DNA from: a virus
Direction: 5' to 3' (one strand)
IMG/VR virus record: IMGVR_UViG_3300034523_000177
Span: 1 to 32,932 of that record
Length of the DNA stretch: 32,932 nt
Positions 1 through 32,932 of this stretch are shown piece by piece; position 1 is the first letter of the stretch, and each line of letters starts with the position of its first letter. The notes under the pieces are model-generated. The model saw only the letters and a list, made by a program, of their open reading frames with translations. It was not told the origin of the DNA and searched no databases. The position numbers were made by a program, and so were the translations under genes.

Positions 1-70
1 TGCGCGGCCCCTTCGAGCGCGACCGCGCCCAGTATGTGCGCACCCTCGCCGAGGCCCTGCGGAGGATGAC
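1..70. repeat. 70-bp terminal direct repeat (other copy 32863-32932)
   Basis: The first 70 bases equal the last 70 bases with no mismatch. The repeat lies inside one coding frame that reads through the join without a break. This fits a circular or circularly permuted genome written with an assembly overlap, and implies about 32,862 unique bases. A true packaged terminal repeat inside a neck gene is less likely. Confidence 0.9.
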
Positions 71-83
71 GCTCGATGGCTAG
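1..83 (+). CDS. 3' end of HK97 gp10-like head-tail protein (continues from 32421)
   Basis: These are the last codons of the gene that starts at 32421 and is cut by linearisation. The frame reads RGPFERDRAQYVRTLAEALRR and ends at TAG 81-83 after residues MTLDG. The stop overlaps the next start (ATG at 76) by 8 bases, the usual tight coupling of neck genes. The amino acids match those at the far right end exactly because bases 1-70 repeat at 32863-32932. See the entry at 32421 for the function. Confidence 0.85.
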   Translation, partial: RGPFERDRAQYVRTLAEALRRMTLDG

Positions 84-483
84 CATCAAGGCCCTGCGCG
101 ACGGGCTCAAGACGCGCCTCGCCACCCTCACGGGGCTCTACACCCACGACACCATCCCCGACGACGTGTACCCACCGGCCGCCATCGTGGGCTTCCCCAC
201 GGCCGTCCGGTACGACTTCGCCATGCGGACCCCGGTCAGCCGCTACACCTTCCCCGTGCGCCTCATCGCCGGCCGGGTGGCCGAGGCCGAGGGCCAGGAC
301 AAGATCGACGACCTCGTGAGCCCCGATGGGGCGCTGTCTGTGCGCGCGGCGCTCGATGCGGACCCGACGCTCGGCGGCGTGGCGCACTCCAGCCGCGTCG
401 TGGAGGCGCGGGACTTCGGGGTTTATGAGGTGGCAGGCGTCGGCTATATTGGTGGAGAGCTTGAAATAGAGGTTATTGCGTGA
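76..483 (+). CDS. tail completion / tail terminator-like protein
   Basis: A 135-residue protein placed between the gp10-like gene and the tail-tube genes, the standard slot for the small protein that caps the tail and joins it to the head. It opens with a helix (MASIKALRDGLKTRL) followed by a beta-rich body (TFPVRLIAG, GVYEVAGVGYIGGELEIEV), the pattern of lambda gpU and HK97-type tail terminators. The start ATG lies inside the end of the preceding gene, and its TGA shares one base with the next ATG. Function is inferred mainly from position and shape; no single diagnostic motif is visible. Confidence 0.65.
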   Translation: MASIKALRDGLKTRLATLTGLYTHDTIPDDVYPPAAIVGFPTAVRYDFAMRTPVSRYTFPVRLIAGRVAEAEGQDKIDDLVSPDGALSVRAALDADPTLGGVAHSSRVVEARDFGVYEVAGVGYIGGELEIEVIA

Positions 484-650
484 TGTACATCGTCAACAAG
501 GGCCTGGAGATTGCTGGCGAATACCACACGCCTGGTGCAATCATCGAGAACATCCCGGCAGAGGCCGTCGCGTGGCTCGTTCAATGCGGCGCCATCGAGG
601 AAGTCGACGCCATCGAGGCTAAGCCTGCGAAGAAGAAGGGCGGCAAGTAA
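483..650 (+). CDS. small neck-region protein with lysine-rich tail
   Basis: A 55-residue protein that starts at ATG 483 (sharing a base with the previous TGA) and ends at TAA 648-650, which overlaps the next ATG. It has a short beta-type start (MYIVNKGLEIAGEYHTPG), a helix (PAEAVAWLVQCGA), an acidic stretch and a basic end (KPAKKKGGK). The 68-residue product at 31300 has the same plan: a PG turn, a helix, an acidic part and a basic tail. Small proteins of this kind often sit among connector and tail genes in siphoviruses. No specific function is known to me; the coupled start and stop make it a real gene. Confidence 0.7.
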   Translation: MYIVNKGLEIAGEYHTPGAIIENIPAEAVAWLVQCGAIEEVDAIEAKPAKKKGGK

Positions 651-1351
651 TGCCATTCATTCACGGCAAGGGCGCGGCCACGCTCTGGGACCAGTACGAC
701 CTTTCGGCTTTCCTGAACTCCTTCGAGGGCGCCGCGACCGCTGACACGGCCGAGGTGACCACCTTCGGCAGCACGGCCAAGAGCTACGTCGCCGGCCAGA
801 AGGACGCGACCATCAGCCTCGGGGGCTTCTTCGACGGCGCTGCGGCGGCCGTGGACGAGGTGCTAGCAGCGGCCCTCGCGGGCTCGTCGGTCGTCACCCT
901 CGCCGCGGCGGGGGCGGGCGCCATCGGCAACCGCGCACAGGTCGCGCAGGCGATCCATACCAGCTACAATGTGACAGCGCCCGTAGGGGATGCCGTGACG
1001 ATCACCGCTGAAGCGCAGGTGTCGGGAGGCTTGGCTTCTGGGGTGGTGCTCGCCAACCTCATCGCCCGGACCGCGACCGGCAACACCTCGGCAGTGGACA
1101 ACGCCGCCAGCACGTCGGCCGGCGCAGCCGCTACGTTTCACCTGACGGCCTTCAGTGGAACCAACGTGACCGTGAAGGTGCAGCACAGCGCGGATAATTC
1201 CACCTGGGTCGACCTCATCACTTTCGCTCAGCTTACAGCCATCGGCTCGGAATACAAGGCTGCTACCGGCACCATCAACCGATACCTGCGCGTCAATGTG
1301 GCGGGCACGTTTACCAGCGTTACATTCGCCGTCGCCTGTGCACGGCTGTAA
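650..1351 (+). CDS. tail tube protein paralog with added C-terminal domain
   Basis: A 233-residue protein. Residues 1 to about 125 match the next gene (start MPF-HGK, then TADxAEVTxF, KDATIS, SYNVTAPVGD, SAExQVxG), so the two are paralogs of the major tail (tube) protein. The extra C-terminal half (about 126-233) is a beta-rich module with VKVQHSADNSTWVDLITF and RYLRVNVAGTFTSVTFAV. That type is common on phage tail and decoration proteins and probably projects from the tube. The start overlaps the previous TAA. A 13-base gap with a strong ribosome site separates it from the shorter paralog. Which of the two forms the main tube is not clear. Confidence 0.75.
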   Translation: MPFIHGKGAATLWDQYDLSAFLNSFEGAATADTAEVTTFGSTAKSYVAGQKDATISLGGFFDGAAAAVDEVLAAALAGSSVVTLAAAGAGAIGNRAQVAQAIHTSYNVTAPVGDAVTITAEAQVSGGLASGVVLANLIARTATGNTSAVDNAASTSAGAAATFHLTAFSGTNVTVKVQHSADNSTWVDLITFAQLTAIGSEYKAATGTINRYLRVNVAGTFTSVTFAVACARL

Positions 1352-1364
1352 GGAGGATTAGGCA

Positions 1365-1769
1365 ATGCCCTTCGTTCACGGCAAAACGGCAGACTTCCGC
1401 ATCGACAATTCAAGCGGCTTGCTGACCGACATCTCGGCCTACTGCGACAACGTAGACTTCCCGCTGACGGCCGACATTGCTGAAGTGACGCGTTTCAGTG
1501 ACTCGTCCAAGGGGTACATCGCCGGCCTCAAGGACGCCACGATTTCGATCTCGGGCTCGTGGGACGCGACCGCTGACGGCGTGATCGCCGCCATCGTCGG
1601 CCTCTCTGGCTCGTTCCAGTATGGTCCCGCTGGAACGACGAATGGCAACATCAAGTACACTGGCGAGTGCATCTGCACCAGCTACAACGTCACCGCGCCC
1701 GTGGGCGACAAGGTGAGCTTCTCGGCCGAGTTCCAGGTCACGGGTGCCGTCACCCGCGGCACGTACTAA
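1365..1769 (+). CDS. tail tube protein (short paralog)
   Basis: A 134-residue protein preceded by a strong ribosome site (TAAGGAGGATTAGGCA before ATG). It has the compact size of a bare tail-tube subunit and shares its motifs with the longer paralog just upstream, including TADIAEVTRF, GLKDATISISG and SYNVTAPVGDKVSFSAEFQVTG. It lacks the extra C-terminal module. Position directly before the tail chaperones supports the tube role: many hexameric rings of this protein would stack around the tape measure. A mixed tube, or a decorated paralog at one end, is possible with two genes. Confidence 0.8.
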   Translation: MPFVHGKTADFRIDNSSGLLTDISAYCDNVDFPLTADIAEVTRFSDSSKGYIAGLKDATISISGSWDATADGVIAAIVGLSGSFQYGPAGTTNGNIKYTGECICTSYNVTAPVGDKVSFSAEFQVTGAVTRGTY

Positions 1770-1778
1770 GGAGACCCC

Positions 1779-2156
1779 ATGCAGTTCTTGACCGTCGACG
1801 CCATCCTTGCAGCCAGCGACCTCCCCACCGAGGCCGTCGAAGTTCCCGAATGGGGGGGCGCCGTGAAGGTCCAGGGGCTGTCGCGTGCGGCCTATGACGC
1901 CATCGCCAAGGCGGCAGAGGTCACGGTTCCTGCCACCGGCCCCGGCCAGGTGGCGGGCACCAAGCGCGACGATGACAAGTTCTCCGACCTCCTCTTCTTG
2001 GCTTGCGTCGTCGAGCCCAAGTTCGAGGAGGCGCACATCCCGGCCCTGCGGGGCAAGAGCCTCGGGGCGCTCAACCGGGTGTACCAGGCCATCGGCCGTG
2101 TCCTGCAGACGGACGTGGAGCCTGCCAAAAGCCCGGCTGGCACGGCGGGGGTCTGA
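1779..2156 (+). CDS. tail assembly chaperone (gpG-like)
   Basis: A 125-residue protein behind TAAGGAGACCCC, between the tube and tape measure genes, where siphoviruses encode the chaperone that binds the tape measure during tail assembly. It has an N-terminal beta part (VEVPEWGGAVKVQGLSRAAYDAIAKAA) and a helical C-terminal part, like other tail chaperones of long-tailed phages. The frame stops at TGA 2154-2156 directly after a run of five G. The +1 frame then continues into a T-like domain to 2304, so a fraction of ribosomes probably makes a longer G-T product, as in lambda. Confidence 0.8.
   Translation: MQFLTVDAILAASDLPTEAVEVPEWGGAVKVQGLSRAAYDAIAKAAEVTVPATGPGQVAGTKRDDDKFSDLLFLACVVEPKFEEAHIPALRGKSLGALNRVYQAIGRVLQTDVEPAKSPAGTAGV
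2147..2151 (+). promoter_or_regulatory. probable +1 (or -2) ribosomal frameshift site
   Basis: Before the stop of the gpG-like frame the codons are GCG GGG GTC TGA. Moving one base forward in the G run lets the GGG-decoding tRNA pair with GGG again and makes the next codons TCT GAC, which enter the T-like frame. A -2 slip gives the same downstream frame but leaves a first-position mismatch. A -1 slip would enter a different frame. Frameshifting between the two tail chaperone frames is widespread in long-tailed phages, usually -1; Mu uses -2. Confidence 0.55.
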
Positions 2157-2304
2157 CTACTTCGAGCTGATCCTAGCGCGGGATCTTGGCATGTCCCGCG
2201 CGCAGCTCCGGGCGACGATGAGCACGGCGGAATACACGGACTGGCTAGCGCTGTACGCCCTCGAGGCGGCCGAGCGCAAGGCCGAGGCGCAACGGAGGCG
2301 GTAG
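2152..2304 (+). CDS. tail chaperone T-like extension (expressed by frameshift)
   Basis: This is the +1 frame after the proposed slip point, about 50 residues ending at TAG 2302-2304. It contains LILARDLGMSRAQLRATMST and EYTDWLALYALEAAER, which resembles the T domain of lambda gpGT-type chaperones (a short helix pair with a conserved W/Y near the end). There is no ribosome site of its own nearby. The only internal ATG (2191) would cut off part of the domain, so fusion to the upstream protein (total about 174 residues) is the best reading. Its T domain would recruit tail tube subunits to the tape measure complex. Confidence 0.65.
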   Translation, partial: SDYFELILARDLGMSRAQLRATMSTAEYTDWLALYALEAAERKAEAQRRR

Positions 2305-2307
2305 GGG

Positions 2308-4329
2308 ATGGCGACGGCAGCAGCTGAGTTGTTCGTCCGCGTCAGCGCCGACCTCAAGGGCCTGACCTCCGGGATGGAGAAGGCCGCCCAGGCCGTGGAC
2401 AATCTGGGCAAGGAGGCCCAGCAGGCGGCCTCACCGCTCGGCAACCTGCGAACCATCATCGCGGGCACGGCGGCCGGCGAGCTGCTCGCCGACGGCATCA
2501 AGTCGGCGGCTCAGGCGATGGTGGGCCTGGGGGCTCAAAGCATCAAGCTCGCCAACGAGCTGGAGCAAAACAAGGTTGCCTTCACCACGATGCTTGGCAG
2601 CGCGGAGAAGGCCGATGCCTTCCTGCGTGACCTCTCAAGCTTCGCGGCCAACACGCCCTTCGAGCTGCGCGGCCTGACGGACAGCAGCAAGAAGCTCTTG
2701 GCCTTCGGCTTCGACGCGCAGAGCATCCTGCCGATTATGAACAGCGTGGGCAACGCTGTGGCGGGTGTCGGTGGCGGCAAGGAAGTCCTCGACGGCGTGA
2801 CGCTCGCCCTCGGCCAGATGGCGGCGAAGGGCAAGGTCAGCGCCGAGGAGATGAACCAGCTGGCTGAGCGCGGAATTCCGGCCTGGCAGATGCTGGCCAA
2901 GGAGATCGGGGTCAGTCAGCCGCAAGCGATGAAGATGGCCGAGAAGGGCGCGATTGACGCCAACACGGCCATCGTGGCGCTCGTCAACGGGATGAACAAG
3001 CAGTTCCCCGACATGATGAAGAAGCAGGCGGCAACGCTGGGCGGCGCGTTGAGCAACCTGCAAGACAGCGCAGACCAGGCGCTGACGCGCATTGGAGAGA
3101 GCCTCAAGAAGAACCTGAGCCTGGCCCCGCTGGTACAGACCATCAGCCTGGCGATCAACAACCTGACGGCGGCCTTCACCTCGGGCGGCCTCATCGCGGC
3201 ATTTGATATGGCCTTCGGGCCTACGACCAAGGCAGCGATTGTGGGCATTGCGTCCGCAGTTACGGCGGTGCTGATCCCATCGATCGTGAAGGGTGCGATG
3301 AGCCTTGCCACGATGGGCCTGGCTGCTGCTCCCGTGATTGCTGCGGCGGCTGCCATTGCCTTTGCTGCATACCCCATCATCAAGAACTGGGACGAGCTCC
3401 GGCTATCGTTTGGCGATGCCTTCAAGTACATGAGCGACACGATTGTTCGCTGGTATAACGCAACGGTCGTGCCGGCAGTGGAGAACTTCACGGGCCTGTT
3501 CCGGGATGCCGTGATGTACGTCGGCGATATGTTCCGGTCTGTGCTCGGTGACGAGATCGCCAACAAGCTATCCATCGGGCTCGGCAAGGTGGCGGGAAAG
3601 TTTTCCGGCCTCACCAAGATGGCGACCGTGGACTTCAAGGTTTTGGGCATGTCGCTGTCCGATATCGGATCGACGGCGGCGGCTAACTGGCAGGAGACAT
3701 GGGGCGGCGCGATGAGCGCATCCCAAGGCTTCACGGCTGGGCTGTTCGACCAGATCCAAGGTCAGGCGCTCAAGATCCCCGGCACGCTCACCAAGGCCAT
3801 GACCGGGCTCAAGTCGGTGGCGGCATCTTCGGATGATGCAGCCAAGGCGCAGGCAAAAGCGGCCAAGGAGGCCGAGCGCCTACGCCGTGAGTTCGAACGT
3901 CAGTACGCCGCGGCGCAGAAATCGTATGAGAAGTTCGAGAACATCGCCGATGCGATGAGCGCCGTGAGTCGCGCCGTGTCCGAGGTCGAGGCCAAGCACC
4001 AGGAGCTGGGCCGGTCCTATGACGTGGCGGGCGAGAAGGCCGAGGCAATGCGTGGCAAGCTCGGCGGCGTCGAATCGGCCCTCGGCAAGCAATCCGTGCA
4101 GGCGCAAAACCTGCGTGTCAAGATTTACGAGCTTGAGCAGGCCAGCAAGAACGGCGGCGCTGCGATGGCTTCCGCCTTCAAGGTGCTGGATGGTGCGGCC
4201 GTGAGCATCGAGCAGGCAACACTCAAAGCCAAGCTTTTGGGCGAGGAGTTCGATGCAAACGATGCAGCAGTACAGCAATACAGCCAGGCCGTTAAGGATC
4301 TCATCACAAGGGCTAAAGCCTGGCAATGA
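2308..4329 (+). CDS. tape measure protein, N-terminal part
   Basis: 673 residues. The start follows GGAGGCGGTAGGGG. Residues about 75-260 carry the classic tape-measure N-terminal domain (FTTMLGSAEKADAFLRDLSSF, TPFEL, AEEMNQLAERGIPAW). About 300-360 is a long hydrophobic stretch, and 500-660 is charged coiled coil. The protein sets tail length and travels inside the tube. The frame ends at TGA 4327-4329 in the middle of a coiled coil, and the next frame continues it directly (NEQLDEAIKRYN). One single-base change near 4310-4330 would join them into about 1,120 residues, a normal size. So this is a tape measure broken by a real frameshift, a sequencing error, or an unusual split. Confidence 0.85.
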   Translation: MATAAAELFVRVSADLKGLTSGMEKAAQAVDNLGKEAQQAASPLGNLRTIIAGTAAGELLADGIKSAAQAMVGLGAQSIKLANELEQNKVAFTTMLGSAEKADAFLRDLSSFAANTPFELRGLTDSSKKLLAFGFDAQSILPIMNSVGNAVAGVGGGKEVLDGVTLALGQMAAKGKVSAEEMNQLAERGIPAWQMLAKEIGVSQPQAMKMAEKGAIDANTAIVALVNGMNKQFPDMMKKQAATLGGALSNLQDSADQALTRIGESLKKNLSLAPLVQTISLAINNLTAAFTSGGLIAAFDMAFGPTTKAAIVGIASAVTAVLIPSIVKGAMSLATMGLAAAPVIAAAAAIAFAAYPIIKNWDELRLSFGDAFKYMSDTIVRWYNATVVPAVENFTGLFRDAVMYVGDMFRSVLGDEIANKLSIGLGKVAGKFSGLTKMATVDFKVLGMSLSDIGSTAAANWQETWGGAMSASQGFTAGLFDQIQGQALKIPGTLTKAMTGLKSVAASSDDAAKAQAKAAKEAERLRREFERQYAAAQKSYEKFENIADAMSAVSRAVSEVEAKHQELGRSYDVAGEKAEAMRGKLGGVESALGKQSVQAQNLRVKIYELEQASKNGGAAMASAFKVLDGAAVSIEQATLKAKLLGEEFDANDAAVQQYSQAVKDLITRAKAWQ

Positions 4330-5674
4330 ACAACTGGACGAGGCGATCAAGCGTTACAACGCGGCGAGCGAAGCCAAGAAGAAGGCGGCCGATGCGGCCA
4401 AAACCCTTGCGGAGCGACTCGACGAAGTAACGTCTATGTCTCGCTCAGTGTTCAACGCACTCAAGGACATGGGCGAGGTGTTCGGCCTCAAGCTGCCGGA
4501 TGGCATCGCAAAGGTGGTCGATGGGGTGTTCACGCTGCTGAATGGCTTCTCAACCCTGATGACCGTCGGCCCTAAGCTGGTGGAGGCGATCCTGCCGGCA
4601 CTAACCACGATCGGGGCTGCTGCGGCTGCCAACCCCATCGGAGCGGTCGTTGTCGGCGTCACGGCGGCCGTGGTGGCCGGCATCGCCGCATGGAACTGGT
4701 ACAAGTCCTCGAGCGAGGAGGCCATGCGTGCGGCTTCAGCCGCTGCCAAGCTTGCCGCCGAAGAACTACAGGCCAACAATGATGCGGCGCTTGCCAGCAG
4801 TGACCTTGCAAGCCGCTTGCGGCAGAAGCAAATGCAAGCCGAATATCAGCAGGTCACGGAGATGGTTGGTGCGCTCTCGACGGCCACATCTTCGGCTGTC
4901 CGTAGTGCAACGCTGGCGTTCATGTCGGGCTCAAAAACGTGGGCGACCGATCTCCGCGAGAGCCTTAAGAAGGCAATGTTTGAGAGCCTGTTAGATAAGG
5001 AGATCTTCGATCAACTCGGCACAAGCCTCAAGGGCAAGTGGCAAGAGGTTGGGAATCTTCTAAGGACGGGAAACAAGGAGGCAGCCGCGGCCCTTGCCAA
5101 GAACATTGCCGAGGATGCCGAGGCGATGATTGGGCCTATCACTGAAGGTGCAGAGATGCTGATGAAGGCTTTCGGGATGGCGCCTTCGGAAGTGACGCGC
5201 CTTGCAAAGCAGGCCCAGAGTTCGATGCAGCAAGCAAGCGGACTCGCGCAGCGCAATAAAGAAACTCTCAATTACTACGCGGCCAATATCGAGAAGGACT
5301 TGAGCAAGGCATACGAAAAGAACATGCACCTGGCTGCACCTGGCACAGCACAGCGTGACCTGTTCGAGCGGCTCAAGACGGAATCTAACCGCACCCGCTC
5401 GGGCTACTACAACACCGGCATGGCCACCGGCGGCCTCGTGACCGGCCCGGTGCTCGCCCGGATGGGCGAGGGCGGCCGCAACGAGGCCGTCCTGCCGCTG
5501 AATGAGAACGTGTACCGGCAAATCGGGCAGGGCATCGCTGCGGCCCAGGGCGGCGGGATGGGCACTCAGGTGGTGGTCCAGTACTACGGGAACGGCAAGT
5601 GGACCCGGGAGGACGCGCAGGGCCTGGGCAGGCTCCTCGTCTCCGAGCTGCGGGCGATGGGCGTGAGGGCGTAG
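4253..5674 (+). CDS. tape measure protein, C-terminal part
   Basis: 473 residues in the +1 frame relative to the upstream part, overlapping it by 77 bases. It continues the coiled coil, then has a hydrophobic segment (about residues 85-150, AAAAANPIGAVVVGVTAAVVAG). It ends in the typical tape-measure tail: TGGLVTGPVLARMGEGGRNE, then AVLPLN. The stretch before about residue 24 looks like out-of-frame reading of the upstream coil, so the real protein probably begins by fusion. A GAGGAG four bases before ATG 4253 could allow separate initiation. The stop TAG is three bases before the next ATG. Confidence 0.8.
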   Translation: MQTMQQYSNTARPLRISSQGLKPGNEQLDEAIKRYNAASEAKKKAADAAKTLAERLDEVTSMSRSVFNALKDMGEVFGLKLPDGIAKVVDGVFTLLNGFSTLMTVGPKLVEAILPALTTIGAAAAANPIGAVVVGVTAAVVAGIAAWNWYKSSSEEAMRAASAAAKLAAEELQANNDAALASSDLASRLRQKQMQAEYQQVTEMVGALSTATSSAVRSATLAFMSGSKTWATDLRESLKKAMFESLLDKEIFDQLGTSLKGKWQEVGNLLRTGNKEAAAALAKNIAEDAEAMIGPITEGAEMLMKAFGMAPSEVTRLAKQAQSSMQQASGLAQRNKETLNYYAANIEKDLSKAYEKNMHLAAPGTAQRDLFERLKTESNRTRSGYYNTGMATGGLVTGPVLARMGEGGRNEAVLPLNENVYRQIGQGIAAAQGGGMGTQVVVQYYGNGKWTREDAQGLGRLLVSELRAMGVRA

Positions 5675-5677
5675 ACG

Positions 5678-7102
5678 ATGCCCATCCGGCTCCGCATCGC
5701 AAGCGTCACGCAGACCACCAAGATGGTGGTGGGCTCGCTGCGCATCGCGAGCCGCCTCAACACCCGCAACCGCGCCAGCCTGAGCCTCGTGGACCCCACG
5801 GGCACCTACCGGCCGTCCGTCGGCGCGGAGGTCATCGTGGATGACGGGGCAAGCACGCGCTACTTCGGCGGCTTCATTGACTCCTTCACCGAGTCGCTCA
5901 CCATCGAGGGCAACCAGACGGCCCTCAGCTACGAGGTCGAGTGCGTCAGCTACGACGCCCTGGCCGACCGGCGCCTGGTGGCGGCGAGCTACGAGAGCGG
6001 GAGCCAGACCCTAAGCACGATCGTCAGCGACGTGGTGACGAACTTCCTCACGGGTGACGGCCTCACGACCACCAACGTGGACACCGGCCCCATCATCGAC
6101 CGGCTGAAATTCAACTACGTGCCGGCCTCGGCCGTGTTCGATGAGCTTGCCAACATCACGGGCTATGCCTGGTGGGTCGATGAGTCGAAGGCCCTGTGGT
6201 TCAAGCCACGCGCCGGGGTGGCGGCCCCCATCAGCATCGATGCCACCAACGCCCGGCGCGTCACGGTCAACCGGACCACCGAGGTCTACCGCAACAAGCA
6301 GTTGATTCGGGCGGGCGTGGACCTCACGGCCAGCCGCACCGAGAGCTTCAGCGGCAACGGCACCCAGAAGGCGTGGACGCTGGCGTACCCCGTGGGCGCG
6401 GCCCCGACGAACCTGACGGTGGGCGGCGTGGCCAAGACCGTCGGCATCCGGGGCGTCGACACCGGCAAAGACTGGTACTACCAGATTGGCGACCCCGTCG
6501 TGTCTCAGGACGACGGCGCGGCGGCCGTGGGCGCGGCCGTAGCCATCGCCGTCACCTACCAGGGCCAGTTCCCCATCCTCATCAACGCGCAGAGCGACAC
6601 GGCCATCGCGGCCCAGGCGGCGCTCAACGGGGCCTCGGGCATCTACGAGGCCCTCGAGGAGCGCCCCAACTTGAACGACGACGAGGGCGCGGCGAGCGTC
6701 GCCGAGGGCCTGCTGAGGCGCTACGGGTCCATCCCGCGCCGGCTGACCTTCGAGACGGACACGTCAGGGCTCAAGCCCGGCCAGCTGCTCGCGGCCACCT
6801 TCACGCCCCACGCCGTCTCAGGCTCGTGGCTGGTGGATTCGGTGTCGGCCGTCGACCGAAACGGGCAAGACCTCGTCTGGACCATCGAGGCCCTGGATGG
6901 CGAGAGCGTGGGCGGCTGGGCCAGCTTCTTTGCGGCGCTCACGGGCGTCGGCAAACAGGTCGAGTTCCGCGAGAACGAGGTCGTGGTGCTGCTGCGGGCG
7001 TTCACCGACACGGTGACGCTGACGGATACGCTGACGGCGACCTCTTTGACGCCCGAAAGCCGGGTCGGGTTTGCCCTCGTGGGCCAGTCGGAGGTTGGTT
7101 GA
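5678..7102 (+). CDS. distal tail / baseplate hub-like protein
   Basis: 474 residues, directly after the tape measure, the usual slot for the distal tail or hub protein at the tail tip. The N-terminal part is beta-rich with the run DPTGTYRPSVGAEVIVDDG and YFGGFIDSF, which looks like the hub fold shared by many tail tip proteins. The middle has LKFNYVPASAVFDELANITG and WWVDESKALWF, a pattern common in hub proteins of gp27 type. The C-terminal region has RLTFETDTSGLKPGQLL and SGSWLVDSV. Start ATG 5678 follows the tape-measure stop by 3 bases; the TGA shares one base with the next ATG. Confidence 0.65.
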   Translation: MPIRLRIASVTQTTKMVVGSLRIASRLNTRNRASLSLVDPTGTYRPSVGAEVIVDDGASTRYFGGFIDSFTESLTIEGNQTALSYEVECVSYDALADRRLVAASYESGSQTLSTIVSDVVTNFLTGDGLTTTNVDTGPIIDRLKFNYVPASAVFDELANITGYAWWVDESKALWFKPRAGVAAPISIDATNARRVTVNRTTEVYRNKQLIRAGVDLTASRTESFSGNGTQKAWTLAYPVGAAPTNLTVGGVAKTVGIRGVDTGKDWYYQIGDPVVSQDDGAAAVGAAVAIAVTYQGQFPILINAQSDTAIAAQAALNGASGIYEALEERPNLNDDEGAASVAEGLLRRYGSIPRRLTFETDTSGLKPGQLLAATFTPHAVSGSWLVDSVSAVDRNGQDLVWTIEALDGESVGGWASFFAALTGVGKQVEFRENEVVVLLRAFTDTVTLTDTLTATSLTPESRVGFALVGQSEVG

Positions 7103-7551
7103 TGCAGGTCCGGGTGACAGACAACGTTCACATCCAGGTGCGCGACGCGACCACCGGCGAGCTGCTCAGCGAGCAGACCCACCGGAACCTCGTCGTGAAC
7201 GCCGGGCTCAACCTGATTCGCGACTTTCTCGACGGCGACGCGCCCACGGCCCCGAGCCACTTCGGCTATGGCACGGGCACCAACGCCGTCACGGCGGGTG
7301 ACACGGCGCTGCAGACCCAAGTCGCGCGTGACGTGTTTACCAGCAAGACCGGCACCAACGCGCAGCAGCAGGTCTATACCTACTACCTCGGCAGCGCAAC
7401 GGCCAACGGAAACACGCTCGCGGAGGCCGGCATCTTCAACGCGGCGAGCGGCGGAACTATGCTCTGCCGGGTCAAGCTATCACCCACCATCGTCAAGACG
7501 GCCTCGGTGGCCGTCACGTTCACCTGGACCATCAACCTAGGAGCTAGCTGA
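7102..7551 (+). CDS. tail tip / fibre-associated protein
   Basis: 149 residues from ATG 7102 (GGAGG seven bases upstream) to TGA 7549-7551. The same frame is open far upstream, but that part is a shadow of the hub gene. The protein is beta-rich and starts MQVRVTDNVHIQVRDATTGE, followed by HRNLVVNAGLNLIRDFL and GYGTGTNAVTAGDTAL. It ends with KTASVAVTFTWTINLGAS. That pattern (NLVVNAGL, FGYGTGT, LxAEAGIFN) occurs in small tail-tip proteins of several siphoviruses. It lies between the hub and the Kelch protein, so it probably links the fibre to the tip. No enzyme motif seen. Confidence 0.6.
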   Translation: MQVRVTDNVHIQVRDATTGELLSEQTHRNLVVNAGLNLIRDFLDGDAPTAPSHFGYGTGTNAVTAGDTALQTQVARDVFTSKTGTNAQQQVYTYYLGSATANGNTLAEAGIFNAASGGTMLCRVKLSPTIVKTASVAVTFTWTINLGAS

Positions 7552-8633
7552 TGCCTTACACCTGGACCACCGGCGAGACGATCACGGCTGCCAAGCTGAA
7601 TCCGACAGTTGTTAGCTTGACGGCATCTTCAATCACCGACAGCTGGACCAGCCGCACAGCTATGACAACCGCAAGGTTCTATCCTGCCTCAGCTGGTCTA
7701 GGTAGCTATCTGTATGTTTTTGGCGGATACACGTCCGGACCCGTTGCAACCAATGAAAGATACGACCCAAGTGCAAACAGCTGGACTTCAAGAGCCAGTA
7801 TGGGAACTGCCAGGTATTTTTTGGCTGGCTCTGCTTTGGGTTCTTACGTTTACTCGATAGGAGGCCGGACAGACTCGGTCGCGCTGTCAACAGTCGAGCA
7901 GTATGACCCTTCCGCAAATACTTGGACTGCCAAGGCGAGTCTATCCGCCATCAAATATGGCCTTGCAGCAAGCAGCAATTCCAGCAAGGTCTATGCCTAC
8001 TCTGGAAGAAACACGTCGACCATTCTGGCGACCGTTGAAGAATACGACCCTGTGGGAAACACCTGGACCTCCAAGACGAGCGTGAACACGGCAAGAGAGG
8101 GCCTTGCCGGTGCAACGGTTGGGACTTTTATTTATGCCTACGGTGGAAGCACGGGTTCAAACTCTGCTGTAACCGAAAGGTATGACCCAACCGCAAACAG
8201 TTGGATTTCACGAGCCAACATGAATACGGCCAGGAAAGAATTGGCGGGTGCTGCGCTTGGGGGATATGCCTACTCATTTGGTGGTGATACTGGCTCGGTT
8301 TCTGCTGTCACAGAACAATACGACCCTGGCACGAACACCTGGGCAACCAGGGCCACCTTAGGAACAGCCCGAAAACAGCTCACGGGCTCTTCACTGGGAG
8401 ATTACTTTTATTCGTTTGGTGGATACACAACCGCCTCGGTCGGAACAACAGAGCGGTATGGACCATTCAGCTCTGGAACAACCCAATCAATAACAAGGGA
8501 CAGCCTCTGTGTGGCCTACTCGCCAGGTGTAAAAATAAGAAACCGAACCAATTACGCCAGTGGATCGATTGTGTACGCCAAGAATGGCGACACCATCGAA
8601 GCAGATGGCGCGACAGACGTGATTATTTTTTAA
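7551..8633 (+). CDS. Kelch-repeat tail tip protein, candidate receptor-binding protein
   Basis: 360 residues. It starts with MPYTWTTGETITAAKLN, a short anchor seen at the N-terminus of many phage tail proteins. Residues about 33-310 hold six Kelch repeats of 46-47 residues, each with a GG/SG pair, then ERYDPSANSW-type ends (YDP-x3-NxW) and a TAR turn, so a six-bladed beta-propeller is expected. The last 50 residues (SLCVAYSPGVKIRNRTNY and on) look like a separate cap. GC content is far lower than its neighbours: 60-base samples at 7741 and 8101 count 48% and 53%, against 72% at 7201. That points to recent transfer. Role as host-recognition protein is inferred from position and fold. Confidence 0.75.
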   Translation: MPYTWTTGETITAAKLNPTVVSLTASSITDSWTSRTAMTTARFYPASAGLGSYLYVFGGYTSGPVATNERYDPSANSWTSRASMGTARYFLAGSALGSYVYSIGGRTDSVALSTVEQYDPSANTWTAKASLSAIKYGLAASSNSSKVYAYSGRNTSTILATVEEYDPVGNTWTSKTSVNTAREGLAGATVGTFIYAYGGSTGSNSAVTERYDPTANSWISRANMNTARKELAGAALGGYAYSFGGDTGSVSAVTEQYDPGTNTWATRATLGTARKQLTGSSLGDYFYSFGGYTTASVGTTERYGPFSSGTTQSITRDSLCVAYSPGVKIRNRTNYASGSIVYAKNGDTIEADGATDVIIF

Positions 8634-8645
8634 GGAGGAGTATCA

Positions 8646-9047
8646 ATGTTCACCGCTCGTGAAATCGCCAAGGAACTCGGGGAGGACGTTGCCGCCGTGC
8701 GTGCCGTGCTGCCCGGTATCGACCAGGCCGCCATCTTCGCCGCCGAGCAGGCCAAGGTGAGCGTCGAAGTATGGGATGGCGTGTCTGACATTCAAGGCAT
8801 CCCGGCCGCCCACTGGAAGCAGACGGGAGACCTCCCTGAAGGCGGCCACATGTACCTGCTTCGTGACGCCGCAACAGGCCTGGTGCTGCGGGCTCAACCG
8901 CACGCCCCGGCGGGCATCGGCCGCGCGCCGATGACCCACGCACAGGCCATCGCCTTCGGCACCCAGCACCGCGACGAGGCGGCCCAGGCTGGCGCTCGGG
9001 CGGCCATCCTCAAGGCTGTGGACCTGGCACTCGACGCACAGGTTTAG
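8646..9047 (+). CDS. unknown protein between tail tip and lysis genes
   Basis: 133 residues behind a strong ribosome site (AAGGAGGAGTATCA before ATG). The N-terminus (MFTAREIAKELGEDVAAVRAVL) looks like a small helix-turn-helix-like helical unit. The middle is beta-type (MYLLRDAATGLVLRAQPHAP), and the end is helical (DEAAQAGARAAILKAVDLAL). I do not recognise the family. It is transcribed with the tail genes and its GC is back to the phage norm. A tail-tip accessory or fibre chaperone is possible from position only. Confidence 0.6.
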   Translation: MFTAREIAKELGEDVAAVRAVLPGIDQAAIFAAEQAKVSVEVWDGVSDIQGIPAAHWKQTGDLPEGGHMYLLRDAATGLVLRAQPHAPAGIGRAPMTHAQAIAFGTQHRDEAAQAGARAAILKAVDLALDAQV

Positions 9048-9049
9048 GG

Positions 9050-9078
9050 ACGACATGGCCCGGCCGTGCCCTTAGACT
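9050..9078 (+). promoter_or_regulatory. candidate leaderless late promoter for the lysis cassette
   Basis: ACGACA (9050-9055), 17 bases, TAGACT (9073-9078), 6 bases, then ATG 9085. There is no Shine-Dalgarno before this ATG, and a start about 6-7 bases after the -10 box would place transcription at or near the ATG. The same layout, with identical spacings and a shared GGGACGACA and CCGGCC in the spacer, occurs before the portal gene (26218-26246). Confidence 0.55.
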
Positions 9079-9094
9079 TGATCTATGGGCACGG
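9064..9094 (+). promoter_or_regulatory. hairpin across the first lysis start codon
   Basis: CCGTGCCC (9064-9071) and GGGCACGG (9087-9094) form a perfect 8-bp inverted repeat with a 15-base gap. The ATG at 9085 sits at the edge of the stem. In a transcript coming from upstream tail genes the stem would hide the start; in a transcript that starts at the nearby -10 box the left arm would be missing and the start free. That could time lysis. Confidence 0.5.
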
Positions 9095-9312
9095 AACAGC
9101 TTCCTGTCGATAACGACACGCGCCTCGCGAAAATCGAAACCAAGGTGGATCAGATCCACCTGGCGCTGTGTGGCGACCTCGCAGGCACAGCCCACGGCCT
9201 GCACGCCCGCGTCGCCAAGCTTGAAGCGTGGGCGAAGTGGCTCGCGACCATCGTTACAGCGCTGGTCGTAGCCGCCTTCTCCCAGCTGCTCGGCTTCAAG
9301 GGCCTCCGCTGA
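9085..9312 (+). CDS. coiled-coil membrane protein of the lysis cassette (holin or XhlA-like)
   Basis: 75 residues. Residues about 10-50 are a polar helix (TRLAKIETKVDQIHLAL, RVAKLEAWAKW) and 51-68 a membrane segment (LATIVTALVVAAFSQLLGF), ending in a short basic tail. This is the shape of XhlA-type lysis proteins and some holins. It is followed by the endolysin with a one-base TGATG overlap. No ribosome site precedes the ATG. A second membrane protein lies after the endolysin, so this may be a holin partner or antiholin rather than the main holin. Confidence 0.65.
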   Translation: MGTEQLPVDNDTRLAKIETKVDQIHLALCGDLAGTAHGLHARVAKLEAWAKWLATIVTALVVAAFSQLLGFKGLR

Positions 9313-9722
9313 TGCCCATCCCGACGACCTACCCCAACGCCACGCACCTGACGCCGAACTTCACCTGGGCCGAGTTCGCGTGCCGCTGCGGCCAGTGCGG
9401 GGGCGAGTTCCCCAAGAGCGTGCGCAACCAGCTGCTGCGTCTCGCGCCTGCCCTCCAGGCCCTGCGCGACAAGGTTGGCCCCGTCCGCATCACCTCGGGC
9501 TACCGCTGCCCGCGTCACAACACGGCCGTGGGCGGGGCACGCGCCAGCCAGCACGTGCTCGGCCTGGCCGCCGACATCGTCAGCCGCACCCACGCCCCGG
9601 CCCAGCTCGCCGAGGTGGCCGAGACCATCCCCGCCATCGCAGCCGGTGGCATCGGCCTGTACCCCTCGTGGGTCCACGTGGACGTTCGCACCAACGGCCG
9701 CGCCCGCTGGGACAACCGATAG
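9312..9722 (+). CDS. endolysin, M15-family zinc peptidase
   Basis: 136 residues from ATG 9312. The same frame is open upstream, but that part overlaps the membrane protein gene. The family motif SGYRCPRHNTAVGGARASQH is followed by VLGLAADI, with zinc ligands H81 and D88 and the third ligand H122 in SWVHVDV. M15 peptidases of this size (the D-Ala-D-Ala carboxypeptidase / L-Ala-D-Glu endopeptidase group) cut peptidoglycan cross-links. CRCGQCGG near residue 24 may bind an extra metal or form disulphides. No signal peptide is seen, so release should need a holin. Confidence 0.9.
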   Translation: MPIPTTYPNATHLTPNFTWAEFACRCGQCGGEFPKSVRNQLLRLAPALQALRDKVGPVRITSGYRCPRHNTAVGGARASQHVLGLAADIVSRTHAPAQLAEVAETIPAIAAGGIGLYPSWVHVDVRTNGRARWDNR

Positions 9723-9731
9723 GAGCGCCCT

Positions 9732-10043
9732 ATGAACCTTGACCTCATCCTGCCGGCCCTCGCGCCGCTGCTTCCGCTCGTCATCGCCCCGGCGGCCGCC
9801 ACGATCACCGAGGCTGCCAAGCGCGTCCCGGCCGTCCCGTTTGACGGTCGCACCAAGGCGACCATCCTCGCGGCCCTCCTGGCCGTCTCCCTGCTGCTAC
9901 GCGTCGCCATCGCCTGGGTGACGGGCACGCTGGATCACATCAGCTGGGCCGACGAGCTGCGCGTCCTGGTCGACGCCATCATCGCAGCGCTCACGGCGGC
10001 CGGCGGCTACGCGCTGCTGACCAGCTCAAAGCCGAACGTCTGA
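9732..10043 (+). CDS. holin-like membrane protein
   Basis: 103 residues behind TAGGAGCGCCCT. It has a hydrophobic start (about residues 5-27, LILPALAPLLPLVIAPAAATI), a membrane segment at about 45-63 (ILAALLAVSLLLRVAIAW), and a third at about 83-97 (IIAALTAAGGYALL), with a charged loop between. Size, two to three membrane spans and position right after the endolysin fit a holin. No sequence family was recognised, so the name rests on shape and context. It is the last gene before the terminator cluster. Confidence 0.65.
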   Translation: MNLDLILPALAPLLPLVIAPAAATITEAAKRVPAVPFDGRTKATILAALLAVSLLLRVAIAWVTGTLDHISWADELRVLVDAIIAALTAAGGYALLTSSKPNV

Positions 10044-10050
10044 AGCTTGC

Positions 10051-10142
10051 GGCGGGTGTCGTTTCCCGCCGTAGGAGGGGGGCCGTGGTGTGTGCCACGG
10101 CCAAGGGGGAGCCCGGCGGCTACGGTCGCCGGGCGCCTTTTT
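10051..10142 (+). terminator. three stacked hairpins ending in a rho-independent terminator
   Basis: Stem 1: GGCGGG 10051-10056 with CCCGCC 10065-10070. Stem 2: GGCCGTGG 10081-10088 with CCACGGCC 10095-10102. Stem 3: GCCCGGCG 10111-10118 with CGCCGGGC 10127-10134, followed by GCC and TTTTT at 10138-10142. The third is a strong terminator that closes the late transcript before the attachment site. Confidence 0.85.
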
Positions 10143-10149
10143 GCTGGCC

Positions 10150-10185
10150 CCAACAAGAAACCCCACCTGCCGTGAGCGGGTGGGG
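10150..10185 (-). terminator. possible terminator for leftward transcription
   Basis: CCCCACC 10161-10167 pairs with GGTGGGG 10179-10185. On the minus strand the stem is followed by TTTCTTGTTGG. It would stop leftward transcripts from the repressor direction before they enter the lysis genes. Confidence 0.45.
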
Positions 10186-10337
10186 GAACTTGTCGGCGGG
10201 ACCGTGAAGAACCGCCACGCGAGCGACTTGGGGGAAGCTCAGCGACCGGCGCGTGGGGCGCCGATGAAGATCAGGTTATCAGACGGGTGATCAGCAGTCA
10301 AGTGTCTGCCGAAAACCAGACAGATTTCCCATCAACA

Positions 10338-10356
10338 GTTGGATATAAGTTGGATA
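10338..10356 (+). repeat. P-arm integrase sites (two GTTGGATA copies)
   Basis: Direct copies at 10338-10345 and 10349-10356, spaced 11 bases, left of the attP core. They match the repeats on the other side of the core, as expected for arm-type binding sites of a tyrosine integrase. Confidence 0.65.
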
Positions 10357-10384
10357 GCCGAAAACCCGAAACCCGGAAACGTAG

Positions 10385-10428
10385 TGGAGATAAGCGGATT
10401 CGAACCGCTGACCCCCTGCGTGCAAAGC
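10385..10428 (-). other. attP core: 3' half of tRNA-Ala(TGC)
   Basis: On the minus strand these 44 bases read from the anticodon loop (TTTGCAC, anticodon TGC) through the variable loop, a perfect T arm (AGCGG TTCGAAT CCGCT) and the 3' acceptor strand TATCTCC with discriminator A. Upstream the anticodon stem no longer pairs (CCGC facing GCAGG), so identity with the host gene ends there. After the discriminator comes CTA, not CA, so CCA is not encoded here. Integration would restore the host tRNA 3' half. Confidence 0.85.
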
Positions 10429-10560
10429 GGAGGACAACCCTTTTTCGCCCTCAACCGAAGGCCCGCTTTCTTGCTTGACCGCAGGCCCGAAACCCGCTTA
10501 AATCAAACATCTCCCCCCGCTTGACTGGTCGTTGTTCGTCGGTGCTTGTCGGGCCAGAAA

Positions 10561-10610
10561 GTTGGATAGTTGGACGGAGAGAGTTGGATAGGAGTTGGAT
10601 GGGTTGGATA
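10561..10610 (+). repeat. P'-arm integrase sites (five GTTGGA repeats)
   Basis: Copies at 10561 (GTTGGATA), 10569 (GTTGGAC), 10583 (GTTGGATA), 10594 (GTTGGAT) and 10603 (GTTGGATA), all in the same direction. The last two overlap the integrase start region, so bound integrase should also repress its own gene. Confidence 0.65.
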
Positions 10611-11764
10611 CGATCCACTTCACGAAGGCCGCCATCGAGGCCCTGACGACACCCGCCAAGCGTATCCGCATCAAGGACGCGAAGCAGCCGGGCCTGTGCC
10701 TGTACCTGACGCCTGCCGGCAAGCGGACGTGGTACCTGTTCGCCCGCATCCAGGGCGTGCTGCACGAGCGACGCCTCGGCGACTACCCGGCCTTCACGGT
10801 GGACCAGGCACGGCAGGAAGCCGGCCGCCTCGTCTCCGAGCTGCAGCGGGGCATCGACTCGCGCAAGACGCGGACGGCCGAGCCGACGCTGGGCGAGGTG
10901 TGGGACTGGTGGCGCGAGCAGCATGCCAAGCCCCGTGGGGCGGCTAAGCGGCTGGCCTCGGATGAGAGCCTGTGGCGGCTGCACCTGGCGCCGACGTTGC
11001 AGCACCGCCGGCTGAACACGATCACGCGCTCGGACCTCCGGGCCTTGCATGTCGAGCTGGGCAACCGAGTCGGCACGCGCACGGCGAACCTGGCGCTGAA
11101 CATGGTGCGGGCGATGTGGAATAAGGCACTCCTCTACGAGACGACGGCGCTGCCCAACCCGGCCGACAAGCTGGAGCGCTTCCCGGAGGCGCGGCGCGAC
11201 CGCCGGCTGATGCCTGCCGAGGGGCGGCGGTTTTTCGAGGAGTTGGCGAAGGCGCGGCCCGACACGCGGGACTTCGTCCTGCTCTCGCTGTACACCGGCG
11301 CCCGGCGCGGGAACGTGCAGGCGATGCGGTGGGATCAGATCGACTGGGAGGCGCGGACGTGGCGCATCCCCAAGACGAAGAACGGCAAGCCGCAGACCAT
11401 CCCCCTCGAGCAGGCCGAGCTGGACCTCCTGCGCCAGCGCCTGGCCGACCAGGGCGGCGAGACCGAGTGGGTGTTTCCCTCGCGACGGGGCGCGAAGTCC
11501 CCGCACCTGACGGAGCCAAAGCGCGGGTGGCACGCCCTGCTGAAGGCGGCCGAGATACCCGACTTCCACCTTCACGATCTGCGCCGCACGCTGGCGAGCT
11601 TTATGGCCGACACGGGTGCCAGCCTGCACGTCGTGGGCTCGGCGCTCGGGCACACCAGCCCGGCTGCCACGGCCATCTACGCGCGGCTGCAGCTCGATCC
11701 CGTGCGCCACGCGAAGCGGCGGGCGCTGGAGGCGATAGACGAGGCGCGCTCTACCAGTCCCTGA
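10604..11764 (+). CDS. int: tyrosine integrase with DUF4102-type N-terminal arm domain
   Basis: 386 residues from TTG 10604, chosen because AGGAG (10590-10594) lies nine bases upstream; TTG 10595 is an alternative. Numbers count from 10604. The N-terminal domain (IKDAKQPGLCLYLTPAGKRTWYL) is the arm-binding type found in many tRNA-site integrases. A core-binding SAM-like domain spans about 93-180. The catalytic set is complete: R234 (TGARRGN), K259 (TKNGK hairpin), H324 and R327 (HDLRRT), H350 (LGHTS) and Y359 (AIYARL). It should recombine the adjacent attP with a host tRNA-Ala gene. Its 3' end overlaps the convergent repressor gene by 14 bases. Confidence 0.95.
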   Translation: MDTIHFTKAAIEALTTPAKRIRIKDAKQPGLCLYLTPAGKRTWYLFARIQGVLHERRLGDYPAFTVDQARQEAGRLVSELQRGIDSRKTRTAEPTLGEVWDWWREQHAKPRGAAKRLASDESLWRLHLAPTLQHRRLNTITRSDLRALHVELGNRVGTRTANLALNMVRAMWNKALLYETTALPNPADKLERFPEARRDRRLMPAEGRRFFEELAKARPDTRDFVLLSLYTGARRGNVQAMRWDQIDWEARTWRIPKTKNGKPQTIPLEQAELDLLRQRLADQGGETEWVFPSRRGAKSPHLTEPKRGWHALLKAAEIPDFHLHDLRRTLASFMADTGASLHVVGSALGHTSPAATAIYARLQLDPVRHAKRRALEAIDEARSTSP

Positions 11765-12611
11765 CCTGGCGGATGACGATGCCGACCAGCTCGGCCTCAT
11801 CGTAACGGACGCGCCGAATCGCCTGACCGAACACGTGCTCTTCAAGGTACACGCCCAGGTCGTCCTCTTTGTAGAACTTGCAGGCGTAGCCCTCGGGCGT
11901 GCGAACCACGACGGGCTTACCGCTGACGGGCTTCACGCCGTCGGCCACCTTCACCAGGACGAAGTCTCCGTCCACGATGCCGGCACCGCTCATCGAGTCC
12001 CCGCGCACCCGGATGGCCGCATCGGCGCCGCGGGTGAACTCTGGGGGCAGGTACAGGTGCTCTGTTGCTTTGTCCATAATGGCCGCCAAGGGCTCGCCGC
12101 AAGCCGCCGCGCCAAGAATCGGCACGGCCACCACGTTGCCCACGTAGGTAAGTTGTCCCCCAGGCTCAGGTATACCCTTGGCTGCTGCCGAACTTTCGCC
12201 GATGATCGGCTCCAGTCCATGGTTTTGGGCGTTCTCGCCACTGGCAACAACCCGCAAAACCATGGCGGGTCCATGGTTTCCATGGATTTGGCCGCTTGCT
12301 GATTCTACCCCTTGGTCCTGGTAGCCAACAATCTGGAGCAAGTCGGACAACGGCACGCCCAGGCCGCGGGCCAAGCGCACAAGCGTGTCGTACTTGGGAA
12401 GTGTGCTCTGCCTTGGTCGCTCGATCTTATGGATGGTCGAGGTTGGAATGTCCCCTCGACGTCGAACTTCGTTGAGGCTTAAGCCCTTCTCTGCGCGCAC
12501 GCGTGCAACGTACGCGGCGAGCTGCTCGTGCGGTGCGTCCGCCACTTCACGCTTCCCCCGTGCATCAATGTAGAAAAGCATAGCACCGACAGCCTTTGCA
12601 CATTTTCGCAT
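11751..12611 (-). CDS. CI/LexA-like repressor with S24 autocleavage domain
   Basis: 286 residues from ATG 12611 (AAGGGGG just upstream on the minus strand); ATG 12581 is a weaker alternative. An XRE-type helix-turn-helix lies at about 30-95 (GLSLNEVRRRGDIPTSTIHKIE). Residues 100-160 form a linker. The S24 peptidase domain follows: cleavage site C171-G172 (GAAACGEP), Ser206 (RGDSMSGAG) and Lys245 (ACKFYK). Such repressors cleave themselves with RecA after DNA damage. It is the only minus-strand gene and is divergent from the Cro-like gene, sharing the operator region. It should maintain lysogeny. Confidence 0.93.
   Translation of the reverse strand: MRKCAKAVGAMLFYIDARGKREVADAPHEQLAAYVARVRAEKGLSLNEVRRRGDIPTSTIHKIERPRQSTLPKYDTLVRLARGLGVPLSDLLQIVGYQDQGVESASGQIHGNHGPAMVLRVVASGENAQNHGLEPIIGESSAAAKGIPEPGGQLTYVGNVVAVPILGAAACGEPLAAIMDKATEHLYLPPEFTRGADAAIRVRGDSMSGAGIVDGDFVLVKVADGVKPVSGKPVVVRTPEGYACKFYKEDDLGVYLEEHVFGQAIRRVRYDEAELVGIVIRQVRDW
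12217..12285. repeat. four CCATGG sites and an 11-bp inverted repeat inside the repressor gene
   Basis: CCATGG occurs at 12217, 12260, 12271 and 12280. CCATGGTTTTG (12217-12227) is the exact reverse complement of CAAAACCATGG (12255-12265). They fall in the linker coding part (NHGL, GNHGPAM). It could be a binding site, an mRNA hairpin or chance from repeated NHG codons. Confidence 0.5.
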
Positions 12612-12619
12612 GAGCCCCC

Positions 12620-12649
12620 TTGACGCCTTCTACTTTCGTGCAATACACT
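12620..12649 (+). promoter_or_regulatory. rightward early promoter (sigma70-like)
   Basis: TTGACG 12620-12625, 18-base spacer, TACACT 12644-12649, leading to the Cro-like gene at 12683. The spacer contains the left operator arm, so a repressor bound there would block polymerase. I found no clear leftward promoter for the repressor. Confidence 0.65.
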
Positions 12650-12670
12650 GGCTCTGCACAAAAGTAGAAG
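12627..12670. promoter_or_regulatory. operator: 16-bp inverted repeat between repressor and Cro-like gene
   Basis: CTTCTACTTTCGTGCA (12627-12642) and TGCACAAAAGTAGAAG (12655-12670) are inverted copies with one mismatch, 12 bases apart. They bracket the -10 box of the rightward promoter, as expected for operator sites bound by the S24 repressor and the Cro-like protein. Confidence 0.7.
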
Positions 12671-12682
12671 GGAGGTGAAACC

Positions 12683-12913
12683 GTGCAATTTAATCCTGAA
12701 GCTGTTGCGGCAGCGCGGATTGCGGCTGGTCTTAGCAAGCCTGCTCTCGCCAGGGCCTCACGTCTGGCGCTTCGCACCGTCTACAACCTTGAGTCAGGCG
12801 TCGTGAAGAGTCCAGACGCAAAGACTGTCCAGCGTTTGGCCGAAGCAACCGGCGTTGACTGGTCCTATTTTTTTGCCCCTGTCTTCCATAAAAGTGCAAG
12901 CGAGGCTGTCTGA
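12683..12913 (+). CDS. Cro-like XRE-family regulator
   Basis: 76 residues from GTG 12683, with a strong GGGAGGTGAAACC ribosome site. Residues about 8-55 form one helix-turn-helix domain (AARIAAGLSKPALARASRLA, then YNLESG), and no peptidase domain follows. First gene of the rightward early operon, opposite the repressor, so a Cro-like role is likely: it would bind the same operator and help commit to the lytic cycle. The TGA shares a base with the next ATG. Confidence 0.8.
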   Translation: MQFNPEAVAAARIAAGLSKPALARASRLALRTVYNLESGVVKSPDAKTVQRLAEATGVDWSYFFAPVFHKSASEAV

Positions 12914-13089
12914 TGTCCAAGCTGCTCACCACCCGGCAGGCAGCGGAGCTGCTCGAGGTCTCCGAGGAGACGCTCAAGGACTGGCGTTACCGCAAGCTGC
13001 GCGACCTTCGGTGGATTCGGATCGGCCGGATGGTCCGGTACGAGCTGTCCGAGGTCCAGGCCTTCATCACGCGGCACCGCGCCGTCTGA
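12913..13089 (+). CDS. excisionase / AlpA-type winged helix protein
   Basis: 58 residues, one domain. It starts MSKLLTTRQAAELLEVSEET, then LKDWRYRKLRD and IGRMVRYELSEVQAFI, the pattern of MerR-like excisionases and AlpA regulators. It is coupled to the Cro-like gene by a TGATG overlap. Excisionases in the early operon let lytic induction trigger excision with the integrase. The gene is not beside int, so a purely regulatory role is also possible. Confidence 0.75.
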   Translation: MSKLLTTRQAAELLEVSEETLKDWRYRKLRDLRWIRIGRMVRYELSEVQAFITRHRAV

Positions 13090-13132
13090 TTTTACTCCGC
13101 TTCACACATCGTTACAAGTAGAGGAAACCCCG

Positions 13133-13282
13133 ATGCTGACAATCTCTGAGGCCATCGAGCAGCACCAGCGCCGCCGGCGCATCGAGGCTGTCCTGGCCCG
13201 CGTGGCTGCCAAGCCGAGCCTGCGGTACGCCCGCCGGGCGACGTGGCGCGACCGCCTGGCGAAGCTGCTGCGGCTGCGCTGA
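13133..13282 (+). CDS. small arginine-rich protein
   Basis: 49 residues with AGAGGAAACCCCG before ATG 13133; TGA 13280-13282 overlaps the next ATG. It is mostly helical and very basic (HQRRRRIEAVLARVAAKPSL, then RYARRATWRDRLAKLLRLR). The family is not recognised. Charge suggests nucleic acid binding. Early operon position, directly after the excisionase-like gene. Confidence 0.6.
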   Translation: MLTISEAIEQHQRRRRIEAVLARVAAKPSLRYARRATWRDRLAKLLRLR

Positions 13283-13479
13283 TGTGCGCGGTCTGCGGCG
13301 GAGCGGGCGCCATCGAGACGCCCATCCGCGTGTGGGTCCAGGCGGCGGATCACGCCGGCTTCTGGGCCGAGGATGCCGAGGTCACGCCGTGCGCGTGCCT
13401 CCAAGAAGAAACCGCCCCGGGCTGGACCCCCGAGGCGGCGGATGTGACCCCCAGTGATCAGGAGCCGTGCCCATTCTAG
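13282..13479 (+). CDS. small cysteine-rich protein ending in PF
   Basis: 65 residues from ATG 13282; the frame is open upstream but the overlap with the previous TGA fixes the start. CAVCGGAG at residue 2 and CAC near residue 40 may form a zinc site, as in short zinc-ribbon proteins of phage early operons. It ends SDQEPCPF, an acidic end with final PF like the SSB C-terminal tip. The family is not recognised. Confidence 0.6.
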   Translation: MCAVCGGAGAIETPIRVWVQAADHAGFWAEDAEVTPCACLQEETAPGWTPEAADVTPSDQEPCPF

Positions 13480-13496
13480 CACGGCGGGAGAAACCA

Positions 13497-13961
13497 ATGA
13501 ACGAACAAATCGCCAACGAGCAGGCCCAGCGCCTGCTGTCCTTGATGGGTTACGTGACCCGCCTCGAGCGGTCGTGGGAGATGTTGAACGAGGTCGTGAA
13601 CCAGACCCGTGCCAACGCGCAGGGCTGGTCGCAGAGCTACCACGACCTGCGCGACGACCACCAGCAGCTTGCCAGCGAGGCGCGGGCGCAGCAGCTGGAG
13701 ATCGACCGGCTGAGCGCCGAGAACCGTGAGCTGCGCCGGACGGCCCGCGAGCTGCGCCAGGAGGTGGAGCTGCTGCAAGACCTGGTGGTGCCCGGCAAGG
13801 GCTTGATCGACCTTCTCGGCACCTGGAGCGGCGTCGGCCTGGCCGACCACTTCGACGCGGCCGCGTGCAGCCCCGTCGCCTATCACCGCGACGCTTGGTT
13901 GCAGCTGCGGGATGCCTGCTGCCGGGTGGCTGAGCAGCACCACGAGAAGGAGGCCGCGTGA
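13497..13961 (+). CDS. coiled-coil early protein
   Basis: 154 residues from ATG 13497 (GGGAGAAACCA upstream); an earlier ATG at 13467 is in the overlap with the previous gene and lacks a site. Residues about 10-100 form a long coiled coil (LEIDRLSAENRELRRTAREL and more), then a short globular end with HYxxD-like CSPVAYHRDAWLQLRDACC. It is translationally coupled to the ERF gene by TGATG, with AAGGAGG near its 3' end. Family unknown; perhaps a partner of the annealing protein. Confidence 0.6.
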   Translation: MNEQIANEQAQRLLSLMGYVTRLERSWEMLNEVVNQTRANAQGWSQSYHDLRDDHQQLASEARAQQLEIDRLSAENRELRRTARELRQEVELLQDLVVPGKGLIDLLGTWSGVGLADHFDAAACSPVAYHRDAWLQLRDACCRVAEQHHEKEAA

Positions 13962-14617
13962 TGAGCGGACCCAACGTTTACCAGTTGATTGCGGCCGTCA
14001 GCGCCGAGCTGGCCGCTGTCGGCATCAAGAAGGACCGGAAGAACCAGGCGCAGGGCTTCACGTTCCGCGGCATCGATGACGTCTACAACGCCCTCGCGCC
14101 GGTGATGGCGCGTCACGGGCTGGTCATCCTGCCCCGGGTGACGGCGCGTCACTGCGAGGAGCGCTCCGGTCGCAACGGCGGGAGCCTGTTCTATGTGACG
14201 GTCGAGGTGCGGTTCGACTTCGTCAGCAGCCACGACGGCAGCAAGCACGAGGTCATCACCTACGGCGAGGCGATGGACAGCGGCGACAAGGCCACTAACA
14301 AGGCGATGTCGGCGGCCTACAAGTACGCGGCATTCCAGGCGTTCTGCATCCCCGTCGAGGGCGACGACGCCGACGCGCACACGCACGAGGTGGCGCCCAA
14401 GCGGGCGGCAGCGGCCCCCCGGCCGGCGGCCCTGGCCTCCGAGGCCCAGCTTAGAAAGTTGTGGGCGACGGCGCGCGGTGCGTTGGGCGAGAGCGCCCAG
14501 GACGAGCTTAAGGGCCACATCGCGGCCTTGGGGCTGGAGTCCAGCAAAGAGCTTACGTCTGAGCAGGTGAGCAGCTTGATCGACATGTACACGCGAAAGG
14601 TGGCCGCGAATGGCTGA
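13961..14617 (+). CDS. erf: ERF-family single-strand annealing protein
   Basis: 218 residues from ATG 13961, seven bases after AAGGAGG (GTG 13958 is also possible). The ERF core covers about 5-135, with FTFRGIDDVYNALAPVMARH and the hallmark YGEAMDSGDKATNKAMSAAY followed by KYAAFQAFCIPVEG. The last 60 residues are a helical domain (SEAQLRKLWATARG). ERF proteins anneal complementary single strands in phage recombination and genome circularisation. The SSB and Gam-like genes close by support a recombination module; no partner exonuclease is obvious. Confidence 0.93.
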   Translation: MSGPNVYQLIAAVSAELAAVGIKKDRKNQAQGFTFRGIDDVYNALAPVMARHGLVILPRVTARHCEERSGRNGGSLFYVTVEVRFDFVSSHDGSKHEVITYGEAMDSGDKATNKAMSAAYKYAAFQAFCIPVEGDDADAHTHEVAPKRAAAAPRPAALASEAQLRKLWATARGALGESAQDELKGHIAALGLESSKELTSEQVSSLIDMYTRKVAANG

Positions 14618-15602
14618 GGTGAAGCATTTCGACTTGGGAAACGCCATTGTCAGGGTCGACAAGTGGCACCCCGATGATTGCCTGACGACCATCATACAGC
14701 TTGATCAGCCGATGGGCGTGGTGAAGATGTACAAGGCCCAGACGGCCAAGCTACTCGACTGCCTGCTTGAGTTGTCAGGCACAAGGCCTGCATTGCTAGA
14801 TAAGACGCCGGAAGAGCTGGTTCAAGAGCTAACGAAAACGCGCACCAAGTGCGAGAACCTTGAGCGTTACTTGGCAGAGGAGCGTGAACTGTCAGCCAAG
14901 AACTTACGTGAGCTTGAGGCGGCCAAGGAGCAGCTTGCCCAAGCGCAGGCCGACAACGACCTCGCCCAGGCCGAGATCGCCCGGCTGACGGAGAAGCCCA
15001 AGCGGACCCGCAAGCCCAAGGCCGACGAGCCGCCGGCCTCGTGGGACGAGGTTTCCGCCGAGCCCCGCACCGACCTCGGCGCGCAGGGACATGGGGACAA
15101 CGTGTGGACAGCCGGTGAATGGGTGGAGGTCATCGCGACCGGCTCCCGTGCCCAGGTCGACCGAATCTTCCCCGACAACCCGAGCAAGGTCCAGGTCTTG
15201 CTCGGCGGCTCGCTGCCCAAGGTGTTCGACGTGTCGGCCCTGCGGCGGGTCGAGGTGGCAGCGCCAGAGCCGACCGACATGCTGGACGTCGAGGAGCTGA
15301 TCGAAGGCCTGGAGGCCGTGGGCCTGCCGGTGATTACCGATGTTCCGACAGTCGCGCCTTCTGTTCCGACCATCGGAACAGACGAGCCCGAGGTCGTGAC
15401 CACGAGCTTCGATGCCGAGAAGCTGCGCCGCGCCTTGTACGAGGACTCGAAGCTCTACGAGTTCACCCCGGAGGAGATGAAGGCGCTCATCACCGAGGTT
15501 CTGGGGACGCTCAAGAGCACCAAGGAGATGGACACGGCCGAGCTTTCGGCCGTGCTGCGCGAGATGCACGACCGCGGCCGCAAGGCCCGGATGCCGTTCT
15601 GA
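14610..15602 (+). CDS. coiled-coil protein with KOW/SH3-like middle, unknown role
   Basis: 330 residues, overlapping the ERF gene by 8 bases. About 1-60 is a small mixed domain (AIVRVDKWHPDDCLTTIIQL). About 60-130 is coiled coil. A basic linker follows (EKPKRTRKPKADEP). About 160-215 is a beta domain like KOW/SH3 (GEWVEVIATGSRAQVDRIF and SKVQVLLGG). The end is acidic then helical, closing with KARMPF. The first 350 bases use somewhat more A/T than the rest. Position between ERF and Gam suggests a recombination or replication accessory; no family recognised. Confidence 0.6.
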   Translation: MAEVKHFDLGNAIVRVDKWHPDDCLTTIIQLDQPMGVVKMYKAQTAKLLDCLLELSGTRPALLDKTPEELVQELTKTRTKCENLERYLAEERELSAKNLRELEAAKEQLAQAQADNDLAQAEIARLTEKPKRTRKPKADEPPASWDEVSAEPRTDLGAQGHGDNVWTAGEWVEVIATGSRAQVDRIFPDNPSKVQVLLGGSLPKVFDVSALRRVEVAAPEPTDMLDVEELIEGLEAVGLPVITDVPTVAPSVPTIGTDEPEVVTTSFDAEKLRRALYEDSKLYEFTPEEMKALITEVLGTLKSTKEMDTAELSAVLREMHDRGRKARMPF

Positions 15603-15611
15603 GGAGGGCCG

Positions 15612-16112
15612 ATGAGCACCTACAGCGAGATGCCGGAGACGCCGGCCGACGACTTCTTCCGCGTCGACTCCGAGGAGCGCGCGGCCTGGGTCACCAACAA
15701 GATTCTCGGCTATGACGAGCAGCTCGCCCGGCTCGACAACCAGTACAAGGCGATGCGGGCGCGGCTCGAGGGGGAGCGGGACGGATTCCGTTCGCGCTGG
15801 TTGCAGCCGCTGGCGATGTGGGCTGACGCCAACTTGCCCAAGCGCGGCAAGACCATCCACCTGCTGACGGGCTCGCTATCGTTCCGGCGGCTGAAGGCCG
15901 GCGCCCAGGTCGTGGACCAGAAGGCGGCCGTCAGGTGGGCCGAGGAGCACTTCCCCGAGGCGATCCAGCTGACGGTGACGAAGCGCGCGGATGCCGAGTG
16001 CCTGCGCGCGCACTTCGAGGAGACGGGCGAGATCCCCCCCGGAGTGCTGTTCAAGGAGGAGCGGGACGAGTTCTACGTGCGCGCGGCCAAGGTCGCAGAG
16101 GAGGAGTTCTGA
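15612..16112 (+). CDS. gam: Gam-like host-nuclease inhibitor
   Basis: 166 residues behind GAGGAGGGCCG. Mu Gam-type pattern: an N-terminal coiled coil (YDEQLARLDNQYKAMRARLE), then IHLLTGSLSFRRLKAGAQVV and AVRWAEEHFPEAIQLTVTKR. It ends with the strongly conserved TGEIPPGVLF. Gam binds double-strand DNA ends and protects them from RecBCD-like exonucleases. That complements the annealing protein and SSB nearby. The TGA overlaps the next ATG. Confidence 0.88.
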   Translation: MSTYSEMPETPADDFFRVDSEERAAWVTNKILGYDEQLARLDNQYKAMRARLEGERDGFRSRWLQPLAMWADANLPKRGKTIHLLTGSLSFRRLKAGAQVVDQKAAVRWAEEHFPEAIQLTVTKRADAECLRAHFEETGEIPPGVLFKEERDEFYVRAAKVAEEEF

Positions 16113-16354
16113 TGATCGCCAAGTTGCCAAGCAACATTCGAATTACGTCGGGCGTCTCGCTAGGTAAGGCGCGGACCTTTCTCTACGGTGTGCTGCCAGA
16201 CGGGCGCCTGCCCATCACGCCGCGCTACCAGCGGCGGCTTTATCGCCCGGGTCGAGGGCGCTGGGGCGGTGTGCTCCGGATGTTTTACACCCCCGCAGTG
16301 GCCGGCTTGTCGCTGGCCGACGCTGAGCGCTTTGTGCGCGGCTGCCAGGACTAG
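16112..16354 (+). CDS. small basic protein of unknown function
   Basis: 80 residues from ATG 16112, coupled to gam by TGATG, ending at TAG 16352-16354. It is arginine-rich and has ITPRYQRRLYRPGRGRWGGV, then LSLADAERFVRGCQD at the end. No family recognised. Position between gam and ssb and its charge suggest nucleic acid binding. Confidence 0.55.
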   Translation: MIAKLPSNIRITSGVSLGKARTFLYGVLPDGRLPITPRYQRRLYRPGRGRWGGVLRMFYTPAVAGLSLADAERFVRGCQD

Positions 16355-16362
16355 GAGGAAGC

Positions 16363-16701
16363 ATGAACACCATCACCATCATCGGCCGCGTGAACCGCGA
16401 GCCCGAGCAGCGCGACACCCAGGGCGGCCACAGCGTGGCGAACGTCGAGGTCGTGGTCGACCGGGAGAAGGGTCGCGACTGGTTCCGCGTGGCGGCCTGG
16501 GGCCGGCTCTCGGAGAAGGTCGCCGCGCTGAAGCCCGAGCAGCTCGTCGCCGTGACGGGCCAGATGCAGAACCGGCGGTTCAAGGACAAGCAGGAGCAGT
16601 GGCGGGACAGCTGGCAGATCGAGGCCAGCCAGGTGACGCTGCTGGGCGCTGATGCTTCTCTGCACGATCGCGCAGACGAGCATGACGGGGTGCCGTTCTG
16701 A
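16363..16701 (+). CDS. ssb: single-stranded DNA-binding protein
   Basis: 112 residues with TAGGAGGAAGC before ATG. One OB-fold domain fills most of the protein: MNTITIIGRVNREPEQRDT, then SVANVEVVVDREKGRDWF and LVAVTGQMQNRRFKDKQ. It has the short acidic end DEHDGVPF, the normal SSB tip that binds repair and replication partners. It would coat single strands during replication and recombination. It ends one base into the initiator gene start. Confidence 0.92.
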   Translation: MNTITIIGRVNREPEQRDTQGGHSVANVEVVVDREKGRDWFRVAAWGRLSEKVAALKPEQLVAVTGQMQNRRFKDKQEQWRDSWQIEASQVTLLGADASLHDRADEHDGVPF

Positions 16702-17747
16702 TGGCGTGGATTCAGCTTCACGACACGGTGTACGACAGCCTCAAGACGCAGCGCCTGGCGCGTGCCCTCGACGTCCAGGTGGAGCTTGCCGTCGGTCTGC
16801 TGGGCCGGCTGTGGCACTGGGGCCTGCGGGACGCCGACACCGAGGGCTTTCTTCCCGAGGCCACCGCCGACGAGGTGGCGTTCATCTGCCGCTGGTTCGG
16901 CGATGCTGCCCACTTCGTGGCGTCGCTCATCAGAGCGGGCTTCCTCGCGGAGGCCGAAGGGCGCTACGTCATCCACAACTGGAGCCAGTACGGCGGAAAG
17001 CTGGCGGTCCGCAAGGCCGCCAACACCGAGCGCAGCCGGCAGTTCCGGGAGCGCGTGATGAGTACGCAACGCGAACGAAACGACGATGCAACGCATACGC
17101 AACGCGCACGCAACGCGCACGCAACGCATACGCAACCATCACGCAACGGTTGCGTACGTAGCGAGAGAAGAGAAGAGGAGAGTAGAGAAGATACTCATGT
17201 GTGTTCCGAGCCCGGAACACACGACGCACCGACCCCTACGCAGACGACCGACAAGCCGAAGAAGGCCACGTATCCCAAAGACTTCGAGGCGTTCTGGGTG
17301 GCGTACCCGGACCGTCGGCGGCGTGAGAAGCCCGACGCTTACAAGGCGTGGGTCAAGGTCACGGGAGAGTACACCGTAGCCCAGGTGATGGCCGCGCTCG
17401 AGGTCTCGAAGCGTTCCGTCGACTGGACCAAGGACGGCGGCGAGTTCGTCCCGATGCCTGGCCGCTGGCTGCGCCGGCTCGATCCTGACGACGTGACCGG
17501 CGTCGCCGTGCCCGAGTCTGAGGCCGACAACGTCCCGGAGCCCATCCGCGCGAAGCCGTGGGTGTTCCTCTACAAGGCCCAGCCTCCTGCCCCAGCGGCG
17601 ATGCGCATCCTCTCGATGCTCGCCACCTGGGGCGTGGACATCGGCGAAGCGCAGGGCCTCGCGGCCCAGCTCGGCGGCCCCATCCAGGTGGCCGACCACT
17701 ATTGGGCGCTGAGAGAGGAGGCCCGCGGTGCGGCTGCCCCCTTCTGA
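16701..17747 (+). CDS. replication initiator (lambda O-like) with internal origin
   Basis: 348 residues, overlapping the ssb stop by one base. The N-terminal domain (about 1-110) is a winged-helix type (SLKTQRLARALDVQVELAV, RYVIHNWSQYGGK) as in phage replisome organisers. About 115-170 is low complexity and arises from the iteron repeats (TQRARNAHATHTQ), then an RERREEESREDT stretch. A second domain (about 190-270, YPKDFEAFWVAYPDRRRREK) is the usual C-terminal helper-binding part. It ends AAAPF. It should bind the iterons and load the helicase encoded next. Confidence 0.85.
   Translation: MAWIQLHDTVYDSLKTQRLARALDVQVELAVGLLGRLWHWGLRDADTEGFLPEATADEVAFICRWFGDAAHFVASLIRAGFLAEAEGRYVIHNWSQYGGKLAVRKAANTERSRQFRERVMSTQRERNDDATHTQRARNAHATHTQPSRNGCVRSERREEESREDTHVCSEPGTHDAPTPTQTTDKPKKATYPKDFEAFWVAYPDRRRREKPDAYKAWVKVTGEYTVAQVMAALEVSKRSVDWTKDGGEFVPMPGRWLRRLDPDDVTGVAVPESEADNVPEPIRAKPWVFLYKAQPPAPAAMRILSMLATWGVDIGEAQGLAAQLGGPIQVADHYWALREEARGAAAPF
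17064..17190. other. candidate replication origin: eight 11-bp iterons and purine tract
   Basis: Eight 11-bp units (consensus ACGCAACGCNN) run without gaps from 17064 to 17151; units at 17097, 17108, 17119, 17130 and 17141 share ACGCAAC exactly. The last unit forms a perfect palindrome ACGCAACGGTTGCGT (17141-17155). An A/G-rich, easily melted tract follows (17161-17190). This is the arrangement of lambda-type origins inside the initiator gene. Confidence 0.8.
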
Positions 17748-19017
17748 CGAGAACCTCGAGCGCGCCGTCCTCGGGGCCTGCCTCGTGGACGAGGGCGCCA
17801 TCCTGCGGGCGATGGAGCACCTCGATACGGCGTCGTTCACCCTGCCGCAGCACCAGGCCATCTGGAGCGCCGTCGTGGCGCTGCACCGGCAGGGGCGCCC
17901 GGCAGACCTGACGCTCATCAAGGGCGAGCTGAACAACGACCCGCTCTGGCTGCTGGCCATCGAGATTGCCGGGGAGATTGCGACCTCGGCGCACGTCGGG
18001 GCCTACGCAGAGCGGCTGGCGGGGCTGGCGCGGCGCCGGGAGGCGCTGCTGGTGTGCGAGCAGAGCGCGGCCGAGCTGTGCGACCTCGACGCCGACGGAG
18101 ACCCGGTGGTGGACCTCCTGAGCAAGGCGCTTGCCGTCCAGGGCGAGGCGACGACGAAGGCCGAGCCGGCCGACGCCATCGCCGAGCGGGTGTTCGAGCG
18201 CATCCACAAGGCCTATCAGACGCGGTCGCCCTACGCGGCGTCGCGCTCGGCGATGGTCTCGGGGCTCTACGACCTGGACCGGGTCTTGTTCGTGAAGCCC
18301 TCGGACTACGTGGTGCTCGCCGCGCGGCCGTCGGCCGGCAAGACGGCGCTCGCCATCCAGCTCATCGAGGCCAACGCGGAGAAGCGCCCGGTGTTCTTCG
18401 CCTCGCTGGAGATGAGCCGGGATGCCATCGTACAGCGGATGCTGAGCCAGGCGACGGGTGTCAGCAGCTACCGGCAGAACCAGCCCGACTACCTGAGCGC
18501 GGACGAGTTGGAGCAGCTCGAGCGGGCGACGGTGAACGTGGGGGCGTTGAACCTCTGGATTGACGACCGGCCGTCGCTGACGGTGGCGCAGATATTCAGC
18601 GCCGCCCAGGTGCATCAGGCGCGGCGGGGGCTCGGGATGGTGGTGATCGACCATATGTCGCTCATCCGGCCCGCGAACCCAAAGGCCTCGATGTACGAGG
18701 CGATGACGCAAATCAGCAAGGACCTCAAGGCGATGACGCGGCGGCTCGGCGTGCCGGTGCTCGCCCTGGCGCAGCTGAGCCGGGAGGTCGAGAAGAGCGA
18801 CCGCAAGCCACGCAACTCGGACCTCCGGGACTCGGGCTCCGTCGAGCAGGATGCGGACATCATCTTGATGTTGCACCGGCCCGACCGGACGGCGGCCGTG
18901 AGCAACGCGGAGCTGCTGGTCACGAAGAACCGGGACGGGGCGCTGGCCGACATCGCCCTGGTGTTCCAGCCCGAGCGTCAGCGGTTCCAGAACGCCACGC
19001 GGGAGTGGGCGCTATGA
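17728..19017 (+). CDS. dnaB: DnaB-like replicative helicase
   Basis: 429 residues from GTG 17728 with GAGGAGG six bases upstream, overlapping the initiator by 20 bases. The N-terminal domain (1-110) opens PPSDENLERAVLGACL. The RecA-like domain has Walker A ARPSAGKTA (K205), E228 (ASLEMS), Walker B MVVIDHM (D308), Q349 (LAQLSR) and the DnaB motif LRDSGSVEQDADIILML (366-382). A typical DnaB Walker A is GRPSMGKT, so the A-S-A changes are mild. It should be loaded by the initiator at the iterons and unwind DNA at the fork. Confidence 0.93.
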   Translation: MRLPPSDENLERAVLGACLVDEGAILRAMEHLDTASFTLPQHQAIWSAVVALHRQGRPADLTLIKGELNNDPLWLLAIEIAGEIATSAHVGAYAERLAGLARRREALLVCEQSAAELCDLDADGDPVVDLLSKALAVQGEATTKAEPADAIAERVFERIHKAYQTRSPYAASRSAMVSGLYDLDRVLFVKPSDYVVLAARPSAGKTALAIQLIEANAEKRPVFFASLEMSRDAIVQRMLSQATGVSSYRQNQPDYLSADELEQLERATVNVGALNLWIDDRPSLTVAQIFSAAQVHQARRGLGMVVIDHMSLIRPANPKASMYEAMTQISKDLKAMTRRLGVPVLALAQLSREVEKSDRKPRNSDLRDSGSVEQDADIILMLHRPDRTAAVSNAELLVTKNRDGALADIALVFQPERQRFQNATREWAL

Positions 19018-19325
19018 GGTGGGGCCACAAGTTCCACGCCGTGCCCACGGAGGCCGACGGCATCAAGTTCGCGAGCAAGGCCGAGGCTCGTTATTACCAG
19101 TTCCTGAAGGCCCGGGTCGCGGCGGGCGAGGTGGTGTTCTTCCTGCGGCAGGTGCCGTTTCACCTGCCCGGCAACACGAAGTACGTCGCCGACTTCCTGA
19201 CGTTCGACGCGGATGGCAGCTGCCACGTGATCGACGTAAAGGGGATGGAGACTGCGCAGTTCCGCGCGAAGCGGAAACAGGTCGAGGCGTTGTACCCGGT
19301 GAAGATTGAGGTGGTGAGCGGATGA
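19014..19325 (+). CDS. DUF1064-family nuclease (resolvase-like)
   Basis: 103 residues from ATG 19014, overlapping the helicase stop by 4 bases (ATGA). DUF1064 pattern: GHKFHAVPTEADGIKFASKA with EARYYQFLK (E24), then YVADFLTF (D60) and VIDVKG (D74, K76), a PD-(D/E)xK-type active site. DUF1064 proteins are thought to be Holliday-junction or branch nucleases in phage replication regions. No other resolvase is seen, so this may resolve recombination intermediates. The next gene starts inside its end. Confidence 0.8.
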   Translation: MRWGHKFHAVPTEADGIKFASKAEARYYQFLKARVAAGEVVFFLRQVPFHLPGNTKYVADFLTFDADGSCHVIDVKGMETAQFRAKRKQVEALYPVKIEVVSG

Positions 19326-19720
19326 GCGCAGAAAATAATAAGGGTGTTTGCGGATTTTGCTTGCGACGGCCAATTAGAACGGTCGGGGCGTGCATCATTT
19401 GCTACCAGAGAGAACGAAATAGAGCAATCAGAAATGGAAGTTGGAGCCCAAAAATAAACAAGTCCCACCCCAAAAAAGATAAGACGCTATGCGTCAACGA
19501 CGGATGCGGACTCCCATCAAAAGTAAAAGGCTTTTGCGAAAGGTGCTATCAGCGTGACTACTCGTTAAATAGAAGAAAGCGGCTGCGGGCGGCCGAGGAG
19601 GCGCGGGTTTCGCACATGTGGCGGGTGCACGAGGCCCTAGAGGCGCACCGGCAGGCGCTGATGGACCGGGCGCGCCCGGAGGACGTGAAGCTGTGGGAGG
19701 CGACCTACGATGAACCTTGA
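19322..19720 (+). CDS. zinc-knuckle protein with low-GC 5' half
   Basis: 132 residues, overlapping the nuclease gene by 4 bases. Two cysteine sets: C10, C13, C24, C27 and C57, C62, C72, C75 (CVNDGCGLPSKVKGFCERCY), so one or two zinc sites in residues 1-80. The last 45 residues are a helical, GC-rich end. GC changes sharply: 60-base samples at 19321 and 19441 count 47% and 42%, but 78% at 19621. It looks like a low-GC zinc gene joined to a local 3' end. No family assigned; DNA or RNA binding is likely. Confidence 0.65.
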   Translation: MSAENNKGVCGFCLRRPIRTVGACIICYQRERNRAIRNGSWSPKINKSHPKKDKTLCVNDGCGLPSKVKGFCERCYQRDYSLNRRKRLRAAEEARVSHMWRVHEALEAHRQALMDRARPEDVKLWEATYDEP

Positions 19721-19877
19721 GCCCATCAAGGCCCGGCTGGACCTTGCCTCCGGAAGCACTCACAGCAAGTGGGCGCATAGCGACCTGGTGAACAACGCTC
19801 CGGCCGACCTCGCGGCCCTGGTGGCCGAGGTGGAGCGGTTGCGGCAGTCCAATCACGAGGAGGTGCCAGGTGCTTAA
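19710..19877 (+). CDS. short Ea22-like paralog
   Basis: 55 residues from ATG 19710, overlapping the previous gene by 11 bases, with GGGAGG upstream. It starts MNLEPIKARLDLASGS and ends with the module ADLAALVAEVERLRQ, the same start and end pieces as the next gene but without its middle. The 42-base stretch 19803-19844 is identical to 20041-20082. It probably arose by partial duplication. Ea22/ead-like proteins are small early proteins of unknown function. Confidence 0.55.
   Translation: MNLEPIKARLDLASGSTHSKWAHSDLVNNAPADLAALVAEVERLRQSNHEEVPGA
19803..19844 (+). repeat. 42-bp perfect direct repeat (second copy 20041-20082)
   Basis: Both copies encode the ADLAALVAEVERLR module in the two adjacent Ea22-like genes. 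No mismatch is seen in 42 bases, so the copies are recent or kept alike by recombination. Confidence 0.9.
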
Positions 19878-20319
19878 CCTTGAGCCTATCAAGAGCCGGA
19901 TAGCGGAGTCTACACCGGGAGATTGGAGGTGGTGCGGCGAGAGCCTTCTTGCCTTCACGCCAGGGGAGACCCACCTGATCGTAAGCGCCGACGTGTTCGA
20001 AGTCCTGCCCGGCAACGCCGCGCTGCTTGCGGAATCGCGTGCCGACCTCGCGGCCCTGGTGGCCGAGGTGGAGCGGTTGCGGGGCCACGTCAAAACCGCT
20101 GATGCACTCAGGCTGGAGGCAGCACAGGAACACGGAAGGGAACGCCGCCATTGGGCAGACGAAAGGCATCGGTTTGCCGAGGAGCGGATCAAGCTCATAA
20201 GCGACTACTGGCGTATCCGAGAGGCCGTCGTGCGCCACCGTCGCGAGGCCCAGGCCGTGAACATTCTCGTTGAGCCGGCGCTGGCGGATGCGCGGCTGTG
20301 GGCGGAGGTGCTGGAATGA
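19870..20319 (+). CDS. Ea22-like early protein
   Basis: 149 residues from GTG 19870 behind GAGGAGG, overlapping the short paralog by 8 bases. It starts MLNLEPIKSRIAESTPGDWR, the usual Ea22 opening (xIKxRLxxxTPGPW), then SADVFEVLPGNAALLAESRA, ADLAALVAEVERLR and a coiled-coil half. It ends with PALADARLWAEVLE, a tag it shares with the next gene. Ea22-like proteins are common in phage accessory regions; function unknown. ATGA overlap with the next start. Confidence 0.65.
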   Translation: MLNLEPIKSRIAESTPGDWRWCGESLLAFTPGETHLIVSADVFEVLPGNAALLAESRADLAALVAEVERLRGHVKTADALRLEAAQEHGRERRHWADERHRFAEERIKLISDYWRIREAVVRHRREAQAVNILVEPALADARLWAEVLE

Positions 20320-20744
20320 GCGGCGGGCGATGGGGCTACCTTGGGGCGCAGCTTCGGCAGGCTGCGCGAGAGATCGAGGAGGAGATCGCGGAGGGCGGCT
20401 GGTCACTGGCTGTCACGAGCAAGCTGGCCGAGGCCGTGGTATGCCTGCGTCGGTCGGCGGTCTATGAGGAGCGGTGCGACTGGCTGCTGTCTTGTGACGA
20501 CGGGCCGCAGTCGTTCCTTCACAGCCTGGCAAAGGATTTGCGCGGCGTCGGCGGCGATCAATGGTGGGCGTTGTACCGCGACTTTAAGCGGTTGCGGCAC
20601 GAGCTTGACCACGCGCAGGCGCTGGCGCTTCGGTATCGCGTGGCCGTCGCGACTCACAAGCGCTGCAAGGAGAGCCCTGGCGAGGCGCTGGGTGATCCGG
20701 CGCTAGCCGACGCGCGGCTGTGGGCGGAGGTGCTCGATGGTTAG
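20316..20744 (+). CDS. unknown early protein sharing a C-terminal tag
   Basis: 142 residues from ATG 20316. The N-terminal part (SGGRWGYLGAQLRQAAREIE, VVCLRRSAVYEERCDWLL) is unrelated to the neighbours by eye. The last residues, DPALADARLWAEVLDG, match those of the previous gene, and 23 bases (20290-20312 and 20712-20734) are identical. So a 3' module has moved between the two. Helical throughout; no family recognised. Confidence 0.6.
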   Translation: MSGGRWGYLGAQLRQAAREIEEEIAEGGWSLAVTSKLAEAVVCLRRSAVYEERCDWLLSCDDGPQSFLHSLAKDLRGVGGDQWWALYRDFKRLRHELDHAQALALRYRVAVATHKRCKESPGEALGDPALADARLWAEVLDG

Positions 20745-20895
20745 AGGCGTCCCCGTCAGCGTGATGACCGCCGTCCTGGATGCGGTCATCGCGGCCTGCC
20801 CCAACCCCAAGGCGGCGATGCTGCACCAGGACCACTACAACGCCCTGCTCCAGGCCATCATCGCGATCCTGGAGCACAACGAGGAGAGACGATGA
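20737..20895 (+). CDS. small helical protein
   Basis: 52 residues from ATG 20737 (GGAGG seven bases upstream) to TGA 20893-20895, overlapping genes on both sides. It is one or two helices (VMTAVLDAVIAACPNPKAAM, YNALLQAIIAILEHNEERR). No family recognised. The chained overlaps support translation. Confidence 0.5.
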   Translation: MVRGVPVSVMTAVLDAVIAACPNPKAAMLHQDHYNALLQAIIAILEHNEERR

Positions 20896-21200
20896 TGCTC
20901 AACCTAGCCAACATCAAGGCCAAGCTCGACGAGCGACTGAGCCCCGAGACGCTCATCCGCGAGCGGGCTCACGTGTGGTGGGACGAGTTCGGTGCCGGCG
21001 TCGTCTCGATGCTCATCACGGAGCTCGAGCACGTCCAGGCCGAGCGGGACCACTACAGGCGCGCGCTTGCCTGGTACGGCGACGCGGACAACTGGCGCTT
21101 CAGCCGGCACCCGAAGGGCGGCTGGCAGGGCGCGGAGGCGGCAGATGATGGACACCGCGCGCGTGCAGCGCTGGCTGCTGCCGGCCCCCGCGAGGTGTGA
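20892..21200 (+). CDS. Ea22-like short protein
   Basis: 102 residues from ATG 20892 (ATG 20895 also fits), with AACGAGGAGAG before it. It opens MMLNLANIKAKLDERLSPET, similar to the two Ea22-like genes at 19710 and 19870, then has VSMLITELEHVQAERDHYRR, a coiled coil. A C-terminal part has ADDGHRARAALAAAGPREV. It overlaps the next gene by 56 bases. Function unknown. Confidence 0.5.
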   Translation: MMLNLANIKAKLDERLSPETLIRERAHVWWDEFGAGVVSMLITELEHVQAERDHYRRALAWYGDADNWRFSRHPKGGWQGAEAADDGHRARAALAAAGPREV

Positions 21201-21789
21201 GGCGTGCGCGGGGCTGTGCTGGGTGATGACCCTCGGCGGCCCTGACGCGTGCCTGCTGTGTTACAGGAGGACTGAGTTGCGATACGACGGAAGGCCGCGG
21301 GCGTGCATCGAGCCCGGCTGCGGCGTCATCTACAAGCCGACGAACACCAACCAGTGGCGGTGCCACGACCACGTAAAGTCGCGCCAGAAGTCCGCGATGG
21401 TGCTGGCCGACAAGCCCTGCCGGCTCTGCGAGCGGATGTTCAAGCCGACATGCGGGGCGGCCCTCTACTGCTCGCAAGGGTGCCGGCGCACCGCCGAGGT
21501 GATGGCCAACGAGGCGCACCGGCGCAACCGCTACGGCGTGCGGACCTGCGTGGATTGCGGCGAGCAGTACACGCCCAAGAACCACGCCAACAAGCGGTGC
21601 CAGCCTTGCGCCCGGCTCGACGCGCCGCCAAAGTTCGTGCCGGTCACCCATACGCTTCCTTGCTTCCGGTGCCAGCACGGGGCTCAGAGCCAGGTGGCTG
21701 AGCTGGGCGTCGAGTGCACGGCCGGGCTGTGGCTGTGGTGCAAGCCGTTGTTCAACGCGGCACACTTCGAGCCCCAGAGGCAGGGCTGA
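21145..21789 (+). CDS. cysteine-rich multi-zinc-knuckle protein
   Basis: 214 residues from ATG 21145 (GGAGG upstream); the longer upstream frame is a shadow. It has about 21 cysteines in CxxC-type groups: C18/C21/C25/C36/C39, C54/C59/C73, C92/C95/C103/C109/C113, C135/C138/C152/C155 and C173/C176/C191/C199. That suggests four or five zinc sites in a row. An AGGAGG six bases before the in-frame TTG at 21277 (residue 45) could give a shorter product without the first site. No known family by eye; a nucleic-acid-binding or adaptor role is likely. Confidence 0.65.
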   Translation: MMDTARVQRWLLPAPARCEACAGLCWVMTLGGPDACLLCYRRTELRYDGRPRACIEPGCGVIYKPTNTNQWRCHDHVKSRQKSAMVLADKPCRLCERMFKPTCGAALYCSQGCRRTAEVMANEAHRRNRYGVRTCVDCGEQYTPKNHANKRCQPCARLDAPPKFVPVTHTLPCFRCQHGAQSQVAELGVECTAGLWLWCKPLFNAAHFEPQRQG

Positions 21790-21998
21790 TGCCCGCAGGA
21801 CGCTGGGGCGCGGAGGTGTGCCTCGATTGCCGGGAGGTGGGCGGATACTGCGAGACGTGCACGCTGGCGCGGGCGATGCTGCAGCTGGGCACGCGGCCCA
21901 TCGAGCTGGCGATTGCGACGCTGCAGCGGGAGCTGGAGCGCCGGACCGAGGCCCCGGTGTTCGGACACGCTGAGAGGCTCAGGAGGGCGGTCGAATGA
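21789..21998 (+). CDS. small zinc-binding protein
   Basis: 69 residues from ATG 21789, sharing a base with the previous TGA. CLDC and CETC (C11, C14, C22, C25) form one zinc site, followed by two helices (LARAMLQLGTRPIELAIATL, ELERRTEAP). It is the third zinc-type protein in this region. Family unknown. Confidence 0.55.
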   Translation: MPAGRWGAEVCLDCREVGGYCETCTLARAMLQLGTRPIELAIATLQRELERRTEAPVFGHAERLRRAVE

Positions 21999-22174
21999 TG
22001 ACGGATGAGTTGTGGTCCCGTCTGGCCCTCGCGCAGGCCACGGTGGCCGGCCTGGAGGCCGAGAATCGCGAGCTGCGCCTCACGTGTCGGCGGTATCTGC
22101 GGGAGTGGACCGACGCGCGGGATGCGCTGCGGGCAATGAAGCACGAAAAGGAGGGGGCGAATGGAACGGCCTAA
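21995..22174 (+). CDS. short coiled-coil protein
   Basis: 59 residues from ATG 21995, overlapping the previous stop (ATGA); ATG 21998 also fits. It is one long helix (LALAQATVAGLEAENREL) with a basic end. Its last 14 bases overlap the HNH gene. Unknown function. Confidence 0.45.
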   Translation: MMTDELWSRLALAQATVAGLEAENRELRLTCRRYLREWTDARDALRAMKHEKEGANGTA

Positions 22175-22622
22175 GACCTACGAAGAGGCACTTTTGCGCG
22201 ACGCTGAACGATTCTGGTCACGAGTCGACAAGAGTAACGGATTAACCGGCTGCTGGACTTGGAAAGGTGTTCGCCAAAAAAGATCCGGGCGTGGAAACTA
22301 CAACCCGGTGAGATTCAATGGTAAGTACGTTCGCGAGAATCGAGCAACAGTTGCGGCACACGTTTGGGCTTACATTCTCACGTTCGGAAACCGGCCTCTT
22401 GGTCACGGGCTGAAGCGCGGGAGTTCAGGTCTCGTGTTGATGCACACCTGTGAAAATGGAAACTTAGGCTGCGTGAACCCACATCATTTGCAAATTGGAA
22501 CGCAGGCCGACAACATGCGGCGATGCAGGCAGCTTGGGCGAGGCCCAGACCAGAAACTGAAGCGCATTGAGGCGGAGCTACAGCGCTTGGTTGCTGAGCT
22601 GGTCGAAACACGACAGCGATAG
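22161..22622 (+). CDS. HNH endonuclease, likely mobile (homing-type)
   Basis: 153 residues. The AWF-type opening FWSRVDKSNGLTGCWTWKG is followed by AAHVWAYILTFGNRP and the HNH core: H95 (LMHTC), C97, N106 and H109 (CVNPHHL), then GTQADNM. This is the common free-standing HNH of phages. Codons and GC are lower than the neighbours (60-base sample at 22321 is 50%). It overlaps the coiled-coil gene by 14 bases. It probably nicks or cuts phage or host DNA and spreads by homing; a role beyond that is unproven. Confidence 0.85.
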   Translation: MERPKTYEEALLRDAERFWSRVDKSNGLTGCWTWKGVRQKRSGRGNYNPVRFNGKYVRENRATVAAHVWAYILTFGNRPLGHGLKRGSSGLVLMHTCENGNLGCVNPHHLQIGTQADNMRRCRQLGRGPDQKLKRIEAELQRLVAELVETRQR

Positions 22623-22631
22623 GGAGGAGCG

Positions 22632-22934
22632 ATGAACCTCGACGATTACCAGGCGGTCAGCCGGCGGACCTTCCCGCCGAACCTCCAGGACAAGGACCGG
22701 CTCGTGTTCGGCCTGGGCCTGTGCGGCGAGGCCGGCGAGGTGGCCGAGCTGTTGAAGAAGCACCACGGGCACGGGAAGGCGCTGGACCTCGCGCGCCTGG
22801 GCGAGGAGCTGGGCGACGTGCTGTGGTACGTGGCGGCGATTGCCTCGGCTCACGGGCTAGACCTAGGGGGCATCGCGGCGTGGAACGTCGAGAAGCTGCG
22901 GGCGCGCTACCCGGATGGGTTCCCGCGTCAGTGA
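22632..22934 (+). CDS. MazG-like nucleotide pyrophosphohydrolase
   Basis: 100 residues behind TAGGGAGGAGCG. Single MazG domain with metal-binding pairs E33 and E36 (CGEAGEVAELLKK) and E59 and D62 (LGEELGDVLWYVAAIASAHG). Such enzymes split nucleoside triphosphates to monophosphate and pyrophosphate, and may lower ppGpp or unusual nucleotides during infection. It is the last gene of the long early operon, followed by a terminator. Confidence 0.88.
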   Translation: MNLDDYQAVSRRTFPPNLQDKDRLVFGLGLCGEAGEVAELLKKHHGHGKALDLARLGEELGDVLWYVAAIASAHGLDLGGIAAWNVEKLRARYPDGFPRQ

Positions 22935-22958
22935 GGCACCACGCTCACCCAGGACGAC

Positions 22959-22986
22959 GGCCGGCCCTCGTGGTCGGCCTTTTTTT
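22959..22986 (+). terminator. rho-independent terminator of the early operon
   Basis: GGCCG (22959-22963) pairs with CGGCC (22975-22979), followed by seven T (22980-22986). It ends the early transcript after the MazG-like gene, just before a strong new promoter. Confidence 0.8.
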
Positions 22987-22996
22987 GTGAGAGGGG

Positions 22997-23025
22997 TTGA
23001 CCTTTCTGTTTTGCGGTGCTATATT
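22997..23025 (+). promoter_or_regulatory. strong sigma70-like promoter
   Basis: TTGACC 22997-23002, exactly 17 bases, TATATT 23020-23025. This is the best consensus promoter in the window. Transcription should start near 23032 and cover only two small genes before the terminator at 23443. Confidence 0.8.
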
Positions 23026-23037
23026 CAAAACATCGAG

Positions 23038-23052
23038 AGCGGATGCACCGCT
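23038..23052. promoter_or_regulatory. inverted repeat just after the promoter (possible operator)
   Basis: AGCGG (23038-23042) and CCGCT (23048-23052) are exact inverted arms with five bases between. The site lies about 6-20 bases after the expected transcript start. It could be bound by the ribbon-helix-helix protein encoded in the same unit. Confidence 0.45.
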
Positions 23053-23069
23053 TGACCGGAGAGACGACG

Positions 23070-23267
23070 ATGCGGAACGACGTGATTGACCTGGTGAACG
23101 CGGCTGGTGTGAACGGCGCGGCCGTCTGCATCGCTGATGCGCTGGCGCTGATGGTCAACAAGTACGGCGTGGACCTCGCCACCGTGCTTGAGGGCATCGC
23201 AAACACCGAGAACGGCAACGCCCGCTTCACCGAGCTGATGGCCATCGCTAATAAGGCGGTGGGCTGA
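23070..23267 (+). CDS. small acidic helical protein of unknown function (first gene of isolated unit)
   Basis: 65 residues from ATG 23070 (GGAGAG six bases upstream). The frame is open before this, but an earlier GTG at 23016 lies in the -10 region, before the transcript start; ATG 23043 is possible. Mostly helical: VIDLVNAAGVNGAAVCIADA, LATVLEGIANTEN, FTELMAIANKAVG; net acidic. No family recognised. It is alone with the next gene between its own promoter and terminator, like a moron. Its size and context fit a small host-takeover or defence inhibitor, but nothing proves it. TGATG overlap with the next gene. Confidence 0.6.
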   Translation: MRNDVIDLVNAAGVNGAAVCIADALALMVNKYGVDLATVLEGIANTENGNARFTELMAIANKAVG

Positions 23268-23437
23268 TGCCTCGGGGCGGACCCAGGGCAGGCGCAGGCC
23301 GCCCACCTCGCGCCGAGGCCCTCGTGCCCAAGACGGTGCGCCTGACCCCGGAGGCGTGGGGCATCATCCAGGAGCTTGCCCAGGCGCGAGGCGTCACACC
23401 CAGCGAGGTCATCGAGCAGGCCGTCAGGTCAAAGTGA
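23267..23437 (+). CDS. ribbon-helix-helix-like DNA-binding protein
   Basis: 56 residues from ATG 23267, coupled to the previous gene by a one-base overlap. A basic, flexible start (GGPRAGAGRPPRAEALVPK) is followed by one strand and two helices, KTVRLTPEAWGIIQELAQAR then GVTPSEVIEQAV, which fits the CopG/RHH fold. Such proteins bind as dimers to inverted repeats. The repeat at 23038-23052 in the unit's leader is a likely target for self-regulation. It could equally act on other phage or host promoters. Confidence 0.65.
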   Translation: MPRGGPRAGAGRPPRAEALVPKTVRLTPEAWGIIQELAQARGVTPSEVIEQAVRSK

Positions 23438-23442
23438 GCGAG

Positions 23443-23473
23443 AGCCGTCCCAACCGGGGCGGCTTCTTCGTTT
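23443..23473 (+). terminator. rho-independent terminator of the isolated unit
   Basis: AGCCGTCCC (23443-23451) pairs with GGGGCGGCT (23456-23464; one G-T pair) over a four-base loop, followed by TCTTCGTTT. It closes the two-gene unit. Confidence 0.7.
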
Positions 23474-23998
23474 GCGGGCGCGTTGCGCTGACGAGCAACG
23501 GCGAGCGAGCGAGAATACGCGAGCTACAGTACGTGCGAGCGAGATTGCCCTGTGTTCTGTTGCCTGCAAGCAAGCAGCGATCCCACGGATTCAGCGAAAA
23601 ACCGCCGATTTTGCCCGAAAATCAGGCTTGGTCGTCCGTGCTAGACTCTAGGTTAGGTTCGGACGGGTCCCCCCACCCACCGGAGGTCCGACGCGCGAAG
23701 CGCAGCGCCGAGGGGGGACCCTGCCACCGCCGGCGTGTGCCACTCCGGGTTGAAATCTGTGTTTGGCACAAACACAGGCCCGCCGGCGAGGCACACCCCG
23801 GGAGGCCGGTGACCTAGAGCCTCTGGCGGCCCCCAATATTGCGCGGGCGCGCGTGAACCGGCTCTCGAAGCCGTGACGTGAAACAACCGAACATATGTGT
23901 TTCGCGGAACCAGGGCGCGGCTTGGTTGAACCCCAGGGGAGGTCGTGTTACCCTTGATCCCGCATCTCAAACGCAGGCCGCAGGTAGCGTGCCCCCCC

Positions 23999-24036
23999 GA
24001 CAAGGCCCCCCGTTTGCCGCGGGGGGCTTGTCTTTT
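23999..24036 (+). terminator. strong rho-independent terminator before the packaging operon
   Basis: GACAAGGCCCCCCG (23999-24012) pairs with CGGGGGGCTTGTC (24020-24032) with one bulged base and a seven-base loop, followed by TTTT. It isolates the packaging operon from upstream transcription. Confidence 0.85.
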
Positions 24037-24066
24037 GCGTTCGAGGTAGCGACTCGCCCCGTTGCT

Positions 24067-24075
24067 TGCTACGCT
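24067..24075 (+). promoter_or_regulatory. candidate promoter for the packaging operon (extended -10)
   Basis: TGC TACGCT (24067-24075) is an extended -10 box. A -35 match is weak (AGCGAC at 24048). The -10 lies seven bases before GTG 24083, close to the leaderless layout seen at 9085 and 26253. Confidence 0.4.
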
Positions 24076-24082
24076 ACAAGGT

Positions 24083-24388
24083 GTGCTGGTGATGCTCGCG
24101 CACCTGGAGCGTACTGACGTGGCATCGTGCAGGATATGCGGCAGCCTCCTGCGGGATACCATCGGCGGGAAGTTGTATTGCTCGAACCGATGCCGGAACC
24201 GTGCGGCTTATGAGAAGCGCAAGGTCTCTGGGATTGCATCGGTGATCGAAGGCGAGTTACCATGTGCTCGGTGCATCTGCTGGGTGGTGGATGCGCGCAG
24301 CGATTCAGGCGGGATATGTTCCGTTGGACGCTGGCGGGATTGCAGGCCATACCTTCCGGGGGCAAAGCCGTGGCGACCAATCGAGTGA
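24083..24388 (+). CDS. zinc-ribbon protein upstream of terminase
   Basis: 101 residues from GTG 24083, chosen because the -10 box is seven bases upstream; ATG 24092 also fits and TTG 24062 is less likely. One zinc knuckle is clear: CRICGSLLRDTIGGKLYCSN followed by RCRNRAAYEKRK. A second cysteine group follows (CARCIC, GGICSVGRWRDC). Zinc or HNH-type proteins before the small terminase are frequent in phages; this one lacks an HNH core. It may assist packaging or regulation. It overlaps the small terminase start by 19 bases. Confidence 0.6.
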   Translation: MLVMLAHLERTDVASCRICGSLLRDTIGGKLYCSNRCRNRAAYEKRKVSGIASVIEGELPCARCICWVVDARSDSGGICSVGRWRDCRPYLPGAKPWRPIE

Positions 24389-24834
24389 AGCGCGCGCCTG
24401 CGCCTGCGCGCGGTCGCCCATCAAAAACTGAAGACCTGACCAGCCCCGATGTGCTGCGCCAGGTCGAAGAGCTTGCGGGGTACGGCCTGACTCAGGAGCA
24501 GATTGCGGCGGTCATCGGTCTATCCGAGCGAACCCTTCGGCGGCGCAAGGAAGACACAGAGGTATTTTCGGCCGCCATACAGCGCGGCAAGGCGAAAGCC
24601 TCCGCCGAGGTTGGCAAGTCGCTTTTCCGGCGCGCGAAGGAGGGCGAGGTTTCGGCCATCCGTTGGTGGGAGATGACGCGCGACGGGCGCAGCGAGCGCA
24701 GCCAGGCCGAGACGAAGATTGAGGTGACGCACGATGCCGAGACTGAAGCCCGCCTGGCTCGCATCATGGGCGATGCTCTCGCCAAGCAGCAGGCAGCAAA
24801 CGCTGGCGAAGCTGACGCCGGAACAGCAGGCTGA
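24370..24834 (+). CDS. terS: terminase small subunit
   Basis: 154 residues from GTG 24370; ATG 24316 or 24262 would extend it into the zinc gene. A basic start (RVKRAPAPARGRPSK) leads to a helix-turn-helix for DNA recognition (AGYGLTQEQIAAVIGLSERT, then LRRRK), followed by the family region FSAAIQRGKAKASAEVGKSL and AIRWWEMTRDGRSER. The acidic, helical end is the oligomer part. It would bind the packaging site, likely in the gap just upstream, and deliver it to the large subunit. Overlaps the large subunit by 101 bases. Confidence 0.85.
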   Translation: MATNRVKRAPAPARGRPSKTEDLTSPDVLRQVEELAGYGLTQEQIAAVIGLSERTLRRRKEDTEVFSAAIQRGKAKASAEVGKSLFRRAKEGEVSAIRWWEMTRDGRSERSQAETKIEVTHDAETEARLARIMGDALAKQQAANAGEADAGTAG

Positions 24835-26014
24835 AGTCCTGTGGTCGTGGGCTGCGTGGGCGCGGCCCGAGCAGTTGCCCCCTGACGGCGACTGGTCCAT
24901 CTGGCTGGTGAAGGCTGGGCGCGGGTTTGGCAAGACCCGGCTGGGCGCTGAATGGGTGCGAAGCGTGGCCCAGCCCGGCGCACGCATCGCGCTGGTAGCC
25001 CCCACGGCGGCCGACGTGCGGGACGTCATCATCGAGGGCGAATCGGGCATCCTTGCTGTCTGCCCGACGAAGGAGCGCCCCATCTATGAGCCCTCGAAGC
25101 GTCGCCTGACCTGGCCGAACGGCGCGGTCGCAACGGCCTACTCGGCTGAGGAGCCCGACCGTCTGAGAGGCCCCCAGCATACTCACGCCTACTGTGACGA
25201 GGTGGCGGCGTGGGCGCACCCCGAGGCGTGGGACATGATGCTGATGGGCCTGCGCCTCGGCACGCGGCCGCGTGTGGTCGCGACCACGACGCCCCGGATG
25301 GTGCCCTTGATGCGGACGATCCAGGCCAGCCCCGGCCTCGTCGTGACGCGGGGCAAGACGCTCGACAACGCGGCGAACCTCGCGCCCTCGTTCCTGTCCG
25401 GCCTGATGGCCCGGTACGAGGGCACGCGCATCGGGCGCCAGGAGCTGGACGGCGAGGACCTGGACGACAACCCCGACGCGCTGTGGTCCCGCGAGGTCAT
25501 CGACGCCTGCCGGCTGCGCGAGGCGCCCGAGCTGGCGCGGGTGGTGGTGGCCATCGACCCGGCGGCGACCAGCAACGCGGACAGTGACGAGACGGGCATC
25601 GTGGTCGCGGGCCTCGGAACCGACGGCCGGGGCTACGTGCTCGCGGACAGGTCCGGGCGCTTCAAGCCGGATGCCTGGGCACGGCGGGCTGTCGAGGCGT
25701 ACCACGAGCACCGGGCAGACCGCATCATCGCGGAGGGCAACCAGGGCGGCGAGATGGTGGCGCACGTGCTGGGCACCGTCGAGGCGGGCCTGCCGCTGCG
25801 CATCGTCCACGCGACGCGGGGGAAGCTCACGCGCGCCGAGCCCATCGCGGCGCTCTACGAGCAGGGGCGCGTCAGCCACGTCGGCGGCCTGCCGCAGCTC
25901 GAGGACCAGCTTTGCACGTGGATGCCGGGCAGCGCCTCACCGGACCGCCTCGACGCCCTGGTGTGGGCGCTCACCGAGCTGATGCTCGGGCGCGGAGAGC
26001 TGGCCTTCGCGTGA
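24734..26014 (+). CDS. terL: terminase large subunit
   Basis: 426 residues from ATG 24734 with GAGGTG seven bases upstream. ATPase: Walker A AGRGFGKT (61-68), Walker B AYCDE (152-156), motif III VVATTTPR. Nuclease: D275 (AIDPAATSN), E334 (IIAEGNQGG) and D404/D407 (SPDRLDALVWAL). The compact length and motif wording resemble the terminases of gene transfer agents and related HK97-type phages. It packages DNA into the prohead and cuts concatemers. GTGA overlap with the next gene. Confidence 0.95.
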   Translation: MPRLKPAWLASWAMLSPSSRQQTLAKLTPEQQAEVLWSWAAWARPEQLPPDGDWSIWLVKAGRGFGKTRLGAEWVRSVAQPGARIALVAPTAADVRDVIIEGESGILAVCPTKERPIYEPSKRRLTWPNGAVATAYSAEEPDRLRGPQHTHAYCDEVAAWAHPEAWDMMLMGLRLGTRPRVVATTTPRMVPLMRTIQASPGLVVTRGKTLDNAANLAPSFLSGLMARYEGTRIGRQELDGEDLDDNPDALWSREVIDACRLREAPELARVVVAIDPAATSNADSDETGIVVAGLGTDGRGYVLADRSGRFKPDAWARRAVEAYHEHRADRIIAEGNQGGEMVAHVLGTVEAGLPLRIVHATRGKLTRAEPIAALYEQGRVSHVGGLPQLEDQLCTWMPGSASPDRLDALVWALTELMLGRGELAFA

Positions 26015-26208
26015 AACGCACCTTCTACGCCTGGATCATCGACCCCGAGACGCAGGAGAACATCCTTGAGCCTCGGGCCATCGAGGCCAAGTCTGCGAAG
26101 GCAGCCGCCGAGATGACGGCCGACTGGCTCTTTGCCGAGGGCTACGAGGACTGGACGGTCGTCGTGGACGTGCCGCGCAAGAAGAACGGCCGGCCGAAGA
26201 AGGGCTGA
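26011..26208 (+). CDS. small protein between terminase and portal
   Basis: 65 residues from GTG 26011 (overlapping the terminase stop as GTGA) to TGA 26206-26208. Starts VKRTFYAWIIDPETQENILE and ends with a basic tail VPRKKNGRPKKG; one helix in the middle. Not recognised. The portal promoter begins ten bases after its stop. Confidence 0.55.
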   Translation: MKRTFYAWIIDPETQENILEPRAIEAKSAKAAAEMTADWLFAEGYEDWTVVVDVPRKKNGRPKKG

Positions 26209-26217
26209 AGCCTCGGG

Positions 26218-26246
26218 ACGACACCGGCCGATGCCTCGGCTATGCT
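26218..26246 (+). promoter_or_regulatory. candidate leaderless late promoter for portal and head genes
   Basis: ACGACA (26218-26223), 17 bases, TATGCT (26241-26246), six bases, ATG 26253. No good ribosome site is present. The layout matches 9050-9078 before the lysis cassette, including GGGACGACA and CCGGCC in the spacer. Confidence 0.55.
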
Positions 26247-26252
26247 CGGGGT

Positions 26253-28721
26253 ATGCCTGGCTGGCGTGAGCGCATCGGCGCGTATTTCTCCAAACGCTTC
26301 CTGACTGGTCCCGCGATTGTGGAGGCCAGCGATGTGGCATTTGGCACGGACCCTGAGAAATGGTCCCCGGAGAAATACGGCAACTACCTGGCGACCTCGA
26401 GCGCCGTTTACGCCTGCGTCAATCTCCGCGCCCGGAACATCGCCTCGCTCCCGCTGACGCTGACCCGCGCCGGCAAGACCGTCGAGCAGGGCGCGCTATT
26501 CGATCTCCTGCGCACGGTCAATCCCCACTGGACGCCCAACCGGCTGTGGCAGATGACGGTGATGGCCCTCGACCTCTGGGGCGAGGCCTTCTGGGTGCTG
26601 GAGCGCGGCCAGGACGGCCAGCAGCGCCCGCGTGAAATCTGGTGGGCACGGCCCGACCGGATGCGGATGGTGCCCGATGCCACCAACTACGTGGCCGGCT
26701 GGATCTACGAGTACAACAACGAGCGCCTCGCCTTCAGCCCCGGCGAGGTCATCTGGTTCCGCAACCCCAACCCGCTCGACGAGTTCGAGGGCCTGAGCCC
26801 CATCGCGGCGACGCGCCTCGCACTCGACACCGGCCACGCGGCCCTGCGGAGCAACCACAACGTGTTCTCGAACGGCGTGCAGCTCGCGGGCGTCGTGACG
26901 CCGGCCGACAAGGACAGCACCTGGGCACGGGACCAGGTGGAGGCCCTGCGCGACATGCTCGAGCGCCGGTTCCGCGGCGTGGACAAGGCGCACCGGCTGG
27001 CCGTGATCGGGCAGGCGGCGACCTTCACGCCGATGAGCATCAGCCCCAAGGACGCCCAGTTCATCGAGCTGATGCGCTGGACGCGCTCGGACGCCTGTAT
27101 GGTCTACGGCGTGCCGCCGGAACTCATCGGGGACCAGGAGGGCGCGACCTACAACAACGTCCAGCAGGCCCACACGGGCTTCTGGACGGACACGCTCATC
27201 CCGCTCGCTTCGATGCTGGCCGGCGAGCTGACCGAGCAGCTCCTCCCGATGTTCGGGGAGGCCGACACGGCCGCCTTCGACCTGAGCAACGTCGCGGCGC
27301 TCCAGACGGACGCCCAGAAGCTCGCGGAGCAGGCCAAGACCTGGGCGAGCATCGGGGTGCCGCTGAACGCCATCCTCCGCGAGCTGGCGCCGCAGTTCCT
27401 CAACGGCGGCGAGGGCTGGGCCTGGGGCGACCAGCCCGCCAACGTGCAGGGCGCGACCGACACCACCGAGGGCCTCAAGGCCGACGCCTACCCCGGCCTG
27501 CGCTTCACCGCGCCCGAGGCCGTGCGCGACGCGGCCCGCCGGGGCCTGCGGCTGCACGAGGAGGGGCGCAGCGGCGACGGCCTGGTGGCTGCGACCGTGC
27601 GTGAGGCCCGCGAGATGGCGGCCGGGCGCGAGGTGTCACCCGACAAGCTTCGCCGGATGGTGGCCTGGTTCGCCCGGCACGCGAGCGACAAGCGGCCCGG
27701 CTGGGACAAGCCGGGTGCCGAGACGCCGGGCTACGTGGCCTGGCTGCTCTGGGGCGGCGATGCCGGGCGCGAGTGGGCCGGCCGGATGGTCGCGGCGATG
27801 GAGCGCGCCGAGGCGGGCGCGAAGGCCCAGCGCGGCCCCATCGACCTCGGCAGCCCGGAGCACAAGGCGGCGTATGAGGAGTTTGGCAAGCGCGCCGACC
27901 GCATCATGCGCGGGATGCGGCGCGAGGTGACGCGGCTCTTCGAGGAGCAGGGCGCCGTCCTGGCCGAGCGGCTCGCCGTGCAGGCGGCGAAGGCGCTCGA
28001 CAACGAGGGCGACATCGATGCCATCTGGGACGAGGAGAGTTGGGTCGCCATCTTCGGCGAGGCCCTGCTCGACCAGATCCAGACGGCCGCCGAGTTGGGC
28101 GCGCTCGCCACGCTGAATGACCTGGCGGTGGACACGGCGCTCTTCAACCTGGAGTCTCCCGAGGTCGCGGCCGCGATGGCGGTGCGGGCGCAGGCCTTCG
28201 CCGTGCCCGTGAACGAGACCACCTGGGCGGCGCTGCGGACCTCGCTGCTCGAGGGCATCCAGGCCGGCGAGGGCATCGAGCGGCTGATGGGCCGGGTGAC
28301 CGACGTGATGGCCGACCGCATCCGGTCCAGCGCCGAGACCATCGCGCGCACCGAGACCATCGGCGCGCTGACGGAGGGCTCGCTGATGGGGGCCAAGGAA
28401 GCGGCGGCCGTCGGGCTCAACGTGAAGAAGCAGTGGCTGGCGACCTTCGACGGCCGGGAGCGCGAGAGCCACGCCGAGGCGCATCGGCGCTACCAGCGGC
28501 AGCCCATCCCGCTCGATGCCTCGTTCAGCGTGGGCGGCGTGGCGTTCGACTCGCCGGCCAACCCGACGGGTGGGCGCACGCGCGCGAGTGCCGCTGAATG
28601 CATCAACTGTCGCTGTGCGATGACCTACGAGGTCGGGGACGACACCAGGCGAGCCGGTGTTATACGCTCGGAAGCAGCGGCCAAGATTGCGGGATGGTTG
28701 AATGATTCACCTCAAGGCTGA
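26253..28721 (+). CDS. portal protein fused to a middle module and a MuF-type head protein
   Basis: 822 residues, about twice a normal HK97 portal. About 1-400 is portal (SSAVYACVNLRARNIASLPL, VYGVPPELIGDQEGATYNNV). About 415-515 is a separate module (RRGLRLHEEGRSGDG, RRMVAWFARHASDK, WLLWGGDAGREWAG) known from other phage head proteins. About 533-800 is the SPP1 gp7 / Mu F-type minor head domain (IARTETIGALTEGS, WLATFDGRERESHAEAH, CINCRC). In most phages these are two genes. The fusion would place a MuF domain on every portal subunit. Overlaps the protease gene by 20 bases. Confidence 0.9.
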   Translation: MPGWRERIGAYFSKRFLTGPAIVEASDVAFGTDPEKWSPEKYGNYLATSSAVYACVNLRARNIASLPLTLTRAGKTVEQGALFDLLRTVNPHWTPNRLWQMTVMALDLWGEAFWVLERGQDGQQRPREIWWARPDRMRMVPDATNYVAGWIYEYNNERLAFSPGEVIWFRNPNPLDEFEGLSPIAATRLALDTGHAALRSNHNVFSNGVQLAGVVTPADKDSTWARDQVEALRDMLERRFRGVDKAHRLAVIGQAATFTPMSISPKDAQFIELMRWTRSDACMVYGVPPELIGDQEGATYNNVQQAHTGFWTDTLIPLASMLAGELTEQLLPMFGEADTAAFDLSNVAALQTDAQKLAEQAKTWASIGVPLNAILRELAPQFLNGGEGWAWGDQPANVQGATDTTEGLKADAYPGLRFTAPEAVRDAARRGLRLHEEGRSGDGLVAATVREAREMAAGREVSPDKLRRMVAWFARHASDKRPGWDKPGAETPGYVAWLLWGGDAGREWAGRMVAAMERAEAGAKAQRGPIDLGSPEHKAAYEEFGKRADRIMRGMRREVTRLFEEQGAVLAERLAVQAAKALDNEGDIDAIWDEESWVAIFGEALLDQIQTAAELGALATLNDLAVDTALFNLESPEVAAAMAVRAQAFAVPVNETTWAALRTSLLEGIQAGEGIERLMGRVTDVMADRIRSSAETIARTETIGALTEGSLMGAKEAAAVGLNVKKQWLATFDGRERESHAEAHRRYQRQPIPLDASFSVGGVAFDSPANPTGGRTRASAAECINCRCAMTYEVGDDTRRAGVIRSEAAAKIAGWLNDSPQG

Positions 28722-29376
28722 TTTCCTGAGCACGAATGAGGCGGGGACTTACACGTTCCGCGCCTCCACATCTGCCGTGGATCGCCAGAACGAAGTGATC
28801 GACCAGTCCGGCTGGCGGCTTGAATCTTACAAGGCCAACCCGGTCATTCTGGATTCCCATCGCTACGGGTCCATCGATGACATTCTGGGCAAGGCCTCGC
28901 GCGTCGAGGTCGGCCCTGACGGCCTGGAAGTGGATGTGCAGTTCGCGCCGACGCCCAAGGGCCAGATGGCCCAGCAGCTCGTGGAAGACGGGATGCTGCG
29001 GACGGTGTCCGTGGGCTTCCGCTCGATGGCGCGGCGTCCCGGCGTGCGCTCGGGTGAGCCCGTGACCCACACGGCGATGGAGCTGCTCGAGGTGAGTATG
29101 GTCGCCATCCCGGCGAACCGTGAGGCCGTGCGGCTGCGCGGCGTCGAGGAGGACGAACCGATGCACGAAGAGAAGGCCGGGCGCCGGCTGAGCAAGGCCA
29201 GCGCGGCCGCCATCGCGCAGGCCATCGCGCTGCTGCAGGGCCTGCTGGCCGAGGAGGGCGGCGACGCCCCCGAGATGGAAATGGACGGGATGAAGCCCAA
29301 GCCCAAGGGCCTGGACGTCCCCGATGAGGTTGCGGCCAAGCTGGCCGCGTTCGCGAAGGAGGCAACCAATGGATAA
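28702..29376 (+). CDS. HK97-type prohead protease, with possible scaffold tail
   Basis: 224 residues. The S78-like protease core is about 1-145: FRASTSAVDRQNEVID, H53 (ILDSHRYG), S103 (LRTVSVGF) and LLEVSMVAIPANREAV. Residues about 155-224 are charged and helical (ASAAAIAQAIALLQGLLAEE), like a delta or scaffold part. It should clip capsid proteins and itself during maturation. The start lies inside the portal gene, and its last bases hold the ribosome site (AAGGAGG) of the capsid gene. Confidence 0.9.
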   Translation: MIHLKADFLSTNEAGTYTFRASTSAVDRQNEVIDQSGWRLESYKANPVILDSHRYGSIDDILGKASRVEVGPDGLEVDVQFAPTPKGQMAQQLVEDGMLRTVSVGFRSMARRPGVRSGEPVTHTAMELLEVSMVAIPANREAVRLRGVEEDEPMHEEKAGRRLSKASAAAIAQAIALLQGLLAEEGGDAPEMEMDGMKPKPKGLDVPDEVAAKLAAFAKEATNG

Positions 29377-30826
29377 CCAGGCGCTCGAGGGCCTGCTGCG
29401 CGACGTGGCCGCGCGGCTGGACTCCATCCCCCAGAACACCATCACCGAGGAGCAGGCGAAGAAGATTTTCGCCGACCTCTCCGAGTCGCTGAAGGCGGAC
29501 GCCTCGGCCGACCGCAAGATGAAGTTCGGCGGCTCGCCGTCGGCCCTCTTCGGCACCAAGTTCTCGCGCTACAACTACACCGCAGCTGACGTCGAGATGC
29601 TGTACGACATCATGTCGGCCAAGCAGCGCGCCGGCATCGGCGCTGGCCCCTCCGAGGAGCTGACGAAGGCCTTCGGCGTCGTGTCGTCCGCCTACTACCT
29701 GGATGAAGCCGAGGTGAAGCGCATCGACCAGCAGGCCATCGATGGCCTCTTCCCCCGCGTCCGCAAGGGCACGGCCTCCCAGGCCGAGGTGCAGGCGTAC
29801 CTCAAGGCGATGGACAGCGCCGAATCTGGCTTCGGCCAGCAGCTCATCGGCGCGCAGTACGTCGCCGACCTGTGGGAAGCCGCGCGCCCCGAGTCCCGCG
29901 TGTTCTCGCTGCTCGACACGTTTGACATGACCGCCCCCACGGCGTACCTGCCGGTCGAGGCGGACCTGCCCGAGATGCTGTTCGTGGCCGAGGCCACCAG
30001 CTCGACGCAGAGCGACTACGCCACCAGCAACACCGGCAGCAACCGGGTGCAGGTCGACGCCAAGAAGTTCCTCATTCACCAGATCTGGTCCACGGAGCTG
30101 GAAGAAGATTCGATCATTGCCTTCATTCCGTTCTTGCGCCGCCAGGCTGCGCTCGCCATCGCCCACTATTCGGACGCGGCGGTGCTGAACGGCGACACGA
30201 CGAACGCGGCGACGGGCAACATCAACCTGGACGACGCGGACCCGGCGGATACGAAGTACTACCTCGCCTTCGACGGCCTGCGTCACGCCGGCCTGGTGGA
30301 TAACACCGCCAACTCGAAGGACGCGGCGGGTGCTGTCACCTTCAAGCTCCTGAAGGACCAGCTGACCCGGATGCGTGATGCTGCGAAGCTGATCGACTGG
30401 GGCCACCCCATCAACCCGGCCGACGTCGTGTACGTCACCGACCCCACCACGGCGGAAGCCATCGCGCAGCTCGACGAGGTGCTCACCGTGGACAAGTTCG
30501 GCGTGGGCGCGACGGTCCTGACGGGCCAGCTCGCGAACATCGGCCGCAACCCGCTGGTTTCCTCGATGGCGATGAGCCTGACCGAGGCCGACGGCAAGGT
30601 GTCAGCCACCGGCACGAACAACACCAAGGGCCAGGTCGTGGCCTTCAACCGCCGGGGCCTCAAGGCCGGCTGGCGGCGTCGCGTGAAGGTCGAGGTCGAG
30701 CGTCTGCCCGGCCGTGACCAGTCGCGGATTGTCTACTCGCTGCGGATGGGCCTCGGCCGCTACAGCACGACCGGCGCCGCCTCGGGCATCGAGATGGCGG
30801 ACGTGCTGTACAACATCTCGCTCTGA
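29369..30826 (+). CDS. major capsid protein, HK97 fold
   Basis: 485 residues from ATG 29369 (AAGGAGG six bases upstream), overlapping the protease stop by 8 bases. About 1-140 is a helical, charged arm (delta-like, ALEGLLRDVAARLDSIPQNT, TEEQAKKIFADLSESLKADA). The HK97 body follows: ARPESRVFSLLDTF, AEATSS, KKFLIHQIWSTELEEDS, QAALAIAHYSDAAVLNGD and GRYSTTGAASGIEM. The long arm is likely cut by the protease. Followed by an 11-bp hairpin. Confidence 0.93.
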   Translation: MDNQALEGLLRDVAARLDSIPQNTITEEQAKKIFADLSESLKADASADRKMKFGGSPSALFGTKFSRYNYTAADVEMLYDIMSAKQRAGIGAGPSEELTKAFGVVSSAYYLDEAEVKRIDQQAIDGLFPRVRKGTASQAEVQAYLKAMDSAESGFGQQLIGAQYVADLWEAARPESRVFSLLDTFDMTAPTAYLPVEADLPEMLFVAEATSSTQSDYATSNTGSNRVQVDAKKFLIHQIWSTELEEDSIIAFIPFLRRQAALAIAHYSDAAVLNGDTTNAATGNINLDDADPADTKYYLAFDGLRHAGLVDNTANSKDAAGAVTFKLLKDQLTRMRDAAKLIDWGHPINPADVVYVTDPTTAEAIAQLDEVLTVDKFGVGATVLTGQLANIGRNPLVSSMAMSLTEADGKVSATGTNNTKGQVVAFNRRGLKAGWRRRVKVEVERLPGRDQSRIVYSLRMGLGRYSTTGAASGIEMADVLYNISL

Positions 30827-30841
30827 CCCTGACGACCCCGG

Positions 30842-30869
30842 CGCCCCTCGCCCGCAACGGCGGGGGGCG
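30842..30869 (+). terminator. 11-bp hairpin after the capsid gene (weak terminator or mRNA 3' stabiliser)
   Basis: CGCCCCTCGCC (30842-30852) pairs with GGCGGGGGGCG (30859-30869) over a six-base loop CGCAAC. Only TTCCC follows, so it is more likely a partial terminator or a stabilising stem than a full stop. It would help raise capsid mRNA over downstream genes. Confidence 0.6.
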
Positions 30870-30889
30870 TTCCCATAAGGAGACTTCCG

Positions 30890-31300
30890 ATGCAAATCAC
30901 GCGCGAGTTCGCCAAGTACCAGCTCGTTCCCCTCACCTTCGCGCAGGCCAACGTCGCCGCCTCGCAGACCAACGTCCAGCTGAAGGACGCCTCGGGCCAG
31001 GTGGAGGGCCTCTCGATGCCGTTCGCGGGCGAGGTGCTCGCCATCTGCGTCGACCTGACGGCAGCCGCGACGGCGGGCTCGCTGACGGTCGGTGTGACCA
31101 ACGGCGGCACCGAGGCCACGGCCACCACCCAGACGATCACGACGGCGGCGGCCGCCACCAAGGCGTTCCCCCGTGGCACGATGACATTCGTCGCTGGCGA
31201 CAAGCTCGGCGTCGAGATCACGACCAACGCCTCGTGGGATGCCACCACGGCCGACATGGCCGTGACGGTGCTCGTCGCCCTGGCCGTCGAGGGCGTCTGA
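30890..31300 (+). CDS. capsid decoration-like protein
   Basis: 136 residues with TAAGGAGACTTCCG before ATG. Almost all beta and small residues: SMPFAGEVLAICVDLTAAAT, SLTVGVTNGGTEATATTQTI, GTMTFVAGDKLGVEITTNAS. That is like head decoration or fibre proteins that follow the capsid gene in many siphoviruses. No specific family assigned; position gives most of the support. The TGA overlaps the next ATG. Confidence 0.65.
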   Translation: MQITREFAKYQLVPLTFAQANVAASQTNVQLKDASGQVEGLSMPFAGEVLAICVDLTAAATAGSLTVGVTNGGTEATATTQTITTAAAATKAFPRGTMTFVAGDKLGVEITTNASWDATTADMAVTVLVALAVEGV

Positions 31301-31506
31301 TGCTGCGCTGCGTCAGCCCCTACAAGTCGAGCCTCGGCGCGTTCCAGCCAGGTGACGTCATCACGTCGCCCGAGCTGGCGCTTGCCCTGCTCAACGACAG
31401 CCCCGGCAGCTTCGAGGACGCCGCACCCGCCGCCGAGCCGGTGACGGTCGAGGCCCTCGAGGATGCCCCGGAGCATCGCGCCATCAAGCGCGGGAGGAAG
31501 GCATGA
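31300..31506 (+). CDS. small neck-region protein with basic tail
   Basis: 68 residues from ATG 31300 (sharing a base with the previous TGA) to TGA 31504-31506. It opens MLRCVSPYKSSLGAFQPGDV, has a helix (SPELALALLNDSP), an acidic stretch and a basic end (KRGRKA). It resembles the 55-residue product at 483 in plan. Common between capsid and connector genes; function unknown. ATGA-type overlap with the next gene. Confidence 0.6.
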   Translation: MLRCVSPYKSSLGAFQPGDVITSPELALALLNDSPGSFEDAAPAAEPVTVEALEDAPEHRAIKRGRKA

Positions 31507-31832
31507 GGACTCTCGGCAACTTCATCAGCCTGGATGCGGCCGACGCCACGGCCACGGGCACGGTGGTCAACGTGGCGGGCTACAACCACGCGGCCTTCCA
31601 GGTCACGGGCACCTTCGTGGCGGACGTGACCTTCAAGGCCAGCCTCGACGGCGTGACCTGGGTCGACGCCTACGGCCACAACCTGGGCGACTCCGGCCAC
31701 GCCCTCGTCAAGAAGGTCACGGCCCCGGGGATCGTCCAGTTCCGTGAGCTGGGCGGCGTGCAGTTCCTGCGCGCGGACGTCACGGCCTACACCTCCGGCG
31801 AGGTCACAGCCCTCGTCAACGCGGTGGCCTGA
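31503..31832 (+). CDS. beta-rich head or neck decoration-like protein
   Basis: 109 residues from ATG 31503 with GGGAGGAAGGC upstream. One beta domain: GYNHAAFQVTGTFVADVTFK and ASLDGVTWVDAYGHN, then IVQFRELGGVQFLRADVTAY. The DGxTW and LRxxV features resemble the extra C-terminal domain of the tube paralog at 650-1351 and are common on exposed phage proteins. Role is inferred: decoration or neck accessory. Confidence 0.6.
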   Translation: MRTLGNFISLDAADATATGTVVNVAGYNHAAFQVTGTFVADVTFKASLDGVTWVDAYGHNLGDSGHALVKKVTAPGIVQFRELGGVQFLRADVTAYTSGEVTALVNAVA

Positions 31833-31833
31833 C

Positions 31834-32424
31834 GTGGCGATCACGAACGGGTACGCGAGCCTCGCGGAACTCAAGACCTGGCTGAGCATCTCGGGTAGCA
31901 CCGACGATGCCCGGCTCGAGCTTGCCATCGAGGCCGCGTCCCGGGCCATCGACACCGAGTGCTCGCGCACATTCTACGCGTCGAGCGCCACCCTCTACTT
32001 CGAGGCGGACGTCCCTGACCGCTGCGACCTCAACGCCGACCTCCTGTCGGTCACGAGCATCGCCGTGGACACCACCGGCCGCCGGGACTACCAGGCCCTC
32101 GGCGCCACTGACTACGAGCTGGACCCCGAGGCGGCCCCCTACCGCACCATCTGGATCGCGCCCGGCTCGTCCTTTTCGTTCCCCATCGAGCAGCGGCGTG
32201 CCGTGCGGGTCATCGGCTCGTGGGGCTACAACGCCACCGGGAGCCAGCCGCAGGCCATCACCCGGGCCTGCCTCATCCTGGCGACGCGCTACTTCAAGCG
32301 GAAGGATGCGCCGTTCGGTGTCGTGGGCACGCCCGAGCTGGGGTACCTGCGCGTGACGGCCCGCGACCCCGAGGTGCGGGCGCTGCTGCAGCCTTACCGG
32401 CGCTACGAGCTGGGGGCCGTATGA
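31834..32424 (+). CDS. head-tail connector (HK97 gp6-like adaptor)
   Basis: 196 residues from GTG 31834, one base after the previous stop; upstream codons in frame are shadows. The opening SLAELKTWLSISGSTDDARL and EAASRAIDTECSRTFY is the classic gp6-type adaptor start. Middle: ADVPDRCDLNADLLSVTSIA. End: ITRACLILATRYFKRKDAPF, GVVGTPELGYLRV. It forms the ring below the portal. It overlaps the next gene by 4 bases (ATGA). Confidence 0.85.
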   Translation: MAITNGYASLAELKTWLSISGSTDDARLELAIEAASRAIDTECSRTFYASSATLYFEADVPDRCDLNADLLSVTSIAVDTTGRRDYQALGATDYELDPEAAPYRTIWIAPGSSFSFPIEQRRAVRVIGSWGYNATGSQPQAITRACLILATRYFKRKDAPFGVVGTPELGYLRVTARDPEVRALLQPYRRYELGAV

Positions 32425-32932
32425 GCGGCGTGCGCGTCCAGGTCGACGGCCTGCCCGAGTTGATTCGCGCCCTGCGGAACAACGCGGGTGCCGGCCAGGC
32501 GCTGGCGCAGGGCCTGAACGCCATCGGCCTGCGGGCCAGCAGCGAGAGCAAGCGCGCGGCACCCACGGGCGTCTCGAGCAAGCTCAAGAACTCCATCACG
32601 TTCGAGGTGGACCGCTCCCACCTGCCGACCTTCGTGCGCATCGGCACCATCGGCGGCGAGCGCGTGGATTATGCGGCCTACATGGAGTATGGCACCGGCC
32701 TTGTTCACGACCACCCGAACTGGCCGCGCCGCCCCCACATCGTGCCGACCGGCCGGCGCACGCCCCCTGGGCTGAAGCTCTGGGCCAAGCGCAAGGGACA
32801 AGACCCCTACACCATCGCGGGCGCCATCAACGCGAAGGGCGGCCTGGAGCCCCGGCGCTACCTGCGCGGCCCCTTCGAGCGCGACCGCGCCCAGTATGTG
32901 CGCACCCTCGCCGAGGCCCTGCGGAGGATGAC
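32421..32932 (+). CDS. HK97 gp10-like head-tail joining protein (5' part; continues at 1-83)
   Basis: 170 residues to the window end, completed by bases 71-83 through the circular join, for about 175 in total. Family pattern: VQVDGLPELIRALRNNAG at the start, then SESKRAAPTGVSSKLKNSIT, VDYAAYMEYGTG and HIVPTGRRTPPGLKLW. The end RGPFERDRAQYVRTLAEALR is seen at both ends of the window. Gp10-type proteins join the adaptor ring to the tail terminator. Confidence 0.85.
   Translation, partial: MSGVRVQVDGLPELIRALRNNAGAGQALAQGLNAIGLRASSESKRAAPTGVSSKLKNSITFEVDRSHLPTFVRIGTIGGERVDYAAYMEYGTGLVHDHPNWPRRPHIVPTGRRTPPGLKLWAKRKGQDPYTIAGAINAKGGLEPRRYLRGPFERDRAQYVRTLAEALRRM

Follow-up and report, generated by a model that had tools for sequence, protein, structure and literature searches.

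This locus raises the question of how a lysis gene comes to be expressed when its start codon carries no Shine-Dalgarno sequence and lies only six bases behind a promoter-like box, and whether other late operons of the same phage begin in the same way. The window (the whole stretch of DNA analysed, 32,932 bases) is an entire IMG/VR virus record, and its bases 1-70 are identical to bases 32863-32932. This terminal 70-base identity indicates that the genome, of ~32,862 bases, is circular, was circularised or is circularly permuted. The phage has a GC content of ~66%, encodes a tyrosine integrase and, to judge from the type of record, probably comes from soil.

Three gene groups, all on the plus strand, are relevant here, and we refer to the corresponding operons as late because the functions of their genes point that way. 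The lysis cassette opens with a holin-like protein of 75 amino acids (9085-9312) that has a coiled N-terminus and a C-terminal hydrophobic helix, and that matches Pfam XhlA weakly (E = 0.003, below the cut-off). It is followed by an endolysin, an M15-type peptidase (9312-9722; PHROG 894, 1e-34; Peptidase_M15_3), and by a small protein with no family assigned (9732-10043), which is counted with the cassette on the basis of its position and is possibly a second holin. The packaging operon begins with a zinc-ribbon-like protein (24083-24388; orthologues in the relatives L003, L005 and L004), and the terminase large subunit is encoded at 24734-26014. The first gene of the head-tail operon encodes the portal protein (26253-28721; PHROG 2662, 2e-98; PF04860, 6e-72), which carries a Mu-F-like domain at its C-terminus. 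A region of lower GC content between the tail and lysis genes encodes a Kelch-like repeat protein (7551-8633) that probably forms a tail tip or binds the receptor.

Operon starts without a Shine-Dalgarno sequence

At the lysis site, ACGACA (9050-9055) is separated by 17 bases from TAGACT (9073-9078), which in turn stands six bases before ATG 9085. The portal site has the same arrangement, with ACGACA (26218-26223), 17 bases, TATGCT (26241-26246), six bases and ATG 26253; both layouts are present just as the original prediction described them. In each case two G residues precede the hexamer, giving a candidate -35-type element GG-ACGACA at 9048-9055 for the lysis promoter, where it was aligned at fixed spacing with nine other sites, and at 26216-26223 for the portal promoter, where it was aligned with relatives. 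The TAGACT and TATGCT boxes would be the -10 elements, with RNA starts predicted at 9085 and 26253, respectively. The full pattern ACGACA-N17-TANNCT-N6-ATG has two exact matches (zero mismatches) in the 32,932 bases, and none besides.

That such a coincidence would be improbable had been argued from the outset, and the figures agree. Taking the 18 occurrences of TANNCT on the plus strand of the window as the basis, the chance that at least two of the 48 gene starts would have this box at exactly N6 is ~3e-4, and that at least three would have it at N6-7 is ~2e-5. In the table of gene starts, a TANNNT box at N6-7 is found at 9085, 26253 and 24083 only. These three starts have no Shine-Dalgarno sequence, while most others have one, often AAGGAGG or AGGAGG. 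The two sites had also been presented as the only late-operon starts lacking such a sequence; they do lack it, but so do others, since 28702, 24370, 22012 and 32421 are likewise without a good site. The first of these falls within the last bases of the portal gene and could be translationally coupled to it.

The third start, GTG 24083, belongs to the zinc-ribbon-like gene. The upstream element of its putative promoter is GG-TAGCGA (24045-24052) and its -10 box is TACGCT (24070-24075), both on the plus strand, with the box lying seven bases before the GTG, one base more than in L003. A hairpin resembling an intrinsic terminator, with a T-rich tail, is situated just upstream on the same strand (24003-24036).

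Conservation in related phages

The portal and terminase proteins served to find relatives of the phage. Their portals range from 98% identity to that of the window (L003, L006 and L097, which are one contig) through 81% over the whole protein for L007 (86% in the best segment) and 78% for L005 to 76% for L004. Independent lineages are few, numbering four at the portal, two at the lysis gene and three or four at the third gene.

Every portal ATG in the set (window, L006, L007, L005 and L004) is preceded by TATGCT-N6, and elsewhere in the 40 upstream bases pairwise identity among the four distinct phages is only 32-50%. The invariant columns are GGG at -38 to -36, one position at -26, TATGCT at -12 to -7 and one position at -5; in 20,000 shuffles a run of six invariant columns never arose. 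Upstream of the lysis gene L085 is identical to the window, whereas L086 has another gene upstream and is nevertheless near-identical from CACAGGTTTAG onward. The more diverged lysis gene was located by the promoter layout alone, without recourse to protein similarity. When G004, the contig of L004, was scanned for TANNCT-N6-ATG, only two places were returned, the portal start and a site before a 78-residue protein; the latter turned out to be an orthologue of the 75-residue holin-like protein, with 41% identity, and is preceded by TTGCAC-N17-TACACT-N6-ATG.

The distance of six bases is specific too. On the gene strand of five phage records TANNCT-Nk-ATG has seven matches at k = 6, all of them portal or lysis starts, and between zero and three at other spacings, while the opposite strand has no match at k = 6. 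The third site had been offered as a weaker case and turns out to be stronger than that, since a TANNNT box stands at exactly N6 from the start in three of four relatives: TACGCT-N6-GTG in L003, TAGACT-N6-GTG in L004 and TATGGT-N6-ATG in L005. In L007, TAGGCT is present with no start codon at N6. The start codons that the six-base rule assigns to the zinc-ribbon gene of L004 and L005 coincide exactly in the protein alignment. Persistence of the motif in close relatives, on which the original prediction had staked itself, is seen for the -10 box and its N6 distance at the portal gene, at the lysis gene including the 41% orthologue, and in most relatives at the third. Shine-Dalgarno sequences are absent from the relatives' starts too, apart from a weak AAGG/AGGT within 16 bases at the L005 portal.

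These observations bear directly on the possibility that the three genes are translated from long, leadered mRNAs made at promoters further upstream, their starts merely lacking a Shine-Dalgarno sequence and being served by read-through or coupling, with the -10-like boxes present by chance. At 9085 and 26253 only ~37-45 bases separate the start from the upstream gene, so that read-through can occur, and the window does contain further starts without a Shine-Dalgarno sequence. However, the boxes and their exact distance from the start codon have been kept while the surrounding DNA was replaced, and the spacing controls reject a chance origin. Moreover, terminator-like hairpins precede the third promoter and, as a strong example, the portal promoter of L004, as would be expected if the operons were transcribed separately. 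We regard leadered transcripts as an unlikely explanation, if still the best of the alternatives.

Somewhat less probable again is that the promoters are real but the RNA begins a few bases inside or upstream of the predicted starts, the true start codons lying downstream behind normal ribosome binding sites. The point of initiation can indeed shift by a few bases, and suitable sequences are available: GGAGG lies upstream of portal codon 28 (GTG), and in the third gene of the window a weak AAGGTG lies before ATG 24092, a possible alternative start. Against this, the residues immediately following the predicted portal start are conserved (M-P-x-W-R-x-R-I-G in the window and L007, with similar sequences in L005 and L004) and those of the holin-like protein partly so, which indicates that the starts are probably real. 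In the zinc-ribbon gene of L004 and L005, furthermore, there is no room for a later start ahead of the first zinc-ribbon cysteine.

The upstream element and a model for late transcription

In contrast to the -10 box, the ACGACA hexamer fared only partly as predicted, as its position, set by the 17-base spacer, is kept in the relatives while its sequence is not. Alignment of ten promoters on the -10 box preserves the N17 spacer and brings out a common RGG(T/A) at -38 to -35, overlapped by hexamers as different as TTGCAC, TAGCAA, TAGCGA, TAGCCA and ACGACA. GG occupies -37/-36 in eight of the ten, a level reached in 5 of 20,000 shuffles, although the presence of orthologues among the ten means that this overstates their independence. 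In the records searched, RGGW-N22-TANNCT occurs eight times at N22, as against about once at most other spacings and four times at N23. A CCGGCC piece in the spacer, which the two original sites share and which had been proposed as a further common element, is not kept, with CCCAGCC in L086 and no CCGGCC in L005, L007 or L004, and was rejected as part of the promoter. A scan of IMG/VR for GGGACGACA-N16-18-TANNCT-N6-ATG returned 17 contigs, three of which are close relatives of the window; the others look like unrelated DNA.

Counted from the A of the ATG, the last base of the -10 box lies seven bases upstream, which places the normal point of initiation at that A. The reading that we favour, and to which we assign a probability of roughly 0.83, is that the packaging, head-tail and lysis operons start from leaderless promoters of the form RGGWNGCNN-N17-TANNCT-N6-AUG, most likely served by the host primary sigma factor. 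RNA polymerase, probably carrying that factor, would bind TANNCT at -12 to -7 of the start codon and would also contact RGG(T/A)NGCNN, 17 bases upstream of the -10 box. The RNA would then begin with the first base of the start codon, A (or G), giving an mRNA with neither leader nor Shine-Dalgarno sequence, and translation would start on the 5'-terminal AUG or GUG as for known leaderless mRNAs, presumably by 70S-type initiation. Three operons would be led in this way: packaging (24083 onward), portal, head and tail (26253 onward, continuing past the circular join) and lysis (9085 onward). The leaderless interpretation put forward at first is thus supported by the conservation of the -10 box and of the six bases behind it, with initiation at the ATG itself being what this arrangement predicts.

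The upstream hexamers match TTGACA at only two to four of six positions, with the spacer of 17 kept, and this departure suggests that an activator of phage or host origin may set the timing of transcription. An extension of the model, which we consider tentative and rather doubtful, is that RGGWNGCNN-N17-TANNCT-N6-AUG marks a dedicated late class, transcribed by a polymerase that is modified or assisted by an activator, which would couple the late switch to leaderless translation, unlike the early genes with their Shine-Dalgarno sequences. Elsewhere in the window, at 22997-23025, a near-consensus promoter (TTGACC-N17-TATATT) precedes a gene whose leader and ribosome binding site are normal; judged by its sequence it is a better promoter, of early type, in contrast to the late sites.

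It is very improbable that the boxes are instead operator or activator sites for a late regulator of the phage, their fixed distance reflecting repression at the start, for although the lysis site lies within an inverted repeat and a -35 box does not usually carry RGG, the combination of T-A-N-N-N-T, a spacer of 17 bases and a six-base discriminator is a sigma-70-type -10 layout, and at the portal site an inverted repeat is not evident (z 0.1). The repeat at the lysis promoter runs from 9040 to 9079 (AGGTTTAGGG...CATGGC-CCG-GCCGTG...CCCTTAGACTT; fold z -2.4). The block conserved in L086 starts at roughly the same position, and one of the changes in L086 improves a pair. The repeat may be an operator, a hairpin in read-through RNA or a product of chance; being significant at the lysis site only, a hairpin was rejected as a general feature of these promoters.

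The identity of the host was approached through the likely attachment site. A 43-44-base 3' half of tRNA-Ala(UGC) lies at ~10386-10430 on the minus strand, adjoining the tyrosine integrase gene (10595-11764), and is probably attP. Its 43 bases have exact matches only in five contigs of three Bacillota metagenome-assembled genomes; these contigs are 46-51% GC as against ~66% for the phage, and the match was not taken as identifying the host. The same three genomes contain TATGCT-N6-ATG 9, 7 and 26 times, compared with 8, 8 and 14 in the reversed control, figures to be read with the same difference in GC content in mind. Among 200 Bacillota genomes a portal profile search recovered distant portals only, and a portal search of genome contigs found no relative. 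Searches with the endolysin and with the holin and zinc-ribbon alignments gave no further close lineages.

Comparison with known leaderless systems

To our knowledge, leaderless mRNAs of phages have been described mostly for single regulators, and phiYS40, a large lytic phage that infects Thermus, is the main case for late genes. The repressor mRNA made from PRM of phage lambda, encoding cI, is leaderless and starts at its AUG, and similar single genes exist. The mRNAs predicted here would also start at the AUG, but they would encode structural and lysis proteins rather than a regulator of lysogeny. The middle and late promoters of phiYS40 reportedly have a -10-like element as their sole common feature, whereas here a second element, the RGG(T/A) described above, is shared. 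Most middle and late mRNAs of phiYS40 lack a leader (Sevostyanova et al., 2007, as reported in PMC3594737), a trait that here is predicted from the DNA; the phage analysed here differs in being a circular 33-kb phage with a tyrosine integrase and with Shine-Dalgarno sequences on most of its genes.

Among bacteria, TANNNT ~12 bp before the start is a published mark of leaderless genes, of which Actinobacteria and Deinococcus-Thermus have many (Zheng et al., 2011; PMC3160421), and leaderless TANNNT genes have been described in Deinococcus (PMC12340547). The resemblance in sequence is close: the first T of TANNNT lies exactly 12 bases before the start at the lysis and portal sites and in the relatives (13 at 24083 of the window), a Shine-Dalgarno sequence is lacking and the genome is of high GC content. 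Unlike those bacterial genes, the sites described here stand only before the first genes of late phage operons, mostly have C at the fifth position of the box (TANNCT) and carry RGG(T/A) as an additional element 17 bases upstream. The proposed late promoters of this phage would be a variant of leaderless promoters already known elsewhere.

A leaderless start seems, from the conserved layout, to be the standard way in which this phage group opens its packaging, head and lysis genes. If so, since most other genes keep their Shine-Dalgarno sequences, these phages would offer a natural setting in which to ask whether ribosomes turn towards leaderless initiation late in infection. The layout would also supply a simple sequence rule for locating late operon starts in uncultured phages, and one that places start codons as well, as for the zinc-ribbon gene of L004 and L005.

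Two further sites show a similar arrangement. Ahead of its packaging genes the window has a long non-coding stretch in which another GGT/TANNCT pair (GGTTGAACC...TACCCT, 23924-23954) has the spacing of the late promoters, with no start codon after it. In record G004, at the locus L228 (17854-17892 of the reverse complement), GGTTGCAG-N17-TACTCT-N7-ATG precedes an open reading frame of 63 amino acids, whose start may likewise be leaderless.
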